The position numbers and the translations under genes are program-made. The notes beneath the pieces were generated by a model. It was not told the origin of the DNA. It was given only the letters and a program-made list of their open reading frames with translations, and made no database searches. Shown one piece after another: positions 1 through 64,000 of a stretch of DNA of 64,000 nt; position 1 is the stretch's first letter; each line of letters opens with the position of its first letter. This DNA is from Brevinematales bacterium (GTDB lineage: Bacteria; Spirochaetota; Brevinematia; Brevinematales; GWF1-51-8). The stretch is taken from positions 1 to 64,000 of the forward strand of contig JAGVBZ010000035.1 of the NCBI GenBank assembly GCA_020059465.1, read 5' to 3'.

Positions 1-146
1 AAAATAAAAACTCCTTGCGGGCATGCGAGGGGTTGATTTTAGGAACGATTTGTGACATACTATTTGCGACTAATAGGACAAAAAAAATGCGAGACGACAC
101 TAAGATCGAAACCAGGGATATTAAAAGAATTAATGTTTTTTTCATC

Positions 147-1475
147 TTACGGCTCCCTATATATCGGTTCAAGATTATAATTCAGGTTATTATCCATCCC
201 GATTTCGAAATGAATAAAATAGGTGAGGCTGTCCTGAGAAAACGGCAGTTTCTCCATAGTTTCATCCACGTTGTAACCTACGCCGAATTCGAGACAGGTG
301 GAAAGCGGTAGATATATTCCTACCGAACCGTAGTATCCTAATTGGCGCTCCTGATTTCTGATATAAGTTGCGGCGTATCCGTGCGCGAAGATCATATACG
401 GGCCGGCCTTCGAATCCCCGAGCGGAATATTTAAATCGATACCGACTTTTAAATAATCGAGAGGATCGAACGGTTTAATTGCAAAATTATACTTATAATT
501 GATGCTCAGCCATTTAAACAATCTGATATTTCCGATCAGGTCAAGCGTATATTTGTCAAGCGACTGAATATAGGAAAAAATACTGTTAAAATCCCACATC
601 TTCCAAAACCGGAAAATAACCCCCGCGCCGATCAGGTCGAGTAACTGCTCAGCATCGATGTTTAATAAAGTGCGAATCTGAAGGAAGTTAAGAATATTCT
701 GGTAGAAAAACAGTTTTGTCCTTGTTTCATAGAGTAAATCGTCGGAAGAAAAATTCTCTGTCCCGAATGCATAACGGGGCACTCCGGGAACACCTGCAAA
801 AGCCTTGTCGTTCGATACAAACGACTGCCATCCGGAAACATATGGATAATTCAGAAAATTAAACCCTGCAAAAAGGTAGTAAACCTCCATAACCTTAAAG
901 GTCAGACCTGCGTAGGAACGTCCCAGAATGGACTTACCAGTCGTTTTTAGGTCCATAAGAAGGTAGTCCATTGAAAAAAGAACATTGATACGCAATAGTC
1001 CGGAAAAGGGTACCTTAGACTGTGATTGGGCTTTATTCGCCTCAATCGCAAGTTCCAGCATCTGCATGTTCAATTTATTGAACATCATACTGCTGTCGTT
1101 TCCGGCGACCATCGCCACAATGTCCATTATGGTAGCTGGAACTTCCCATACCCCGAACGTAAAAATAGGGCCCCAGAACATACCCTGGAATGTTATGTGC
1201 TGGGCTTTTGTTTTAACAATTGAACTATCATCCATTTGTACATAAAATTCGGTGTCATTCCAGAAGAAATTTATTCGTGCAGCCAAGATATCCGTGCGGA
1301 TAGTCTCTTCGAACATCTCGAGGGACGAACGTGAATCCTGAACCCATTCCTGAAGATGGGTGAAAGTAATAGGACTGGAAGGGGAAAATCCGGGATTTGC
1401 AGAGAATAAATCTACCGAAGATATAAATAGAATAATAGAAATGAAAAGGCATCGTTTTCGAATCCGTGAAAGCAT
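147..1475 (-). CDS. Secreted protein, probable outer-membrane beta-barrel, unknown function
   Basis: A 442-residue protein with a clear Sec signal peptide (basic MLSRIRKR start, hydrophobic core, cleavage near residue 26). The rest has no long hydrophobic helix and is rich in alternating aromatic and polar stretches, as expected of an outer-membrane beta-barrel. The start is supported by a strong GGAGGAGGTG ribosome site eight bases upstream of the ATG. It is monocistronic and divergent from the carbonic anhydrase gene, with its own consensus promoter at 1502-1530. I do not recognise a family; the barrel assignment is inferred from composition only. Confidence 0.7.
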   Translation of the reverse strand: MLSRIRKRCLFISIILFISSVDLFSANPGFSPSSPITFTHLQEWVQDSRSSLEMFEETIRTDILAARINFFWNDTEFYVQMDDSSIVKTKAQHITFQGMFWGPIFTFGVWEVPATIMDIVAMVAGNDSSMMFNKLNMQMLELAIEANKAQSQSKVPFSGLLRINVLFSMDYLLMDLKTTGKSILGRSYAGLTFKVMEVYYLFAGFNFLNYPYVSGWQSFVSNDKAFAGVPGVPRYAFGTENFSSDDLLYETRTKLFFYQNILNFLQIRTLLNIDAEQLLDLIGAGVIFRFWKMWDFNSIFSYIQSLDKYTLDLIGNIRLFKWLSINYKYNFAIKPFDPLDYLKVGIDLNIPLGDSKAGPYMIFAHGYAATYIRNQERQLGYYGSVGIYLPLSTCLEFGVGYNVDETMEKLPFSQDSLTYFIHFEIGMDNNLNYNLEPIYREP

Positions 1476-1501
1476 GCCGCACCTCCTCCAATTGATAACA
1501 G

Positions 1502-1530
1502 ATTGTAACAGTATTAGAAAACCATGTCAA
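1502..1530 (-). promoter_or_regulatory. Sigma-70-type promoter for the gene at 147-1475
   Basis: Read on the minus strand: TTGACA (1530-1525), 17-bp spacer, TACAAT (1507-1502). It lies about 30 bp upstream of the start codon. Confidence 0.7.
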
Positions 1531-1596
1531 TAATACTACGGATACTTTATGATAATAAATATAGATAGAGTTACTTCCTTTTTTATAAAAATCGGT

Positions 1597-1602
1597 TATA
1601 AT
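1597..1602 (+). promoter_or_regulatory. Candidate -10 element for the carbonic anhydrase gene
   Basis: A perfect TATAAT lies 49 bp upstream of the ATG at 1651. I see no good -35 hexamer at a 16-18 bp spacing, so the promoter may depend on an activator or another feature. Confidence 0.35.
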
Positions 1603-1650
1603 AATGCCATTAGAAAATTGGGTGTGAAAAACAGGTTTAGGAGGTGCTTT

Positions 1651-2247
1651 ATGAAATCAGCCGAAGAAGCGCTGAAGATTTTAATCGAAGGAAACCGCCA
1701 GTACTCGTCGGAACATTCAATTTATTATGATGAATTGGACCGAGTACGACGGCAAACGTACCTTGCGCAGGAACCGATTGCGGTAATTATCGGATGTTCA
1801 GATTCCAGGGTGCCTGTGGAGATTATTTTTAACTGTAAGCCCGGAGATTTATTTGTAGTCCGGATTGCTGGAAATGTACTGAACGTCGATATTATCGGAA
1901 GCGTGGAATATGCGATCAAGTATCTTGGAGTAAATCTTGTTCTTGTTCTTGGACATTCGAATTGCGGGGTATTTAACGCCGCACTCAGCAACGATAAGTT
2001 TTCATTTGAACTGAAAGGACTGATTGACAAAGTGAGAAGTGCAGTATACCGCGCCAGCGCTCATGGGGACGATATTCGGGAAAAGGCGATTAAGGGAAAT
2101 GTTATTGAAACTGCGAGAGATGTGGAGGAAATCTGCCACAGGTTTACCGCCGACTATCCCGAGAGGAAGATAGGTGTAGCGGGAGCCTATTACGATCTTG
2201 GTTCCGGAAAGGTGGAGATAATCCGCCCGTTGGAGCAAAATGATTAA
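1651..2247 (+). CDS. can: Beta-class carbonic anhydrase
   Basis: Interconverts CO2 and bicarbonate in the cytoplasm; bicarbonate is needed by carboxylases such as acetyl-CoA carboxylase, whose AccA subunit is encoded elsewhere in this window. The 198-residue product carries the beta-class zinc site: Cys49 in C-S-D-S-R with the Asp51/Arg53 dyad, then His102 and Cys105 in G-H-S-N-C-G. Length fits the family. The reading frame is open upstream to 1549, but the ATG at 1651 is chosen because GGAGGTG precedes it and the carbonic anhydrase homology begins just after it. Monocistronic. Confidence 0.93.
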   Translation: MKSAEEALKILIEGNRQYSSEHSIYYDELDRVRRQTYLAQEPIAVIIGCSDSRVPVEIIFNCKPGDLFVVRIAGNVLNVDIIGSVEYAIKYLGVNLVLVLGHSNCGVFNAALSNDKFSFELKGLIDKVRSAVYRASAHGDDIREKAIKGNVIETARDVEEICHRFTADYPERKIGVAGAYYDLGSGKVEIIRPLEQND

Positions 2248-2290
2248 TTATAAAATTGAATTATTGTATCATCGATTTTCCATTTTTCTC

Positions 2291-2319
2291 TTGACAAAAA
2301 AATGGAATAACCTTAAACT
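2291..2319 (+). promoter_or_regulatory. Sigma-70-type promoter for the DUF4389 gene
   Basis: TTGACA (2291-2296), 17-bp spacer, TAAACT (2314-2319), 50 bp upstream of the ATG at 2369. The -10 hexamer is imperfect. Confidence 0.5.
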
Positions 2320-2368
2320 CTTTTAGAGTTCAGTGAATAATTGAATAAAAATCTCTTAGGAGGGTATT

Positions 2369-2968
2369 ATGGCTTATCCTGTTACTGTTTCAGGTTCATG
2401 TCCGCCAAAAGTTTCCCGCCTTCTTCTTCTGGCGAGAACATTTTTTGGTTTCATCTATGTGATGATTCCTCATGGTTTTTGTTTAATGTTCCGCGGTATC
2501 GCTACCGCATTTTTGGGTTTTCTTGCTTTTTGGGTAGTTCTTTTTACCGGAAAATATCCCAAGAAATTTTTTGATTTTAACGTAGGAACTCAGCGCTGGG
2601 GGATCAATGTTATGTCTTATATGATGATGCTGACCGATGTATATCCTCCGTTTACCGGAAAAGAAGCGGGATATCCCATTTCGCTCAATATTGAATATCC
2701 CGAGAAACTTTCCCGTCTGATGCTGATTGTCCGCACCCTGTTCGGTATAATTTATGTGATGATACCTCACGGATTCATCCTTTATTTCCGCATGATTGCT
2801 GTGATGGTAATCAGCTTCATCGTTTTCTGGGCTATTCTTTTTACCGGAAAGATCCCCGAGAAGATGTTCGGATTCCTTCTTGGTACCTTTAGATGGATGT
2901 CGAGATTGGGCGCATATATGAACTTTATGACGGATGTATATCCTCCGTTTACAGGGAAAGAAGTCTAA
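2369..2968 (+). CDS. DUF4389 membrane protein with internal tandem duplication
   Basis: A 199-residue integral membrane protein built from two copies of the same unit of about 100 residues. Each unit has a P.K.SRL..L.RT.FG motif, a membrane segment beginning IYVMIPHG, a second hydrophobic stretch ending LFTGK, an R-W pair and a terminal D-V-Y-P-P-F-T-G-K-E. This pattern matches DUF4389, whose function is unknown to me; most family members I recall have one unit. The start follows TTAGGAGGG. It is transcribed alone, from the promoter at 2291 to the terminator at 2984. Confidence 0.85.
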   Translation: MAYPVTVSGSCPPKVSRLLLLARTFFGFIYVMIPHGFCLMFRGIATAFLGFLAFWVVLFTGKYPKKFFDFNVGTQRWGINVMSYMMMLTDVYPPFTGKEAGYPISLNIEYPEKLSRLMLIVRTLFGIIYVMIPHGFILYFRMIAVMVISFIVFWAILFTGKIPEKMFGFLLGTFRWMSRLGAYMNFMTDVYPPFTGKEV

Positions 2969-2983
2969 TTCTATTCAAAAAAT

Positions 2984-3010
2984 AAGACCCCGCTTATGGC
3001 GGGGTCTTTT
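2984..3010. terminator. Bidirectional rho-independent terminator
   Basis: A perfect 10-bp stem AAGACCCCGC / GCGGGGTCTT (2984-2993 with 2999-3008) and loop TTATG. It is followed by a T run on the plus strand, and by ATTTTTT on the minus strand. It lies between the convergent genes ending at 2968 and 3096. Confidence 0.9.
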
Positions 3011-3095
3011 CATTATATTACCTGTTTATAAAACATACACAACCGCTGCGTCCATAACCCGCTGCTGAACAGCATTAACTCCAATCAGGTTATTA

Positions 3096-3929
3096 TCAAT
3101 TATGCTCTTTTTCCTTCGGTTTTGTCATAACAACAGATAATAAAACAGGAATAATAGGAGCAACAAGAATATATAATATATTCGCGGAATCAAGAATGAA
3201 GGCCTGGTAGAGGCAGATTGAACCGCTTGAAAGTATATACATTATTACATGCTTTGGAAGCCACCAACGGCTGCCGCTTACTAAAACGATAGAAAAAGTT
3301 ATGACTATAGGCGCAATGAATTGACCTAATACTATTAGATTTGTTCCGTCTTGCTGAATAGGGATTCCTGCCGCTAAGGCAAAAAACAATGAAATAACAG
3401 AATAACCGATAAATGATATTGAAGTAATTATCAGAGCATGAAGTATGTTTTGAAAAACTTTCGGTAGAGGATGCTCTTTTGACCGTAAATTACGGTGAAC
3501 AAAAAAACTGAAGATCAGCGTCTGCAGACAGATTTCCGGGAGACCAAAAAAATGAAACCAGATTGGCAACTTTGAATAAATAAGTCCTTCTATCGAAGCC
3601 GGCGCTGCAGCCGGGGTCCCTAGTATTCCGAATACGATAAATAAAAGCCATAGCCAAAGCCAGCCTAAAGATTGTTCCTTTAAAAATCCGCGAAACGGCA
3701 GCAGCACAAGCCCGAAGAGCAAACCTCTAGTCAACTGCAGTAAAGGACCGATATAAATCTCTACCGAACCGAAGGGTCGGTAATAATCGCTGATAACAGG
3801 AAGCATAAATACGTTCTTATAATCAAAGATAAACGACGCCGCAAATCCTATTACAAAATAAGTGATCATATGGTATATAATTACCGCGGAGATAAATATG
3901 AGTGTTTCCTTGATATTCACATTTTTCAT
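3096..3929 (-). CDS. Multi-spanning membrane protein, unknown function
   Basis: A 277-residue very hydrophobic protein with roughly seven or eight predicted transmembrane segments spread along its length. It has no cleavable signal and a charged C-terminal tail (K-P-K-E-K-E-H-N). The ATG follows AAGGAGG at good spacing. It stands alone between two unrelated minus-strand transcription units: the terminator of the ABC cassette lies upstream at 4067-4098 and the bidirectional terminator downstream. I see no motif that identifies a transporter or enzyme family, so no function is given. Confidence 0.7.
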   Translation of the reverse strand: MKNVNIKETLIFISAVIIYHMITYFVIGFAASFIFDYKNVFMLPVISDYYRPFGSVEIYIGPLLQLTRGLLFGLVLLPFRGFLKEQSLGWLWLWLLFIVFGILGTPAAAPASIEGLIYSKLPIWFHFFGLPEICLQTLIFSFFVHRNLRSKEHPLPKVFQNILHALIITSISFIGYSVISLFFALAAGIPIQQDGTNLIVLGQFIAPIVITFSIVLVSGSRWWLPKHVIMYILSSGSICLYQAFILDSANILYILVAPIIPVLLSVVMTKPKEKEHN

Positions 3930-4066
3930 TTACGTGGCCTCCTTAAGATATTTTTTAAAATATAGATAATCCGTAATAAAATATTCAGAAAAAGGATATA
4001 TCGATAAGAAACGACCAAACCTTTTTATATACTACAACAGTTTTAAAACTATCGGAAGAAAATGTA

Positions 4067-4098
4067 GAGGGAATGAAGTTTTTATCAATCATTCCCTC
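4067..4098 (-). terminator. Terminator-like hairpin ending the ABC export cassette
   Basis: A perfect 10-bp inverted repeat GAGGGAATGA / TCATTCCCTC (4067-4076 with 4089-4098) begins seven bases after the stop at 4105. On the minus strand it is followed by TACATTTTCTT, a weak U-tract. Confidence 0.65.
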
Positions 4099-4104
4099 CA
4101 TATA

Positions 4105-5469
4105 TTAAAATACAACTTTAACCGTAGCGTCCAATGCCAGTCTATTCCCGGTAGCGGTGTACTCGCAGTCATCCTCGCCAAGATACCCGTAGATATTGAA
4201 ACCAAGCGTGCAGTAATTCACAGGGGAGTAGTTAATACCTCCCATGACGACAAACGAGTAATCGTTAAAATTACCCAGCGCGTTCAGGGAAACCGACATG
4301 TCCTGAATGGGGAATCTGCTGATCGACAGGAAGAGCGCCCCGTAATAAACGCTGTTATAATTCGCTTGATAAAGATTATTCATCAGCAGCGTATTGATTT
4401 TCGCGGGGTCTTTAAAAACATTGTCGTAGTATCCCCCGTCGTTATAGTAAAACTCGCCCACCAGCGTGATGCGGTCTGGAACTTCCCAGTCGAACATTTT
4501 CATGAATCCGAGAGTGATGCGAGGCACCCATCTGCCGTCGACCGGAACGGTTGTGTAATTCGTAATAGGTCCGAAGATTACAGGATCACCGAGTTTTTTA
4601 CGATTATCCCCGTAGGATATGCTCATTTCTCCGTAGAAATTAAACCCTCCGAGCGCTGTAGTAAAATCGAACCCGTAGACGGGGTAGAAACCCTGCTTCG
4701 CCCATCCGCTGAACGCTATTTCGGTAATCCCCAGCAGAAACTGGATTTTCCCGGCGACTGCGAAATCGGTGAATTTTTCCACCTTTCTCGCGTCGATGAA
4801 CCCGTAAAAATTGAAGTATGTTTCGTAGGGGATAGTGATTTTCAACCCGAACGATCCTTCACGGTTACGGTTCATATCGCTGAACGACTTCAGTTCGCTG
4901 TTGATCAGATCGGTAGGGTTCCAGAAATAGCCTTGTCCCCATTGAAGCACCTGCTTACCGAGACGGAAATAGACGTTCTTATCGATATTCATATCAACGA
5001 AAACTTCCTTGAGAATAATTTTCGTATTCTCCCCGGACAGGTCGACCCCGCTGCCCAAAATGTTCGTCATCATGATATATGTCGTACCGTAGATTTCATA
5101 CCCTGACGCGACCGATTTATAGTTGATTGCCAGATTGACAAAGGCCTTGAAGTTCTTCCGTAAACGTATATCGAGGAAGAAATTACCTTCCAGATATGCG
5201 GAAAACAGATTCTTATCACCGTCCGTCTGCCCATGAAGCCAATCCTTTGTCATATTAAACGACGCACGGCTGAAAAGATTCCCGGAAAATGTAACCGATT
5301 CCGAATCGATGCTTTTATTGATATCTTCATTTATGATAGTATTACTGTCAACCATCATATCGGCGTCCTTGAACATATCGTCCTCATCCATACCGAGTTC
5401 CTGTCCGTTTATTAATCCGACGGCAAGCATCAATAATGGGAGAGCGAGTGAGAAAGAAGATTTCTTCAT
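4105..5469 (-). CDS. Outer-membrane beta-barrel of the Lol-like ABC cassette (DUF1302-like)
   Basis: A 454-residue protein with a signal peptide (MKKSSFSLALPLLMLAVGLINGQ) and an acidic N-terminal linker, then beta-rich sequence ending in the typical barrel-like V-K-V-V-F. The central motif R-L-G-K-Q-V-L-Q-W-G-Q-G with following N-P-T-D-L-I resembles the G-R-Q...W-G...P-x-D signature of DUF1302/alginate-export-like porins. It is the last gene of a five-gene unit, nine bases after the LolA-like gene, with AGGAGCG before the ATG. Context suggests it is the outer-membrane end of the export path. The family call rests on motif recall only. Confidence 0.7.
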   Translation of the reverse strand: MKKSSFSLALPLLMLAVGLINGQELGMDEDDMFKDADMMVDSNTIINEDINKSIDSESVTFSGNLFSRASFNMTKDWLHGQTDGDKNLFSAYLEGNFFLDIRLRKNFKAFVNLAINYKSVASGYEIYGTTYIMMTNILGSGVDLSGENTKIILKEVFVDMNIDKNVYFRLGKQVLQWGQGYFWNPTDLINSELKSFSDMNRNREGSFGLKITIPYETYFNFYGFIDARKVEKFTDFAVAGKIQFLLGITEIAFSGWAKQGFYPVYGFDFTTALGGFNFYGEMSISYGDNRKKLGDPVIFGPITNYTTVPVDGRWVPRITLGFMKMFDWEVPDRITLVGEFYYNDGGYYDNVFKDPAKINTLLMNNLYQANYNSVYYGALFLSISRFPIQDMSVSLNALGNFNDYSFVVMGGINYSPVNYCTLGFNIYGYLGEDDCEYTATGNRLALDATVKVVF

Positions 5470-5478
5470 ATTGCGCTC

Positions 5479-6258
5479 CTATTTGCTCAGGGATTCGAGA
5501 TAACCCTGTGTGAAAATGTTAGCGGCAAGCTTCTCGAGTGAGATTCCGGATATTTCTACCAGAGTCTTATTCCCCTTGTCAAATTCGTCGTCGATACGAA
5601 GTTTTATACAGAAGAACTTTCCCTCGATTTTAGTATATTTCAGGTAGTATATCGTCTCCATCAGAGTTCCCGAAAGAGAATAGGACTGTTCTTTTAACGG
5701 AAGATAATTATCCTGCCGGACCCAATATATCTTTTTCGGATAGGAAACATCGTTTACCTGGGCAGTCAGTTCAATTTTATATACAGGTATATCGCCGAGT
5801 TTTTCCTCGCTGATCATTTCCTTGCCTGTTTTCGAATCGACTGCGCCTTTATACAGCACGCTCAGCTTACGCTTTTCCATATCCCCGCTCTTGAGGTCGC
5901 TTCCGCCGATCGATTCATCGCGGCTGATATGCTGGAACGTACGGGTGTTTTGTTTGTACATCCACATATTATCGCCGATACTGAGGTAACCGTTACCTTT
6001 TTCCGACGCGGGCGCGAGCATGATGATGAGGAACGCGTCCTTAGAATCGGAGCGGTAATAGAAGCTCTCGAACTTTTTTATCCCCTGATTCGGTTTCTCC
6101 TCCGAGATGTTGACTTTCGCCGACAGGTCGGATTTCAAATCCATCATCACATCCAGTTCTTTGAGTATCGTTTTAATAGCCGGTAAATCCTTCGCGGAAA
6201 GTGAGTTAAACGTAATTGTAGTAAGCATTAACAATGCAGCAAAAAAGATTCTAATCAT
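5479..6258 (-). CDS. LolA-like outer-membrane lipoprotein-sorting protein
   Basis: A 259-residue secreted protein: signal peptide to about residue 22, then a LolA-like fold. Recognisable family features are the F-Y-Y-R-S-D strand, the P-A-S-E-K-G-x-G-Y-L turn, G-D-N-M-W-M-Y near residue 95, and the later Y-K-I-E-L-T and K-K-I-Y-W-V strands. Such proteins carry a lipid or lipoprotein in the periplasm in a hydrophobic cup. Its start overlaps the end of the upstream permease gene by four bases (ATGA), so the two are probably translationally coupled. It would accept cargo from the FtsX-type permeases and hand it to the beta-barrel encoded next; the cargo cannot be told from sequence. Confidence 0.85.
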   Translation of the reverse strand: MIRIFFAALLMLTTITFNSLSAKDLPAIKTILKELDVMMDLKSDLSAKVNISEEKPNQGIKKFESFYYRSDSKDAFLIIMLAPASEKGNGYLSIGDNMWMYKQNTRTFQHISRDESIGGSDLKSGDMEKRKLSVLYKGAVDSKTGKEMISEEKLGDIPVYKIELTAQVNDVSYPKKIYWVRQDNYLPLKEQSYSLSGTLMETIYYLKYTKIEGKFFCIKLRIDDEFDKGNKTLVEISGISLEKLAANIFTQGYLESLSK

Positions 6259-8114
6259 TCTAATCCTCCGATTCTTCTTATTCTTTGATAGTCTTTCGCC
6301 GTGGACTTGGTCATGATACCGCGCAATGCGTCGGTCGGCAGCATCTTCGCGGCCCGGCGCGCGGGGAAGTACGATGTCAGGAATGTCAGACCGACGATAG
6401 TTAGAATACTATTCAGGATACTGACGAACGTAGGCATGAAATGAATCTGTTTGTTTACCATCAGTACAGAGAAGTCGCCGGGATTCTTAAACGTAATCAT
6501 TCCTAACAGGAAAATCACAATTAAACCCAGCGCCACTCCGCCAACCGATGCGAAAAATGCCAATAACGTCGTCTCCCATGTGAATAATCGGCGCACGTCC
6601 TTCTGCTTCATCCCGATTGCGCGGATCGTTCCGATCTCACGGGTTCGTTCGCGGATTGTCATTCGAAGGGTGTTTCCAACCCCTACAAGAATGATAAAGA
6701 AGAGAATCATCACTGCGATGAATCCAACCATGTTCAACGCATCCGCGATGTCTAGGAACATTTTCGAGGTCTCGTACATAGAACTAACGTTCAGGAGCAT
6801 GCCTTTAAAACGGAGTTTATTCATCTTCTGCATCTTTTTATTAAACTCTTCGGAAGTCTGTGTCCTCTGAACAAGTGTCCATTCCTTCGCGAATGCAGAA
6901 TATAAAGGATTTTTATCGCCGGGGTAGTAAGCGTTGGAAACTGCCTTGATCTCCTTTGGGAGATAATCGAAATAAACAGGGTAGAATAAAGTATTCGGCA
7001 ATATTACGACCGGTTTATCGATATTCGTTATCCCGTCGAACACGGCGATTACTTTATAAGAATGCTTGGCGAGAGTATTCCCGAACTTTGTAGTATAGCT
7101 GAATGTCAGATAACTTCCCGTATTTATACCCAACGCTTTGGCGAGAATAGTATTTACCGCTATACCGTTGGTATTCGATAGAAGGGAGAGGTTCCCGGAA
7201 ACAGGGGCGACATTCGATATGAAAAGGGCAAGTTCGCCGGCGTTGGTCATCACACCGAGCTGGGTCGCTGGAACGGTTTTCCCGTTAGCCGAGGCCTTGC
7301 CGTACATTCCGGCGACACCCGGTTTGAGAGATTCGTGTATCTTGTCAGCCCACGGTATCACTTCCATCGGATTATTGATGCCTTTAAGCACTACCACAAG
7401 CGATTGAGCTTCATATTCCTTCATTTCCAGCATATTTTTCAACGAGCCCATTTCCAGAAAGATTCCCATATCCTGGAATGTGCTGGCGGATTTCATGATA
7501 CCCACCACAGTCAGTTTCGCCGATTGGACTTTTCCATAGATAGTCTGTGTGCGGAGTTTGATCGTATCGTAGATCTTCACATTCAGGTCTCTTTTCATGC
7601 CTTCATAAAGGATGCAGGGGTTTTCGTATTTCCCGTTGGTGAAATCGCCGATATCCCCTTCGATAAAATTCATCCATTCCGGTTCGGCATGTTCTTTTTC
7701 GAGGCCTATCATGATACCCAGAGAAGTTTTACCGTTTCCGACAAATATCGTGAAGGTTTCAAGGCCCTCACGGAAGAAATCGATATTCGGCAGATTTGTT
7801 TCTATCGAAGCGATAATAAGTTCCTTATCCCGAAAGATCATCTTCTTGTCGTTTATCGCTCCGCTTCCTCGTTCTATTGCGCTGATATTGATATGCCCCA
7901 TCCAGTTAACGATGATCTTATTGATCACGATATCCTTCAGGCCTTCGGTAAACGAATTAGCTACGACAAGAATCATCACCCCGAACGCGATCACGATACC
8001 GATCAGGATAGACCGCATCTTATGACGGAGGAGATTCCGGGTCGCGAGTCCGAGAATTGTCTTAAGCCCCATTTTTCCTTTATTATCTTTATTTTTAATA
8101 TCATTCCCGTTCAT
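6255..8114 (-). CDS. FtsX/MacB-type ABC transporter permease 1
   Basis: A 619-residue permease of the LolC/E-MacB-FtsX superfamily. It has an N-terminal transmembrane helix at about 34-55 preceded by the typical G-L-A-T-R-N-L-L-R-H-K-x-R segment, a long periplasmic domain, and three C-terminal helices. Between helices 2 and 3 is the conserved cytoplasmic coupling stretch R-E-R-T-R-E-I-G-T-I-R-A-I-G. AAGGAGG precedes the ATG, 11 bases after the stop of the companion permease. Together with the second permease and the ATPase it should form an inner-membrane exporter that extracts a lipidated or lipid-like substrate. Confidence 0.9.
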   Translation of the reverse strand: MNGNDIKNKDNKGKMGLKTILGLATRNLLRHKMRSILIGIVIAFGVMILVVANSFTEGLKDIVINKIIVNWMGHINISAIERGSGAINDKKMIFRDKELIIASIETNLPNIDFFREGLETFTIFVGNGKTSLGIMIGLEKEHAEPEWMNFIEGDIGDFTNGKYENPCILYEGMKRDLNVKIYDTIKLRTQTIYGKVQSAKLTVVGIMKSASTFQDMGIFLEMGSLKNMLEMKEYEAQSLVVVLKGINNPMEVIPWADKIHESLKPGVAGMYGKASANGKTVPATQLGVMTNAGELALFISNVAPVSGNLSLLSNTNGIAVNTILAKALGINTGSYLTFSYTTKFGNTLAKHSYKVIAVFDGITNIDKPVVILPNTLFYPVYFDYLPKEIKAVSNAYYPGDKNPLYSAFAKEWTLVQRTQTSEEFNKKMQKMNKLRFKGMLLNVSSMYETSKMFLDIADALNMVGFIAVMILFFIILVGVGNTLRMTIRERTREIGTIRAIGMKQKDVRRLFTWETTLLAFFASVGGVALGLIVIFLLGMITFKNPGDFSVLMVNKQIHFMPTFVSILNSILTIVGLTFLTSYFPARRAAKMLPTDALRGIMTKSTAKDYQRIRRIGGLE

Positions 8115-8125
8115 GTTGATCCTCC

Positions 8126-9658
8126 TTAGTTTCTCGAAATAGCGTCGAGCGGGGTGATTCTGCGTGCGACGAATATCGGATATATGACTGAAAGTCCCGT
8201 CACAACCAGAAGCTGAATGATACAGAGGAGCACGGTGCCGGGATCGAGGAACGGCTGGAAGTAGTCGCCGCCGAACAGAAGCACCATCATCGTATTATCA
8301 GCCTTGATATGCGCTATCCGGAGAAGCCGCTGGACAAGGGTACCCACGAGCATACCAATAGTTCCGAATACGAACGCGAGAATAAATGTTTCATAAAGGA
8401 ACATTCCTGCGATAAAACCTTTTCTCGCCCCGACTGCGCGCATCATACCGATTTCGGAGATACGTTCCAGCGCAGCCATACTCAAGGTATTCATGATAAT
8501 GATTATCGCGACAAAGAAGATAAACATCACGAATCCGTTGATCGCGCCCCGGAAAATATTTGCAAACTGTCCGATCTGGCCGGAGGCCTTGTCCCACGGA
8601 ATCGCCCGTGCGTCCATCCCGTTGGTCTTAAACTGTTCGTTAAGTATTTTTACCTGTGTCATTGTGTCGTATCCGCTTTTTAGCTTAACCCCGATGATAT
8701 TATAGGAGCCGGGATCAGTCTTTATGACATTAGTCCCGCTTTTTTTTGCATCCTTTTTTAGGTCCTTTATATCGTATTTTTTACTGACAATATCCGCCGA
8801 TTCGAACATGGAATCGTCGCTGAACATGGAATTGATATCGTCATCCTCGGCGCTGAGAAGGGATTTTTGCTCCGAGCTTAAAACGACCTTTGCGTCGGAG
8901 GAAGTTGTATAGCCGAAACATTCGCGGAATGTCTCGATATCGAGAAAAGTAATACTATCCCAAACATCGTTTAAGGTCTCAAACTTGAATATGCCCGAAA
9001 CCTTGACGGATACATCCAATGAGCCGCCATCGGCGTTAACACCCTGAAGCACAAGCTCGCTTCGATAGGTAAGATGATTGGTATTGGATAGTGCCAACGC
9101 AGATAAATTGGAGACGATCATAGGGTGACCGGTCGGGAGTGTCCAGAATCCGCCGTCATCGTAGAACCAGTCCCTGGATTTATTATTGACCAAGATTCCT
9201 TTCTGTCCGTTTGTCAGCTCATGACCCTCTATCATAGAGATATTCGAATGGAACATCCTTTGGTATTCGGCAAAATCGACCCCGAAGGATGCGACATACA
9301 AGGGGTGATCGCCCTGTGGATTGAATACAGTCGCATATCCTAATCCCATCGGGAGATACTGTTGAATCGCTTCATTTTTATCAAGGATTTCCTTTACACT
9401 AAAGTACCCCGAGATAACTTTTTTAGGTTTCGGCATACCGGTAAGAATATTGTCGTCGATCTGGTTTGAGGAGACGATGACAATATTTCCTAAAAACCGT
9501 TCTACGATGTTTTCCTCAAGGCCTTTGTTCATCCCGTTGACAATCGCGTTACCGACAGTCATAAAGAGCGCGCCGAGGAAAATTATCATTCCGATAACAA
9601 AACTTTTCCCGCGGTGACGCAAGAGGTTCCGCTGGGATATTTTTACTAGAATGCTCAT
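8126..9658 (-). CDS. FtsX/MacB-type ABC transporter permease 2
   Basis: A 510-residue permease with the same architecture as its neighbour: N-terminal R-N-L-L-R-H-R-G-K-S motif and helix at about 19-40, a periplasmic domain, then three C-terminal helices. The coupling motif is R-I-S-E-I-G-M-M-R-A-V-G. The periplasmic domain is shorter and differs from that of permease 1, so the two probably form a heterodimer as LolC and LolE do. It lies nine bases downstream of the ATPase gene and 11 bases upstream of permease 1. Confidence 0.9.
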   Translation of the reverse strand: MSILVKISQRNLLRHRGKSFVIGMIIFLGALFMTVGNAIVNGMNKGLEENIVERFLGNIVIVSSNQIDDNILTGMPKPKKVISGYFSVKEILDKNEAIQQYLPMGLGYATVFNPQGDHPLYVASFGVDFAEYQRMFHSNISMIEGHELTNGQKGILVNNKSRDWFYDDGGFWTLPTGHPMIVSNLSALALSNTNHLTYRSELVLQGVNADGGSLDVSVKVSGIFKFETLNDVWDSITFLDIETFRECFGYTTSSDAKVVLSSEQKSLLSAEDDDINSMFSDDSMFESADIVSKKYDIKDLKKDAKKSGTNVIKTDPGSYNIIGVKLKSGYDTMTQVKILNEQFKTNGMDARAIPWDKASGQIGQFANIFRGAINGFVMFIFFVAIIIIMNTLSMAALERISEIGMMRAVGARKGFIAGMFLYETFILAFVFGTIGMLVGTLVQRLLRIAHIKADNTMMVLLFGGDYFQPFLDPGTVLLCIIQLLVVTGLSVIYPIFVARRITPLDAISRN

Positions 9659-9667
9659 TCTACACTC

Positions 9668-10342
9668 CTACGCGACCACATGGCCGTCTTTGATCTTCAC
9701 AACGTTTTTAGCATATTTCAGAACATCAGGGTCGTGGGTAGAGAAAATAAAGGTGGTATTCTCTATCCTGTTGAGGTCCTTCATCAGCTGAAGAATCATT
9801 TCGCCTGTCACCGAATCGAGGTTTGCGGTGGGTTCGTCGGCTAGTACGATTTCCGGTTGAGTGACGAGGGCGCGTGCGATCGCGACTCTTTGGCGCTGTC
9901 CGCCGGATAGTTCCGCGGGACGATGGTCGATGTATTCTTTTATCCCCACTTCGGAAATAAATTTATCGCAGCGCAAAGTACGTTCTTTTTTGGACATTTT
10001 GTTCATCAGGAGAAGGGGGAATTCGACGTTTTCTAACACGTTCAGCACCGGTATAAGGTTGAATGTCTGAAAGATGAAGCCGATTTTAAATAACCGGAGG
10101 TCGGTCAACTGCTGATCGTTCAGTTTTGTAATCTCAACGTCGCCGATCTTTACAGATCCGTCCGATGCATTATCGATGCATCCGATAATATTCAACGCTG
10201 TGGTTTTTCCGCTTCCCGACGGTCCCACTATCGACATTAGCCCGCCACGTTCGACTTCGAGGTCGATCCCTCTCAACGCGTGTACGACGGTTTTCCCCAA
10301 CGGGTAATCCTTTTTTACGTTACGCAGACTGATTAAACTCAT
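9668..10342 (-). CDS. LolD/MacB-type ABC transporter ATP-binding protein
   Basis: A 224-residue nucleotide-binding subunit with every active-site motif: Walker A G-P-S-G-S-G-K-T (40-47), Q-loop Gln92, signature L-S-G-G-Q (145-149), Walker B V-L-A-D-E (166-170) and switch His203 in S-T-H-D. The F-Q-x-F-N-L-I-P-V-L-N-V-x-E-N-V-x-F-P segment is typical of the LolD/MacB/FtsE group. It is the first gene of the cassette, with a GAGGAG site before the ATG and a promoter about 165 bases upstream. It powers the two permeases encoded next. Confidence 0.94.
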   Translation of the reverse strand: MSLISLRNVKKDYPLGKTVVHALRGIDLEVERGGLMSIVGPSGSGKTTALNIIGCIDNASDGSVKIGDVEITKLNDQQLTDLRLFKIGFIFQTFNLIPVLNVLENVEFPLLLMNKMSKKERTLRCDKFISEVGIKEYIDHRPAELSGGQRQRVAIARALVTQPEIVLADEPTANLDSVTGEMILQLMKDLNRIENTTFIFSTHDPDVLKYAKNVVKIKDGHVVA

Positions 10343-10515
10343 GATCTTCTCCTCTTATAAGAAATATGGTTTTTACAAATCCGGAACTGTAACTATTATA
10401 ACGGTTTTATCTATTTTTTATTGCATTCTATATATCAATTCCGACTTGAAAATTTCCTTATTTTATAGGAAAGAAAACCATTCTTTATCTTATTCTCAAT
10501 AATATAAAGGACTCT

Positions 10516-10544
10516 ATTATTTATGTTTGGATGCAGTTTGTCAA
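10516..10544 (-). promoter_or_regulatory. Promoter of the Lol-like ABC cassette
   Basis: Minus strand: TTGACA (10544-10539), 17-bp spacer, AATAAT (10521-10516). The predicted leader to the ATG at 10342 is long, about 165 nt. Confidence 0.55.
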
Positions 10545-10612
10545 ATAAAGGGTGATTTATTTTCGTATAAGTTAATGTAACAATTCAGTTATGGAAATGT
10601 GTCACTTTTTCT

Positions 10613-10641
10613 TTGACCGCGTTGAAGAATCCAATTAAAAT
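10613..10641 (+). promoter_or_regulatory. Promoter of the DUF1232 gene
   Basis: TTGACC (10613-10618), 17-bp spacer, TAAAAT (10636-10641). The predicted start of transcription, near 10648, leaves a very short leader. Confidence 0.6.
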
Positions 10642-10664
10642 AGTAAAAAATTCGGAAATTGTCA

Positions 10665-11066
10665 ATGAAAAAGGGTTTTATTGATGGATTGAAAGAACGG
10701 GCAGGATTAATAAAGCGTGAAATATCTGTGCTTTATTTTGCTCTCAGGCACACAGGAACCCCGTGGTATGCAAAAGCTGTGGGGATCTTGACTGTCGGTT
10801 ATGCTCTGAGCCCAATCGATCTTATCCCGGATTTCATCCCGGTACTGGGCCTCCTTGACGATCTGATCATCCTCCCCGGAATGATCGTGCTGACTTTAAG
10901 ACTTATCCCAAAGCAGGTTATAGATGAATGCCGTGCGAAAGCCGAAAGCGCTCCCATGATGAAGAAGAATTATATCGCGGTGATAATGATTGTTGCGATC
11001 TGGGTTTTCCTAGCATATCTTTCTTGCCGAATAATCATTGAAATCAATGGGAGTATGCGAAGATAG
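10665..11066 (+). CDS. DUF1232 (YkvA-like) small membrane protein
   Basis: A 133-residue protein with the DUF1232 hallmark Y-A-L-S-P-I-D-L-I-P-D-F-I-P at about residues 45-60, then L-G-L-L-D-D-L-I, and a C-terminal transmembrane helix (about 107-127). The molecular role of DUF1232 is not established. An in-frame TTG at 10659 could also start translation; I prefer the ATG at 10665. No clear Shine-Dalgarno sequence precedes either, and the predicted leader is under 20 nt, so initiation may be weak or unusual. Monocistronic. Confidence 0.85.
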   Translation: MKKGFIDGLKERAGLIKREISVLYFALRHTGTPWYAKAVGILTVGYALSPIDLIPDFIPVLGLLDDLIILPGMIVLTLRLIPKQVIDECRAKAESAPMMKKNYIAVIMIVAIWVFLAYLSCRIIIEINGSMRR

Positions 11067-11225
11067 TTAGGAAGAGTTTTTAGATAGGACGCGAAATACT
11101 ATTGAAGCATTCGGGCTGTCGCAAGCGAGTGAGGGTGTTGAACTTCCGGGCTAAACCAAAAACGCGCAGGTGCTTCTGCTGGGGGGCGAATCTTATACAG
11201 CAGCTCACAATGAACTTAAAAAAGT

Positions 11226-11253
11226 TTGACACACGTGCATGTTTAACTATAAT
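11226..11253 (+). promoter_or_regulatory. Consensus promoter of the CpXC-ligA operon
   Basis: Both hexamers are perfect: TTGACA (11226-11231) and TATAAT (11248-11253), here with a 16-bp spacer. The GTG start follows 27 bp later. Confidence 0.75.
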
Positions 11254-11280
11254 ATTGTCCAATAAATAAAGGAGTGGATA

Positions 11281-13978
<2,698 letters not shown>

Positions 13979-13986
13979 GCCGTTCT

Positions 13987-14015
13987 TTGATTTGTTTATT
14001 ATAATATACTATAAT
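13987..14015 (+). promoter_or_regulatory. Promoter of amrS
   Basis: TTGATT (13987-13992), 17-bp spacer, TATAAT (14010-14015), just after the ligA stop. The leader to the start codon is about 10 nt and contains GAGGAGGGG. Confidence 0.65.
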
Positions 14016-14032
14016 TTAGAGAGGAGGGGATG

Positions 14033-15040
14033 ATGAACCACCCTGCGAGGTTTGGTAAAAGCAATATGGACGGCACTGTAGACTGTCTGCTCTGCCCGCA
14101 GCGATGTCATATCGCTGAGGGGCACAGGGGTATCTGCGGGGCGCGTCTCAACGAAAAGGGTGTGTTGGACAGCCTGAATTACGGAATGGTTTCCTCTATT
14201 GCGCTCGACCCTATCGAGAAAAAACCTCTTTATCATTTTCATCCCGGAAAAATGATCCTTTCTATCGGTACTGTAGGATGCAATCTTCGCTGCCAGTTCT
14301 GCCAGAACCACCATCTCTCCCGTTACTATGACGACGGGGAATTCCTTCAGATGAACCGGATGACGCCCGAGCAGGTATTGAAGGCTGTGCGGGACAGCGA
14401 TTCATTCGGAGTTGCTTACACCTATTCGGAGCCGTCGATCTGGGCGGAATACGTAATCGATGTTTCACAATTAATGAAAGACGCAGGGCTGAAAAACATA
14501 TGGGTTACTAACGGATATATCGAAAAGGAACCGCTCGAGGAAATACTTCCCCTGATGGACGCCGCGAATATTGACTTGAAGGCGTTCTCGGACGAGAACT
14601 ATAAGGACTTGGGCGGAAGGCTCCAGCCTGTGCTCGATACGATACGGAGATGCAGCGAGTTCGGAACCCATATCGAACTGACTACGCTTGTCATCCCGGA
14701 CTATAACGACGATATGGTCGAACTCGAGTCACTTGTGAAGTGGATAGCATCCGTCGATAAATCGATACCGTTTCATATTTCCCGGTATTTCCCGCACTAT
14801 CATTTCGAGAAACCGTCGACCGACGTCGATTTACTGGAACAGGTACTCAATCTTGCGAAAGAGCATCTGGAATATGTGTATATCGGTAACGTGCTCGCGG
14901 ACAGCAACAGTTATTGCCCGGTTTGCGGGAATCTGATGGTAAAGCGGATGGGATTTTCCACAAAGATCACCGGTCTAAGATCCGAGGGCGGCAATGCTGT
15001 CTGCGGGCAATGCGGAACGGCAGCTAAATTTGTATTATAA
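14033..15040 (+). CDS. amrS: AmmeMemoRadiSam system radical SAM enzyme AmrS
   Basis: A radical SAM enzyme of the AmrS (COG1180) family, related to pyruvate-formate-lyase activases. The N-terminus has the family's C-L-L-C-P-Q-R-C segment and R-G-I-C-G-A-R. The [4Fe-4S] motif is C-N-L-R-C-Q-F-C starting at Cys83, followed by Q-N. C-terminal C-P-V-C and C-G-Q-C pairs form a rubredoxin-like knuckle. Two ATGs are adjacent (14030 and 14033); the second has better spacing from GAGGAGGGG. The partner proteins Memo and AMMECR1, often adjacent in other genomes, are not encoded in this window. The natural substrate is unknown. Confidence 0.93.
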   Translation: MNHPARFGKSNMDGTVDCLLCPQRCHIAEGHRGICGARLNEKGVLDSLNYGMVSSIALDPIEKKPLYHFHPGKMILSIGTVGCNLRCQFCQNHHLSRYYDDGEFLQMNRMTPEQVLKAVRDSDSFGVAYTYSEPSIWAEYVIDVSQLMKDAGLKNIWVTNGYIEKEPLEEILPLMDAANIDLKAFSDENYKDLGGRLQPVLDTIRRCSEFGTHIELTTLVIPDYNDDMVELESLVKWIASVDKSIPFHISRYFPHYHFEKPSTDVDLLEQVLNLAKEHLEYVYIGNVLADSNSYCPVCGNLMVKRMGFSTKITGLRSEGGNAVCGQCGTAAKFVL

Positions 15041-15052
15041 ACGGGGCATGGT

Positions 15053-16525
15053 GTGACGGAGATTGTACCGGCGAAGAACGGATCGCCGACTATCAGTAAG
15101 GACGGAATCTATCTGCTCTCGCGGTATGATCCGGACAAGGAAATCGTACGTGCGCTGTCGGGTGTCGGCCGCGGTCCGGCGTTTGTTGTTTTCGGGAGTG
15201 CGCTGGGGATGATCCCCCACGAACTCACGGAAAAAGGGGTTCTTCCCGAGCAAATCATAGTCGTCGAACCGGAACAGATGCTTATGGAAAACTCCGCGCC
15301 CGCGCTGTTTGCGATGGGTATTTCATGCTATGACCGCGTATCTCTCGATATACTGACGATTTGGATGGAATCTACTTTGACGGCTGGTTATCGCCCTGAG
15401 ATACTGGCTCTCCCTGCGTTTATAAAAGCATATCCCTCGGAGTACGCTGTATTCGAAGCGGGTTTCAGGCAATCCCTCGCTCTGGCGGTCGAGAATATTA
15501 AGGTCGAGGCTTATTTCTCGAAGGTTTGGTTCGTCAATTACTTCCGTAATCTTGCATCGATAACACGCGGTGAGAACCGTTTCATGCTCGACGAACGTAG
15601 CAATAACCGCCCGGACGCGGTTCCCCTGATCATTGCGGCGGGGCCGTCCCTGAACGACCGGCTCGCTGAGATTTCCCGATATAGGGACAGATACGTAATT
15701 ATTTCAGTACTTTCCGCCGCAAGGACGCTTCTGTCGGGAGGGATCACCCCGGATATTGTGGTGCTGAGCGACGCGGGACCCGCGAATATTCTGCATTTTC
15801 GCGGATTACCCCGGCAGGTTCCTGTATTCGCGAGCGTGTATGCGAACAGCGCATTAATTGCGGGTATCCCGAACCCCGTCGTTTTCTATGATCTGTTTCC
15901 GCAGATGGAGTCGCCGTCCTATCGGACAGATTCCCCGTCTGTGACCATCGATGCGGGAATGCTGGCGATGCGTCTGTATACAGGGAAGCCCGTGTTTTGC
16001 GGGTTCGATCTGAGCTATTCCGAACGGTACGGAAGTCACAGCGGAAATAATGCGCTGTCGGAACTCAGGCGGGAAAAAAATATTACCAGATTGGCAAATT
16101 TTGATACTTATACGCAATCTTTCCGTAATAGAAAGGATATCATTCATGAGGACGGGAAAACAACGAACCGGCATCTGCATATGCTACGTTGTCTCGCGGA
16201 GGAAATGTTTTCGGGATGCGGATTTATCGGGGGCGGGGTTTGTTTCAGGACTCTTAAAGCAGTATCGTTAGAAACAGCCGGTGCCTCCGGAGATAAACCT
16301 GACGTAGGGGATTTGTACCGTACTATTCCGCAAAAAATGAGAGAGAAGGTTTCACAGATACTCAACTCTTTAATAAAGGAACTTGATCATGGGGATTCAC
16401 GATTGAAAGAGATAGTATTTATCAGGGAAAAAATCGCAGGAATTGATTCCGGCCCGGTTTCGCGTTATTATATTAAAAAATGCGAAGGAATTCTTCAATC
16501 CTTATCCGGAGTATTGAATGGGTAG
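15053..16525 (+). CDS. DUF115 / MptE-like family protein
   Basis: A 490-residue protein with the DUF115 core (MptE-like 6-hydroxymethylpterin diphosphokinase / motility accessory factor superfamily): A-A-G-P-S-L-N near residue 200, the L-S-A-A-R-T-L-L-S-G-G-I-T-P-D segment, and D-L-S-Y near residue 325. In bacteria such large DUF115 proteins are generally linked to sugar transfer, notably flagellin glycosylation, rather than pterin synthesis; which applies here is unclear. Translation begins at GTG 12 bases after amrS, with no strong ribosome site, suggesting coupling. It overlaps the next gene by eight bases. Confidence 0.8.
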   Translation: MTEIVPAKNGSPTISKDGIYLLSRYDPDKEIVRALSGVGRGPAFVVFGSALGMIPHELTEKGVLPEQIIVVEPEQMLMENSAPALFAMGISCYDRVSLDILTIWMESTLTAGYRPEILALPAFIKAYPSEYAVFEAGFRQSLALAVENIKVEAYFSKVWFVNYFRNLASITRGENRFMLDERSNNRPDAVPLIIAAGPSLNDRLAEISRYRDRYVIISVLSAARTLLSGGITPDIVVLSDAGPANILHFRGLPRQVPVFASVYANSALIAGIPNPVVFYDLFPQMESPSYRTDSPSVTIDAGMLAMRLYTGKPVFCGFDLSYSERYGSHSGNNALSELRREKNITRLANFDTYTQSFRNRKDIIHEDGKTTNRHLHMLRCLAEEMFSGCGFIGGGVCFRTLKAVSLETAGASGDKPDVGDLYRTIPQKMREKVSQILNSLIKELDHGDSRLKEIVFIREKIAGIDSGPVSRYYIKKCEGILQSLSGVLNG

Positions 16526-16922
16526 AGCATGGAGTGGTTTACTGATATTGTATACGTTTTCCTTATTATTTTTCATCGCCGGGTGCGGACGGGAAGGGAT
16601 TCCAGACGATGAAGCGACACTGGCGCTGAAAAAAGTATATTCGTGGAAAACTAACGAGGATTTTTTTGCGCTGACCAATTGTTTCATCTATGATTCTGCC
16701 TATTCGAATGACCGGATGAACGGTATCATCGAACTTGGGAAAATCTGGGTGCAGGTCACCAGAATGGGAACTGTTGAGAAAGTGGAAATTCTAAAAAAGC
16801 TGAACGACGGAAATACCGCGAATGTTATATACAATTTGTACTTCAGGGACGGAACGACTGCACAAAGCAATACGGCGCTTCTAATAAAAACGGACGGCAT
16901 CTGGAAACTCACCGTTTATTAA
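16518..16922 (+). CDS. Small lipoprotein, DUF4878-like
   Basis: A 134-residue protein with a lipoprotein signal: hydrophobic core and lipobox F-I-A-G-C, lipidated Cys near residue 23. The mature part is about 110 residues with a cystatin/NTF2-like look: an N-terminal helix (A-L-K-K-V-Y), a central strand region, and a final D-G-I-W-K-L-T-V-Y, typical of DUF4878 and related lipoproteins. It overlaps the upstream DUF115 gene by eight bases and ends the plus-strand unit just before the palindrome at 16928. Function unknown. Confidence 0.7.
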   Translation: MGRAWSGLLILYTFSLLFFIAGCGREGIPDDEATLALKKVYSWKTNEDFFALTNCFIYDSAYSNDRMNGIIELGKIWVQVTRMGTVEKVEILKKLNDGNTANVIYNLYFRDGTTAQSNTALLIKTDGIWKLTVY

Positions 16923-16927
16923 AAATA

Positions 16928-17096
16928 GCCCCGCTTATGGGCTTGTTTACGAACACGAAAAACACTTATCTTCTTGTCACTGCGAGACGCGGCGATGCAG
17001 TCTGTTTAATTCCTTAGACGGCAGTAAAACAGATTGCTTCGTCTCAGGTCTCCCAATGACAAAAAAAGTTCGTCAACACGCCCTTTTAAGCGGGGC
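16928..17096. repeat. Nested ~170-bp imperfect palindrome (REP/MITE-like), probable bidirectional terminator
   Basis: Outer arms: GCCCCGCTTA..GGGC.TGTTTACGAAC from 16928 matches the reverse complement of 17068-17096 with few mismatches and a two-base gap. Inner arms: TTGTCACTGCGAGACG from 16974 matches the reverse complement of the segment ending at 17062 (TTGTCATTGGGAGACC). The right inner arm also carries GACGAAGCAATCTG, like the TTGTCATTGCGAG-type palindromic repeats scattered in many bacterial genomes. It fills the gap between two convergent genes, so it may also stop transcription from both sides. There is no transposase. Confidence 0.75.
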
Positions 17097-17104
17097 CGGT
17101 GAAA

Positions 17105-17416
17105 CTACAATTTTTTCCCTTTTGCTTTGTACTTCTCGAAATCCTTCTGAATAGCGTTCACACATGCAGGACAGCAGAGGGTAAATTCATATCCGTTCTG
17201 CTGATACTTGACACCCTGACCGGGAGCAATCTTATCGCCGGAGACCGGGCATATCAATGCGTCCATATTTGTCACCGTAGAATTATGCATCATATTCGAC
17301 CCGGTCATGGGAACAGTCACTGCATTGGTGGCGGGCTTATTTCCGGTGTCGTTATTCCCGCACGAAAGAATTAGTGATCCGGCAAACAGGGTAAAAACTG
17401 TCATAAAAATTTTCAT
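17105..17416 (-). CDS. Metal-binding lipoprotein of the heavy-metal efflux operon (YHS/TRASH-like)
   Basis: A 103-residue lipoprotein with lipobox L-I-L-S-C (Cys near 19) and a low-complexity linker with several Met and one His. The C-terminal domain has I-C-P-V-S-G, then G-Y-E-F-T-L-C-C-P-A-C, then F-E-K-Y. This arrangement is that of YHS/TRASH-type metal-binding domains. Its ATG directly abuts the stop of the pump gene (TAGATG), and its ribosome site AGGAGG lies inside the last codons of that gene, so translation is tightly coupled. It probably passes or buffers metal in the periplasm for the pump. Confidence 0.8.
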   Translation of the reverse strand: MKIFMTVFTLFAGSLILSCGNNDTGNKPATNAVTVPMTGSNMMHNSTVTNMDALICPVSGDKIAPGQGVKYQQNGYEFTLCCPACVNAIQKDFEKYKAKGKKL

Positions 17417-20400
17417 CTAAACCTCCTGAGATATTTGTTTTTTCAATTTACGTTCTAAAATAATACTATTTAATAACGGCACTACAATAATGGTAATCAG
17501 TTCGATGGTCATCCCGCCGATCGAGGGGACGGCCATCGGGCGGATAATCTCGCTGCCGCGTCCTGTCGCCCATAAGACCGGGACAAGCGCCAGGATTGTC
17601 GTCGCGGTAGTCATGAAGAGCGGCCTCGCGCGTTTCTGAATAGCGCTTAAAATGAGGCTATGTACTTCTTGGCGGGTTTTCGGCGGGTTTTCCTTTATAT
17701 GGTCGTTTATATAAGTAGTCAGGACTATGCCGTCGTCGACCGATATCCCGAAGAGCGCGATAAATCCTACGGCAACCGCGATACTCATATTATATCCGAG
17801 TATCCACAGCAGAATGATTCCGCCCGACAGGGTGATCGGGATTGCGAGGAATACGATCAGGGATTGCGGGACCGACTTGAACGAGAAATAAAGTATCATG
17901 AAAATCGCGAGTAAACATAGCGGAAGCACCAGCCCCATTTTCTCGAACGCCCTGATCTGGTTTTCGAAGTCTCCGGCAAACTCGTAGTAGTATCCCTTCG
18001 GCATCTGAATCTTTTCATCGATCAGTTTTTTCGCGGCGTTGACAAAATCCACCGGGCCTGTGCCGGGGAGCAGGTTGAGATAAACAATCCCGCGCAAAAT
18101 GCCGTTTTCGCTGTTGATCATACCCGGCCCCATGACTACATGAATGTCCGCGATACGCGAGAGCGGAATCTTTTCGCCCGACGGGGTAACGAACAGGATG
18201 TTCTTCAGTGCATCGAGATTATCGCGGTATTCCCGCATATATCGGATACGGACCGGGTAACGCTCGCGTCCCTCGACCGTCATCGTGAGGTTTTCTCCCC
18301 CGATTGCGGTTTCGATCACCTGCTGGACTTCCATAATGGATAGACCGAATTTAGCGATTTCGTTGCGGTCGATGATATATTCGATATACGGTTTCCCGAT
18401 AATCCGCTCGGCGTACGAATCGGAATAGCCGGGGACTTGGCGGACTATTTTTTCAATCTCCAGAGTCAGCTTCTCAATCTCCAGAAGGTCAGGCCCGAAT
18501 ACCTTGATCCCGACAGGGGTACGGATTCCTGTGGAAAGCATGTCGATACGGTTCTGGATCGGCTGTGTCCATATATTTCCGACACCGGGGATCTGGAGCG
18601 CGTGGTTCAGTTCGTTGATCAGTTTTTCCTTCGTCATACCCGGCCGCCATTGATCGACGGGTTTCAGGTTGATTATCGTCTCGATCATCTGAGTAGGCGC
18701 GGGGTCTGTCGCGCTGTCGATCCGTCCGAGCTTCCCGACTACCGACGCGACCTCGGGGAACGATTTGATGATCTCGTTCTGCTTAGTCAGGACTTCGTGC
18801 GTCTGGCTGAGGGACGCCGATGGAAGAAGCACGGGCATGAAAAGGAACGAACCCTCGTCAAGGGGCGGCCTGAACTCGTTCTGTATGCGGAAAACCAATA
18901 GGTATATAGAGAACAGGAAAATCACGCCGGGAATTGCCAGCACCCATTTATTCTTAAGCGCCCATTCGATAATTGCAGTGACGATTTCCTTGATTTTATG
19001 CGAAACGAGGAAAATCGACGTGACGAATATCATCGAGAAAATGAGCATCCATGCATTATCGTTAATCCATTTCCAAACCCCGCCCCAGTCCAGCCCGTTC
19101 CAGAGATGGATCAGCGTGAATACGCGCTCGATCAGCACCAACCCCGCGATCACCGCTCCGGCGATCTTCAGTTTGTACAGGGTCTTTTTCCCGCCGATTT
19201 TATCGAGGAATGCGGGTATGCCCTTTCGGCCGGGCATCACGAAATCGACGTAGAGGGATGGCAGCAGGAAAAGCGCGGTCAGAAGCGAGCCGATTAGGAC
19301 GAATGTTTTCGCATAGACCACCGGATGGAAGAGCTTAGCGCTCTGCCCCTCGAGGACAAGTATCGCAAAGAACGGGATAATAGTAGTCATGATCGCGCCT
19401 AACACCGCCCCGGCGACCTCTCCCGCGCCGCGCTGTACGACGAGAAGCGGATTTTTCCGTTCCGCAGGGCTATGTTCAGGATCGATTACATTTCGGTGGA
19501 TATTTTCTGTCATAATGATTCCCATATCGACTATCGTACCGATCGCTATAATAATACCGGCGAGCGACATAATATGCGCGTCGATATGGAACAGCTTCAT
19601 CATCAGGAATGAGAAAAGGACTGATATCGGGAGAGTCAGCGATATGATCAGGCTTATCCGCACGGGGAGCAGAAAGGCGAGGATTACCGCGATGGTAATC
19701 AGTATCTCGATAATCACGGCTTGTGTCAGCGTACCCTGTGTTTCCTGAATCAGTTCAGTGCGGTCGTAGAACGGGACGATATTAACCCCTTCGGGAAGTC
19801 CGGGGGAGATATCGGCGATCTTCTGCTTGATCTTATCGATTACTTCTTTGGGGTTCTGCCCGTATCGCATGATAACCACGCCGCCTACAGCTTCCTTTCC
19901 TTCCTTATCCAGCACTCCCTGACGGAAGTCCGGGCCTATGACCACATTCCCGATCTCTTTTATCCTGACCGGAACGCCGTTGTAGGAACCGATGACAATG
20001 TTTTCAATATCCTGTATATTCTTGATAAACCCGACGCCGCGGACCAGAAACTCCATCCCGTTGGCTTCAATCAGTTTCGCACCGACGTCGATATTCGCTT
20101 CCTTGACGGCCTTGACCAGTTCCGACATCTTGATATTGTACGCGAAGACCTTATTCGGGTCGATATCGATCTGGTATTGTTTGACATATCCGCCGATACT
20201 TGCGACCTCGGAAACACCCTCGACCGACGCCAGCGCGAATTTGATATACCAGTCCTGCAGGCTGCGGAGTTCCTGCAGGTTGTGTTTTTCGCTCTCGACC
20301 GTGTACCAGAACACCTGTCCGAGACCGGTCGCGTCGGGGCCGAGAATCGGAACAACCCCATCGGGAAGAAGGGTTTGGGCAAAATTGAGTTTTTCGAGCA

Positions 20401-20737
20401 CCCGGCTCCGCGCGAAGTAAAAATCGACGTTATCGTTGAAGATGATGTATATCATTGAGAAGCCGAACGCGCTCTGCGAACGGATTTCCTTCACACCCGG
20501 CACACCTTGGAGCGCGGTAGTCAGCGGGAATGTGACCTGATCCTCGATATCCTTCGGGCTTCTGCCCGGCCAGTCGGCGAAAACGATGACCTGATTCTCC
20601 CCGATATCGGGAATTGCGTCCACCGGTACCGACTGCAGGGATAGAAATCCGGCTATAATCATCGCGATAAACAACAGGTAAGCGATCAGGCGGTTCTCTA
20701 TGAAAAAGTTCGATATTTTTACTATAGGTTTCGACAT
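17417..20737 (-). CDS. cusA: CusA/CzcA-family heavy-metal RND efflux pump
   Basis: An inner-membrane proton-driven pump that exports metal ions (Cu/Ag or Zn/Co/Cd class) through the tripartite complex. The HME-RND start is clear: P-V-D-A-I-P-D-I-G-E-N-Q near residue 36, then W-P-G-R-S-P-K-D-I-E-D-Q-V. A G-T-I-V-D-M-G-I segment in TM4 carries the proton-relay Asp. At 1106 residues it is longer than E. coli CusA (about 1047); the extra length lies mid-protein, around residues 515-620, as additional hydrophobic segments. A GGAGGG site precedes the ATG. It is third in the operon after the outer-membrane factor and adaptor. The exact metal is not decided by sequence. Confidence 0.93.
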   Translation of the reverse strand: MSKPIVKISNFFIENRLIAYLLFIAMIIAGFLSLQSVPVDAIPDIGENQVIVFADWPGRSPKDIEDQVTFPLTTALQGVPGVKEIRSQSAFGFSMIYIIFNDNVDFYFARSRVLEKLNFAQTLLPDGVVPILGPDATGLGQVFWYTVESEKHNLQELRSLQDWYIKFALASVEGVSEVASIGGYVKQYQIDIDPNKVFAYNIKMSELVKAVKEANIDVGAKLIEANGMEFLVRGVGFIKNIQDIENIVIGSYNGVPVRIKEIGNVVIGPDFRQGVLDKEGKEAVGGVVIMRYGQNPKEVIDKIKQKIADISPGLPEGVNIVPFYDRTELIQETQGTLTQAVIIEILITIAVILAFLLPVRISLIISLTLPISVLFSFLMMKLFHIDAHIMSLAGIIIAIGTIVDMGIIMTENIHRNVIDPEHSPAERKNPLLVVQRGAGEVAGAVLGAIMTTIIPFFAILVLEGQSAKLFHPVVYAKTFVLIGSLLTALFLLPSLYVDFVMPGRKGIPAFLDKIGGKKTLYKLKIAGAVIAGLVLIERVFTLIHLWNGLDWGGVWKWINDNAWMLIFSMIFVTSIFLVSHKIKEIVTAIIEWALKNKWVLAIPGVIFLFSIYLLVFRIQNEFRPPLDEGSFLFMPVLLPSASLSQTHEVLTKQNEIIKSFPEVASVVGKLGRIDSATDPAPTQMIETIINLKPVDQWRPGMTKEKLINELNHALQIPGVGNIWTQPIQNRIDMLSTGIRTPVGIKVFGPDLLEIEKLTLEIEKIVRQVPGYSDSYAERIIGKPYIEYIIDRNEIAKFGLSIMEVQQVIETAIGGENLTMTVEGRERYPVRIRYMREYRDNLDALKNILFVTPSGEKIPLSRIADIHVVMGPGMINSENGILRGIVYLNLLPGTGPVDFVNAAKKLIDEKIQMPKGYYYEFAGDFENQIRAFEKMGLVLPLCLLAIFMILYFSFKSVPQSLIVFLAIPITLSGGIILLWILGYNMSIAVAVGFIALFGISVDDGIVLTTYINDHIKENPPKTRQEVHSLILSAIQKRARPLFMTTATTILALVPVLWATGRGSEIIRPMAVPSIGGMTIELITIIVVPLLNSIILERKLKKQISQEV

Positions 20738-20752
20738 TCGGCCCTCCGCGGA

Positions 20753-22222
20753 TTATTTCTCGTGCGGCAACGCCCCTGAATACTGGATGGACGCGCTGCC
20801 CGAAAGCTGGGCCTGCGAATCGATCAGGTACGCCCCGTAAGTAACCACTTTCTCGCCCTCTTTCAATCCGGTTACGACCGGATAATAATCCCCAATCTTC
20901 GGTTTCACGATGACCGTCCGTCCCTCGTACTGACCGTTGCCGAGCGAGACATAGACGATCTGGCGCATCCCGGTATCGAGGAGGGCGGTCGCGGGAATGA
21001 CAAGCGCTTTCTGCTGGTTTTTTCCCGTAATTACAGCATCGACATACATTTCCGGTTTAAGGATACCCCCGGTGTTCTGGAATTCGGCGCGAATCTTTAC
21101 CGTGCGGGTCATGGGATCGAGCACGGGATAGATAAATGTTATCTTTCCCTTCAGCACCTTCCCCGGGAATGCGACACCGGTCGCGGAAACTTCCATCCCG
21201 ATATGAATATCCGATATGTCCTGCTCGTAGATATCCGCTTCCATCCAAACCGTGCTCAGGTCGGCGATCTCATAGATAATATCACCTTCTTTGACGTACA
21301 TCCCAGTGTAAGCGTTCATTTTCAGCACGGTTCCGTTGACAGGGGAATAGATCGCGGTATGAACCTGGGTTTCCCCGGACTTCAGGATGCTGTCGATCTG
21401 GCCGGCGGATAAGCCGAGCAGGGAAAGTTTCTTTTTGGACGAATTCAGCAGGGACAGCGAGAGCGACGCGAGACTCTGTTCGCCTGCATTTTTTGAGATA
21501 GTATATTCCTTATATGTTTGAAGGAGTTCTTCCTGCGCGGTAATCAGCGGGGGCGAATAAATCAGGAGCAGGGGCTGGCCCTTTGAAACGGGAGAGCCGG
21601 TGTAATTCACGAAGAGCTTATCGAGACGTCCGTCTATCCGCGAACTGATCATATAGAGCTTCTTTTCGTCATATTTTATTTTTCCGACCGTTTTCACGGA
21701 TTTCTGGAGATTCATCACCGACACATCTGATAGAAGTACGCCGATATTCTTCTCCTGCTCCGGGGTGATCTGCACCGAGGAGTAAACTCCCTGATCGAGT
21801 ACATATTTAGGCGCGAGAACCATCCCGCAGATCGGGCAGTTTCCCGGCTGTTTCTCCCGCACTTCGGGATGCATCGGGCAGTAATAAAACTCGATCGCGG
21901 CGTTTTTCACCTCGGGGTACTGCACAGGAACCAGATCCATTTTACAGATCGGACAACTGCCCGGGTCATGCGCTTTTACATCGGGATGCATCGGGCAGGT
22001 ATAGTACCATACGTCGTTCGTCGAATGAGCATGGGATTCTTCCGCTTCGGCATAAACAGGAATATAGTCTTCCCCTTTATCGTTCTTCTTCGGCTCCGCG
22101 GATAATACATTCGGATTAAGCGGATCCTGATAGTACAAAACAGTTTTATCACGGTTTCCGGTATTCCCGCAGGAGATATAAAGAAACGCCATGAATAAAA
22201 GGGTTATTGCTGATAATTTCAT
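20753..22222 (-). CDS. cusB: CusB-like RND periplasmic adaptor with two heavy-metal-binding domains
   Basis: The membrane-fusion subunit linking pump and outer-membrane channel. It is a 489-residue lipoprotein (L-Y-I-S-C, Cys near 18). Two heavy-metal-binding domains of about 30 residues follow in tandem: Y-T-C-P-M-H-P-D-V ... C-P-I-C-K-M, and Y-Y-C-P-M-H-P-E-V ... C-P-I-C-G-M. Then come lipoyl, helical hairpin and beta-barrel domains (G-R-L-D-K-L-F-V, Y-S-P-V-N-G-T-V) typical of CusB. The C-P-M-H-P domains favour a copper/silver-type function. It is second in the operon, nine bases after the TolC-like gene. Confidence 0.93.
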   Translation of the reverse strand: MKLSAITLLFMAFLYISCGNTGNRDKTVLYYQDPLNPNVLSAEPKKNDKGEDYIPVYAEAEESHAHSTNDVWYYTCPMHPDVKAHDPGSCPICKMDLVPVQYPEVKNAAIEFYYCPMHPEVREKQPGNCPICGMVLAPKYVLDQGVYSSVQITPEQEKNIGVLLSDVSVMNLQKSVKTVGKIKYDEKKLYMISSRIDGRLDKLFVNYTGSPVSKGQPLLLIYSPPLITAQEELLQTYKEYTISKNAGEQSLASLSLSLLNSSKKKLSLLGLSAGQIDSILKSGETQVHTAIYSPVNGTVLKMNAYTGMYVKEGDIIYEIADLSTVWMEADIYEQDISDIHIGMEVSATGVAFPGKVLKGKITFIYPVLDPMTRTVKIRAEFQNTGGILKPEMYVDAVITGKNQQKALVIPATALLDTGMRQIVYVSLGNGQYEGRTVIVKPKIGDYYPVVTGLKEGEKVVTYGAYLIDSQAQLSGSASIQYSGALPHEK

Positions 22223-22231
22223 AGCCGACTC

Positions 22232-23467
22232 CTATTTTAATAAAACAAATTCTTTGCCGGTAATCACTTCGAGCAGGAAGTGCTTTTCATATAGCATCCG
22301 TACCGTCATAATGAATTCCAGCCGCATATTGTAGTACATCAGCACCGAATCGAGAAGCTCCTTGAATCCCGCTTTCTGTACCTGATATGCGGAAAGCATA
22401 TTGGCGATATTGTTTTCGCTGAGTTTAATGATCTGGTTTCTGAGGATATTCGCCTGAGCGGTCAGGGTACTGATATCCAGAAGCGTCTGCGCGATTGCGC
22501 GGCTCACTTCGTCGGCGACCGCCTGCTTCATCAGAACTGCCTCCGTTTTTTTATCCGCGTACATTCCGATCATTCCCCCTTTTTTCGGGGCGGAGAAAAG
22601 CGGCAGATTGAGCATGAAGTCCAATGAAAACATATGGTCGTTCATCGAAGGAGTGTACATATAGCTTACGCCCGCTCCGAGATCGGGAAATACCTCAGCG
22701 GCCGCGAGCGCACCGAGCGCGTCCATTTTTTTTATCTCATATTCAGCAGACTGATATCCGGGATGATTGCTCAGGGCGTACTCGGTCAGCGTAAAAGTAT
22801 TTTGCTGAATAGACGGGATATTGCTCAGTTCGAGCCGGGGCGGGATAAAACTGAAATCCGTCAGAGGGAGATCGGTGATATCCAGAATACGGCTTCGGAT
22901 CAGTGCGAGCATGTTAGTAAGCTCGATTATTTTATTATTGAGGCTGGAAATACGGATTTCAATATCGACGACTGATGCGAGAAGCCCTTTCCCTGTAGAA
23001 TAATCGGTCTTGATAATACTCCCGAGCCGTTCGAGCAGTTTCAGTTCGTCGCGGTAAACCTCGAATTCCTGAATTGTCGCCGAGTAATCCGCGCTTAGTG
23101 ATAGAAGCTGCATTTTTAGCATACGCTGTATATATATCCGGTTTGCGGTACTTTTCTGATAATCCATCTCTGCGGCTTGCGCCTTGAACCCGGTCTTGCC
23201 CCATAACGGGAACATCTGCTGGATAGATATCATATGCTGAAGCTTGCCGGAATCGCCCGGAGAGATGTTTTTCAGTGAGTACATCAGGATAGTATCGCTC
23301 CAACCGCTCTGGACGGAAATATCCTTAGACATAGCCTGTGACACCGCAAGGTTCTGTTTTAATCCGAGATTATTGGAAAGGGCCGAGTTAATCAAGTCGT
23401 TGACATTGTAATCCTTGGCGTATATAAAGTTACACAGACAAAGGAAAAATAAAACAACTTTTTTCAT
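22232..23467 (-). CDS. TolC/CusC-family outer-membrane efflux channel protein
   Basis: The outer-membrane factor of the metal efflux complex. It is 411 residues with a signal peptide (cleavage near residue 18, F-I-Y-A-K) and two outer-membrane-efflux-protein repeats of alpha-helical hairpins. The first begins N-D-L-I-N-S-A-L-S-N-N, the second T-E-Y-A-L-S-N-H-P-G-Y-Q; both are characteristic openings of OEP repeats. It is first in the operon, with AGGAGGAT before the ATG and a promoter at 23619-23647. No lipobox is present, unlike CusC of E. coli. Confidence 0.9.
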   Translation of the reverse strand: MKKVVLFFLCLCNFIYAKDYNVNDLINSALSNNLGLKQNLAVSQAMSKDISVQSGWSDTILMYSLKNISPGDSGKLQHMISIQQMFPLWGKTGFKAQAAEMDYQKSTANRIYIQRMLKMQLLSLSADYSATIQEFEVYRDELKLLERLGSIIKTDYSTGKGLLASVVDIEIRISSLNNKIIELTNMLALIRSRILDITDLPLTDFSFIPPRLELSNIPSIQQNTFTLTEYALSNHPGYQSAEYEIKKMDALGALAAAEVFPDLGAGVSYMYTPSMNDHMFSLDFMLNLPLFSAPKKGGMIGMYADKKTEAVLMKQAVADEVSRAIAQTLLDISTLTAQANILRNQIIKLSENNIANMLSAYQVQKAGFKELLDSVLMYYNMRLEFIMTVRMLYEKHFLLEVITGKEFVLLK

Positions 23468-23618
23468 GTATCCTCCTCGCCAGATAATTCCAAACCATCA
23501 CGAATAATTACAGAGACGCGGAATAATAACCGTGCGTGAATAAACTTATCGTCTCTCTGAATAGTTAGAGAGGCAGGGATGGAAAAAAGTTACATATAAT
23601 ACGATTATTATTATAAGA

Positions 23619-23647
23619 ATAGTAGTATATAATAGTAGTTTCGTCAA
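23619..23647 (-). promoter_or_regulatory. Promoter of the metal efflux operon
   Basis: Minus strand: TTGACG (23647-23642), 17-bp spacer, TACTAT (23624-23619). The leader of about 145 nt contains a small hairpin, CTCTCT...AGAGAG, near 23553-23572. The spacer is the normal 17 bp, not the 19-20 bp typical of MerR/CueR-controlled promoters. No regulator gene is nearby. Confidence 0.6.
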
Positions 23648-23653
23648 GTATTA

Positions 23654-24280
23654 TCACAGAGTCCCGAAAAGTTTATCCCCGGCGTCGCCCAAACCCGGCA
23701 GGATATACCCGTTGGAGTTCAGCCGTTCGTCGAGCGCGGCAGCGTAAATATCGAATTCGGGATGTGCTTTCTCCATTCGTTCTACACCCTCCGGCGATGC
23801 GACCAGAAATATCCCCTTTATTTTTCTGCAGCCCTTCTGTTTTAACAGGTCGACCGCGTAAACAAGCGTTCCGCCTGTAGCAAGCATCGGATCGAGGATG
23901 ATGGCGGTATAATTGGAGATATTCGGTACGGATTTCTCGAAGTAGGGAACAGGGTTCAGGGTCTTCTCGTCGCGGTAGATGCCCATGACAGAGATTTTCG
24001 CCCAAGGCATCAGGTACAACGCGCCGTTCATCATTCCAAGTCCCGCTCGGAGTATGGGGACGACGGTGACGTTTTTATTATGGATATGCTGGACTGCGAC
24101 CTTCGACGCCCATCCGTCAACCTCCCTCGGCTGTGTGGGCATCTCGCGCACGGCTTCGTACATCAGCATCGCGGATATCTCGGTGGTCAGTTCCCGGAAC
24201 GTCGGTATATCGATATCGTCTTTACGCAATAGCCCGATTTTGTGGCGGACAAGGGGGTGGTCGACGAGATGAAACGGCAT
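23654..24280 (-). CDS. upp: Uracil phosphoribosyltransferase
   Basis: Salvages uracil by joining it to PRPP to give UMP. The 208-residue product begins M-P-F-H-L-V-D-H-P-L-V-R-H-K, the usual Upp opening (H-P-L-[IV]-x-H-K). It has the R-A-G-L-G-M-x-x-G loop and the PRPP-binding motif D-P-M-L-A-T-G-G-T, and ends G-D-A-G-D-K-L-F-G-T. The frame stays open upstream to 24334, but the ATG at 24280 follows GGAGGG and matches the family N-terminus. The promoter at 24306-24334 lies within that upstream stretch, which supports this start. Monocistronic. Confidence 0.96.
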   Translation of the reverse strand: MPFHLVDHPLVRHKIGLLRKDDIDIPTFRELTTEISAMLMYEAVREMPTQPREVDGWASKVAVQHIHNKNVTVVPILRAGLGMMNGALYLMPWAKISVMGIYRDEKTLNPVPYFEKSVPNISNYTAIILDPMLATGGTLVYAVDLLKQKGCRKIKGIFLVASPEGVERMEKAHPEFDIYAAALDERLNSNGYILPGLGDAGDKLFGTL

Positions 24281-24305
24281 TATTCCCTCCGGATTTTTAT
24301 TGTAT

Positions 24306-24334
24306 ATTCTAATAGTTAAACGAATAACTTGCAA
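24306..24334 (-). promoter_or_regulatory. Promoter of upp, sharing its -35 with the opposite promoter
   Basis: Minus strand: TTGCAA (24334-24329), 17-bp spacer, TAGAAT (24311-24306). The -35 hexamer is self-complementary and is also the -35 of the plus-strand promoter at 24329-24357. Confidence 0.55.
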
Positions 24335-24357
24335 TGAATATCAATTTTCGATAAAAT
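24329..24357 (+). promoter_or_regulatory. Promoter of the membrane-paralogue/AAA+ locus
   Basis: TTGCAA (24329-24334), 17-bp spacer, TAAAAT (24352-24357), 26 bp upstream of the ATG at 24384. It shares the palindromic -35 hexamer with the upp promoter. Confidence 0.6.
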
Positions 24358-24383
24358 AAGACAAATAGAAGGAGGGTATAAAA

Positions 24384-24881
24384 ATGGATAACGAAATTTT
24401 CTGTGAAAAGCAGCCTTTTAGGATCTGGTGGATATGGGTGATAATTCTATTACTTGTCGGTTTAGGGTGGTGGGCATTCGTTCAGCAGATTATTCTTAAC
24501 ATACCTTGGGGAAATAAACCCATGTCTGATACCGGTACGATAATAGTTTGGGTGTCAACGTCTATAGTTTTACCGATTTTTATGCTAATTCTAGGGTTGA
24601 GGACGCATGTAACGCAGGACGGGGTATATTTCAAGTACTTTCCCCTTCATCTGAGGAAAAAGAGTATCCCCCGGGAAGATATTGTAAAATGTGAAGCAAT
24701 CGAGTTCCATCCAATCCGGGAGTACGGCGGATGGGGAATCCGTTATGGAAAATCGGGATGGGCTTACATTGTATCCGGTAAAAAGGGCGTTATGATCGAG
24801 AAGAAGAACGGGAAAAAAGTTCTGATCGGATCGTTAAAAGCTGACGAGTTAGCGAATGCTATAAATAGTATCTTGAAATAG
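24384..24881 (+). CDS. Membrane-anchored PH-like domain protein, paralogue 1 (DUF6141-like)
   Basis: A 165-residue protein with two N-terminal transmembrane helices (about 13-35 and 48-72) after an F-R-I-W-W-I-W motif. The cytoplasmic domain of about 90 residues (V-T-Q-D-G-V-Y-F-K-Y-F-P...G-W-G-I-R-Y-G...G-K-K-V-L-I-G-S) has the look of a bacterial PH-like domain as in DUF6141 proteins. A strong GGAGGG site precedes the ATG. The next gene is a clear paralogue, and both lie directly upstream of the double AAA+ gene. Function unknown; PH-like membrane proteins often act as adaptors or lipid sensors. Confidence 0.8.
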   Translation: MDNEIFCEKQPFRIWWIWVIILLLVGLGWWAFVQQIILNIPWGNKPMSDTGTIIVWVSTSIVLPIFMLILGLRTHVTQDGVYFKYFPLHLRKKSIPREDIVKCEAIEFHPIREYGGWGIRYGKSGWAYIVSGKKGVMIEKKNGKKVLIGSLKADELANAINSILK

Positions 24882-24978
24882 TAATTAGCCTCAAAATGAT
24901 TGGAATATATTTTTCGACCGGTCCCTTTTTATTTTTAGGATGTTTATATGTTTCGCAAATCTAAGGGATTCGCAGAAT

Positions 24979-25007
24979 TTGCAATGAAATTACCTCTAAG
25001 TAAAAAT
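24979..25007 (+). promoter_or_regulatory. Possible second promoter before paralogue 2
   Basis: TTGCAA (24979-24984), 17-bp spacer, AAAAAT (25002-25007). The string TTGCAATGAA is identical to the start of the promoter before paralogue 1, suggesting the regulatory region was copied with the gene. The -10 is poor. Confidence 0.3.
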
Positions 25008-25032
25008 CGAACGATCTATATGGGAGGACTCA

Positions 25033-25536
25033 ATGCCGTTTGACAGCTACGTTTTCCATGAGACTCAGCGTTTTCGCGTATGGTGGATATGGCTTCTCAT
25101 TCTTGCTGCCGAGGGTGTTGCTTTATTTATGATTTTCACCCGCGTGCTTCCGGAAATAGAAGGGGGAGATTTTCCATTACCCGGATTTTTTATCCCGATA
25201 TTTTTCATCGTCCCTTTTCTAATCGCTCCTGCGATCCTATTTTTTATGAAATTGGATGTCCGTGTTTCCTCGGACGCCGTCTATTATCGATTATTTCCGT
25301 TTTCTTTCAGAACAAAGAAAATAGAAATGACTGAGATCGCAAGGACAGAATTGATCGAGTTCGATCCTTTTCTGGAAACGCGCGGGTGGGGAGTTCACTA
25401 TACGAAGTACGGAAAGGCTTATACGATGAGCGGAAAACAGGGAGTTCAGATTGAAACTATCAAGGGTAAAAAAGTATTGATCGGCTCTCAGAAGGCTCAT
25501 GAGTTTCTTGATGCGATAAAAAGTGTGAAGCTTTAG
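25033..25536 (+). CDS. Membrane-anchored PH-like domain protein, paralogue 2 (DUF6141-like)
   Basis: A 167-residue paralogue of the gene at 24384. Shared landmarks in order: F-R-[IV]-W-W-I-W, two transmembrane helices (about 15-37 and 49-71), V-Y-Y-R-L-F-P-F, E-x-x-E-F-x-P near residue 108, G-W-G-V-H-Y, S-G-K-Q-G-V, and K-K-V-L-I-G-S near the end. It starts after GGGAGGACTCA. Eight bases separate it from the AAA+ gene, whose ribosome site overlaps its stop codon region, so the two are co-transcribed. It may recruit the AAA+ protein to the membrane; that is inference from context. Confidence 0.8.
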   Translation: MPFDSYVFHETQRFRVWWIWLLILAAEGVALFMIFTRVLPEIEGGDFPLPGFFIPIFFIVPFLIAPAILFFMKLDVRVSSDAVYYRLFPFSFRTKKIEMTEIARTELIEFDPFLETRGWGVHYTKYGKAYTMSGKQGVQIETIKGKKVLIGSQKAHEFLDAIKSVKL

Positions 25537-25544
25537 GAGGAAAT

Positions 25545-27380
25545 GTGGCTCTGAAATGTACGAATTGCGGAAGGACGAACCGCGACATCGCTAAATACTG
25601 TAAATACTGCGGAACTGCCGTAGAAACTGAAAAATCGAAGAAATCGATGCCTGTGGTTGAAGACCTCGTGGGTTTGGAGACGATCAAGGGCGAGATCCGT
25701 AAAATGGTTACGGTCATCGAGGGGATGAAGCGCGAGGGCCGTACGATCCCCATGAACTTCAATACCGTGCTCGTGGGTTATTCCGGGACGGCGAAAACCC
25801 TGATCGGGAAAATCCTATGCCATATCTTTTTCGAGTACGGCCTCATCCAGAAAGAGGAACCGGTCACTTATAAAAGCAACGACCTGATCGGAATGAGCAA
25901 GGGGGTGTTCAAACAGCGGATCGACGACGCTCGCGGGGGAGTCCTGTTTATCGACGACACCGAGCTATTGGTCAAGCCGGAGGCGAAGGCCGGCGACGTT
26001 CTGAATACGCTTCTCGCGGAGATCGACCGTAAGTCCGACAATCTGATCGTGATCCTTACAGGTCTTCCCTTCGGTCTGCGGGAGTTTCTCCAGAAAGACG
26101 AGAATGCGAGTTTTATCGGGCGGTTCAAGAATATTTTCTATATCGCGGACTACTCTCCCGAACATCTTTCCAAGATCGCCGAAAAGGAGCTGGTGAAAAA
26201 CGGGTTTACCGTGGGCGCCGACGTTTTGGAAAAGCTCGACAAACGCTTTAGACGGCTCGTGAAGGAAGAAAAGAAAGTCGATACCGACAGTTATCCCAAG
26301 AACGGGCATATGGCTGTGCAGGAGGCAGGGAAGATTATCGACGCGTATTACCTGCGGCATGCGGCGGACAAGAAAATCATCCCCGACGATATTCAGGGAA
26401 AAATAGAAGAACGGAAATCCATCGACGAGATCATGAAGGAACTCGATGAATTTATCGGCATGAAGGATATCAAGGAATCTATCAAAGACCTTTACAGGCA
26501 GGTGAAAATACGGAAAGCGCGTATCGAGCAGGGGATGGACAAGGATAAGCCGATATCGTTCCATTCAGTCCTAACCGGGAATCCCGGCACCGGGAAAACG
26601 TCGGTATGCAGGGTGATCGGCAGTATATTCGAGGCGATCGGCGTGCTCGACTACGGGCATATCGTCGAGGTCGACCGCAGCAGGATGGTCGGATCGTATG
26701 TCGGTCATACCGGCCCGCTCGTGAACCGGCTCTGCGATCAGGCGATGGGCGGTATACTGTTTATCGACGAGGCGTACGAGCTCTACCAAAGTAAGGACGA
26801 CGATTTCGGGCATGAGGCGATCACGACCCTGATCAAACGGATGGAGGACGACCGGGGGAAATACTTCGTCTTCGCGGCGGGATACAGGAACGAGATGGAC
26901 CAGTTTGTCAACGCCAACCCCGGACTTAAGTCGAGAGTGGACATGTATTTTCATTTCGAGGATTATTCGCCCGATGAGCTGATGGAAATTGCGAAACTGA
27001 TGATAAAAAAAGAGGGGTACACGTTCGACGAGAGCGTAACACCCAAACTCCTCACATATATGAAAGAGCTTTGTGATAATAAGGGCCCGAATTTCGGGAA
27101 CGCCCGCGAATCGAGGAAGCTTTTCGAGAAGTATATCAAGAGCAGGCAATCCACAAGGGTGGCCGATCTGATGGACAAGGATGGGTTCGATAACGCCGAA
27201 CTGACGAAGATTACCGCTGAAGATATCCCCGATCATCCGGAGATCGAGAAGGGGAACAGCCAGTTTGAAAAAACTGTCGATACTGTCAAACAGGGTCTCG
27301 AACAGTATAAGAAAGACCTGCAGGATATTCAGAAGGGACTGAATGAGGTCGAGCCCGGTTCGGGAGAGGAGGCGAAATGA
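25545..27380 (+). CDS. Double AAA+ ATPase (CbbX/EccA-like) with N-terminal zinc ribbon
   Basis: A 611-residue protein starting at GTG after AGGAGG. Residues 5-22 form a zinc ribbon (C-T-N-C ... C-K-Y-C). Two CbbX/CfxQ-type AAA+ modules follow. The second is canonical: Walker A G-N-P-G-T-G-K-T (345-352), pore-loop region V-G-S-Y-V-G, Walker B F-I-D-E (406-409). The first keeps the fold but has Ala83 in place of the last Walker A glycine (G-Y-S-G-T-A-K-T) and Asp138 in place of the catalytic glutamate (F-I-D-D), so it is probably a weak or inactive ATPase. A helical, charged C-terminal tail follows (about 565-611). Relatives remodel protein complexes, such as Rubisco activation or type VII secretion; no such partner is encoded here. 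Confidence 0.88.
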   Translation: MALKCTNCGRTNRDIAKYCKYCGTAVETEKSKKSMPVVEDLVGLETIKGEIRKMVTVIEGMKREGRTIPMNFNTVLVGYSGTAKTLIGKILCHIFFEYGLIQKEEPVTYKSNDLIGMSKGVFKQRIDDARGGVLFIDDTELLVKPEAKAGDVLNTLLAEIDRKSDNLIVILTGLPFGLREFLQKDENASFIGRFKNIFYIADYSPEHLSKIAEKELVKNGFTVGADVLEKLDKRFRRLVKEEKKVDTDSYPKNGHMAVQEAGKIIDAYYLRHAADKKIIPDDIQGKIEERKSIDEIMKELDEFIGMKDIKESIKDLYRQVKIRKARIEQGMDKDKPISFHSVLTGNPGTGKTSVCRVIGSIFEAIGVLDYGHIVEVDRSRMVGSYVGHTGPLVNRLCDQAMGGILFIDEAYELYQSKDDDFGHEAITTLIKRMEDDRGKYFVFAAGYRNEMDQFVNANPGLKSRVDMYFHFEDYSPDELMEIAKLMIKKEGYTFDESVTPKLLTYMKELCDNKGPNFGNARESRKLFEKYIKSRQSTRVADLMDKDGFDNAELTKITAEDIPDHPEIEKGNSQFEKTVDTVKQGLEQYKKDLQDIQKGLNEVEPGSGEEAK

Positions 27381-27559
27381 AGTGCGAATTCTGCCATTCT
27401 GAAATAGACGTGGATTCTTTGTTCTGCGATCAGTGCGGAAAGAAGCTGAATGTTACACTGTCGGAGACTCCCTCGGCGGCTCCGGCCGAGCCCTCGATGA
27501 AACGGGAGGAGCCTAAGACCTACCTTGGGAAACTCGGCGATATTTTCTATAGAAAGTAG
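27377..27559 (+). CDS. Small zinc-ribbon protein coupled to the AAA+ gene
   Basis: A 60-residue protein overlapping the AAA+ stop by four bases (ATGA). Its N-terminus, C-E-F-C-H-S-E-I then F-C-D-Q-C-G-K-K-L, is a zinc ribbon resembling that at the AAA+ N-terminus (C-T-N-C ... Y-C-K-Y-C-G). A Pro/Ala/Ser-rich linker and a conserved-looking tail, Y-L-G-K-L-G-D-I-F-Y, follow. The overlap and shared ribbon suggest an adaptor or subunit of the AAA+ protein. It ends the operon. Confidence 0.75.
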   Translation: MKCEFCHSEIDVDSLFCDQCGKKLNVTLSETPSAAPAEPSMKREEPKTYLGKLGDIFYRK

Positions 27560-27591
27560 ATATGTTTGGCTGAATCTTATTCTAAAATTCA

Positions 27592-27620
27592 TTGACACAG
27601 GCTGAAAATCCGTCTAAAAT
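27592..27620 (+). promoter_or_regulatory. Promoter of the thioesterase operon
   Basis: TTGACA (27592-27597), 17-bp spacer, TAAAAT (27615-27620), 31 bp before the GTG at 27652. Confidence 0.7.
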
Positions 27621-27651
27621 ATGACTGAGCATCATTTTAGGAGATAGACAC

Positions 27652-28413
27652 GTGGGCGATGTGAACGGGGTTTGGATCGAAAAGGGCGGCGTCAGGTCGG
27701 TCGATCTCGATCCTCACGGAAGACTCAAATTATTATCGATTGCCGGGATATTTCAGGAAGGCGCGGCCGAGCATGCGCGCCATCTCGGTGTGGATTATTA
27801 TACGCTTATTCCAGAAGACCTCGCATGGGTGCTGGCCAGACTGTATATCGAGGTCGGGCATCTTCCCGGATGGAGGGCGGATTTCGAATTACAGACGTGG
27901 CCCGCCGGCAACGAGAGTCTCTTCGCATACCGGGATTTTCTCCTTGAATCTCCCGATAAAAGCGTGATCGCCAAGGGCGTATCCAGTTGGATCGTCATTC
28001 ACCCGTCGAGAAGAATCCCCGCCCGGAAGCACGGCGTATTCTCGCGGTTTCATGTTCCGAAGCGGGAGCGTGTACTCGACCGAGTCCCTGTAAAACTCGA
28101 CGGGATAAGCGAATGGGATACGGAAAAAACGTTTGAAGTACGATATCATGATATCGATATTAACGGGCACGTCAATCATACCCATTATCTGCAATGGGCG
28201 CAGGAAAGTATGACATACGATTTCCTGAGCGCGAATATTCCCGTCTCCATAGAAATAAACTTTCTTGCGGAGACGGTGTTCGGGGACGGGATTGTCTGCC
28301 GGACCCGGAAGCTCGACGGGCACGGAAGGGTGTTCCTTCAGTCGGTAGTGAACACCCATAACGGCAAAGAACTAGCACGAATTAAAACGGTCTGGCGGAA
28401 TGAAAAAGAATAA
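27652..28413 (+). CDS. Acyl-ACP thioesterase (FatA/FatB family)
   Basis: Hydrolyses acyl-ACP to free fatty acid in the cytoplasm. The 253-residue product is a double hotdog protein. The first half has I-F-Q-E-G-A-A-E-H-A and W-V-L-A-R-L-Y-I-E; the second has the active-site stretch D-I-D-I-N-G-H-V-N-H-T-H-Y near residue 165, as in pfam01643. Translation starts at GTG after AGGAGAT. The end overlaps the next gene by 14 bases, so the operon is tightly packed. It may supply fatty acids for lipid remodelling. Confidence 0.88.
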   Translation: MGDVNGVWIEKGGVRSVDLDPHGRLKLLSIAGIFQEGAAEHARHLGVDYYTLIPEDLAWVLARLYIEVGHLPGWRADFELQTWPAGNESLFAYRDFLLESPDKSVIAKGVSSWIVIHPSRRIPARKHGVFSRFHVPKRERVLDRVPVKLDGISEWDTEKTFEVRYHDIDINGHVNHTHYLQWAQESMTYDFLSANIPVSIEINFLAETVFGDGIVCRTRKLDGHGRVFLQSVVNTHNGKELARIKTVWRNEKE

Positions 28414-29410
28414 ACATTATACGATACCCGTCTTTATTCCTTTTGCCGGATGCGAGTTCCGATGCGTGTTCTGCGACCAGAATAAAATCACCGCTATCCG
28501 AAAACCTCCCCCGGTTGAAGAAGTCGAAAGTATCCTCCGCATGCATCTTTCGACAATCCCCCGGGAGAACACGTCGATAGAGGTCGGGTTTTTCGGCGGG
28601 ACATTCACCGCGCTCCCGTACGATATTCAGGAAAAGTACCTGAAAACCGCCGAAGGCTATATAGTAAAGGGGCAAGCGGACGGGATTCGGCTTTCCACAC
28701 GCCCCGATAGAATAAACCAATCCGTGCTCGATCTTCTCAGGAAATACTCTGTTAAAACCATCGAACTTGGGGCGCAGTCGTTGAACGACGAGGTTCTCCG
28801 GCTTTCCGGGCGAGGGCATACCTCCGCGTATACGGTCAAGGCATCGGAAATGATACTGCGGAACGGTTTCCGGTTGGGGCTGCAATTCATGCCGGGACTT
28901 CCCGGCGATAAACGGGAATATTGTATAGATGCCGCACGTCTAGCGGTTTCGATAGGGGCACACGATGCGCGTATCTATCCAGCAGTAGTTATCGACGGTA
29001 CTCCGCTTGCGGACGAATACCGAACGGGAAAATACCATCCGATTTCATTGGAGGATGCCGTAGAATGGACTGCGGATATGGCGGATATTCTTGAAGCGGG
29101 AGGGGTAAATATCATAAAGATCGGGCTGCATGTTTCGGAGGACTTGGTGGAGGGCGCCGCCGTTGTTACGGGGCCGTTTCACCCCCAGTTCCGCGAAATG
29201 GTCTATACAGAATTATGGAGACGGAAACTTGCGGGGATCAAGGGGGATAAAACGCGCGGGATAAAAATATACATAAAAACGAGTGAAATAAACTATGCGG
29301 CGGGATTCAAAGGGATGAACAGAAAGATGCTGGAAGAGCGGTTCCGTTCGGTTGGGTTTGCTGAAGATACCAATCTCAATGGAAGGGAGTTCCATGCTGA
29401 TTATGATTGA
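28400..29410 (+). CDS. Elp3-like radical SAM protein
   Basis: A 336-residue radical SAM protein with the cluster motif C-E-F-R-C-V-F-C beginning at about Cys18, preceded by P-V-F-I-P-F-A-G. It has F-F-G-G-T-F-T-A near residue 75, R-L-S-T-R-P-D-R, and E-L-G-A-Q-S-L near residue 125. This is the Elp3/MiaB-like SAM core seen in stand-alone bacterial proteins of about 330 residues; it lacks the acetyltransferase domain of true Elp3. The substrate is unknown. It overlaps both neighbours (14 bases upstream, 17 downstream). Confidence 0.85.
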   Translation: MKKNKHYTIPVFIPFAGCEFRCVFCDQNKITAIRKPPPVEEVESILRMHLSTIPRENTSIEVGFFGGTFTALPYDIQEKYLKTAEGYIVKGQADGIRLSTRPDRINQSVLDLLRKYSVKTIELGAQSLNDEVLRLSGRGHTSAYTVKASEMILRNGFRLGLQFMPGLPGDKREYCIDAARLAVSIGAHDARIYPAVVIDGTPLADEYRTGKYHPISLEDAVEWTADMADILEAGGVNIIKIGLHVSEDLVEGAAVVTGPFHPQFREMVYTELWRRKLAGIKGDKTRGIKIYIKTSEINYAAGFKGMNRKMLEERFRSVGFAEDTNLNGREFHADYD

Positions 29411-30083
29411 CGCCCGCGCGGACGATGCCGCAAAAGAAACCCTGCGGAGTTACGGCAAGGTCGTGGAATTCATGACAAAGGGAATTGTATATCCCGCTAT
29501 CGCCGGGCATCCGGATATATTTTTCTGCCAGACGGAGAACGGTGTGATCGCCGCGCCGAATACCCCAAAATACTACTTGAAAACTCTGGAAAATGAGGGT
29601 ATAGTTTATCAGGCCGGGTATCGGGATGTCGGCGCGGAATATCCGTGGACAGCGTTATATAATTGTGTTATTTCCGGCGGGATTCTTGTGCATCGTACCG
29701 ATATTACTGATCGGGCAATTCTGGATAACTGGGGTTCTGGGAAAACAATTAATGTTCAGCAAGGGTATACCCGCTGCAATCTTCTGCCGTTAGGCGGCGG
29801 GAGATTTATCACTTCCGACCGGGGAATCGAGGAAAAATTAAACCTATCGGGATTTAATGTGCTTTACATCACCCCCGTAGGTGTTGCTCTGGACGGAGTT
29901 CCTCATGGTTTTATCGGCGGCGCGATGGGACGGCACGGAAACCGGGTTTTTATCTCGGGTTCGTTGGGAAATATTGCGGGTGGCGATGATATTACGAGTT
30001 ATATTCGCAATGCCGGATGCGAACTGATCGAGATAACAACCGGAACGATAAAGGATGTGGGGGGAATTCTATTCTTTGAGTAG
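29394..30083 (+). CDS. DUF6873-type protein of GME-like fold, unknown function
   Basis: A 229-residue cytoplasmic protein. Landmarks are I-D-A-R-A-D at the start, P-D-I-F-F-C near residue 42, the G-Y-T-R-C-N motif near residue 126, I-T-S-D-R-G-I, and H-G-F-I-G-G-A-M-G near residue 170. These resemble DUF6873 proteins, predicted to share the fold of guanidino-group-modifying enzymes. The start at 29394 is chosen because GGAAGGGAG lies just upstream; the frame extends to a TTG at 29352 inside the radical SAM gene. The tight overlap with that gene suggests a shared pathway, not identified. Confidence 0.75.
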   Translation: MLIMIDARADDAAKETLRSYGKVVEFMTKGIVYPAIAGHPDIFFCQTENGVIAAPNTPKYYLKTLENEGIVYQAGYRDVGAEYPWTALYNCVISGGILVHRTDITDRAILDNWGSGKTINVQQGYTRCNLLPLGGGRFITSDRGIEEKLNLSGFNVLYITPVGVALDGVPHGFIGGAMGRHGNRVFISGSLGNIAGGDDITSYIRNAGCELIEITTGTIKDVGGILFFE

Positions 30084-30174
30084 GTGAAATGCAGTGTTTT
30101 TTGGATGAACAGACGCGGTATTTCGATTTTGCAAAATAAAATAGCTGATTTTAGGAATATTTTGTTTTATTCGT

Positions 30175-30203
30175 TTGACAGTAATTGATTTTTTCTTTAA
30201 AAT
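30175..30203 (+). promoter_or_regulatory. Promoter of the CHASE2-cyclase operon
   Basis: TTGACA (30175-30180), 17-bp spacer, TAAAAT (30198-30203), 35 bp upstream of the ATG at 30239. Confidence 0.75.
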
Positions 30204-30238
30204 AGGTTAGAGTAAATAAAAATTGGAAGTTCAAACTC

Positions 30239-32548
30239 ATGAAAAATGTAAAAAAGAGTTTTTGGGATGCTGTAAAAAAATACCTGCATTATGCCATCAT
30301 TCCCGCCGGATTGGTTTTTGGAATACTCTTTTCCCTGACGTATGTTGGAAAATTCTTTCATTTAAAAGTATATGATCTTTACTCGAATATCAAGGCTAAA
30401 CCTGCGGAATGGGATAAAATAGTTTATGTCGATATTGACAACCAATCTATCGATGCGATCGGCAGATGGCCGTGGCCGCGTTCGGTAATGGGGCAGGCGT
30501 TGGAAGCGCTCTATATGTTCGGCGCCGAAAAGGTAATTGTTGATATCGAGTTTATCGATAAATCCGAACTTCAGTTGGATATAGAGAAATACGAATACGT
30601 TTCCCAATATGGGACAACCATCCCGGGGCAGCAATTGCTTGAGCAGATTGTGATGAACCCGGATCGTATTTTAGGAAAGAGCATATATGAGACGGGTAAC
30701 GTCTATTTAGCATGCAGGGGTGTGGAATCGACCGCGAAAGAAAACGAATATGATCTTCAGAGTATTGCCGACGCTTTTTTCATTCCATTGAGAAATAAGA
30801 AGCTCGCCGATCAATTGATTCAGGATAACGCAATGGAATTACCGGTATACCCTCTCTATCTTGGCGCGAAGGGCGTCGGGTATACGTCGGTAGAATACGA
30901 CTTTGACGGGGTAGTACGCAGGATCGCATTATTCCATACCCTGGGTACAAATTACCTCATACCTCAGCTTGCTGTGAGCGCTTTGCTGGATGAGTTAGGG
31001 GTCGTTAGAAGCAATATAGTCATTGTTCCCGGGCAGTATGTCCTTCTTCCAACCACTAATGGGGATATCCGGATACCGGTGGATGAAAAATGTAATCTTC
31101 TCATTAACTGGAGTAACCCATTTTTAGGTTCTTTTACACACCTGCCGATAGTACATTTTATTAATTTTTATAACAATCAGCAGTATCTGAATAAATATGC
31201 GGATATTTTTGATAAAGAGACCCTTACAAAAATCAGCAATGAAAATCAGGAAATAATATCGAATTTAATTAAGGTCAGAGGAAAAATAGTGATCATCGGG
31301 AACGCATCAACATCCCAGACAGATGTCGGTTCCCTACCGATCGATCCGTTATCGCCTCTTGTGCTGGTTTACGGAAATGTACTGAATACGATCTATCAAA
31401 AGGCTTTTCTCTATAATGTGCCTTGGTGGATGGATCTATCGCTAATGCTGGTATTCTCTCTTCTCATCCTGATATTCGACAGACGGATAAAATCCGCGTT
31501 ACAGGAAGTCCTTCTGACAATCGGGGCGCTGATATTCCTGTTATTTGCCTATCTGGCGGCAATTTCATGGCTTGGTATGGTATTTAATTACGCGATGACG
31601 CTTGCGGGTATTGCGATAACTTACATAGGATATGTCGTAGCTAAGTTTATCCGGTTTGATAAAGAGAAGAATTTTATCAAGACAGCATTCATGCACTATC
31701 TTTCCCCGGAAGTGGTAAAGCAAGTTATCGATAACCCTAAGCTTCTCAATCTGGGCGGCGAAAGGCGTGAGATTACCGCGTATTTCTCCGATATACAGGC
31801 GTTTACCTCAATATCTGAGGGGATGACCCCTGACGTATTGGTCGGCTTCCTTAACGAATACCTGACCGAGATGACCGATATCATTCTTTCAGTGAACGGA
31901 ACTGTCGATAAATACGAGGGCGACGCGATTGTGGCATTTTTCGGCGCACCGCTTGTACAGAAAGATCACGCCGTACGCGCCTGCAACGCAGTAGTCGATA
32001 TGCAGAAAAGACTCACTCAACTCCGTGCAAAATGGAAGAGCGAGGGTAAGCCCGAGATCATCGTACGTATGGGCATTAATACAGGTGACGCCGTAGTCGG
32101 AAATATGGGTTCCCAGCAGAGAATGGATTATACCATGATGGGGGATACCGTAAACCTCGCATCCCGTCTCGAGGGAGCGAATAAATTCTATGGTACGGGC
32201 TCCATGATATCGGAAACCACATACGAGGCGGTCAAAGATGTATTTCTCGCCCGCGAACTGGATACGTTGAAGGTAATCGGGAAAGATCAGCCCATCAGGG
32301 TATTCGAACTGATCGACAGAAAAGCCGATGCATCCCCTGAAAACAACAATACGGTCGAATTGTTTAAAAACGCTCTAGAATTATATAAGTCACAAAAATG
32401 GCAGGCCGCCAAGAAGATTTTTGAGGAATGCGATAAAAAATATTCTGACCCGCCGTCTGCGGTGTATATGGAGCGGTGTCAGGAATTTATAAAGAATCCG
32501 CCGCCCGCGAACTGGAACGGCGTTTATGTGTTGAAATCGAAAGGATAA
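30239..32548 (+). CDS. CHASE2-domain class III adenylate/guanylate cyclase
   Basis: A 769-residue receptor cyclase making a cyclic nucleotide in response to an extracytoplasmic signal. Order: N-terminal transmembrane helix (about 18-38), periplasmic CHASE2 domain (about 55-380; V-Y-V-D-I-D near 63, G-R-W-P-W-P-R near 79), three transmembrane helices (about 393-470), catalytic domain (about 505-700), and an 80-residue helical tail that may be TPR-like. The two metal-binding aspartates are Asp518 (F-S-D-I) and Asp562 (E-G-D-A), 44 residues apart as in active class III enzymes. M-D-Y-T-M-M-G-D-T-V-N-L-A is intact. It is first in an operon with FecR and barrel proteins. Confidence 0.94.
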   Translation: MKNVKKSFWDAVKKYLHYAIIPAGLVFGILFSLTYVGKFFHLKVYDLYSNIKAKPAEWDKIVYVDIDNQSIDAIGRWPWPRSVMGQALEALYMFGAEKVIVDIEFIDKSELQLDIEKYEYVSQYGTTIPGQQLLEQIVMNPDRILGKSIYETGNVYLACRGVESTAKENEYDLQSIADAFFIPLRNKKLADQLIQDNAMELPVYPLYLGAKGVGYTSVEYDFDGVVRRIALFHTLGTNYLIPQLAVSALLDELGVVRSNIVIVPGQYVLLPTTNGDIRIPVDEKCNLLINWSNPFLGSFTHLPIVHFINFYNNQQYLNKYADIFDKETLTKISNENQEIISNLIKVRGKIVIIGNASTSQTDVGSLPIDPLSPLVLVYGNVLNTIYQKAFLYNVPWWMDLSLMLVFSLLILIFDRRIKSALQEVLLTIGALIFLLFAYLAAISWLGMVFNYAMTLAGIAITYIGYVVAKFIRFDKEKNFIKTAFMHYLSPEVVKQVIDNPKLLNLGGERREITAYFSDIQAFTSISEGMTPDVLVGFLNEYLTEMTDIILSVNGTVDKYEGDAIVAFFGAPLVQKDHAVRACNAVVDMQKRLTQLRAKWKSEGKPEIIVRMGINTGDAVVGNMGSQQRMDYTMMGDTVNLASRLEGANKFYGTGSMISETTYEAVKDVFLARELDTLKVIGKDQPIRVFELIDRKADASPENNNTVELFKNALELYKSQKWQAAKKIFEECDKKYSDPPSAVYMERCQEFIKNPPPANWNGVYVLKSKG

Positions 32549-32566
32549 GTAAGAAGGAGGGATGGC

Positions 32567-33025
32567 ATGAAAACGTTTTGGATTGCGGTGATGGTTCTCG
32601 TTGCGAATTTCGCGATGGGATTAACCACATCCGATATCGATGCGGTACTTCAGAAGGATACCGTATCGGTCGAAGAAGGGGTCTGGTTTGTATCGGCGAT
32701 AAAAAACCCGAGCATCGAATTGAAAGACGCATTGTCAGGGCCGAAGATGCAGCAATTCTCTACTGTGGCAAAAGACTCGCTGTCTTATGGTAAACTGTCA
32801 AAAATCATTATTGAAGAATTCAATTTACCGTCGGCGTTTCTTTATAAAGTCACCGGATTGGACAGGTACGCATTTCTGTCCCTCGCTGATGTAAAAGTGT
32901 TTTCATCGAAGTATAGCGAGTATAGAATGGTTACCGGGAAGGATTTGCTCGGTGTTATTAACCGCATCAAATCCATGTTATATCCATCGGATGATGAAGA
33001 TGAAGTAGAAGAAGGAGGAAAGTAA
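32567..33025 (+). CDS. Small secreted protein of the cyclase operon, unknown function
   Basis: A 152-residue protein with a signal peptide (cleavage near residue 18, F-A-M-G). The mature part is mostly helical, with a run of acidic residues at the C-terminus (D-D-E-D-E-V-E-E). GAAGGAGG precedes the ATG, 18 bases after the cyclase stop; one base separates its stop from the FecR gene. I do not recognise it. Its location suggests a periplasmic partner of the CHASE2 receptor or the FecR protein. Confidence 0.75.
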   Translation: MKTFWIAVMVLVANFAMGLTTSDIDAVLQKDTVSVEEGVWFVSAIKNPSIELKDALSGPKMQQFSTVAKDSLSYGKLSKIIIEEFNLPSAFLYKVTGLDRYAFLSLADVKVFSSKYSEYRMVTGKDLLGVINRIKSMLYPSDDEDEVEEGGK

Positions 33026-33026
33026 G

Positions 33027-33701
33027 ATGAGAAAAATTTTAGTAGTTTTATTGGTACTTACTGCGGCATCCGCATATGCGGGAAAGGTTAAATCCGTGAA
33101 GGGTGACGTTAAGGCGATGATCGGCGGTAAATGGCAGACCGCAAAAACCGGTATGCAGATAAATGACGGTACTGCCATCATGACAGGTTTTAGTTCGTCT
33201 GTTGTCATTACCTACGGTGCGGGTGAGTTCAAGCTGAAAGAATTGTCCAAAGCGACTTATACCGAAAAAACGAAAGACGATAAAACAAAAAGCGGCGTCA
33301 ACCTTGAATTGGGTAAAGTCAAGGTAAAATATGACAAACAGGCATCCCAGGGTAAAATCGGTTTTACCGTGCAGACTCCTGACGGAAGCGCGTCTGTACG
33401 CGGAACTGAAGAATTGGTAATGTATTTTCCCGATAAAGGGATGACAGTAATCGTATTAATCGGCGAAGTGTCGATTGAAAACATTTCCGGTATAGTCGGA
33501 TCGTTGTTTGTAGGACAGGAAGCACAGTCATCTGGGCTGGGTCTTACCCCTAATTCCGATATCATGAATGAAGTAATAACCGGGATTTCAGGGCTTAACC
33601 CGTCGTTTGACGAAACTCAGTATCAGGATCTGTTAAACCTGCTGCAGAATTACCTTAATCTGCCGGTACTGGGAATTAGTATTGAACCTCAGCGCTTATA
33701 A
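33027..33701 (+). CDS. FecR-domain secreted protein
   Basis: A 224-residue periplasmic protein. The signal peptide is cleaved near A-Y-A-G (residue 19). The FecR domain starts immediately (V-K-S-V-K-G-D-V), with L-E-L-G-K-V-K-V near residue 92 and the hallmark V-Q-T-P-D-G-S-A-S-V-R-G-T near residue 115. In classical systems FecR passes a signal from an outer-membrane receptor to a membrane sigma regulator, but here no sigma factor is present and the FecR protein is secreted. Such stand-alone FecR proteins recur near CHASE2 cyclases. The C-terminal 60 residues are not recognised. Confidence 0.88.
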   Translation: MRKILVVLLVLTAASAYAGKVKSVKGDVKAMIGGKWQTAKTGMQINDGTAIMTGFSSSVVITYGAGEFKLKELSKATYTEKTKDDKTKSGVNLELGKVKVKYDKQASQGKIGFTVQTPDGSASVRGTEELVMYFPDKGMTVIVLIGEVSIENISGIVGSLFVGQEAQSSGLGLTPNSDIMNEVITGISGLNPSFDETQYQDLLNLLQNYLNLPVLGISIEPQRL

Positions 33702-33712
33702 GGGGACGAAAT

Positions 33713-34912
33713 ATGAAAATGAGAGCGGGGATAATATTTTTTCTTTTATTAAGCGCATCGAGGGTATTCGGTATCTATTTCGACTGGAGTCTGCGGGATA
33801 GTTTTACGTTTGTTAATTCCAATCCGTCGACTAATTCCAGCAGTTACATTCTCCTGAATAACGCCGGGTTGTATTTTAACATATATCTGGATGAAAAGAA
33901 GTATTTTTCATTCGGTTTAAGCGATTATGCGATGTATAATGCGTCCGGATCGTTTACAAACGGCTCGTGGACAAACAATCTGTTCATCGATAAGCTTTTA
34001 GTAAACTATACCGGCGATACAATCCAATTGGTCTTAGGGCGGGATTACTTTAAAAAGCTGAGCGGAATGGTGATAGCGGGAAAAGGTGACGGGTTGAACT
34101 TTAAGGCAGTTCTACTGGGAACTGAAATCGATTTACTCGTGCTTTATTATGGTCTCCTGCCAAATCTGATAAACTCGTTCGAGTTCAATCCTGAGGAACA
34201 GACCGAGGGGGCTAAGCGTTATACCGGCGGTATCACTATCTCACGATACGACCTGATCGGTGAAAAGCTTTCACTGGGATTTTTTTACAGCTTTGATACA
34301 TCAACAAATACGCATTATCAGCCGTTTTTCCTCGAATTGTTAAATATGGGCAGCTTCAGCGGAAACCTCGCTTATCGTTTATCTGCGGTATACGAAGGGG
34401 GTCAGAACCAGACAGCTACCATCTCATCATTCAGCGCGATGTTCGATTTCATCTGGAAAATGGCAAACACTCCCTCTGCAGGCCTGATTTTCTCAGCGGG
34501 CTACTCGAGCGGAGATGCAAGCAGGACGAGCACGTATCCCTCCGGAAACACCGATTCTCAGGACTCCCTGTTCTACGCGCCGGGTTATGTGGATACCGGT
34601 CTGGTACTGTTCCCGAAATTTTCCAACCTCATCCTGTTGAAACTGTCCGGATTTTTAGGGTTAGGGAATGTGCTCTCGATTAAGCTGAATGCGATGATGC
34701 TGAATAAGGCGATTGCTGAAAGCCCGATATCTGATCCTTCCGCAAATCTGACAAATTCGTACATCGGGTCGGAATTTTCGGTTCTGATTAAATTGCACTT
34801 GGATTATTCGATGGATTTAATACTTTCCACAGGAGTATTCCTGAAAGGTTCGGCATATAGCGATACGTCCCCGATGTTAAAGATATTCAGCGGCGTCAAT
34901 ATTAAGATCTAG
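33713..34912 (+). CDS. Outer-membrane beta-barrel protein of the cyclase operon
   Basis: A 399-residue secreted protein: signal peptide to about residue 20 (S-R-V-F-G), then beta-strand-like sequence throughout. Short Gly/Asn/Ser-rich turns alternate with amphipathic strands (for example Y-F-S-F-G-L-S-D-Y, I-Q-L-V-L-G-R-D-Y-F). This fits an outer-membrane barrel of about 16 strands, family not recognised. AAGGGGACG precedes the ATG, 11 bases after the FecR gene. As the last gene of the operon it may be the outer-membrane sensor or the target of the CHASE2/FecR pathway. Confidence 0.7.
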   Translation: MKMRAGIIFFLLLSASRVFGIYFDWSLRDSFTFVNSNPSTNSSSYILLNNAGLYFNIYLDEKKYFSFGLSDYAMYNASGSFTNGSWTNNLFIDKLLVNYTGDTIQLVLGRDYFKKLSGMVIAGKGDGLNFKAVLLGTEIDLLVLYYGLLPNLINSFEFNPEEQTEGAKRYTGGITISRYDLIGEKLSLGFFYSFDTSTNTHYQPFFLELLNMGSFSGNLAYRLSAVYEGGQNQTATISSFSAMFDFIWKMANTPSAGLIFSAGYSSGDASRTSTYPSGNTDSQDSLFYAPGYVDTGLVLFPKFSNLILLKLSGFLGLGNVLSIKLNAMMLNKAIAESPISDPSANLTNSYIGSEFSVLIKLHLDYSMDLILSTGVFLKGSAYSDTSPMLKIFSGVNIKI

Positions 34913-34925
34913 TATAAATAGGGAA

Positions 34926-34948
34926 AGGCGGTGTATAAAACACCGCCT
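34926..34948 (+). terminator. GC-rich hairpin after the cyclase operon
   Basis: Perfect 8-bp stem AGGCGGTG / CACCGCCT (34926-34933 with 34941-34948), loop TATAAAA, 13 bases after the last stop. No T run follows, so termination may be weak or need a factor. Confidence 0.55.
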
Positions 34949-35170
34949 CCCTGAACATCTGATATATCTGGGGGTTATTAACAATCTGATAGTAATATTC
35001 TAGCATAAATGCAGAATATTAGGAATACCACTATCGGAGTATTTTATAAAAATATTTTCTTTTTTATAAAAAATCATAACGCCAAACAAATCGCTTCGGA
35101 TAATTCATGTATTTTGTAAGAAAATTTATGTTGTTTGATTATCTCCATATCGTTTTACCAAGGAAAGTTT

Positions 35171-35926
35171 ATGCAGATTCTCTTCAGAATGATTATTCCC
35201 CATTTCATCATGTTTTTATTGATTTCATGTACTACCGCCGGGTCCGGAATTTCTATTAAGGCGGAGCGAAATATAAAAGCCTTCGATTCGGTAGTATTCG
35301 AATCTCAAGGCATGATGAATATTAGTATCGGCGAAAATGAAAAGGTGGAAATAAATATTGATGATAATCTGGTTGATTCAATTATTACAGAAGTTCATGG
35401 CGGCGTATTGTATATTGCAAATCAGTCGAGTGTAACCAGCACACAGTTAATCGTCAATATCGTCATCCCTCAGTTGAAAAAAGTACAACTCAATGGTTCC
35501 GGGAGCATTGTTGTATCCGGCATTGTGACAAACGACGATCTTTCCGTGATACTAGAGGGATCGGGCAGTATTACCATTCAAGGGAAAATTGAAAATGTAA
35601 TTGTAAGTCTCTCCGGTTCGGGAAATATTGACGCGGATATTGAATCCCATAAAGGTAATTTCCAGATATCGGGCTCAGGCTCGTTAATGATAAAAGGAAA
35701 ATGTATAGATACCTCGATAGGGATTAACAGTATGGGCAATTTTTTGGGAAAGGATTTCCGTTCGGAAACCGCATATGTAGAACTCTGGGGTTCAGGAAAT
35801 TGTGAAATAGAGGTTTTTGGAAAAATTAAATCAAAAATAATGGGTTCCGGTAATATTAAGGTAAAAGGCGAACCTGAGTTCGAGAATAACATCCTCGGCC
35901 CCGGTCAGGTAATACAAGTAAAGTAA
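35171..35926 (+). CDS. DUF2807 (head GIN domain) lipoprotein
   Basis: A 251-residue lipoprotein with lipobox L-L-I-S-C near residue 20. The mature part is a right-handed beta-helix of DUF2807 type (putative auto-transporter adhesin, head GIN domain): it opens K-A-E-R-N-I-K-A-F-D-S-V and repeats the turn G-S-G-[SN]-I many times (L-N-G-S-G-S-I, L-E-G-S-G-S-I, L-S-G-S-G-N-I, I-S-G-S-G-S-L, M-G-S-G-N-I). The ATG at 35171 is chosen because AAGGAAAG precedes it; the frame is open back to 35135. Role unknown, probably at the cell surface or in the periplasm. Confidence 0.88.
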   Translation: MQILFRMIIPHFIMFLLISCTTAGSGISIKAERNIKAFDSVVFESQGMMNISIGENEKVEINIDDNLVDSIITEVHGGVLYIANQSSVTSTQLIVNIVIPQLKKVQLNGSGSIVVSGIVTNDDLSVILEGSGSITIQGKIENVIVSLSGSGNIDADIESHKGNFQISGSGSLMIKGKCIDTSIGINSMGNFLGKDFRSETAYVELWGSGNCEIEVFGKIKSKIMGSGNIKVKGEPEFENNILGPGQVIQVK

Positions 35927-35968
35927 CATATCAGCATATCGTAGAATAACAAGACAGAATGAAACCGC

Positions 35969-35997
35969 TTGACTTCCCGAAAGTTTTTACTTATTAT
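35969..35997 (+). promoter_or_regulatory. Promoter of the clpS-clpA-aat operon
   Basis: TTGACT (35969-35974), 17-bp spacer, TATTAT (35992-35997). It lies 25 bp before the clpS ATG, leaving a leader of about 20 nt. Confidence 0.7.
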
Positions 35998-36022
35998 ATA
36001 CATAATATCGAATGAGAAAATA

Positions 36023-36337
36023 ATGCCTAGAGAGAATAGCAAACCCGGTTTATCCGAGGCGATAAAAACAAAGAGGAAATTGCAGGAACCACCCTTGTTT
36101 CGGGTCATAATGCATAACGACCATTATACGACAATGGAATTTGTCGTTGAGGTTTTGCTGGCAGTTTTCCATCTACCGGAACAAGAGGCTACATTGATAA
36201 TGCTGGATATTCACAAGAAGGGGCAGGGGCAATGCGGGGTTTTTACCTACGATATCGCGATGTCAAAAATATCGAGGGTACATGATCTCGCTAACGAAAA
36301 TGGTTTTCCCTTGAGATGTAGTTGTGAACCGGCATAG
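36023..36337 (+). CDS. clpS: ClpS, N-degron adaptor of ClpAP
   Basis: Recognises proteins with destabilising N-terminal residues and hands them to ClpA. The 104-residue product has the ClpS core: H-N-D-H-Y-T-T-M-E-F-V near residue 33, L-D-I-H-K-K-G near residue 62, G-V-F-T-Y-D-I-A and a C-terminal L-R-C-S-C. The third position of the usual N-D-D triplet is histidine here; the pocket Asn, Asp and Met are kept. The ATG at 36023 is preferred to upstream in-frame TTG codons, because the promoter lies between them. The upstream ribosome site is weak. It is followed 14 bases later by clpA. Confidence 0.94.
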   Translation: MPRENSKPGLSEAIKTKRKLQEPPLFRVIMHNDHYTTMEFVVEVLLAVFHLPEQEATLIMLDIHKKGQGQCGVFTYDIAMSKISRVHDLANENGFPLRCSCEPA

Positions 36338-36351
36338 CCGTGGGAGGGTCT

Positions 36352-38682
36352 ATGGAGATTAGTACCGATTTAAACATGATACTCCTTTCCGCCGTCAGCG
36401 AGGCGAATAAACGGGGTCATGAATATATACTTCCCGAACATATTTTGTATGCGTCTCTTTTTAATAATAAAGGGGCTGGGATATTGGTTAATTGCGGGAT
36501 TAATGTCGAAACTCTGAAAAAGGACTTAGAGAGATTTTTTGAAAATCCCCAGATTCCCCATCGGGAACAGGGCACTCCTTCTGAATCGCTTGGATTCAGA
36601 AGCGTTATCAACCGCGCTTTTTTGCATTCCCAGACATCATCCGGCGAAATTGTCGATATCGGCGATATTTTTGTATCGATATACGATGAGAAAAATTCCT
36701 TCGGGGTGCATTTTCTCGAAAAACAGGGAGTCTTCCGTCTCGACATTCTGAATTTTATCTCGCATGGAATTTCCGTTCTTCCGAACGAATCCGATGAGTC
36801 GGAGGAGTTTTCCCTAAAAGAAATGGAGGAATTGGAAAGCTGGGACGGGAATTCCGGTGAATTCGAGGAAGAGGAAGAAAGCACGACCGAACAGGAAAAA
36901 AAATCCAAAACAAAGAAGTACCTGAAACTATATACTGTCGAGCTGATCGAAAAAGCGAAACGCGGGGAAATCGATCCGTTAGTCGGCAGGGACGATGTAA
37001 TCGAAAGGACGATACAGGTTCTCTCGCGCCGGTACAAGAATAACCCCATTTTTGTAGGCGATCCGGGTGTCGGTAAAACCGCGATAGTGGAAGGCCTCGC
37101 GCGGCTGGTCTCGATGGATGAAGTGCCCAAAACGCTTGCCGGTACGCGGATTTACTCGCTCGATATAGGCTCGCTTCTCGCCGGGACGCGTTTCCGCGGG
37201 GATTTCGAGGAACGCCTGAAGAAAGTACTGAACGAGTTGAAGGAAATCCCTAATTCGATCCTTTTTATCGATGAGATACATACGATAATCGGCGCGGGTG
37301 CGGTACAGGGCGGCGCGCTGGATGCGTCCCATATCCTCAAGCCGATTTTAACCGCTGGAAGGATCAAATGCATCGGGACATCCACATACGAGGAGTACAA
37401 AAAGTATTTCGAGCAGGATAGGGCGTTATCTCGTCGGTTCCAAAAAATCGAAATAACCGAACCTACCCCCGACGAGACCTACGAGATACTGAAGGGCATC
37501 ACACCTTATTACGAAACGTTCCATAATGTTGTGTATAATGACGATGCCCTGCGTGCCGCTGCCGATTTATCCGCACGGTATATCCAAGACCTTCATTTGC
37601 CCGATAAGGCGATCGATGTGATCGACGAGGCCGGGGCATTCGCGAAACTCGCGTCGGGCAGGGCGACGTCAAAGAAGCCCCGCATCCATACCCGCGATAT
37701 TGAAAAAATTATCGCTAAGATATCGAAGGTTCCCGAAAAGAGTATCAGTTCCGGCGAGGCGAAGCAGCTAAAGAATCTTGAGGCCGAACTGAAACATACC
37801 GTATTCGGGCAGGACGATGCGGTACATTTAGTGGTAGACGCGATCAAACGGTCGCGCGCGGGATTTCGTGAACCAAATAAGCCTGTCGCTTCTTTCCTAT
37901 TCGTCGGCCCGACCGGGGTTGGAAAGACCGAGCTAGCCCGCCAGTTGTCTTTGAGCCTGGGTATCCCCCTGAACCGTTTCGATATGAGCGAGTATCAGGA
38001 GAAACATACGATAGCCCGCCTAATAGGGGCGCCTCCCGGATACATCGGGTTCGATCAGGGCGGGATGCTTACGGACGCTATCCGAAAATCACCATACTCA
38101 GTTCTGTTAATGGATGAAATTGAGAAGGCGCATCCGGATATCTATAATACCCTCCTGCAGGTGATGGATTACGCGACCCTGACGGATAATCAGGGGCGGA
38201 AGGCTAATTTCCAGAATGTCATTATTATAATGACATCGAACGCGGGAGCGCGGGATATTGAAAAACCGTCGATGGGTTTCACTGAAAAACCGGAGATTTC
38301 CGGCTCGGGTGCGATTCCAAAAGAGGTCGAGAGGATATTTTCGCCGGAATTCCGGAACCGTCTCGATTGTATCGTGGGTTTCCGGAAACTTCCGATTGAG
38401 ATCGTGCGGCGGATAGTCGGGAAGCAGATCGACGAGTTCCGTGCTCAGCTTGAAGAGAAGAAGATATTTCTCGAAATGCCCTCCGAGAGTATCGACTGGC
38501 TTGCAAAAAAGGGATACTCGGATACATTCGGCGCTCGGGAGATAGCGCGTCTGATACAGGAAAAGGTAAAGAGCGTTTTTATAGACGAAGTTCTTTTTGG
38601 GAAACTTAAAAAGGGCGGGAACGCTCACGCAGCGATTGTAAACGATGATCTGGTAATAGAGATTTCCAAGAAACCTAAATAA
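36352..38682 (+). CDS. clpA: ClpA, ATPase subunit of the ClpAP protease
   Basis: Unfolds substrates and feeds them to ClpP. The 776-residue product has the double Clp-N repeat (about 1-145), an acidic linker (about 150-185), AAA-1 with Walker A G-D-P-G-V-G-K-T near residue 232, and AAA-2 with G-P-T-G-V-G-K-T near residue 520. The ClpB-type coiled-coil middle domain is absent, which separates ClpA from ClpB. Where E. coli has the ClpP-docking tripeptide I-G-L, this protein has S-M-G-F, an acceptable docking loop. No clpP is in the window. The ATG at 36352 follows GGGAGGG. Confidence 0.96.
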   Translation: MEISTDLNMILLSAVSEANKRGHEYILPEHILYASLFNNKGAGILVNCGINVETLKKDLERFFENPQIPHREQGTPSESLGFRSVINRAFLHSQTSSGEIVDIGDIFVSIYDEKNSFGVHFLEKQGVFRLDILNFISHGISVLPNESDESEEFSLKEMEELESWDGNSGEFEEEEESTTEQEKKSKTKKYLKLYTVELIEKAKRGEIDPLVGRDDVIERTIQVLSRRYKNNPIFVGDPGVGKTAIVEGLARLVSMDEVPKTLAGTRIYSLDIGSLLAGTRFRGDFEERLKKVLNELKEIPNSILFIDEIHTIIGAGAVQGGALDASHILKPILTAGRIKCIGTSTYEEYKKYFEQDRALSRRFQKIEITEPTPDETYEILKGITPYYETFHNVVYNDDALRAAADLSARYIQDLHLPDKAIDVIDEAGAFAKLASGRATSKKPRIHTRDIEKIIAKISKVPEKSISSGEAKQLKNLEAELKHTVFGQDDAVHLVVDAIKRSRAGFREPNKPVASFLFVGPTGVGKTELARQLSLSLGIPLNRFDMSEYQEKHTIARLIGAPPGYIGFDQGGMLTDAIRKSPYSVLLMDEIEKAHPDIYNTLLQVMDYATLTDNQGRKANFQNVIIIMTSNAGARDIEKPSMGFTEKPEISGSGAIPKEVERIFSPEFRNRLDCIVGFRKLPIEIVRRIVGKQIDEFRAQLEEKKIFLEMPSESIDWLAKKGYSDTFGAREIARLIQEKVKSVFIDEVLFGKLKKGGNAHAAIVNDDLVIEISKKPK

Positions 38683-38683
38683 T

Positions 38684-39379
38684 ATGCCGGTATATAAGCT
38701 GATCGATCTTGCTGTTTTTCCGTCAGTAGAGCTTTCCGAACCCGACGGATTACTGGCGGTAGGGGGAGACCTATCAAATGCGCGTCTTATTGAGGCTTAT
38801 TCACACGGCATATTCCCGTGGTACTCCAGCGATACTCCCATACTCTGGTGGTCGCCTGACCCCAGATTTGTACTATTCCCCGAAAAAATACATATTTCTA
38901 AGAGGATGAGACGTGTCCTGAAAAAGGGTGTCTTCGATATCCGTTTCGATACCGCTTTTCGGGAGGTTATTACATGCTGCTCGAAAGCGCCGCGCGAGGG
39001 GCAGGACGGAACATGGATTGTGCCCGATATGATCGAAGCATATACCGCGCTTCATCAGGAGGGGTATGCCCATTCCGCCGAAGCATGGCAGAACGGTAAG
39101 CTTGTTGGCGGGTTGTACGGCGTTTCGCTCGGCGCGTGTTTTTTCGGGGAATCTATGTTCGCCAGGGTTACAGATGCATCGAAAGCAGCGTTCATTACCC
39201 TCGCGCAAAAACTCGGAAACGCGGGATTTGCGGTTATTGACAGCCAGCTTCATACCAATCATCTGGAGAGTCTGGGCGCGGAACATATTTCCAGAGCCAT
39301 GTATTTGGAAATATTGAACGCAAATCTAAATGCGCCGGGTATGGTGGGAGACTGGGGCATATTATTAGAACCTTATTAA
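38684..39379 (+). CDS. aat: Leucyl/phenylalanyl-tRNA-protein transferase
   Basis: Adds Leu or Phe to the N-terminus of proteins beginning with Lys or Arg, creating a primary N-degron read by ClpS. The 231-residue product carries the hallmark G-I-F-P-W-Y, I-L-W-W-S-P-D-P-R near residue 45, and V-G-G-L-Y-G-V-S-L-G near residue 140, followed by F-F-G-E-S-M-F. It starts one base after the clpA stop. With clpS and clpA it forms a complete Leu/N-degron tagging and delivery unit except for ClpP. Confidence 0.96.
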   Translation: MPVYKLIDLAVFPSVELSEPDGLLAVGGDLSNARLIEAYSHGIFPWYSSDTPILWWSPDPRFVLFPEKIHISKRMRRVLKKGVFDIRFDTAFREVITCCSKAPREGQDGTWIVPDMIEAYTALHQEGYAHSAEAWQNGKLVGGLYGVSLGACFFGESMFARVTDASKAAFITLAQKLGNAGFAVIDSQLHTNHLESLGAEHISRAMYLEILNANLNAPGMVGDWGILLEPY

Positions 39380-39453
39380 ATATATTTTACGAAAGGCAAT
39401 ATTATTTTACTTATTAATAGAAATATATTATTATTTATCAGAGGTTTCGATAT

Positions 39454-39810
39454 ATGAAACGAGTTTCTATGATTAGCCTCCCGAAAATAATTATATTTAT
39501 CCTCGCGCTTTTAAATAACGGCATCCTTCCTCTGCAGTCTGCGAATACGGAAAGAAGCGATAAAAGCTTTTTTGTTTCGAATGATGTAGTACAAAACCCT
39601 GCGTTTCTGGAAAAAATATCTTCCGGATTCGGGAAGCCCGCCGATTTTAAAAAACATATCAAGTGTATTTTTGCTTTTCTGATTGAGTATCCCCAGTTCG
39701 TTTTTTTTCAGGAAGATTATCATCAAAACGACAGATACACGCTCATACCCCAATTCATTGTTTTTAGAACCTTTCAAACATTTCCAATTCCTCCTCCTTC
39801 ATTAGCTTAG
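39454..39810 (+). CDS. Doubtful small secreted protein
   Basis: A 118-codon open frame with a signal-peptide-like start (I-I-I-F-I-L-A-L-L, then Q-S-A-N) and a GAGGT element eight bases before the ATG. The rest is aromatic-rich with no recognisable domain (F-V-F-F-Q-E-D-Y-H-Q). A minus-strand open frame covers part of it. It could be real, a gene remnant, or chance; nothing in the neighbourhood decides. Confidence 0.3.
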   Translation: MKRVSMISLPKIIIFILALLNNGILPLQSANTERSDKSFFVSNDVVQNPAFLEKISSGFGKPADFKKHIKCIFAFLIEYPQFVFFQEDYHQNDRYTLIPQFIVFRTFQTFPIPPPSLA

Positions 39811-39841
39811 CAGTATCCAAACAGTTCTTTGTTTTTAGGAT

Positions 39842-39884
39842 GCCTCCGCTCGAAATATCAGGTATTCAGTAGAATTTCGGAGGC
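39842..39884. repeat. Inverted repeat with 7-bp arms
   Basis: GCCTCCG (39842-39848) pairs with CGGAGGC (39878-39884), with partial further matches inside (GAAAT with ATTTC). No T run follows. It may be a hairpin between the doubtful ORF and the next small gene. Confidence 0.35.
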
Positions 39885-39965
39885 GATGCGTGATAGTGTA
39901 TTCCTTATTCTCATGCGGTGATCAAATGAGAGTAACGGGATATTATTCAGTGAATGGAGGAACTC

Positions 39966-40184
39966 ATGAAAGTACGGACGGAAACGGTAAAAACGGGCGG
40001 CAGCAGAGTAGTAATAATGGTTATACTGCTTATAATGTCGGTCGGATGTATGGTGCTTGGAGCGATTCTGAAAGATTTATGGTGGGGAAAGGGATTCTTT
40101 TTTATGAGTATAATTCTTCTGGTTCCGATCCTGAGAATAGCATTTTCCGGAAAGGAAGATAATGGTCAACAGGACGGCGAATAA
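39966..40184 (+). CDS. Small two-helix membrane protein
   Basis: A 72-residue protein with two predicted transmembrane helices (about 16-38 and 46-63) and a polar, charged tail. GGAGG at 39956-39960 lies five bases before the ATG, which supports this start over one 12 bases upstream. It ends ten bases before the hairpin at 40194. No family recognised. Confidence 0.6.
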   Translation: MKVRTETVKTGGSRVVIMVILLIMSVGCMVLGAILKDLWWGKGFFFMSIILLVPILRIAFSGKEDNGQQDGE

Positions 40185-40193
40185 CCGATAACG

Positions 40194-40219
40194 GACTGTC
40201 CCGGGAAACCGGGGCAGTC
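40194..40219. terminator. Hairpin between convergent genes
   Basis: Eleven-base-pair stem GACTGTCCCGG / CCGGGGCAGTC with one wobble pair and a GAAA loop. It is followed by TTATATATT on the plus strand and sits immediately after the apgM stop. It can serve both directions, though the U-tracts are poor. Confidence 0.65.
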
Positions 40220-41446
40220 TTATATATTCCCTGTTTTGAAGAGCAAATCCATAAACTCGCGTCCCTTGAGGTCTACATATTTCCCGCCGAGCACAGTCTT
40301 TTCATTGTAGTAATTGATATGCGGGTCGGCAGCGACATTAGCCCCTGATATCATAAACGGAACTTTATCCCGGGTATGTGCGCGAATACTGACCGGTACG
40401 GGATGGTCGGGCAGGACTGCCGCACGGAGTTCCTCGGAGAAACGTGATCTAAAACCCTCCAGAAACGGGCCGATCAGTCGCCTGTCGGTATCTTCGATAG
40501 ACTTTATCTTGAGTTTCAGGTCGCCCAGATGACCGCATTCGTCCACAGCCTCGACGTGGAGATAAATAAAATCATGGGTCTGCAATAAGTCCAATCCGGC
40601 GTTCGCCTTATTTTCATAGTTGGTGTCAATCCACCCGGTAGCACCCTCGGGTTTTACCACTGTCATTTTTCCTAAACGCCCTAAACCTAAGATAACATCG
40701 ACCGCGGAAACAACCGCTCCGGTTTTTCCGTACAGGTCGGTGAAGGATGGCATCTTTGGGCGGCTGCCTCCGCTCCATGGCCAGATGAGGTTAGCGGGAT
40801 ATTTTCCTTCAGCAATACGTTTTTTATTCACCGGATGGTTTTCTAGTAATTCTTTGGATTTATAGATTAATTCTACCAATAATTCACCGGTTTTTACCCC
40901 AAGCGGATCGTTTGCGCTCGGAAGAATGTCTTCCCAGTATTGCCCGTGAGAGGAATCGGGTTTCTCATAATCCACATCCGCGGTAAATTCGTCACCATAT
41001 AGGTAGAGAAGGTTCCTGTAACTCACCCCGCTGCGGATGCCGATTTTATCGGATTCTAGGTTTTCCTTGAGATAATCGATCAATTCCTTCGCTTCCTCCT
41101 CCGAGATATGCCCGGCGGAGTAGTCGAGAAGGATACCGTCCTTGACTGTGATAAGGTTCATCCGGAAAGCAATGGTATGATCGTCCATTTCTATTCCAGC
41201 GCCGTAGCTCTCTACGGCTCCCCGTCCGGTTAGACATTTGGAAAGATCCCATCCCAGGATGGACATGTTCGCGACGTCGGAAGATGTAGAATATCCTTTC
41301 GGAAGGGTAAGCAGTGTGCCGAATACCGCCTCAGATGCAAGCCTATCCATATTGGGGGTGGAGGCGTACTCAAGCGGGGTTTTTCCGCCGAGTTCCGGGA
41401 TCGGGTAATCGGCCATTCCGTCTATCAGGAATACGACATATTTCAT
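40220..41446 (-). CDS. apgM: Archaeal-type 2,3-bisphosphoglycerate-independent phosphoglycerate mutase
   Basis: Interconverts 3- and 2-phosphoglycerate in glycolysis without a cofactor. The 408-residue product belongs to the alkaline-phosphatase superfamily aPGAM group: metal site D-G-M-A-D near residue 9, T-P-N-M-D-R-L, nucleophile serine in Y-S-T-S-S-D-V-A-N-M near residue 55, and the later metal ligands in H-V-E-A-V-D-E-C-G-H. It is last in an S55-pgsA-apgM unit, its start overlapping the pgsA stop by four bases. Confidence 0.92.
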   Translation of the reverse strand: MKYVVFLIDGMADYPIPELGGKTPLEYASTPNMDRLASEAVFGTLLTLPKGYSTSSDVANMSILGWDLSKCLTGRGAVESYGAGIEMDDHTIAFRMNLITVKDGILLDYSAGHISEEEAKELIDYLKENLESDKIGIRSGVSYRNLLYLYGDEFTADVDYEKPDSSHGQYWEDILPSANDPLGVKTGELLVELIYKSKELLENHPVNKKRIAEGKYPANLIWPWSGGSRPKMPSFTDLYGKTGAVVSAVDVILGLGRLGKMTVVKPEGATGWIDTNYENKANAGLDLLQTHDFIYLHVEAVDECGHLGDLKLKIKSIEDTDRRLIGPFLEGFRSRFSEELRAAVLPDHPVPVSIRAHTRDKVPFMISGANVAADPHINYYNEKTVLGGKYVDLKGREFMDLLFKTGNI

Positions 41447-42078
41447 TGCTTCCCCCCGTCCTGCGCTTTAAGGATATTGCGGAAAAATGTAACGGTATAT
41501 ATAATTGCAGAAACAATCAGAAAAGCAAATGCTAGGTATGAACCGTACTCTACCGTAATATCGACCGCAGTATTCAGCCATGAGACTCCCTGCTGAGTAA
41601 TAATAGAATGCTTAACCGTATATAACGGCAGAATAATTCCAAGAAGTAAGGTCGAGAGTTTTCCCACGATATTCGGGTTTGCCATCAGATTTTTCCGCTT
41701 CAGAGCATACAAACCGCCCAGCGAGATACCCAGATCGCGGATGAGAATAGTTAGAAAAAGGTATAATGGAAAATATCCGTGTATCAGCAGGATCAGCGAA
41801 ACCACAAAAGCGATCACCTTGTCGCCGATCGGATCAAGCATTTTACCGAAACGGCTCTCCGAATTGGTGGCGCGAGCGATAGTTCCGTCCAGCCAATCAG
41901 TGATATATGCTACCCCGACGAGTATGAACGCCCATAGATAATAAACGGGAGTATTCATCCATAATAGAATTCCAATGGGGACTGCCAGAATGATACGTAG
42001 GATCGATAATAAATTCGGGATCGTCCAAAAACGGTCGAGTTTATCACCGTGGACGATTTTCTCAAAATTCGGCTGCAT
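41443..42078 (-). CDS. pgsA: CDP-diacylglycerol-glycerol-3-phosphate 3-phosphatidyltransferase
   Basis: Makes phosphatidylglycerophosphate, the precursor of phosphatidylglycerol and cardiolipin, at the inner membrane. The 211-residue product has five or so transmembrane helices and the full CDP-alcohol motif D-W-L-D-G-T-I-A-R ... G-K-M-L-D-P-I-G-D-K near residues 60-85. The N-terminal W-T-I-P-N-L-L-S-I-L-R-I is typical of PgsA. It lies 12 bases after the S55 peptidase gene and overlaps apgM by four bases. Confidence 0.92.
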   Translation of the reverse strand: MQPNFEKIVHGDKLDRFWTIPNLLSILRIILAVPIGILLWMNTPVYYLWAFILVGVAYITDWLDGTIARATNSESRFGKMLDPIGDKVIAFVVSLILLIHGYFPLYLFLTILIRDLGISLGGLYALKRKNLMANPNIVGKLSTLLLGIILPLYTVKHSIITQQGVSWLNTAVDITVEYGSYLAFAFLIVSAIIYTVTFFRNILKAQDGGKQ

Positions 42079-42090
42079 TCAGCTAACCTC

Positions 42091-43806
42091 TTACTCAGGT
42101 TTTATCGGCTTCTTTTCTTCATATATATTTATCTGTAACTGTTGAAACCCGAAAATGGGGTATTTAAACTGAAGATTTCCCTCAGTAATATTCGGGAAAA
42201 GGTAAAAACGGTCGGCGATATTTTTTATATTTAGGAGAGAGATATAAGTTAACGGGAATTTTGACATCTTTTTATCGGAAATCTGTACACCGTCTTCAAT
42301 GTTGATAAAAACCGCCTGCAATCTGGTATTGTCCAGAAACATAGATATATTTTTAAGCAGTTCTTTCATGCTCTGCACCCATGCTATGTCCGGAAAAAGC
42401 TTTGTAATTTGATAGTAAACAGAGGGCTGATTTGCAATAAATATCTTATATTTTCCTTGTTTGATTCCCTTGGGGAGTTTTAACGGAATAATGACTGTTT
42501 TTGACCCGGAAGGATAATCCCTCATGAGTACATGGATATTCACAGTCTCCCCGGGAAAATACCCGGGTTTATCTGAAAAAGCGTCATTTATTACAAAATA
42601 ATTCACGCCTTTTTTTACGGATATTTTCACTTGCGCATCGAGGATTTTTACTTTCGCGAGGTCGGTATTCATGAATGTCGAAAAGTAATAACGAAGATCC
42701 ATTAACATAAACATATATGAATAGTAGCTCGGATCGATGGAGTAAATATACGAGTTGGTAAATTCGGTTTCTTTTCCGTCAATCAAAAGCCTCATTTTAA
42801 ACCCATAGGAAATCGTTTTATTATCCATGATGCCCAGAACACGCGACAAGGAGGAAGAAAGCGCGACAGTTGCAAGCATCGGAAAATAAAAAGAATCGTC
42901 GGCGATCCTGTAGCTGAATTCGTTTTTTCCCGCCGGGGTATCGATACTCACTTTCAACGGTATCATAGACGGGGATGACCCTATCTGGCAATAGACTGCG
43001 GCTTGTCCGTCGAATACCGTACTGCCGATAGGTTCCGAACCCGCACCGAGCTTGAATGATAAGCCAATCGACGGGATAACGGTATACACATAGGATTTCG
43101 ATATTGGCAGACGCAGATTGCCGAACTGATCCATCGGGTGCCCGAATATATAGACATCGTCATTGGAAACGTATGTAACCGTCCCGATTGCGGCAATATT
43201 CAGATCGCCGTCGACCAAGTTGATTGCGATCGAGTCGCCGGGATTGAGGGATTTATCGTCAGGCGAACTTACCCCTCCGCCGATCCCGTCGCAAATCATA
43301 AATCCTTTCTCCGCGAAGAAGTCGTCAGCCATTTTTTTAACGTCGCCGTATACGCCGTGCATAACCAGAGGGGTCGCTATTTTTTTCAGTGATTTTTCAG
43401 GGTTGAAGTAATTGGGATCGTGTAGGGATTTCTGTTCGAGCATACGGGCGATAGGGGTAATCCCCGCAATCGAATCCTTCGAATATGCCCATGTCGAAGA
43501 TACTGCGCCGATCAGTTTTCCGTCGATATATACCGGGGATCCGCTCATTCCGGCAATTACACCGCTCTTATCGAGAATATTCCCGGTACACCGCGCGAGA
43601 ATAATGTCGCCGTTCGGGCCGGGGACTGCATTTTTCATTACGTCGATGATCTCTACCTCGAACCGTTCGGGCGCCCAACCGTGAAAAACCGAAAGGCCGA
43701 AACCCTTCATGCCGGGTTTGACCTGATCGGAGGACATGAATTCAACAGAAAACAACGAATTTGATATTAAGGAAGTGAGGGCAATAAAAAATATCAATAA
43801 TTTCAT
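42091..43806 (-). CDS. SpoIVB-type (peptidase S55) secreted protein
   Basis: A 571-residue protein with a signal peptide (cleavage near residue 20, L-F-S-V-E). The S55 domain fills about residues 25-260: V-K-P-G-M-K-G-F-G-L-S-V-F, then S-G-V-I-A-G-M-S-G-S-P-V-Y with the probable catalytic serine near residue 88, and the I-F-G-H-P-M-D-Q-F-G motif further on. The remaining 300 residues look beta-rich. SpoIVB acts in sporulation signalling, but S55 proteins also occur in non-sporulating bacteria with unknown targets. AGGATAATCT precedes the ATG. First gene of the operon. Confidence 0.85.
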   Translation of the reverse strand: MKLLIFFIALTSLISNSLFSVEFMSSDQVKPGMKGFGLSVFHGWAPERFEVEIIDVMKNAVPGPNGDIILARCTGNILDKSGVIAGMSGSPVYIDGKLIGAVSSTWAYSKDSIAGITPIARMLEQKSLHDPNYFNPEKSLKKIATPLVMHGVYGDVKKMADDFFAEKGFMICDGIGGGVSSPDDKSLNPGDSIAINLVDGDLNIAAIGTVTYVSNDDVYIFGHPMDQFGNLRLPISKSYVYTVIPSIGLSFKLGAGSEPIGSTVFDGQAAVYCQIGSSPSMIPLKVSIDTPAGKNEFSYRIADDSFYFPMLATVALSSSLSRVLGIMDNKTISYGFKMRLLIDGKETEFTNSYIYSIDPSYYSYMFMLMDLRYYFSTFMNTDLAKVKILDAQVKISVKKGVNYFVINDAFSDKPGYFPGETVNIHVLMRDYPSGSKTVIIPLKLPKGIKQGKYKIFIANQPSVYYQITKLFPDIAWVQSMKELLKNISMFLDNTRLQAVFINIEDGVQISDKKMSKFPLTYISLLNIKNIADRFYLFPNITEGNLQFKYPIFGFQQLQINIYEEKKPIKPE

Positions 43807-43833
43807 AGATTATCCTGTCTGAGATTAGGCAAT

Positions 43834-43862
43834 ATGATAACATGAATTTAAGGAAATATCAA
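43834..43862 (-). promoter_or_regulatory. Promoter of the S55-pgsA-apgM operon
   Basis: Minus strand: TTGATA (43862-43857), 17-bp spacer, TATCAT (43839-43834), 27 bp upstream of the ATG. Confidence 0.65.
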
Positions 43863-43990
43863 ACCCATGCGTCCCTGAAAGAGGCATGCGGGATGCGGTA
43901 ATCCATCACATCATCATTTACCGCGATTCAGAAACGATCACTCCTGCAGTGGTAAGTATCTCACACTGGATGATATCGATTGCAAAAAAT

Positions 43991-44013
43991 AAGCCCCGCT
44001 AAAAGCGGGGCTT
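43991..44013 (-). terminator. Rho-independent terminator of the accA-pfp-barrel unit
   Basis: Perfect 10-bp stem AAGCCCCGCT / AGCGGGGCTT (43991-44000 with 44004-44013), AAA loop. On the minus strand ATTTTTT follows. It lies 15 bases after the stop at 44028. Confidence 0.9.
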
Positions 44014-44027
44014 TATCGAAAATAATT

Positions 44028-45239
44028 TTACCAGACGTAGTTCAACTGGAAACGAACGATAGGCGAATAGCTCGCCGCAGAGGAAACAACCAGAATTGTT
44101 TTGGTAAATATCTGGGGATCGATAACAAAGTTGATCGCCCAAGGAAGAGCCTTATAGCCGATACCGATATAAGGGGTGTGTGTTAAAGAGGATGAATAAG
44201 CCTTGCCGGAAATTCTTCCGTCAATGATAGTACTGGTTGTGGTGACTATGTAGCGGCTGTTTACACCCATTCTAAACGCCCATGCGTCGACAACCCATTC
44301 CGCGCCGAGATTATTCGACGGAGGAAGAGTCCATGAATCAGAAATGGATCCGCCGTTATAAGTTTGGCCTAACTGGCCGATGAGGTCGAAGTATAACGCG
44401 AGCGCAGGAATAATCTGATATTTGAACCCTGCGGTAAGACCGACGGTATTTACATGCTGTAAGAAATTAGCATTTGTCGTGTTGCTGCCGGCGTTTACAT
44501 TATAATCAACATAGTTATTATTCTGATGAGACGCGTTTAGACGTAAAGCAAGTCTGAATTCAGTAGACAACTGCATGGTTAACTGGGCGGTAATGCCAAG
44601 CACTCTGAGAGCGGGAGCGGAAACAATGTTTGTTGCACCGGCATTCTTGATAACTTCGTCAAGAGATTGGATCCCCAGATTTACGGCGAAATCAAAACCG
44701 AAGCTTTTATCCTCGCTTAAAATGGTTAAACTGGGTGAGATAGTGTGAAGAATGATTGATGCAATCGACTTCGCTGTAATAGTATTATTATTGGTGTTAA
44801 ATGTTTCACTATCGACATAGAAATATCCCATACGATAGAATACACCGAGTTGCATAGTACCCATCTTTAAGGCGTACCAAAGATTTAACGGTGAATTCAT
44901 AATGGTTCCGGGCGCAACAAGTGTATTAATTGTCAACGCCGTAGGCACAGTCCCGCCGAAATAACCTTCTGGTTCGTCATAAATATACATGAAAGCAAAT
45001 GCATCGCTCAAGCGTAACGCAACACCGGGAAAAGCGACAACATTTCCGGTAGCGCCAGAAACACCAAAGAATACGGCACTAGGGAAATTCTGTAATCTGG
45101 ATGCGAACGTGTTAATATGAAACGTATCATCCACCAACGCGATGGGACTACCAAGGGATATTGCACGGGTAGTATCCGCGTGAATCTGTCCTGCAACCAT
45201 GACTACACCCAATACTGCAAACAAAACAAATTTTCTCAT
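44028..45239 (-). CDS. Outer-membrane beta-barrel protein, unknown family
   Basis: A 403-residue secreted protein; signal peptide cleaved near H-A-D (about residue 22). The remainder is strand-rich and ends V-R-F-Q-L-N-Y-V-W, a terminal aromatic as in many barrel proteins. The ATG at 45239 is chosen because GGAGG lies six bases upstream; the frame stays open to 45251. It follows the second barrel gene by about 20 bases and precedes a strong terminator. Family not recognised. Confidence 0.7.
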   Translation of the reverse strand: MRKFVLFAVLGVVMVAGQIHADTTRAISLGSPIALVDDTFHINTFASRLQNFPSAVFFGVSGATGNVVAFPGVALRLSDAFAFMYIYDEPEGYFGGTVPTALTINTLVAPGTIMNSPLNLWYALKMGTMQLGVFYRMGYFYVDSETFNTNNNTITAKSIASIILHTISPSLTILSEDKSFGFDFAVNLGIQSLDEVIKNAGATNIVSAPALRVLGITAQLTMQLSTEFRLALRLNASHQNNNYVDYNVNAGSNTTNANFLQHVNTVGLTAGFKYQIIPALALYFDLIGQLGQTYNGGSISDSWTLPPSNNLGAEWVVDAWAFRMGVNSRYIVTTTSTIIDGRISGKAYSSSLTHTPYIGIGYKALPWAINFVIDPQIFTKTILVVSSAASYSPIVRFQLNYVW

Positions 45240-45260
45240 AACAACCTCCAAGAATTTGGT

Positions 45261-46859
45261 TTATAACAGAATTTTTATTCCAAAATGGTAACCGAAGCCG
45301 GAATTAGGAATATGAACTTTCTCGTAGTTCTCGAGATTGAGTAAATTCTTTAAATCCAGTTGAAGATAGATTTCCTTATTGATTGCTTGGGATAGCTGTA
45401 AATCCCAGATAATAGCATAGGGAATAGAAACTCCGGGTGTGACAAATAATTCTGAACGGTAAGTCGCCTTAGTCTGGGCCACAAATCCCCATGCCGGAAC
45501 ATTGAAGTTGATACTGATGCTCCCATTATCACGACTCCATAAAAGGAGATTCGTGTGAACGGTCAGGAAGTAGGAGTATGAAATATTCAGCATCAGGTTT
45601 TCGGTAATCAGCATCTCATATGACGCTTTCAATTCGCCCATCTGTATGTTCGTCAGTATGGCCGGATAGTACAGATCCTGCGTGCCGGAATATATCCAAC
45701 TCATGAAGTTTCCATAGGTATGATATGATGCGGTGAAGTTTAGTTTCGATGCCTTAAACGGGAAGAAATCGATCATCCCGAAATAGGTCCATCTTTCCTG
45801 CGGAAAAACGTCATTGTAATCGAGTTGATTATTATTGATTATTTCTTTTATTGCAAATACGTCCTGCTTTCCGGTAATGCCGCCGCGAATTGTAATGAAA
45901 TTTGAAATCTGGATATTTACCGACGCATTGGGATACCAGAAAACCGGCTTCTCCGAATATACATAAAGATGAGCGCCGATCTCAAGAGATATTCCCTGGA
46001 CTATCGGAAAACGATCCAATCCGGAAAAAGCGAATTGGTGTTTCCGGTTGGTCTCACGGCTGAACATGTAGTATTCGGCGGTTAGTTTGTAGAAATTATC
46101 CTTACTGAAATTAGATTGGAAGAAAAGGTTAAGACCCGCTTCAGAGAAAATCGTACCAATGTTATTGGTCAGACTTTTATGGGCAAGCCACAGCCCCTGA
46201 TAGAATATCTGGATTTTCAAGCGGGAGATCATATCGATATGATAGATCAGTTCCGCCTTCACCGGTACGGTAAGTTTGTTTTCCTGTAAATAGAAGGGAT
46301 TGAGATAAAGCCCGTTTACCCGTTCGTAGTATCCCATATTCAAATTCAAATCGAGTTTATCGTTCAGCGAGAAAAGGAATCCAGCGTTGAGGTCATCGAT
46401 AGTCATCTCGGTGTTAAAAAAGGTATTCGGGCCGATTCCCGCGCCGCCGCGTTTATTCCTCAGGTAAGTGATCAGGTAGTTCATAACACCGGCGCTTTTT
46501 CCGAGATTGAAGTCGATCAGGAGATTATCGAATTTTCCATAGAATAGCCTGAAATATGAGAGGGAGTTTAGCGATAGTGCTTTATTTGTACCGCCGTCGA
46601 GATCGGGCAATAAAAGGCTCTGTATCTTTTCGCTGATTCGGCTTGTGGCTAATTCCTCAAGGTCGATACCCATCAGGTTCATCCCCATATCGGTGAGAGA
46701 TGTATCGCCGGTTTCAATGAAATCGATCTTACTTTTATCCTCGATCGTGATTTCAGGATCCGGAAGGATAATAGTCCCTGTGACGGGCGCGCCTTGCGCA
46801 GTAACTGTGAATATACACAGATACCCTAAAAGCACTAAAGATAAAATACTTCTTCTCAT
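45261..46859 (-). CDS. Large outer-membrane beta-barrel protein, TonB-receptor-like strands without a plug
   Basis: A 532-residue secreted protein with signal peptide (cleavage near A-Q-G-A, residue 23). After an acidic linker of about 80 residues the sequence alternates strands and turns to the end (for example L-D-L-N-L-N-M-G-Y-Y, L-K-I-Q-I-F-Y-Q-G-L). The C-terminal part, with L-D-L-K-N-L-L-N-L and a final G-Y-H-F-G-I-K-I-L-L, resembles the end of TonB-dependent receptor barrels, but no plug domain or TonB box is visible. It follows pfp by 29 bases. Substrate unknown. Confidence 0.7.
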   Translation of the reverse strand: MRRSILSLVLLGYLCIFTVTAQGAPVTGTIILPDPEITIEDKSKIDFIETGDTSLTDMGMNLMGIDLEELATSRISEKIQSLLLPDLDGGTNKALSLNSLSYFRLFYGKFDNLLIDFNLGKSAGVMNYLITYLRNKRGGAGIGPNTFFNTEMTIDDLNAGFLFSLNDKLDLNLNMGYYERVNGLYLNPFYLQENKLTVPVKAELIYHIDMISRLKIQIFYQGLWLAHKSLTNNIGTIFSEAGLNLFFQSNFSKDNFYKLTAEYYMFSRETNRKHQFAFSGLDRFPIVQGISLEIGAHLYVYSEKPVFWYPNASVNIQISNFITIRGGITGKQDVFAIKEIINNNQLDYNDVFPQERWTYFGMIDFFPFKASKLNFTASYHTYGNFMSWIYSGTQDLYYPAILTNIQMGELKASYEMLITENLMLNISYSYFLTVHTNLLLWSRDNGSISINFNVPAWGFVAQTKATYRSELFVTPGVSIPYAIIWDLQLSQAINKEIYLQLDLKNLLNLENYEKVHIPNSGFGYHFGIKILL

Positions 46860-46888
46860 AATCGCCCCATCTCTCTCTGTTTATTTGA

Positions 46889-48649
46889 TTACTTCAATGC
46901 ATGGGTTTCGCCGAGATTAAATATCAGAGAGTCGTATCCCTGATTCAGCGCGACCGTATATGAAAGCTGATGCGCCACAGGTCCCCATAATTGACGCGGC
47001 CCGGGGCTTGAGAAGTGATCGCTTCTCGCCCAGATGGCTCTGCGTTCCTCAAAAAACTGAAACGCGGGAGAGTTGATCTTAACCAGCGCTTTTTCGATTA
47101 CCATCTCATCCGCGCCTTGCCGTCTCTCGATATTCAACAACCCGGTTAAGGGGAGCGCCAATGCTTTACCGCCCTTATCAAGTTCGGTTATCGCAGCAAT
47201 ATAACATGTATGCCCGTCGAGAACAAGCGACCCGGCAAGTAAGCCGAGGTTCAGGCAATATGCTGCGTCAAACAAGGTAGGCGCACCGCATCGTCCTTCG
47301 TAGCCGAAAAAGTGATTCAGGGTTGAAAGCTTAAATTTTAAAAATTTCGCTTCCCGGGCTTCGTCCAATCCAAGATGACGCCTGTCATCCGCATGCCTCT
47401 GCATCATATGAAGTTTGACCTCGACCATCTGAATCATCAGATTTTCCGTCGGGATCTGGGAGACCGGCAGGTTGCCGTGCGAATCGCGTTCGAGCAGAAG
47501 CATCGTCTCTATTTCATTCGGCAGTGAGGCCATCAATTTGGCCGATACCGGAGAAAGCTGATTATATACAAAGTCCTTTTTTTCCGGGAGCTGTAATTCA
47601 TCGAGATCCTCGTGGTACTTCGCGATAACCTCGTTTAATTCCGAGATCAGTTCCTTCATCTCGGGAATAAATTCTATCAAGCCTTCGGGAATTAAAATAA
47701 CACCGTGGTTGATACCTTCGGAGGCGCGGAGAGCTATTGTGTTCGCTATATTTGAAACAATCTGCTCGAGCGACATCTTTTTTTCATTTATCTCCTCGGA
47801 GATTAACGCAACCGCGGGTTTTGTCTGCAACGCCACCTCGAGAGCGACATGGCTGGCCGAACGGCCCATCAGTTTTATAAAATGCCAGTATTTGCGCGAG
47901 GAGGGTGTGTCCTGAAGAATGTTGCCGACCATTTCGGAATATATTTTTGTCGCTGTATCATACCCGAACGAGATGGGAAGCAGGGTACCGATCTGAAGGT
48001 CGCCGTCGATAGTCTTAGGGACGCCGATAACCTTTACGCCGTCATCGTATAAAAGTTCGGCTAAAACTGCGGCATTCGTGTTCGAATCGTCGCCGCCGAC
48101 TACAATAATGCCGTCCAATTTATGTTCCTTTACAACTTTTTTAACCTTTGCGAACTGTTCGTCGGTCTTGATTTTCGTACGGTCAGAACCAAGAAAATCA
48201 AATCCCCCGGTATTGATGATCTTGTTTACGGCATCATCAGTTACTTCAAAGAAGTCGCCGGCAAGCAGACCCTTCGGCCCCGCAACAGTGCCGAGAAGTG
48301 TATTTTTTGGACCGAGAGCTTTTTTAATACCGACAATTACATTATGGCCGCCTGCCGCCGGTCCCCCGGAAAAGAGTACGGCTATTCTCAAACCCGTCTG
48401 GTTAGTTTCTCCCTGTACGGCTTCCAGTATTTTATTATCCGAATTTGCGGCTGTTTTCTTAAAATGCTCATTTACTTTCTTTACATCTTTTGTGCCGAGT
48501 TCCTGATCTGTTATTTTAAAAGAAGAAGGTGCGATTTTCCCGTTTTTAAAGAAAGCCTTACATAATGGAACGGAAAGATTGCGGATTTCATTTTCAAATA
48601 AAGAGTTGTGATCCTCCATTTTGGTCAGAAGCGATTGCAGATTTGCCAT
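46889..48649 (-). CDS. pfp: Diphosphate-dependent 6-phosphofructokinase (long type)
   Basis: Phosphorylates fructose 6-phosphate with pyrophosphate, reversibly, in glycolysis. The 586-residue length is that of the long PPi-PFK group of spirochaetes and plants. Key motifs are F-S-G-G-P-A-A-G-G near residue 92, V-V-G-G-D-D-S-N where the second Asp marks PPi rather than ATP use, and P-K-T-I-D-G-D with the catalytic Asp. M-G-R-S-A-S-H follows. GGAGGATG lies upstream of the ATG, 30 bases after accA. Confidence 0.95.
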   Translation of the reverse strand: MANLQSLLTKMEDHNSLFENEIRNLSVPLCKAFFKNGKIAPSSFKITDQELGTKDVKKVNEHFKKTAANSDNKILEAVQGETNQTGLRIAVLFSGGPAAGGHNVIVGIKKALGPKNTLLGTVAGPKGLLAGDFFEVTDDAVNKIINTGGFDFLGSDRTKIKTDEQFAKVKKVVKEHKLDGIIVVGGDDSNTNAAVLAELLYDDGVKVIGVPKTIDGDLQIGTLLPISFGYDTATKIYSEMVGNILQDTPSSRKYWHFIKLMGRSASHVALEVALQTKPAVALISEEINEKKMSLEQIVSNIANTIALRASEGINHGVILIPEGLIEFIPEMKELISELNEVIAKYHEDLDELQLPEKKDFVYNQLSPVSAKLMASLPNEIETMLLLERDSHGNLPVSQIPTENLMIQMVEVKLHMMQRHADDRRHLGLDEAREAKFLKFKLSTLNHFFGYEGRCGAPTLFDAAYCLNLGLLAGSLVLDGHTCYIAAITELDKGGKALALPLTGLLNIERRQGADEMVIEKALVKINSPAFQFFEERRAIWARSDHFSSPGPRQLWGPVAHQLSYTVALNQGYDSLIFNLGETHALK

Positions 48650-48679
48650 TACATCCTCCGAATGTATTAGAAATAGGGT

Positions 48680-49645
48680 TTATTTAACGATTTCGAATGC
48701 TCCGAGTCTTCGGAAACGTTCGTATCTCTTTTGGATTAGCTTGGGAGTAGATATACGTTTCAGCTCAGCGAGATGCCTCAGGACTGATGTACGCACGTTT
48801 TTCATCGTCGCGGCGGTATCCCTATGAGCTCCGCCCATAGGTTCCGGAATGATTTCCTCGATGACTTTAAGTTTAAGAAGATTAGGCCCGGTCATCTTTA
48901 ACGCTTCCGCTGCCCGTTCAGCGAGACCTGCGTCGCGCCAAAGGATAGATGCACAGGATTCGGGGGAAATAACCGAGTAGATGGAGTTCTGGAGCATCAG
49001 GACACGGTCGGCGACAGCAATCGCCAATGCGCCGCCGCTTCCGCCTTCGCCGATTACAAGCGAAATGATAGGGGTCTTCAGCCCCGACATTTCAAAAAGA
49101 CTACGCGCGATGGCTTCGGCCTGGCCGCGCTCCTCTCCCTCAATTCCGGGATATGCCCCCGCAGTATCGATAAGAGACAGGATCGGCTTCTTGAATTTTT
49201 CTGCCAGACGCATGGCGCGCATAGCTTTACGGTATCCTTCGGGATTCGGCATTCCGAAATTCCGGCGTATTTTTTCCTTGGTATCTTTTCCCTTGTCTTC
49301 GCCGACTATGACAAATTTTTCGTTTCCGATACGGGCAAATCCGGTTACGATTGCAGGATCGTCACGGAATAAACGGTCGCCGTGTATTTCCAGAAAATCG
49401 TCGAATAGCTGTTTCTGGTAATCGGAAAAGATTGGACGCTCGGGATGGCGGGCAACCTGAGTAACTTGCCATGGAGTTAAATTTTCATAGATAGTCTTGA
49501 TAAGGTATTCCCTCTTCTTCTCAAGCTCATCGATCTCAATAGAAAAATCGACTTCTCTGTTTCCTGAATGGGATTCCCTTAGTTCGGCTATACTCTTTTC
49601 AATTTCCTCTATCGGCTTTTCAAAACTGAGATAGTATGCAGTCAT
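48680..49645 (-). CDS. accA: Acetyl-CoA carboxylase carboxyltransferase subunit alpha
   Basis: Transfers carboxyl from biotin to acetyl-CoA, together with AccD, giving malonyl-CoA for fatty-acid synthesis. The 321-residue product has the normal AccA order: N-terminal helical region (E-I-D-E-L-E-K-K), A-R-H-P-E-R-P near residue 65, G-D-R-L-F-R-D-D-P-A, the oxyanion regions D-T-A-G-A-Y-P-G and G-E-G-G-S-G-G-A-L-A, and S-V-I-S-P-E-S-C-A. AGAGGTG precedes the ATG. It is first in a unit with pfp and two barrel genes; accD is not in the window. Confidence 0.96.
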   Translation of the reverse strand: MTAYYLSFEKPIEEIEKSIAELRESHSGNREVDFSIEIDELEKKREYLIKTIYENLTPWQVTQVARHPERPIFSDYQKQLFDDFLEIHGDRLFRDDPAIVTGFARIGNEKFVIVGEDKGKDTKEKIRRNFGMPNPEGYRKAMRAMRLAEKFKKPILSLIDTAGAYPGIEGEERGQAEAIARSLFEMSGLKTPIISLVIGEGGSGGALAIAVADRVLMLQNSIYSVISPESCASILWRDAGLAERAAEALKMTGPNLLKLKVIEEIIPEPMGGAHRDTAATMKNVRTSVLRHLAELKRISTPKLIQKRYERFRRLGAFEIVK

Positions 49646-49697
49646 GACGCACCTCTAATATTATGTATCCAGCATTGTACCGATTTTTAACCAAAAT

Positions 49698-49726
49698 ATG
49701 ATAATGCCATTCGGGATAATGGTCAA
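49698..49726 (-). promoter_or_regulatory. Promoter of the accA-pfp-barrel unit
   Basis: Minus strand: TTGACC (49726-49721), 17-bp spacer, TATCAT (49703-49698), about 50 bp before the accA ATG. Confidence 0.7.
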
Positions 49727-49884
49727 CTTTTAGCTTGGAAATTTAGCGCTGAAAATTTTCTTCACAAATTTTCATTGATAGGATAGTTTATATCGATTTT
49801 TACCGATAAAATCAGCGTACGGAATTCTGAGGGGAACGGTATTTCGCCGGATCTGTTAATCCAGCATATTTTGGGAAGGTGTGA

Positions 49885-50235
49885 GTGGAACTCGATCATC
49901 CTATTTATCGAAGTAATGAAGATTCGTCCGCTGAAAGAGAACCTGTTTTTTCTCCCGACGGTTCTAAATGCGCCTTTCGCTATCGCGATAACGGAATCTG
50001 GTATGTCAATGTCGGGGACGATGTGTTCGGGGGATACGACTGGGTTCAGACCCCGCGTTTTTCCGATGACAGCGATTCTTTCGGATTTATCTATAAAAAG
50101 GACGGCCTGACTTATCTGAATATAAACGGAAAAGTCTACGGCGGGTATCAGCACTTCGCGTTCAGATTCATCGAAACCCACCGGGTTGTGATGGTCTACG
50201 AGCACGATGGCGATATCTATATCGACGAGATTTAA
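49885..50235 (+). pseudogene. Short beta-propeller-repeat ORF, probable remnant
   Basis: A 116-codon frame beginning at GTG immediately after an in-frame TGA (49882-49884). It encodes PD40-like propeller repeats: F-S-P-D-G-S-K near residue 23 and Y-L-N-I-N-G-K-V-Y-G-G near residue 75. The latter resembles Y-L-N-V-N-G-N-V-S-G-P in the lipoprotein on the opposite strand. Upstream in the same frame the translation still looks protein-like between two TGA codons (49828 and 49882), so the gene may have lost its start by mutation. GGAAGG before the GTG leaves open that it is translated. There is no signal peptide. Its TAA overlaps the stop of the facing gene. Confidence 0.5.
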
Positions 50236-51557
50236 TTATCCCCTGCTATCCATTTCTTCATCTGTACATGATTATCCTCTATGACTACATACCTGACGTT
50301 TCCGTTTGTCAGCAACACGGCATCGCAGATATTATCGGAGACTGCGATATCCAAACCGTTGAGATTGATGAAATGGGAGGTCATATCGGTATGCACTAGT
50401 ACAAAACCCGAGTAATCCCGCGCGGGATTGAATTTCTCTATAATAGAATAGGGACCATAATTCGTATTAACCGAGGCTATCCACTGTGCGGCGTTTTCCC
50501 CGAAATACGGCGCGTAGAACAGTCTGCCGCCGGGAGAAAGATGTATCTTTCCATGCCCCTCGGTAGCAAATGGGCCGTAGAGCTTTCCTGAGCGGTTGAT
50601 ATATCCCATCTCGTTGTCTTCATAGTAAAATACGAAATCCTTTCCGTCGGGAGAAACCGCGATTTTTCCGAACCATCTGTCGAAAGTGCCGTAGGTTATT
50701 CCGTTGAGAGTAGTAGAAAATCGTTCCGCATTTCCAAGCGTATAACCCGCGATAGTACCGTCATCCCGTATATACATGCCGATAAGAAGCGATGAGCTGT
50801 CATACGGAATTTCCATGATGGGATTTTTATTCGATAGGACGGTTATCTTATCCTTGCCGTACGAGGCGTAATAGACGATTTTTCCGCGGGGCGAGAAATA
50901 CGGTCCTGCAGGATGCGGGAGCTCATCAATAATTATACCGTCGGCGAATACCGCGGCGGCTGCTCCGAGAGCGAAAGTATATCCCCAATGCATGCCGTCG
51001 TCTGAGAAACGTAAACCCTCCGCGAACGTATAATCGCCCTGTTTTTTCCCGTTTATCCAAACCTGGTATACGCCCGCGGTTTTGACTATTGCGCCGAACA
51101 AATCCCCGTTTTCCGGGAAACTGGTTTCCTCGGCGGTATCGAACGGCCCGATGGTCAGGCTTTCGGTTATTAATAACTGCTTCGCGCCGGAATAGGCGCG
51201 GATCAGGTAACTACCGCCGTCGGGGGAAAATTCGACCGAACTCACACGGTCGGCGGATATTTCTTGAGTTTGCCCGTCGTACTCAAAGTATAGCTTATCT
51301 CCTTTTTTATAAATCGCATAAAACCGTCCGCCGGGGCTGAAGCCGTGATAAAAGACATGTTCAAAGGGGCCCGATACATTTCCGTTAACGTTAAGGTACG
51401 AACGGTTGTCGATACCGGTATAGAGAAGATAAAATGTCCCGCCGTCCGGCGACAGCGAGATCCCGGCAAGATTTTTATATTGCCCGATAGGAAATCTCCC
51501 CGTTCCGCAGGATAATGTAAAAAGAAGGAAAATCATCAGGATAATCAGGTTTTTCAA
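50232..51557 (-). CDS. Beta-propeller (PD40/WD40-like) lipoprotein
   Basis: A 441-residue lipoprotein: hydrophobic core and lipobox F-T-L-S-C (Cys near 17). The mature part consists of repeats of about 40-45 residues, recognisable by F-S-P-[DG]-G or L-S-P-[DG]-G turns (at least six) alternating with I-N-G-K or L-N-G-[IL] and G-P-F/G-T-F stretches. Together they should fold as a beta-propeller. No ligand-binding or catalytic motif is seen. Its promoter is at 51582-51610 and its stop overlaps that of the facing remnant. Confidence 0.8.
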   Translation of the reverse strand: MKNLIILMIFLLFTLSCGTGRFPIGQYKNLAGISLSPDGGTFYLLYTGIDNRSYLNVNGNVSGPFEHVFYHGFSPGGRFYAIYKKGDKLYFEYDGQTQEISADRVSSVEFSPDGGSYLIRAYSGAKQLLITESLTIGPFDTAEETSFPENGDLFGAIVKTAGVYQVWINGKKQGDYTFAEGLRFSDDGMHWGYTFALGAAAAVFADGIIIDELPHPAGPYFSPRGKIVYYASYGKDKITVLSNKNPIMEIPYDSSSLLIGMYIRDDGTIAGYTLGNAERFSTTLNGITYGTFDRWFGKIAVSPDGKDFVFYYEDNEMGYINRSGKLYGPFATEGHGKIHLSPGGRLFYAPYFGENAAQWIASVNTNYGPYSIIEKFNPARDYSGFVLVHTDMTSHFINLNGLDIAVSDNICDAVLLTNGNVRYVVIEDNHVQMKKWIAGDN

Positions 51558-51581
51558 GGCTTTCTCCCGTGAAATATGGAT

Positions 51582-51610
51582 ATTTTAAAGAAGAATAATC
51601 AGGTTCGCAA
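51582..51610 (-). promoter_or_regulatory. Promoter of the propeller lipoprotein gene
   Basis: Minus strand: TTGCGA (51610-51605), 17-bp spacer, TAAAAT (51587-51582). It is back to back with the plus-strand promoter at 51618. Confidence 0.6.
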
Positions 51611-51617
51611 ATAAATA

Positions 51618-51646
51618 TTGATAAAACACGGATTGAGGGATAGAAT
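51618..51646 (+). promoter_or_regulatory. Promoter of the envelope operon beginning at 51654
   Basis: TTGATA (51618-51623), 17-bp spacer, TAGAAT (51641-51646). The expected transcription start (51652-51655) coincides with the ATG at 51654, suggesting a leaderless message. Confidence 0.6.
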
Positions 51647-51653
51647 AATACTG

Positions 51654-52685
51654 ATGAATAAAATAATACTTCTTATCGCTGGAATTTATATTTTAACCGT
51701 TTCAGCCGTGTTATTCTCGAAGGAGATATCCCAGCCGAAGTGGATGTTCGATACTGAATCGAAAAAAGGGATTCCGGGAGCGCCCGTTCCCTGGTTCGGG
51801 AGAATCTACTTCGGGGCGGAGGACGGTGTGATCTACTGTGTCGATGCTAAGAAAGGCAATCTGGTATGGCAATTTCTTACGGGTAAAGGCATCGTAAGTT
51901 CGCCCTATCTGAACGGGAATCTATTAGTGATTGGCAGCAAGGACAGGTACATCTACTGCCTCGGCATCGATTACGGCGATGAACGGTGGAAATTCCTTGC
52001 ATCGGGCGAGGTTGTAGGGACGCCGTGCGGACGAGGGGACGAAGTCTATGTCAGCAGCACCGACGGTGTACTTTACTGCCTGAGTATATATGACGGAACG
52101 CTGAGATGGAAGGTCAAGACTGACGGGGCGTACGACGGAGGCCCGGCGTTATCGGGTGAAAATGTCGTAGTCGGCGATATCAAGGGCAAGGTCTATTGTT
52201 TCGATAGAAAGAGCGGGAAACCTGTATGGACGTACAAGGCAGGGCAAAGTATTATAGCTTCTCCTGCCGCTGACGCTTCACATGTGCTTGCCGGAGGACT
52301 GGATAACCGGCTGTACTGTCTCGAAGCTGAAACGGGGGGACTGGTATGGATGCGTCAGTTGGAAAGTATGGCGGTAACTTCGCCGACACTTTCCGGCGGG
52401 AAAGTATATATATACAGCGGAGGCAGATTGAGCTGCTACGACGTCTATGACGGAAAAACCTATTGGGAGGCGTTGACATATTATAATCCGAGTTCGGCGC
52501 CTGTCGTCATAAAAGATACTGTTTACCTGGCAACAGGGTTCGAGATCGTAGGAATACGCGCGGGTAAACTCGCATGGAAATTTGAATACCCGGGGAGCAG
52601 TTTTTATTCGACCCCCGCATTTTACGAGGGGTATGTTTTCGCCGGAACTGCGGAGGGAAGGCTTTTCTGCATAAAAGGATGGTAG
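51654..52685 (+). CDS. PQQ-repeat (BamB-like) beta-propeller protein
   Basis: A 343-residue protein with an N-terminal hydrophobic segment (M-N-K-I-I-L-L-I-A-G) acting as signal or anchor; no lipobox. It carries at least seven PQQ-type blades, each ending in patterns such as G-x-V-Y-C-V-D-A-K-K-G-N-L-V-W or Y-C-L-E-A-E-T-G-G-L-V-W. PQQ-type propellers without a dehydrogenase domain are usually scaffolds, as BamB is in the BAM complex. The ATG at 51654 is chosen because the predicted promoter overlaps the longer frame to 51618. It opens the long envelope operon. Several blades contain cysteines, unusual for BamB. Confidence 0.82.
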   Translation: MNKIILLIAGIYILTVSAVLFSKEISQPKWMFDTESKKGIPGAPVPWFGRIYFGAEDGVIYCVDAKKGNLVWQFLTGKGIVSSPYLNGNLLVIGSKDRYIYCLGIDYGDERWKFLASGEVVGTPCGRGDEVYVSSTDGVLYCLSIYDGTLRWKVKTDGAYDGGPALSGENVVVGDIKGKVYCFDRKSGKPVWTYKAGQSIIASPAADASHVLAGGLDNRLYCLEAETGGLVWMRQLESMAVTSPTLSGGKVYIYSGGRLSCYDVYDGKTYWEALTYYNPSSAPVVIKDTVYLATGFEIVGIRAGKLAWKFEYPGSSFYSTPAFYEGYVFAGTAEGRLFCIKGW

Positions 52686-52704
52686 TAAATTAACGGAGGT
52701 TCTT

Positions 52705-53583
52705 ATGATAAAATGGCCGCTGTTTTTCGGATATATTTTACTGTTCTATGGGGTGGTATGCGCGTGGGGGGGAGTACCCGAGGAGACGATTGTTAAAAAC
52801 CTTATCGCGAATCCCGATGATAACGCTGTAATTGAGACGAACGGATATATATATGTAAAAGCAAAGTACGAGATGGGCGGAAGCGACAGTATCGATAACG
52901 CCAAGAAGGGCGCGATGGCGAAGGCTATAGAGATCATCCTGGGAATGAAAAACCAGAAAGCGCAGCATTATACGGATATTTTTAAAAAGATGAAAGCCGG
53001 GGAAAACCAGTCGTCTACGCTCATTTTCAATTCCCAGAACTGTGTATCCCTCGGGGTAATCACAGAGCAGAAACTTCTTGCGGTTATCGAAGACAATCTT
53101 GCCGCGCGTGAATATTCCGTAATTATGAAGGCGGCGTATATGCCTATCGAGGGGAGCGGCGACCCGCTTTATTTTCTCGACGCCCGGATGAATAAGAGCT
53201 TTTTTATCGAAAACGAAGCCATTCGTATTACCGTGAAGGTACAGAAAAGCGGGTATCTTTATATCTTTTCTGTTGCTGAAGACGGTATGGTATATACGGT
53301 CTATCCGCATAGTTATATGAAGGCGGGACAGAATAAGATCGAGGCGGATAAAGAACTCGTGCTCCCGACAAAGGACGATATATCCAAAGGAGTGAATTAT
53401 ATCGCTTCTCTCCTTCCCGGGCAAACGGTTTCATGCGAATACCTGAAGGCGATTGTGGCGGATAAACCCAATCTCTTCAACGGGGTAAAAACGTACGAAG
53501 ATATGATGAAATGGCTCACGCGCCTGAAGCGGGAAGAGTTCGAATATGTCGATTTAGGTTATATGATACAAAAAGTAAAATAA
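52705..53583 (+). CDS. DUF4384-domain secreted protein
   Basis: A 292-residue protein with signal peptide (cleavage near residue 20, V-C-A-W-G). The first 140 residues resemble a LPP20/FlgT-like domain: Y-V-K-A-K-Y-E-M-G near 50 and A-K-K-G-A-M-A-K-A-I-E near 67. Residues about 165-240 are a DUF4384 domain (F-F-I-E-N-E-A-I, then G-Y-L-Y-I-F-S-V-A-E-D-G-M-V-Y-T-V-Y-P, and L-V-L-P). GGAGG precedes the ATG. It sits between the PQQ protein and a lipoprotein in the envelope operon. Precise role unknown. Confidence 0.8.
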   Translation: MIKWPLFFGYILLFYGVVCAWGGVPEETIVKNLIANPDDNAVIETNGYIYVKAKYEMGGSDSIDNAKKGAMAKAIEIILGMKNQKAQHYTDIFKKMKAGENQSSTLIFNSQNCVSLGVITEQKLLAVIEDNLAAREYSVIMKAAYMPIEGSGDPLYFLDARMNKSFFIENEAIRITVKVQKSGYLYIFSVAEDGMVYTVYPHSYMKAGQNKIEADKELVLPTKDDISKGVNYIASLLPGQTVSCEYLKAIVADKPNLFNGVKTYEDMMKWLTRLKREEFEYVDLGYMIQKVK

Positions 53584-53660
53584 TAGAAACCTATCTCCTT
53601 GCGAGAAACGTGTACGTGTATTACAATATAGCTTCCAACGATGTTTTCATGAGGAAAAGC

Positions 53661-54551
53661 ATGAAGCGAATCATATTAATAGTTATTGCGTTATTCACTG
53701 TATCCTGCGGTTCACAATGGAATTACGGTCATAAAACAGTTCACGACCCGTTGAAAAAAACGATTATTATCGGCACCTCGCCGTCGGTGGAAATCCGTTA
53801 TGCCTCAGCGCCGGAGATTGCGCTGACTTATGCGTATTTCTTCGAGAGTATGATCGGTATATGGAACAGCTATTCTCCATCCAAATCGCAGAATATCATC
53901 ATTGAACTCGGCACGACCCCCGACCTATATACTTCGATGTTCAAGGCGGGTGAGGACTATTTTTCGTTCCTCGATAATAAAGGTATTATCTACGGTATTA
54001 TCCAGTATGAATGGGAAAAACGGGTGCTGGAAAGTATCACCCGAGGCGATTTTATATCATTACTGTTAAAAGCACAGCAATACCGTCTCATCAGGATACG
54101 GGATTTTGAACTCCTGTTCCAGAAATACCAGCTGACGCAGAAAGAAATGGGAGAACTTTACAGTGTCATCAACCGTTATCTCTACCAGCAGGTACTGTTC
54201 ATATCGGTGCAGGAACTTATGGATAACGATCCGCGTTATTTCAATCTTCAGGAACTGGATAGGGTATTTTCGCAGGCTGTGACCCTCCCCCAGATCGCCG
54301 ATTTTATCGGCTTTGTTGTAGAACGGTTCGGGAAGGATCGACTGATCGAGTTCGGGAAAGTGCCCTTCTCGACCGAAAAATGGAGCGAGCTTTACGGCGA
54401 ACCGCTGAATATTGTCGAGGAAGAGTATGCGTTCGAGATACAGAAGGCGGGATTGAGCGGAATCTACACTAATAACGATTTCGCACTGTGGTTCGGAAAA
54501 GTTCTCGCGCTTTATAATACGACCACTAAGGATACGCTTTTTTACAAATAG
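53661..54551 (+). CDS. Lipoprotein of unknown function
   Basis: A 296-residue lipoprotein with lipobox F-T-V-S-C (Cys near 16). The mature part is mostly helical with no repeat or motif that I recognise (W-N-Y-G-H-K, then Y-A-Y-F-F-E-S-M-I-G-I-W). The ATG at 53661 is preferred: GAGGAA lies just upstream and the lipoprotein signal begins there, although the frame is open back to 53511 inside the DUF4384 gene. sppA follows nine bases later. Confidence 0.75.
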   Translation: MKRIILIVIALFTVSCGSQWNYGHKTVHDPLKKTIIIGTSPSVEIRYASAPEIALTYAYFFESMIGIWNSYSPSKSQNIIIELGTTPDLYTSMFKAGEDYFSFLDNKGIIYGIIQYEWEKRVLESITRGDFISLLLKAQQYRLIRIRDFELLFQKYQLTQKEMGELYSVINRYLYQQVLFISVQELMDNDPRYFNLQELDRVFSQAVTLPQIADFIGFVVERFGKDRLIEFGKVPFSTEKWSELYGEPLNIVEEEYAFEIQKAGLSGIYTNNDFALWFGKVLALYNTTTKDTLFYK

Positions 54552-54560
54552 GGAGGATTA

Positions 54561-55544
54561 ATGGAAAACAATAAACGCCCGGTCATTATTCTTATCGTAC
54601 TTTTCTCCCTATCGCTGGCCGCGGGTATCTATCTTGTAATCTCCTCGACGTTTTCGAAATCGCAGGCGTTTACTTCGGGCGGGGGACTGATGAAAGGTCC
54701 CAATACTATCGCGGTGGTGGATATCGATTCGGCTATTTCCTTCGGCGGAAGCGGGAATAATCCGTTCGGACAGGTGTCTGGAATGAAACAATGGATCGCC
54801 CAGCTAAAATCAGTCGAGGAAGACCCGAATGTTCGAGCGGTTATCCTCAGGATCAATTCCCCCGGAGGTACTGTGGCAGCGACCCAGGAGATATATGAGC
54901 AGATCAAACGGTTAAAGAAGAACGGTAAAAAAGTTGTCGTCTCGATGGGCGATATTACCGCATCGGGCGGATATTATATCGCATGCGCCGCAGACTTTAT
55001 AATAGCCAATCCCGGCACATTAACCGGGAGTATCGGAGTAATTATGAGCGGTATGGATCTCAGCGGGATTTTCCAGAAATACGGAATCGGGTATAATGTG
55101 ATAAAAAGCGGTAAGTTTAAGGACAGTCTTGCGTTTTACCGTCAGATGACCGCAGAGGAAAAGGCGCTGCTTCAAACCGTAATCATGGACTCTTTTAATC
55201 AGTTCTTCAACGCTGTGCTCGAGGGGCGCAAGATGAGTGAGAAAGACCTCGCTAAAATCGCCGACGGGCGGATTTTCACCGGACAACAGGCGCTTGCCGC
55301 GGGGCTGGTCGATGAATTGGGTGATTTTCAGCATGCAGTCGATAAAGCCGCGGAATTATCCGGTATCGTGGGTAAACCGAATGTAATCAACTTAAAGCAG
55401 AGTATGAATAATATTATGGATATTCTATCCACTCTGATGGGAAATATACCCCCGCAGAAGGCCACGATCAACCTGATACCAGTGGGGGACGGGATAGGTA
55501 TTGAGAACAGTATGACGCCGATATATTATTTATATGTGCATTAG
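54561..55544 (+). CDS. sppA: Signal peptide peptidase SppA
   Basis: A membrane-anchored serine protease degrading cleaved signal peptides. The 327-residue product is the short, single-domain type (about half of E. coli SppA). It has an N-terminal transmembrane helix (about 8-29), R-I-N-S-P-G-G near residue 98, the nucleophile Ser135 in T-A-S-G-G-Y-Y, and the general base Lys187 in G-K-F-K-D. The 52-residue spacing equals that of the Ser147-Lys199 dyad of B. subtilis SppA as I recall it. GGGAGG precedes the ATG. Confidence 0.94.
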   Translation: MENNKRPVIILIVLFSLSLAAGIYLVISSTFSKSQAFTSGGGLMKGPNTIAVVDIDSAISFGGSGNNPFGQVSGMKQWIAQLKSVEEDPNVRAVILRINSPGGTVAATQEIYEQIKRLKKNGKKVVVSMGDITASGGYYIACAADFIIANPGTLTGSIGVIMSGMDLSGIFQKYGIGYNVIKSGKFKDSLAFYRQMTAEEKALLQTVIMDSFNQFFNAVLEGRKMSEKDLAKIADGRIFTGQQALAAGLVDELGDFQHAVDKAAELSGIVGKPNVINLKQSMNNIMDILSTLMGNIPPQKATINLIPVGDGIGIENSMTPIYYLYVH

Positions 55545-55552
55545 GAAATGGT

Positions 55553-56149
55553 ATGACGGAAAACTATAATATTACCCTTACATCCATCGGCCTGATATAT
55601 AAGCCTTTCCGGACTTTGCAGGAAATATATTTCCGGTATCAGGAACGGATATTTTATACCGGAATCGTTTTTTCACTGATCGGGCAGGTATCTCTTGCGG
55701 TGTCCGATGCGCTTTTAACAGGCGGGCCGCAGTTAAGCAGTTTCAGTTTTTTTCTATCATACGTCTTTTACCGAATATTCATGAATTATTTTTCGGTATT
55801 CATCTATATCTCACTGGTATTCTTTATCATAAATAAAACTCGTCCTGAAGTAAAAGCCGAACACATGGCGGGTCTAGTATTGCTCCCGGATTTCCTGTTC
55901 TGCTTCATACTCCCTGTGGCGATTCTTTTAAAAACGATTCCCTCGGTATCCGTGCCCATGTATAATATTCTCAGTTTTTCAGCCATTGTATTTATCTATA
56001 TATTAAAGCTTAAGGCGATTTCTATAACCGCAAAGCTATCATTATCCAAATCCTTCGGCCTGATGCTTGTACCTCTCGGATTGATTCTGGTTTTCATTGC
56101 CGCAAACGCAATCTATTTTGCGGGTTTGATTTCATCCTATTTAGGTTAG
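55553..56149 (+). CDS. Polytopic membrane protein, Yip1-like
   Basis: A 198-residue membrane protein with five predicted transmembrane helices after a short cytosolic N-terminus that includes Y-K-P-F-R-T-L-Q-E-I. That opening and the helix number are typical of Yip1-domain proteins, but I cannot confirm the family. AGGAAATGG lies before the ATG, eight bases after sppA; lptF begins nine bases later. Its place between SppA and LptF suggests an inner-membrane job in envelope assembly. Confidence 0.65.
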   Translation: MTENYNITLTSIGLIYKPFRTLQEIYFRYQERIFYTGIVFSLIGQVSLAVSDALLTGGPQLSSFSFFLSYVFYRIFMNYFSVFIYISLVFFIINKTRPEVKAEHMAGLVLLPDFLFCFILPVAILLKTIPSVSVPMYNILSFSAIVFIYILKLKAISITAKLSLSKSFGLMLVPLGLILVFIAANAIYFAGLISSYLG

Positions 56150-56158
56150 GGGGCATTT

Positions 56159-57517
56159 TTGAAGAAGTTATGGAATACATTGCTGAAAACCATAAAAAAA
56201 GGTTTCTTTTCCCATTACGATTTGTATTTCTACAAGGAGTTAATCCCCAATTACTTCTTCGGACTCGTGTTTTTCACGTTCCTGATCATGCTCAACGAGG
56301 TTTTCTTTTTAGCAAAGTATTACTTTGAGTACAATGTGCCCATCAATCAGGTAATGGTGCTGCTTTTAAATCTTATCCCTTTTCTGTTATCGTTCTCAAT
56401 CCCGTTTGCCGTACTGCCGGGTTATCTGCTTACAATGGGCAGATTTTCAATGGACAGCGAGGTGATTGCCTTAAAATCCTGCGGGATATCCGCGCTTCGG
56501 ATAATTCGGCCGGGGCTTGTAATCGGGGTGATAATAGGAATATTCGCGTTTTTCTTCAAGGACAGGGTGGAAATGCCGGCGAATATGAATTACCTTCAAC
56601 TGAAGGCAAAAATTATGTCGCAGAAACCGGCAGTCGAATTAATGGAGAATCAGTTTCTTGAGCTCGGCGGGTTTAAGCTGAATTTCTCCCGCATGGAACA
56701 GGAGGGGGATTGGCAGGTTCTCTACGATATTCATCTGATCGATATTTCCGGCCGGCGAACTATTGAAGCCGAGAAAGGAAGAATATTTTCCGATCCGGAA
56801 GACCCGGAGCATTATATCCTTAAGTTTATGAACGGCAGTATATCCGAGGTAAATACATCGATAGGCGACGACGGAAAAAAGGAGCAGCATTTTTTTGTTG
56901 CATCTTTTAAATACCTTGCGATCAACCGTTTTGTTCAACTACCGCAGGAGTTTTATAATAAAAGTCCCGACACTATGAGTATTGACGAACTTAAGGAAGA
57001 TATCGCAGAACGTTCCAAGGGTATTTGGGAGTCTATCGCCCAGCAGGAAGTAATAAAAAAGAATCACCAGAAAACGATCGATGATGCATGGAAGAATTAT
57101 GAGAAAGATATAAAAAATGAAACGAATAAAACGGTTATTGAATCCAAGAAGAAACAGGTTGAACTGCTTGAGCAGGGAATCAAACAGAATATTATTCAGG
57201 TTGATAAGGTAATCGACAGCTATATGAAAGGATTACCCTCATTTCAGATGATGAAATTTCAGGAAAAATACGCTATGCCGGTGACCTCGTTTGTCTTTGC
57301 GTTTATCTGTCTGTCGTTCGGTCTGTTTAAGGTGCGCAGCGGAAGGAACGAGGGATTGGAGATCAGCCTACTGATTATGATATTCTTCTATGGATTTAAG
57401 GTGTTTATCGACGATTTAGTCACGAAACAGACCCTTTCCTCGCTGGGAGTATGGATTCCAAATTTAATTTTTCTGAGCATCGGTATTTATATGTTTTCAA
57501 GAAAGATCAGGGAGTAA
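56159..57517 (+). CDS. lptF: LptF, permease of the lipopolysaccharide exporter (LptF/LptG family)
   Basis: One half of the LptB2FG exporter that extracts LPS or a similar glycolipid from the inner membrane. The 452-residue product has the family plan: three N-terminal helices with P-F-L-L-S-F-S-I-P-F-A-V-L-P-G near residue 80 and the L-K-S-C-G-I-S segment (family L-x-x-x-G-[IV]-S), a jellyroll periplasmic domain (about 130-340), then three C-terminal helices. An extra charged helical stretch lies near residues 275-350. It starts at TTG; the ribosome site GGGGG lies six bases before it, and there is no nearby ATG. LptG follows at once. The LptB ATPase is not in the window. Confidence 0.9.
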   Translation: MKKLWNTLLKTIKKGFFSHYDLYFYKELIPNYFFGLVFFTFLIMLNEVFFLAKYYFEYNVPINQVMVLLLNLIPFLLSFSIPFAVLPGYLLTMGRFSMDSEVIALKSCGISALRIIRPGLVIGVIIGIFAFFFKDRVEMPANMNYLQLKAKIMSQKPAVELMENQFLELGGFKLNFSRMEQEGDWQVLYDIHLIDISGRRTIEAEKGRIFSDPEDPEHYILKFMNGSISEVNTSIGDDGKKEQHFFVASFKYLAINRFVQLPQEFYNKSPDTMSIDELKEDIAERSKGIWESIAQQEVIKKNHQKTIDDAWKNYEKDIKNETNKTVIESKKKQVELLEQGIKQNIIQVDKVIDSYMKGLPSFQMMKFQEKYAMPVTSFVFAFICLSFGLFKVRSGRNEGLEISLLIMIFFYGFKVFIDDLVTKQTLSSLGVWIPNLIFLSIGIYMFSRKIRE

Positions 57518-57520
57518 CAA

Positions 57521-58873
57521 TTGTTCGCGAAAATAATTAAATTTCTCCGGGTGCAGATTGGAAAAATATTGAAATTCTTCCGAATGCGCTATCAAATCAT
57601 AAAGGACTACTTTAAAAACCTCTCGAAAGATTATATCAGGAGCCGTGTAAAGGAATTGAAGTGGACTCAGCTAGACTCATATATTATGCGGAAATTCATT
57701 TTTTCACTTATCGGATCGATGTTTCTCTTTGTCGGGATTTACGAGTTGACACAGATATTTCAGAACATGAAAACATTTCACCAGGGCGCTGATCCCGGAA
57801 TGCTGATTCAGCATTACCTGAACGGAATTCCATACGCTATACTTCTGCTTCAGCCCTTTTCATTTCTCTTCGCCTCGGTCTATGTTGTCAGCAGTATGGC
57901 AAACTCCCGCGAATTAATCGCCATAGTCAGTACGGGTACCAGTGTCCGCAGAATAACGTTGTATATCATGGTTTTCACTATCTCTTACTATTTTCTCACC
58001 ATATTTGTACTGGAAGACTTGTGGATATTCCCGACCTACCAGCAGTCCATTATCATGAGAACGCTGATAGAAAGGAAGATGGATATTAAAGCACTTGACC
58101 GCCTGAAGGACAATAATAACTTTTCAATCTATGGCTCGAATAATTTATTGTATATTGTCGAGTACTATAACGCTGTAACCAAGGAATTAAAAAATATTAC
58201 CATCGTGCAGTACGGGCTGAATGAAAAGACAAGCCCGGAGGTATACAATCTCCTGAATAATCCCAATCTCTGGCTATTAACAAATAAGAAGGCGATGGAC
58301 GAGCAACGGGAATTATTGACCAAGCATGAAGAGAATATCAGCCTGCGTATCGACGCAGAAGCCGCGCTCTGGAATCCGGCCGATAATACATGGGTTTTTT
58401 CCAACGGAATTATTCGCGCAAAAAAACCGGGCAGCAGTGCGTTCATCGTCGAACAGTTTAAGCAGAAGGTGGTTGAGGTGATAATCGACCCTCCCGATTT
58501 TTTCGAACGGCTCTGGTATCCAACTCAAGCTATGACAAAATGGGAGAATCTCAAGTATATTGAAAATATGAAAAAGTCGCATCAGGACGCAAAAAAAGCC
58601 GAAGCTGATTATCTGATGAAATACAGTTATCCGTTGGGGATAATTCTGGTCGTACTGACAGGTATCGGAATACTCAACATGTCTTCACGCAAAATCTCGA
58701 TAGTAATCAATATTATTATGAGCATGGGTGTGTTTATAATCTATTATGTGTTTTTCGCGGCGGGTTTGGCGCTTACGGGGAAGGGAGTGCTGAGTCCCAT
58801 GGTAGGGTCGTTCGGCGGATCGTTTATTTTTATCATGATTGGGATAGTTTTATATGCAAGGGTAAAAACATAA
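57521..58873 (+). CDS. lptG: LptG, second permease of the lipopolysaccharide exporter
   Basis: A 450-residue YjgP/YjgQ-family permease partnering LptF. It has an extra basic N-terminal stretch of about 55 residues, then S-Y-I-M-R-K-F, three helices with Q-P-F-S-F-L-F-A near residue 112 and I-V-S-T-G-T-S-V near 145, a periplasmic jellyroll (about 180-350), and three C-terminal helices. Like lptF it starts at a TTG, three bases after the lptF stop, with GGAG overlapping that stop codon, so translation is coupled. It ends the operon. Confidence 0.9.
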   Translation: MFAKIIKFLRVQIGKILKFFRMRYQIIKDYFKNLSKDYIRSRVKELKWTQLDSYIMRKFIFSLIGSMFLFVGIYELTQIFQNMKTFHQGADPGMLIQHYLNGIPYAILLLQPFSFLFASVYVVSSMANSRELIAIVSTGTSVRRITLYIMVFTISYYFLTIFVLEDLWIFPTYQQSIIMRTLIERKMDIKALDRLKDNNNFSIYGSNNLLYIVEYYNAVTKELKNITIVQYGLNEKTSPEVYNLLNNPNLWLLTNKKAMDEQRELLTKHEENISLRIDAEAALWNPADNTWVFSNGIIRAKKPGSSAFIVEQFKQKVVEVIIDPPDFFERLWYPTQAMTKWENLKYIENMKKSHQDAKKAEADYLMKYSYPLGIILVVLTGIGILNMSSRKISIVINIIMSMGVFIIYYVFFAAGLALTGKGVLSPMVGSFGGSFIFIMIGIVLYARVKT

Positions 58874-58880
58874 GCGATTT

Positions 58881-58910
58881 TTGAAACCATAGAGGTTAAA
58901 TCCATATAAG
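58881..58910 (+). promoter_or_regulatory. Possible promoter of the TatT-like gene
   Basis: TTGAAA (58881-58886), 18-bp spacer, TATAAG (58905-58910). It leaves almost no leader before the ATG at 58920, so the gene may instead be read from the lpt operon; the start has an AAGGGG ribosome site that overlaps the -10. Confidence 0.35.
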
Positions 58911-58919
58911 GGGTTTATT

Positions 58920-59630
58920 ATGAAACGCTTTGCATTGGTATTTGTTTTAGTACTAATGGCCTATGGGATTACGTTTGCGGAAGATCAGGTATGGCTCGCC
59001 CGTAATTCGCCGATCGGCGCGAAAGCGGCGTATGAGTTCTATAAGACGAAATTTGAGGCGAAAAACACTTATACGTATGCGTGGAAACTAGCCAGGGCGG
59101 CGTATTTTTATGCGGCAAATTTTGTGCAGAACAATGATGTAAAAAAGAAAGTTTACACTGAGGGTAAAGAAGCCGCAGAGGACGCGATGGCAATCGATCC
59201 GAATGGTTTTGAAGGTTTTTACCAGTACGCTGTATGTCTGGGTTCATGGGCGGAGATGCATGGGGTAGGCGAACAGTTGGGGTGTGTCGATAAAATAATC
59301 AAGGCCTGCGAAAAGGCGATTAAAATTTCGCCGAACAATCCCGACGGATATATGGTTATGGCGCGTGTGTATCATAAAGCGCCGGGATGGCCTATCAGCT
59401 GCGGGGATATTAATAAGGCTGCTCAGTTATATGAGAAGGCGTTGAAGCTCGGTGGAAACAGCCGTACATTATACCGATTCTACGCAGAGTGCCTGATCGA
59501 TCAGGGGAAAAAGAAGGAAGCGAAAGCCGTAATTGAAAAGGGGCTTGCGCTCGCAGTAGATCCTTCCGATAAGGTGACTGAAAACCAGGAAATCGATAAG
59601 TTAAAATCGATGATGGAAAAGGTAAAATAA
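58920..59630 (+). CDS. TatT-like TPR periplasmic protein
   Basis: A 236-residue secreted protein; signal peptide cleaved near T-F-A-E (residue 20). The mature part is helical repeats: A-W-K-L-A-R-A-A-Y-F near 57, A-M-A-I-D-P-N-G near 92, Y-Q-Y-A-V-C-L-G near 101, A-I-K-I-S-P-N-N-P near 136 and Y-E-K-A-L-K-L-G-G. These resemble TatT, a TPR protein associated with TRAP transporters in Treponema. No TRAP permease genes are nearby, so it may have another partner. It ends before a strong terminator. Confidence 0.75.
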   Translation: MKRFALVFVLVLMAYGITFAEDQVWLARNSPIGAKAAYEFYKTKFEAKNTYTYAWKLARAAYFYAANFVQNNDVKKKVYTEGKEAAEDAMAIDPNGFEGFYQYAVCLGSWAEMHGVGEQLGCVDKIIKACEKAIKISPNNPDGYMVMARVYHKAPGWPISCGDINKAAQLYEKALKLGGNSRTLYRFYAECLIDQGKKKEAKAVIEKGLALAVDPSDKVTENQEIDKLKSMMEKVK

Positions 59631-59641
59631 TATTAAATATG

Positions 59642-59670
59642 AAACCCGATCTTAGGATCGGGTTTTTATT
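59642..59670 (+). terminator. Rho-independent terminator
   Basis: Perfect 10-bp stem AAACCCGATC / GATCGGGTTT (59642-59651 with 59656-59665), TTAG loop, followed by TTATTTTT. Confidence 0.93.
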
Positions 59671-59734
59671 TTTCCGCTTTACTTTCAGGTATTTCCTTGC
59701 CGATATTCAAAATGAATTATTCTATTTTCCGTGT

Positions 59735-59740
59735 TATACT
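59735..59740 (+). promoter_or_regulatory. Candidate -10 element of the repeat-protein/cyclase operon
   Basis: TATACT lies 18 bp upstream of the ATG at 59759. No convincing -35 hexamer is seen at normal spacing. Confidence 0.35.
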
Positions 59741-59758
59741 ATTTCGAGAGGTGAGTAA

Positions 59759-62698
59759 ATGGCTGAGAATCAGACGGAGCTGAAACAGCAGGATGTTTTC
59801 AGTTACATTGACCGCGAACTGAAAAAGGACAGAAAGTCGTTTGCCGAACGGATTGTCCAAAAAACCAAATCGAATTTTCTTATCGTTTTAATGGTGAATA
59901 TGATTGCCGTATTTGTCGCCTCCGTCGGTTTCTTTACAGTTTATACGATATTCAGCGAACGTGCATATAAATTAGTGGGAAGCGAAAAAAGCATTAAGGG
60001 ACTGGAAGATGTTCTTTTTGCCGAAATGCAGAAGAAAGCTAATGCGGAACTTTTGAAGCAGCAGGAAGAAATGAAAAAGATTCAGTCAGAATTGAATAAA
60101 CTGAACAGTCAGATGGAAGATTATAAATCCGAACAGCAGAAATTATTAAAAGCAGAGATAGAAAAAAAACAGAATGAACTGAAACTCAAACTGGAAGAGG
60201 AATCGAAAAATAAAACCGCGGCTGAGAAGGAAGCACTTAAACAGCAGTACCAGCAGGAATTAATTGCTCAGCAGGCGGCTATCGAAAAAGCCGCTAAACA
60301 AAAGGATCTGGAGTATCAGAAACAGCTTCAAGCCGAGAAACAGAAGTTATTGGAAGCGGAACAGAATAAAAAAGAATCGCTTCAGACTGCGCAGAGCCAA
60401 TTGACAAAGGCGCAATCTGATCTCCAATCTCTACAGGAAGAAAAAGCGAAGACTGCTGCCGTACTGAAAGAATTTGAAACCGCGAAGGAAGACCAGAAAA
60501 AAATAGACGCATTCAACGATCAGGTGTCGATGCTTTTCCAATCGGCTATAAACTCATTCCAGTCGGCGAAGTACGATGTCGCCCGCCAAAATCTGAACGG
60601 GGTTCTCAAGCTGTATGACAATAAGCCTTCGGGCGTCGGTATTTCCAAGGCCCGTGAAGGTGTGGATAAGTTTTTAGTCAGCGCAATTGCGGATTACCTA
60701 GCGTTGAAAGAAAGCAAGGCCGGCGAATCTCAGGCGCAGTATGCTGAAATGATCATCGCACTGAAAGATCTTCGCGATCTATCGAAGGACCTCAACGGCG
60801 GGGCGTATCAGAATAAGGAATCGGCGCTGAAAAGCAAACTCGCCCAGTATCAGAATACTATTCCGGATGTGTACGCATTCGCAAACGCTTACGAGCGTTA
60901 TTTTGAAAACGTACAGAAGTCGCAGCCTTCGGCGCTCGACCTGAGTATCGATCAGGCAAACGCAAACGCCGCACCTTTATTTAACGCGGCGAAAGGGCTT
61001 TACAACGGCAAATCCTACGACAGCGCTGTCAAGAATTTCAAAACAGTTATCGCAGAATACCCGAACTCAAAGTACACTAAGGAAGCTCTAGGGTATATCG
61101 ATCAGATATATAAAGACCAGATAGCCGCCGCCAGCGGATCAGGTATAAATCTGGACACATTGAAAAGCGAGCAGACAAAGAATTCAGGTGGGTCATACTC
61201 GTCCGCGAAAAAGTTTGAAAAAGAAGGCGACTGGGAGAAAGCCCAGCAGTATTACACCCGTGTCATCTCGGAATATCCGTTATCGGCTTATGTAAACAAA
61301 TCGGTCGAGGGCTTACAGAACGCTGTCAGCGAAATTGCGAAGAAATCCGCGCTGGAGAGCGGCGGAAATCTCGATAAAATTATCTCCGACCAGAATAAGA
61401 GCGCCCAGCCGCTGATCGCAAACGCTGATAAGCAGTACAAGAGCGGTAAGTACGCCGATGCACAGAAAGCCTATTCCGATCTTATTATTAATTACCCGTT
61501 ATCGAAATATACCGGCGATAGTCTGGACGGATTCCAGAAATCGATCGAAAAGATCGAGCAGAGCAAGTCGGCCGGAACGGTCGATTTAACTGAATTGAAA
61601 AAAGCCCAGAACAAAGATGCGAAGATACTTTACTCGAAAGCAGCAGCAGATGAGAAAGCCGGGAAACTGGACAGCGCTAAATCGAAGTATATGCAGCTGA
61701 TTACAGAATTTCCGTTGTCGGATTATGTCGAAGGCGGTATGACCGGATTTGGAAATACTGTTGCAAAACTGGAGCAGGAAAAGACATCCGGAACTGTTGA
61801 CCTGACGGAAATAAAAAAGACGCAGAATAAGAGCGCCAAGGATTTGTATGCGAAGGCTTCCGCTGATGAAAAAGGATCGAAGTACGGAAACGCGAAAGAA
61901 AAATACGCACAGATAATAACCCTATACCCGCTTTCGGATTATGTCGAGGGGAGCGTAAGCGGTATCGAACGGGTCGTCGCTCTCGAGGAAAAATCGAAGT
62001 CTTCCGGTTCGGTCGATATGACTAAAATTAAAGCCGATCAGAACGCCTCGGCAAAACCCTTATTTAATCAGGCCGGCCAGAGCGAGGCTTCAAAGAATTA
62101 TTCGGACGCGAAGTCGAAATATATTCAGGTAATAACCGCTTATCCGCTTTCCGATTATGTAAAGGATAGTGTGGACGGTATCGAACGGGTTGTACTGATA
62201 GAAGGCGCGAAAAGCGCGGGTATGAGTATCGCGGAATTAAAAGCTCAGCATAATAAGTCTGCCAAAGATGAGTTTGATAAAGTTGAAGATTTCCTGAAGA
62301 AAAAGAATTACGACAAAGCAAAACTCGGTCTTATAGGTATAATGACTCAGTATCCGCTTTCCGATTATATAGACAAGGGATTAGAGAAACTGGAATTTGT
62401 TGTAATCCAGTTGAATGCCGAAAAACAGCAGCAGGATAAGGTACAGGAAGAGAACTATCTTGAGAAAGCCATCGGTCGTGTGATGGATATGGTGGGGAAT
62501 GAAATTCTTCTCGACGTGTATAAGGGCAAGTCTCTGACTGTGGGACAAACGATATTTATTTACCGCAAGGATGAAAAGGCGGGAATTATTTATATCGGTG
62601 AGGCGAAAGTATCCGTAGTATCGCCGATAATGTCCAAGGCGCAGATTGTAAAAAAGAATGAACCGATCAAAGTCGGCGATATACTATACAGAAAGTGA
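59759..62698 (+). CDS. Large membrane-anchored coiled-coil and TPR-like repeat protein
   Basis: A 979-residue protein starting after GAGGTGAG. Order: cytosolic N-terminus (1-38), one transmembrane helix (about 38-66), a long coiled coil rich in Gln, Lys and Glu (about 85-250), a helical domain, seven tandem repeats of about 72-76 residues (about 390-890), a short coiled linker, and a C-terminal beta domain (V-G-Q-T-I-F-I-Y ... V-G-D-I-L-Y-R-K). Each repeat has the TPR-like core K-Y-x-x-A-K-x-K-Y-x-x-[LI]-I-x-x-[YF]-P-L-S-D-Y. The repeats should lie on the periplasmic side. Seven bases later a receptor cyclase begins, so this protein is a likely signal input or scaffold for it. No known name. 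Confidence 0.85.
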   Translation: MAENQTELKQQDVFSYIDRELKKDRKSFAERIVQKTKSNFLIVLMVNMIAVFVASVGFFTVYTIFSERAYKLVGSEKSIKGLEDVLFAEMQKKANAELLKQQEEMKKIQSELNKLNSQMEDYKSEQQKLLKAEIEKKQNELKLKLEEESKNKTAAEKEALKQQYQQELIAQQAAIEKAAKQKDLEYQKQLQAEKQKLLEAEQNKKESLQTAQSQLTKAQSDLQSLQEEKAKTAAVLKEFETAKEDQKKIDAFNDQVSMLFQSAINSFQSAKYDVARQNLNGVLKLYDNKPSGVGISKAREGVDKFLVSAIADYLALKESKAGESQAQYAEMIIALKDLRDLSKDLNGGAYQNKESALKSKLAQYQNTIPDVYAFANAYERYFENVQKSQPSALDLSIDQANANAAPLFNAAKGLYNGKSYDSAVKNFKTVIAEYPNSKYTKEALGYIDQIYKDQIAAASGSGINLDTLKSEQTKNSGGSYSSAKKFEKEGDWEKAQQYYTRVISEYPLSAYVNKSVEGLQNAVSEIAKKSALESGGNLDKIISDQNKSAQPLIANADKQYKSGKYADAQKAYSDLIINYPLSKYTGDSLDGFQKSIEKIEQSKSAGTVDLTELKKAQNKDAKILYSKAAADEKAGKLDSAKSKYMQLITEFPLSDYVEGGMTGFGNTVAKLEQEKTSGTVDLTEIKKTQNKSAKDLYAKASADEKGSKYGNAKEKYAQIITLYPLSDYVEGSVSGIERVVALEEKSKSSGSVDMTKIKADQNASAKPLFNQAGQSEASKNYSDAKSKYIQVITAYPLSDYVKDSVDGIERVVLIEGAKSAGMSIAELKAQHNKSAKDEFDKVEDFLKKKNYDKAKLGLIGIMTQYPLSDYIDKGLEKLEFVVIQLNAEKQQQDKVQEENYLEKAIGRVMDMVGNEILLDVYKGKSLTVGQTIFIYRKDEKAGIIYIGEAKVSVVSPIMSKAQIVKKNEPIKVGDILYRK
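60930..62430 (+). repeat. Seven tandem TPR-like protein repeats encoded within the 979-residue gene
   Basis: Repeats of about 72-76 codons, each beginning near a [DN]-[LM]-x-x-[IL]-K-x-x-Q-N-K motif and containing Y-P-L-S-[DAK]-Y. The central copies, roughly 61570-62220, are the most alike (T-V-D-L-T-E-[LI]-K-K, then S-D-Y-V-E-G). Outer copies have diverged. Boundaries are approximate. Confidence 0.8.
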
Positions 62699-62705
62699 GG
62701 CTCTA

Positions 62706-64000
62706 GTGAAAATTAGAGGTAAAATCCGATACAAAATACTATTAGTAGTGATCCCGATTCTCATTCTTACCGCGGCGTTCCTCGGCGTCACATCCTATTT
62801 TTCCGCGAAAAACGGTATCACCGGAATTGCTAAGGAATTTTTGGGATTCAAACTACAGGATGTTTATAAATACGCCGCCCAGCAGAATAATTTTGTAAAG
62901 AATATGGACCTTGTCAGCGATCCGACGATATTTATCAATACCAAGAAATCCGTCGGCGACTACGCTTCGACAGTGATAAATTCGCCGACAGGCGGATTTG
63001 TCGGGGTTACGCTGAGTAACGTTCTGGAAGTCAATACCGTATCGAATTTTAACGCCGAGGATGCGAAGAATCTGGTTTCAAAATTCGAGGGTAAAACCAG
63101 CGGATGGGTAGAGTTCGATTCCCGCGGAAGACAATGGGTGGGAGTTTTTATCGATTTTTCCGATTGGAACTTGGTATTCGTTATCCTAGAAGCACGTAAT
63201 ACGTTCTATCGCAACGTAAATGAAATCGTCGATTTTCTGGTGATCATCCTTTCCGCAAGCCTGGTCATATCGACAATCCTTCTGCTTTTTTTCATCGCGC
63301 GTATTACTACTCCGATCAACAGGTTCGTCAGTACGATTCAGGATATCACATCGAATATGGACCTGACCAAACGTGTGAAAATATTCTACCCGGATGAAAT
63401 AGGGGTACTGGGTTTCTATTTCAATAACATGATCGCGGAACTCGAGGGCGCGTATAACCAGATTAAGAACTACGCCTATCAGACTGTGCTCGCGAAAAAA
63501 CGCGAGGAAAGGATACGTTTTATATTCCAAAAGTTCGTGCCGCAGGAAGTTATCAACCAGGTATTAAATCTTGCATCCGATTCAATGCTGATCGGCGCCC
63601 GCCAGAAAGTCAGCGTTTTCTTCTCGGATATCCGGGGATTCACGACTATCTCAGAAAGCCTCAAGCCGGAAGAATTGGTCCTGTCTCTGAACTCCTACTT
63701 TGACCGAATGGTGCGGATTATTATCAATAAGCACGGAACCATCGATAAATTCATCGGCGACGCTATCATGGCGATATTCGGCGCGCCGCTTGTTCGTCCG
63801 GACGACGCTGAGAGCGCGGTTTATGCGGCCATCATGAATTCCGAAGCGCTTGAGGAATTTAACCAGGGACAGCGGGCGAGCGGGAAAATCGAGTTCCATA
63901 TTGGGGTGGGCATCAATACCGGGGACGCGATTGTTGGCAATATCGGGTCGGAGCAGAAAATCGACTATACGGTTATCGGGGATACGGTAAACCTCGCGTC
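62706..64000 (+). CDS. HAMP-domain class III adenylate/guanylate cyclase, C-terminus cut by window end
   Basis: An open frame from GTG (62706, after GAGG) to the window edge, at least 431 residues. Order: transmembrane helix 1 (about 9-31), a periplasmic sensor region (about 35-170; family not recognised), transmembrane helix 2 (about 175-202), HAMP domain (about 203-255), linker helix, and class III cyclase domain from about 290. Metal aspartates are Asp308 (F-S-D-I-R-G-F-T) and Asp352 (I-G-D-A-I-M-A-I-F-G), 44 apart. I-D-Y-T-V-I-G-D-T-V-N-L-A is the last visible part. It shares an operon with the repeat protein upstream. Confidence 0.92.
   Translation, partial: MKIRGKIRYKILLVVIPILILTAAFLGVTSYFSAKNGITGIAKEFLGFKLQDVYKYAAQQNNFVKNMDLVSDPTIFINTKKSVGDYASTVINSPTGGFVGVTLSNVLEVNTVSNFNAEDAKNLVSKFEGKTSGWVEFDSRGRQWVGVFIDFSDWNLVFVILEARNTFYRNVNEIVDFLVIILSASLVISTILLLFFIARITTPINRFVSTIQDITSNMDLTKRVKIFYPDEIGVLGFYFNNMIAELEGAYNQIKNYAYQTVLAKKREERIRFIFQKFVPQEVINQVLNLASDSMLIGARQKVSVFFSDIRGFTTISESLKPEELVLSLNSYFDRMVRIIINKHGTIDKFIGDAIMAIFGAPLVRPDDAESAVYAAIMNSEALEEFNQGQRASGKIEFHIGVGINTGDAIVGNIGSEQKIDYTVIGDTVNLA

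Follow-up and report, generated by a model that had tools for sequence, protein, structure and literature searches.

The SpoVK/CbbX/EccA clade of classical AAA+ ATPases is characterized by intact Walker A and B motifs, an AAA_lid_6-type lid, a GY signature in the sensor-1 region, an asparagine before the arginine finger and a sensor-2 arginine, with variable docking domains at the N-terminus; its characterized members act as chaperones on narrow sets of targets, with specificity thought to reside in these N-terminal domains, and a zinc-binding label ("ZnBd") is defined for the clade in the legend of Fig. 3A of the same study (PMC10659427). A further described system that bears on the locus studied here is the threonine phosphorylation pathway of type VI secretion, comprising a kinase, the PP2C phosphatase PppA and Fha (PMC5995506). 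Our locus lies in a stretch of 64,000 nucleotides (the window) from a Brevinematales bacterium, an uncultured spirochaete, and with moderate confidence we regard it as a reduced, re-wired variant of a kinase/FHA-linked AAA+ remodeller cluster of Spirochaetota. The following features were assigned:

24329..24357, + strand: promoter-like site, TTGCAA-17-TAAAAT, upstream of PH1 (consensus match only)
24384..24881, + strand: PH1, DUF6141 protein of 165 aa with two TM helices and a putative PH-like domain (Pfam PF19638)
25033..25536, + strand: PH2, DUF6141 paralogue of 167 aa, likewise with two TM helices and a putative PH/PTB-like domain (PF19638 marginal)
25545..27380, + strand: AAA+ protein of 611 aa with GTG start, consisting of zinc ribbon, AAA1, AAA2 and C-terminal helix
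25557..25613, + strand: N-terminal zinc ribbon of the AAA+ protein, residues 5-23, CxxCx3NRxxAK[YF]CxxCG (PF13240, 27.1 bits)
25659..26396, + strand: AAA1, residues 39-284, without pore loop and without GY; Walker A GYSGTAKT, Walker B IDD
26445..27230, + strand: AAA2, residues 301-562, canonical SpoVK/CbbX/EccA-type module with lid (PF00004 and PF17866)
27261..27344, + strand: C-terminal helix, residues 573-600, near-invariant in the genus
27367..27372, + strand: Shine-Dalgarno sequence AGGAGG for the peptide gene, lying within the AAA+ gene (from sequence)
27377..27559, + strand: peptide of 60 aa with zinc ribbon, variable linker and conserved tail EEPK[TS]YL[GS]KLGDIFYR
27383..27439, + strand: residues 3-21 of the peptide, a zinc ribbon belonging to the class found in zinc-ribbon-FHA partners
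27506..27556, + strand: residues 44-60 of the peptide, its conserved tail, at the place of the FHA domain

All four open reading frames are present where the first-pass annotation had put them. The AAA+ protein is 89 and 81% identical in two congeners with a dN/dS of 0.05-0.10, and the peptide, whose gene is kept in three species, is 75 and 65% identical with a dN/dS of 0.12 against congener G002; because of these values, which indicate purifying selection, both can be taken as real genes. Tight packing, also claimed earlier, holds for PH2, the AAA+ gene and the peptide gene, the last two overlapping by 4 nt (ATGA), but not for PH1 and PH2, which are 151 nt apart.

The second AAA module is intact, as had been proposed. 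Its Walker motifs (GNPGTGKT and LFIDEA) are complete, PF00004 and the lid family PF17866 (AAA_lid_6-type) both score above cut-off, and the sensor-1 region reads AGY, giving the GY signature; NPGLKSR, with Asn before the arginine finger, and FGNAR, with the sensor-2 arginine, are as in other clade members. AAA2 also matched CbbX (3syk) with E 6e-51. It matches the SpoVK, CbbX and EccA models, in line with the earlier assignment to remodellers of this kind. However, the AAA+ protein stays under all three NCBIfam equivalog cut-offs (TIGR02881, SpoVK: E 4e-94, 314 bits against 423; TIGR02880, CbbX: 272 against 459; TIGR03922, EccA: 281 against 467), and it differs from the clade in having a zinc ribbon and a pore-less AAA1 at the head of a tandem array, together with a paired zinc-ribbon adaptor. 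The partners of the described members are also absent: no Rubisco gene was found among the immediate neighbours of the AAA+ gene and no type VII secretion partner in the locus, as already stated in the first-pass annotation, and while SpoVK is restricted to sporulating Firmicutes, the host here is a spirochaete with no sporulation partner in the locus. The AlphaFold model of the AAA+ protein was too poor for use (pLDDT 45).

AAA1 is non-canonical, in keeping with the first reading. Ala83 and Asp138 had been correctly read from its Walker motifs, and an alignment showed both to be invariant in three congeneric species, but the relative G515 also reads GTAKT, and Ala83 alone is therefore weak evidence for a dead site and was rejected as proof of one. 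The absence of both the pore loop and the GY signature (the sensor-1 region reads TGL) is better evidence for a special role of AAA1, which also lacks the conserved Asn ahead of the arginine finger. Conservation is equally strong in AAA1 and AAA2, and in the N-terminal ribbon C, C, N, R, A, C, C and G are invariant across 12 family members. The C-terminal helix is missing in the AAA+ protein of G515, which stops at the lid.

In a whole-genome survey of 393 genomes, all Spirochaetota, a profile of the zinc ribbon plus AAA1 scored >300 bits in 13 genomes, and the next best hits, ordinary modules, reached 189, indicating a separate group. The same zinc-ribbon and AAA1 protein was found in 12 genomes from four other families, usually with two or three canonical modules. 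None of 15 first modules carried a pore loop, compared to 46 of 46 other modules, and the GY signature was likewise missing from all 15. In a module tree, the first modules fell on one side of a branch (support 99/93) and AAA1 of the window beside that of G176 (100/100), with the caveat that long branches meet there.

A contig end truncates the AAA+ gene of G356, and partner counts cover 11 readable distant loci. A zinc-ribbon gene lies directly 3' of the AAA+ gene in all 11, mostly with a 4-nt overlap, and also in three congeners, which bears out the earlier proposal of a dedicated small zinc-ribbon partner. In 9 of the 11, the partner is of the zinc-ribbon-FHA type and a PP2C phosphatase gene comes next; a Ser/Thr kinase is found in 9 of the 12 distant loci. 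Pfam matches among the neighbours of the distant AAA+ genes include Pkinase, PP2C, FHA and DZR. The zinc-ribbon-FHA gene is present in the G285 locus, and in G350 and G268 the partner is without FHA, with no PP2C or kinase match nearby. This cluster of the relatives had been missed in the first-pass annotation. It is apparently undescribed, as no description was found in open full-text papers. By analogy, it resembles the type VI pathway in pairing a kinase, a PP2C phosphatase and an FHA reader with an ATPase machine, but the AAA+ proteins belong to the SpoVK/CbbX clade rather than being ClpV, the FHA protein bears a zinc ribbon, and no type VI secretion genes were recognized in the neighbourhoods examined. 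An assignment to anti-phage defence was rejected, with no family-level PADLOC match and only weak generic AAA matches, and so was a plasmid or phage origin, the matches there looking like generic SpoVK/CbbX modules and the zinc-ribbon-FHA protein having no match on plasmids.

All three phospho-signalling parts are absent from the window locus. Neither FHA nor PP2C was detected in the window genome or two congeners, and the single kinase of the window genome, of 1714 aa, lies elsewhere. For the locus itself, absence from congener G001 is uninformative, because the contig there breaks off within the radical-SAM gene next to it. Among the 393 Spirochaetota genomes, the compact form occurs in a single genus, and no other genus of that class gave a match, whereas the full form occurs in several families (f22, f23, f38 and f42). 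It could be argued that the compact form, having fewer genes, is ancestral and that kinase, FHA and PP2C genes were gained in other spirochaetes, and the evidence on this is of presence and absence only. We consider this very unlikely given the two distributions and the grouping of AAA1 from the window with AAA1 from G176, a genome with the complete kinase/PP2C/FHA set. With reduction as the preferred reading, the genus of the window would have lost the phosphatase and the FHA reader and kept no kinase in the locus.

The peptide points in the same direction. Its ribbon had been described as matching that of the AAA+ protein, which did not hold: mean identity was only 6.3 of 19 positions to the AAA+ protein's own ribbon, against 8.1 to DZR and 12.2 to the ribbons of FHA partners. 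By these comparisons, the peptide is best seen as a cut-down relative of the zinc-ribbon-FHA protein, and no twin of the AAA+ ribbon. It has no FHA domain, and AAA2 is a plain clade member, as would be expected if the AAA+ protein were a common chaperone of the SpoVK/CbbX type, with neighbours that are there by chance, and the peptide a functionless, decaying remnant of the zinc-ribbon-FHA gene. That is unlikely, as the peptide is under purifying selection, has a strong Shine-Dalgarno sequence and is retained in three species at 65-75% identity, with a near-invariant tail, as the first reading had anticipated, and AAA1 is as conserved as AAA2. The adaptor would rather have been shortened to a zinc ribbon with a new short amphipathic tail.

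Two paralogous membrane PH-like proteins had been reported upstream, and the window indeed encodes two DUF6141 paralogues, 39% identical, while congeners G002 and G003 have one copy each. PH1 scores 31.9 bits against PF19638, above the gathering cut-off of 27, and PH2 is marginally under it with 26.9 bits. For PH2, a predicted model (pLDDT 74, 73.8 unrounded) matched predominantly PH/PTB folds in the PDB, but weakly (E>=0.007, TM 0.3-0.4 by query length). No paper was found for DUF6141, a family without an assigned function; here it is part of an AAA+ operon. The four-gene system proposed earlier is borne out in part only and was rejected as a conserved unit, since DUF6141 was above cut-off in this genus only among the 393 Spirochaetota genomes; on the test named in the first reading, the membrane paralogues do not hold up beyond the genus. 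Since no DUF6141 gene lies near any of the 12 distant family members, and copy number differs between congeners, it is conceivable, if rather less than probable, that the AAA+ protein and peptide are one unit and the DUF6141 genes an unrelated chance insertion. On the other hand, each of the four DUF6141 genes that the three species of the genus possess is immediately upstream of the AAA+ gene, with 8-23 nt between the nearest copy and the AAA+ start, even though different paralogues were retained (PH1 type in G003, 48% identical to PH1; PH2 type in G002, 63% identical to PH2); synteny of the whole region is common to the three congeners, and as few as one or two insertions may underlie this association.

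In the full form, the kinase, PP2C phosphatase and zinc-ribbon-FHA adaptor would presumably guide a ring of two or three active AAA modules, all equipped with a pore loop, towards phosphorylated targets, with the pore-less AAA1 and its fused zinc ribbon probably acting as regulator and docking platform. The machine of the window would retain one active module, AAA2, and one or two DUF6141 membrane proteins, having joined upstream, would possibly, and in our view probably, tether it at the inner membrane. In our working model, the peptide would bind the AAA+ ring through its zinc ribbon and contact the client or the cytosolic domain of DUF6141 with its tail, and AAA2 would remodel the client using ATP. 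Tentatively, and with somewhat less than even confidence, we propose a spirochaete family of phospho-regulated AAA+ remodellers, composed of a zinc ribbon, a pore-less AAA1 and one to three active SpoVK/CbbX-type modules that a kinase, a PP2C phosphatase and a zinc-ribbon-FHA adaptor would steer; the window would then contain a derivative that is tethered to the membrane and independent of a kinase, with the 60-residue peptide in place of the FHA adaptor. Such a family would be a modular case, in which the zinc-ribbon head and pore-less module stay constant, active modules number one to three, and the partner gene retains its ribbon and changes its recognition part (FHA, another domain or a short tail). 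Comparing the forms could reveal how an AAA+ machine gets re-targeted, and whether a peptide and a membrane anchor can stand in for a kinase-FHA switch.

Finally, the gene after the peptide has its own promoter-like site at 27592-27620, again a consensus match only; the region holds 14 such matches, compared to 7.2 in shuffles.

The four open reading frames of the locus, in an uncultured spirochaete, lie where the first-pass annotation had placed them:

24384-24881, + strand, PH1, a DUF6141 membrane protein
25033-25536, + strand, PH2, its paralogue
25545-27380, + strand, the AAA+ gene (zinc ribbon and two AAA modules, AAA1 and AAA2)
27377-27559, + strand, the gene for the 60-residue zinc-ribbon peptide

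PH1 and PH2 are separated by 151 nt, and PH2 and the AAA+ gene by 8 nt. The peptide gene shares its first 4 nt with the end of the AAA+ gene, within which its ribosome-binding site, AGGAGG, also lies. Promoter-like sites (consensus matches only) were seen 5' of PH1 and for the gene after the peptide. The locus was present in two of three congeners; the third, a 73%-complete assembly, was uninformative because its contig ends beside the locus. Synteny with the congeners spans the whole region, beyond the four genes, and locus synteny alone is therefore no evidence of function. At 17417-23467 on the minus strand, the window also carries an ordinary-looking RND-type efflux set (outer-membrane channel, adaptor, and pump), in which the adaptor (20753-22222) has two CPMHP..CPIC motifs, heavy-metal-binding-like.

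Pfam assigned the AAA+ protein a zinc ribbon (PF13240), two AAA modules, and an AAA_lid_6 lid, and its nearest solved structures were CbbX and EccA1. AAA2 strongly matched the SpoVK, EccA, and CbbX models, none at the equivalog cut-off. Its clade is a known one; the members characterised to date are narrow-target chaperones with recruitment via N-terminal domains, and a figure-legend label, "ZnBd", hints at zinc-binding domains in the clade (PMC10659427). The AAA+ protein is 89 and 81% identical in the two congeners, with a dN/dS of 0.05-0.10 for AAA1 and AAA2 alike. Its C-terminus is a near-invariant 28-residue helix (27261-27344; QFEKTVDTVKQGLEQYKKDLQ..), not found in the relative G515; this helix may serve in partner binding or oligomerisation.

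Using a profile that spans zinc ribbon and AAA1, we found 13 of 393 Spirochaetota genomes above 300 bits, against 189 bits or less for ordinary AAA modules; two further members, in family f42, scored 285 (G460) and 229 bits (G515). Twelve members lie outside the genus (G176, G515, G460, G137, G356, G238, G350, G268, G086, G188, G194, and G285; families f22, f23, f38, and f42). The G356 gene is cut by a contig end, and the complete proteins outside the genus combine AAA1 with two or three canonical modules. Altered Walker sites had been taken to mark AAA1 as degenerate. The module is special, with the aromatic pore loop [YF][VIL]G in 0/15 first modules versus 46/46 other aligned modules, and the GY sensor-1 signature, diagnostic for the clade (PMC10659427), also in 0/15; Ala83, however, is not unique, as G515 has the same residue. 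Walker A is mostly retained among the 15, and the Walker B catalytic acid is E, D, N, or lost. In the tree, a branch (support 99/93) separates the first modules from the rest and the window AAA1 groups with that of G176 (100/100), with long branches a caveat. The natural reading is that AAA1 would be a regulatory, nucleotide-binding module without substrate threading.

In all 11 readable loci outside the genus, a zinc-ribbon protein gene lies directly 3' of the AAA+ gene, mostly at -4 nt (-1 in G238, +52 in G176). In nine of these the partner carries an FHA domain, detected by Pfam in G188, G238, and G176 and in the rest by a profile built from these proteins; the phosphothreonine-binding motifs GR, SxxH, and NG (PMC1262709) were seen in most members of the alignment. 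A PP2C phosphatase gene follows immediately in all nine (G176, G137, G238, G086, G188, G194, G285, G460, and G515), a kinase is close by in G176, G515, G460, G137, G356, G238, G086, G188, and G194, and a DZR protein, with several zinc ribbons, is frequent. In G350 and G268, the partner's zinc ribbon is not accompanied by FHA, and neither kinase nor PP2C matches were found nearby; an unrelated C-terminal part replaces FHA there (L066 4198-4941 and L067 7128-7853), a third adaptor form. We found no description of the kinase/PP2C/zinc-ribbon-FHA/zinc-ribbon-AAA1 cluster in open papers.

The peptide is retained in the two congeners (75 and 65% identical; dN/dS of 0.12 versus G002), with the zinc ribbon and the tail EEPK[TS]YL[GS]KLGDIFYR kept and the linker variable. 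No second copy was found in genomes of the genus. The proposed match between its ribbon and that of the AAA+ protein did not hold: over a 19-residue core, with the window peptide as reference, mean identities were 12.2 with the FHA partners (best 14), 8.1 with DZR proteins, and 6.3 with AAA+ ribbons, its own AAA+ protein's included. Profile scores alone would miss this kinship, since all zinc-ribbon classes match one another weakly. The peptide also bears the partners' ID-DS-CDQCG signature and its gene occupies their genomic place. From these comparisons, we infer that the peptide is a trimmed version of the zinc-ribbon-FHA partner. No FHA or PP2C genes were found in the window genome and the two congeners, and kinases are few; the window genome encodes a single kinase, of about 1714 aa, on a different contig from the locus.

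PH1 scored 31.9 and PH2 26.9 bits for DUF6141 (cut-off 27), and the two are 39% identical. The PH2 model has helices at 17-38 and 53-70 and a beta-rich domain (pLDDT 74; three sequences), and most of its best PDB matches were PH or PTB domains, at weak E-values (0.007 upwards). The congeners have one DUF6141 gene each, versus two in the window: a PH2 orthologue in G002 (63%) and a PH1 orthologue in G003 (48%). All four copies lie directly upstream of the AAA+ gene. Among the 393 genomes, DUF6141 above cut-off is confined to the window genus, which argues against the paralogues being part of a conserved four-gene system. The association is specific, yet it may go back to one or two insertions within one lineage. 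Our search of open papers found none on DUF6141.

We propose that the zinc-ribbon partner would act as an adaptor docking on the AAA+ machine, which would remodel clients. In the relatives' full cluster, the adaptor's FHA domain would deliver phosphorylated clients; in the window genus, the short peptide tail would take over this role and DUF6141 would be the machine's membrane tether. The gene directly before the AAA+ gene in G137 (L064 3848-4987) encodes a possible independent membrane anchor, a protein that has seven predicted transmembrane stretches, an SH3 domain, and an N-terminus resembling a zinc ribbon. Other spirochaetes, G011 and G054, encode tandem arrays of two to three canonical SpoVK/CbbX-type modules that lack both zinc ribbon and AAA1 (L069 778-4287 and L068 207-2804), and Streptomyces plasmids (hits H3-H20) encode multi-module AAA+ proteins of the clade annotated as parallel beta-helix proteins.
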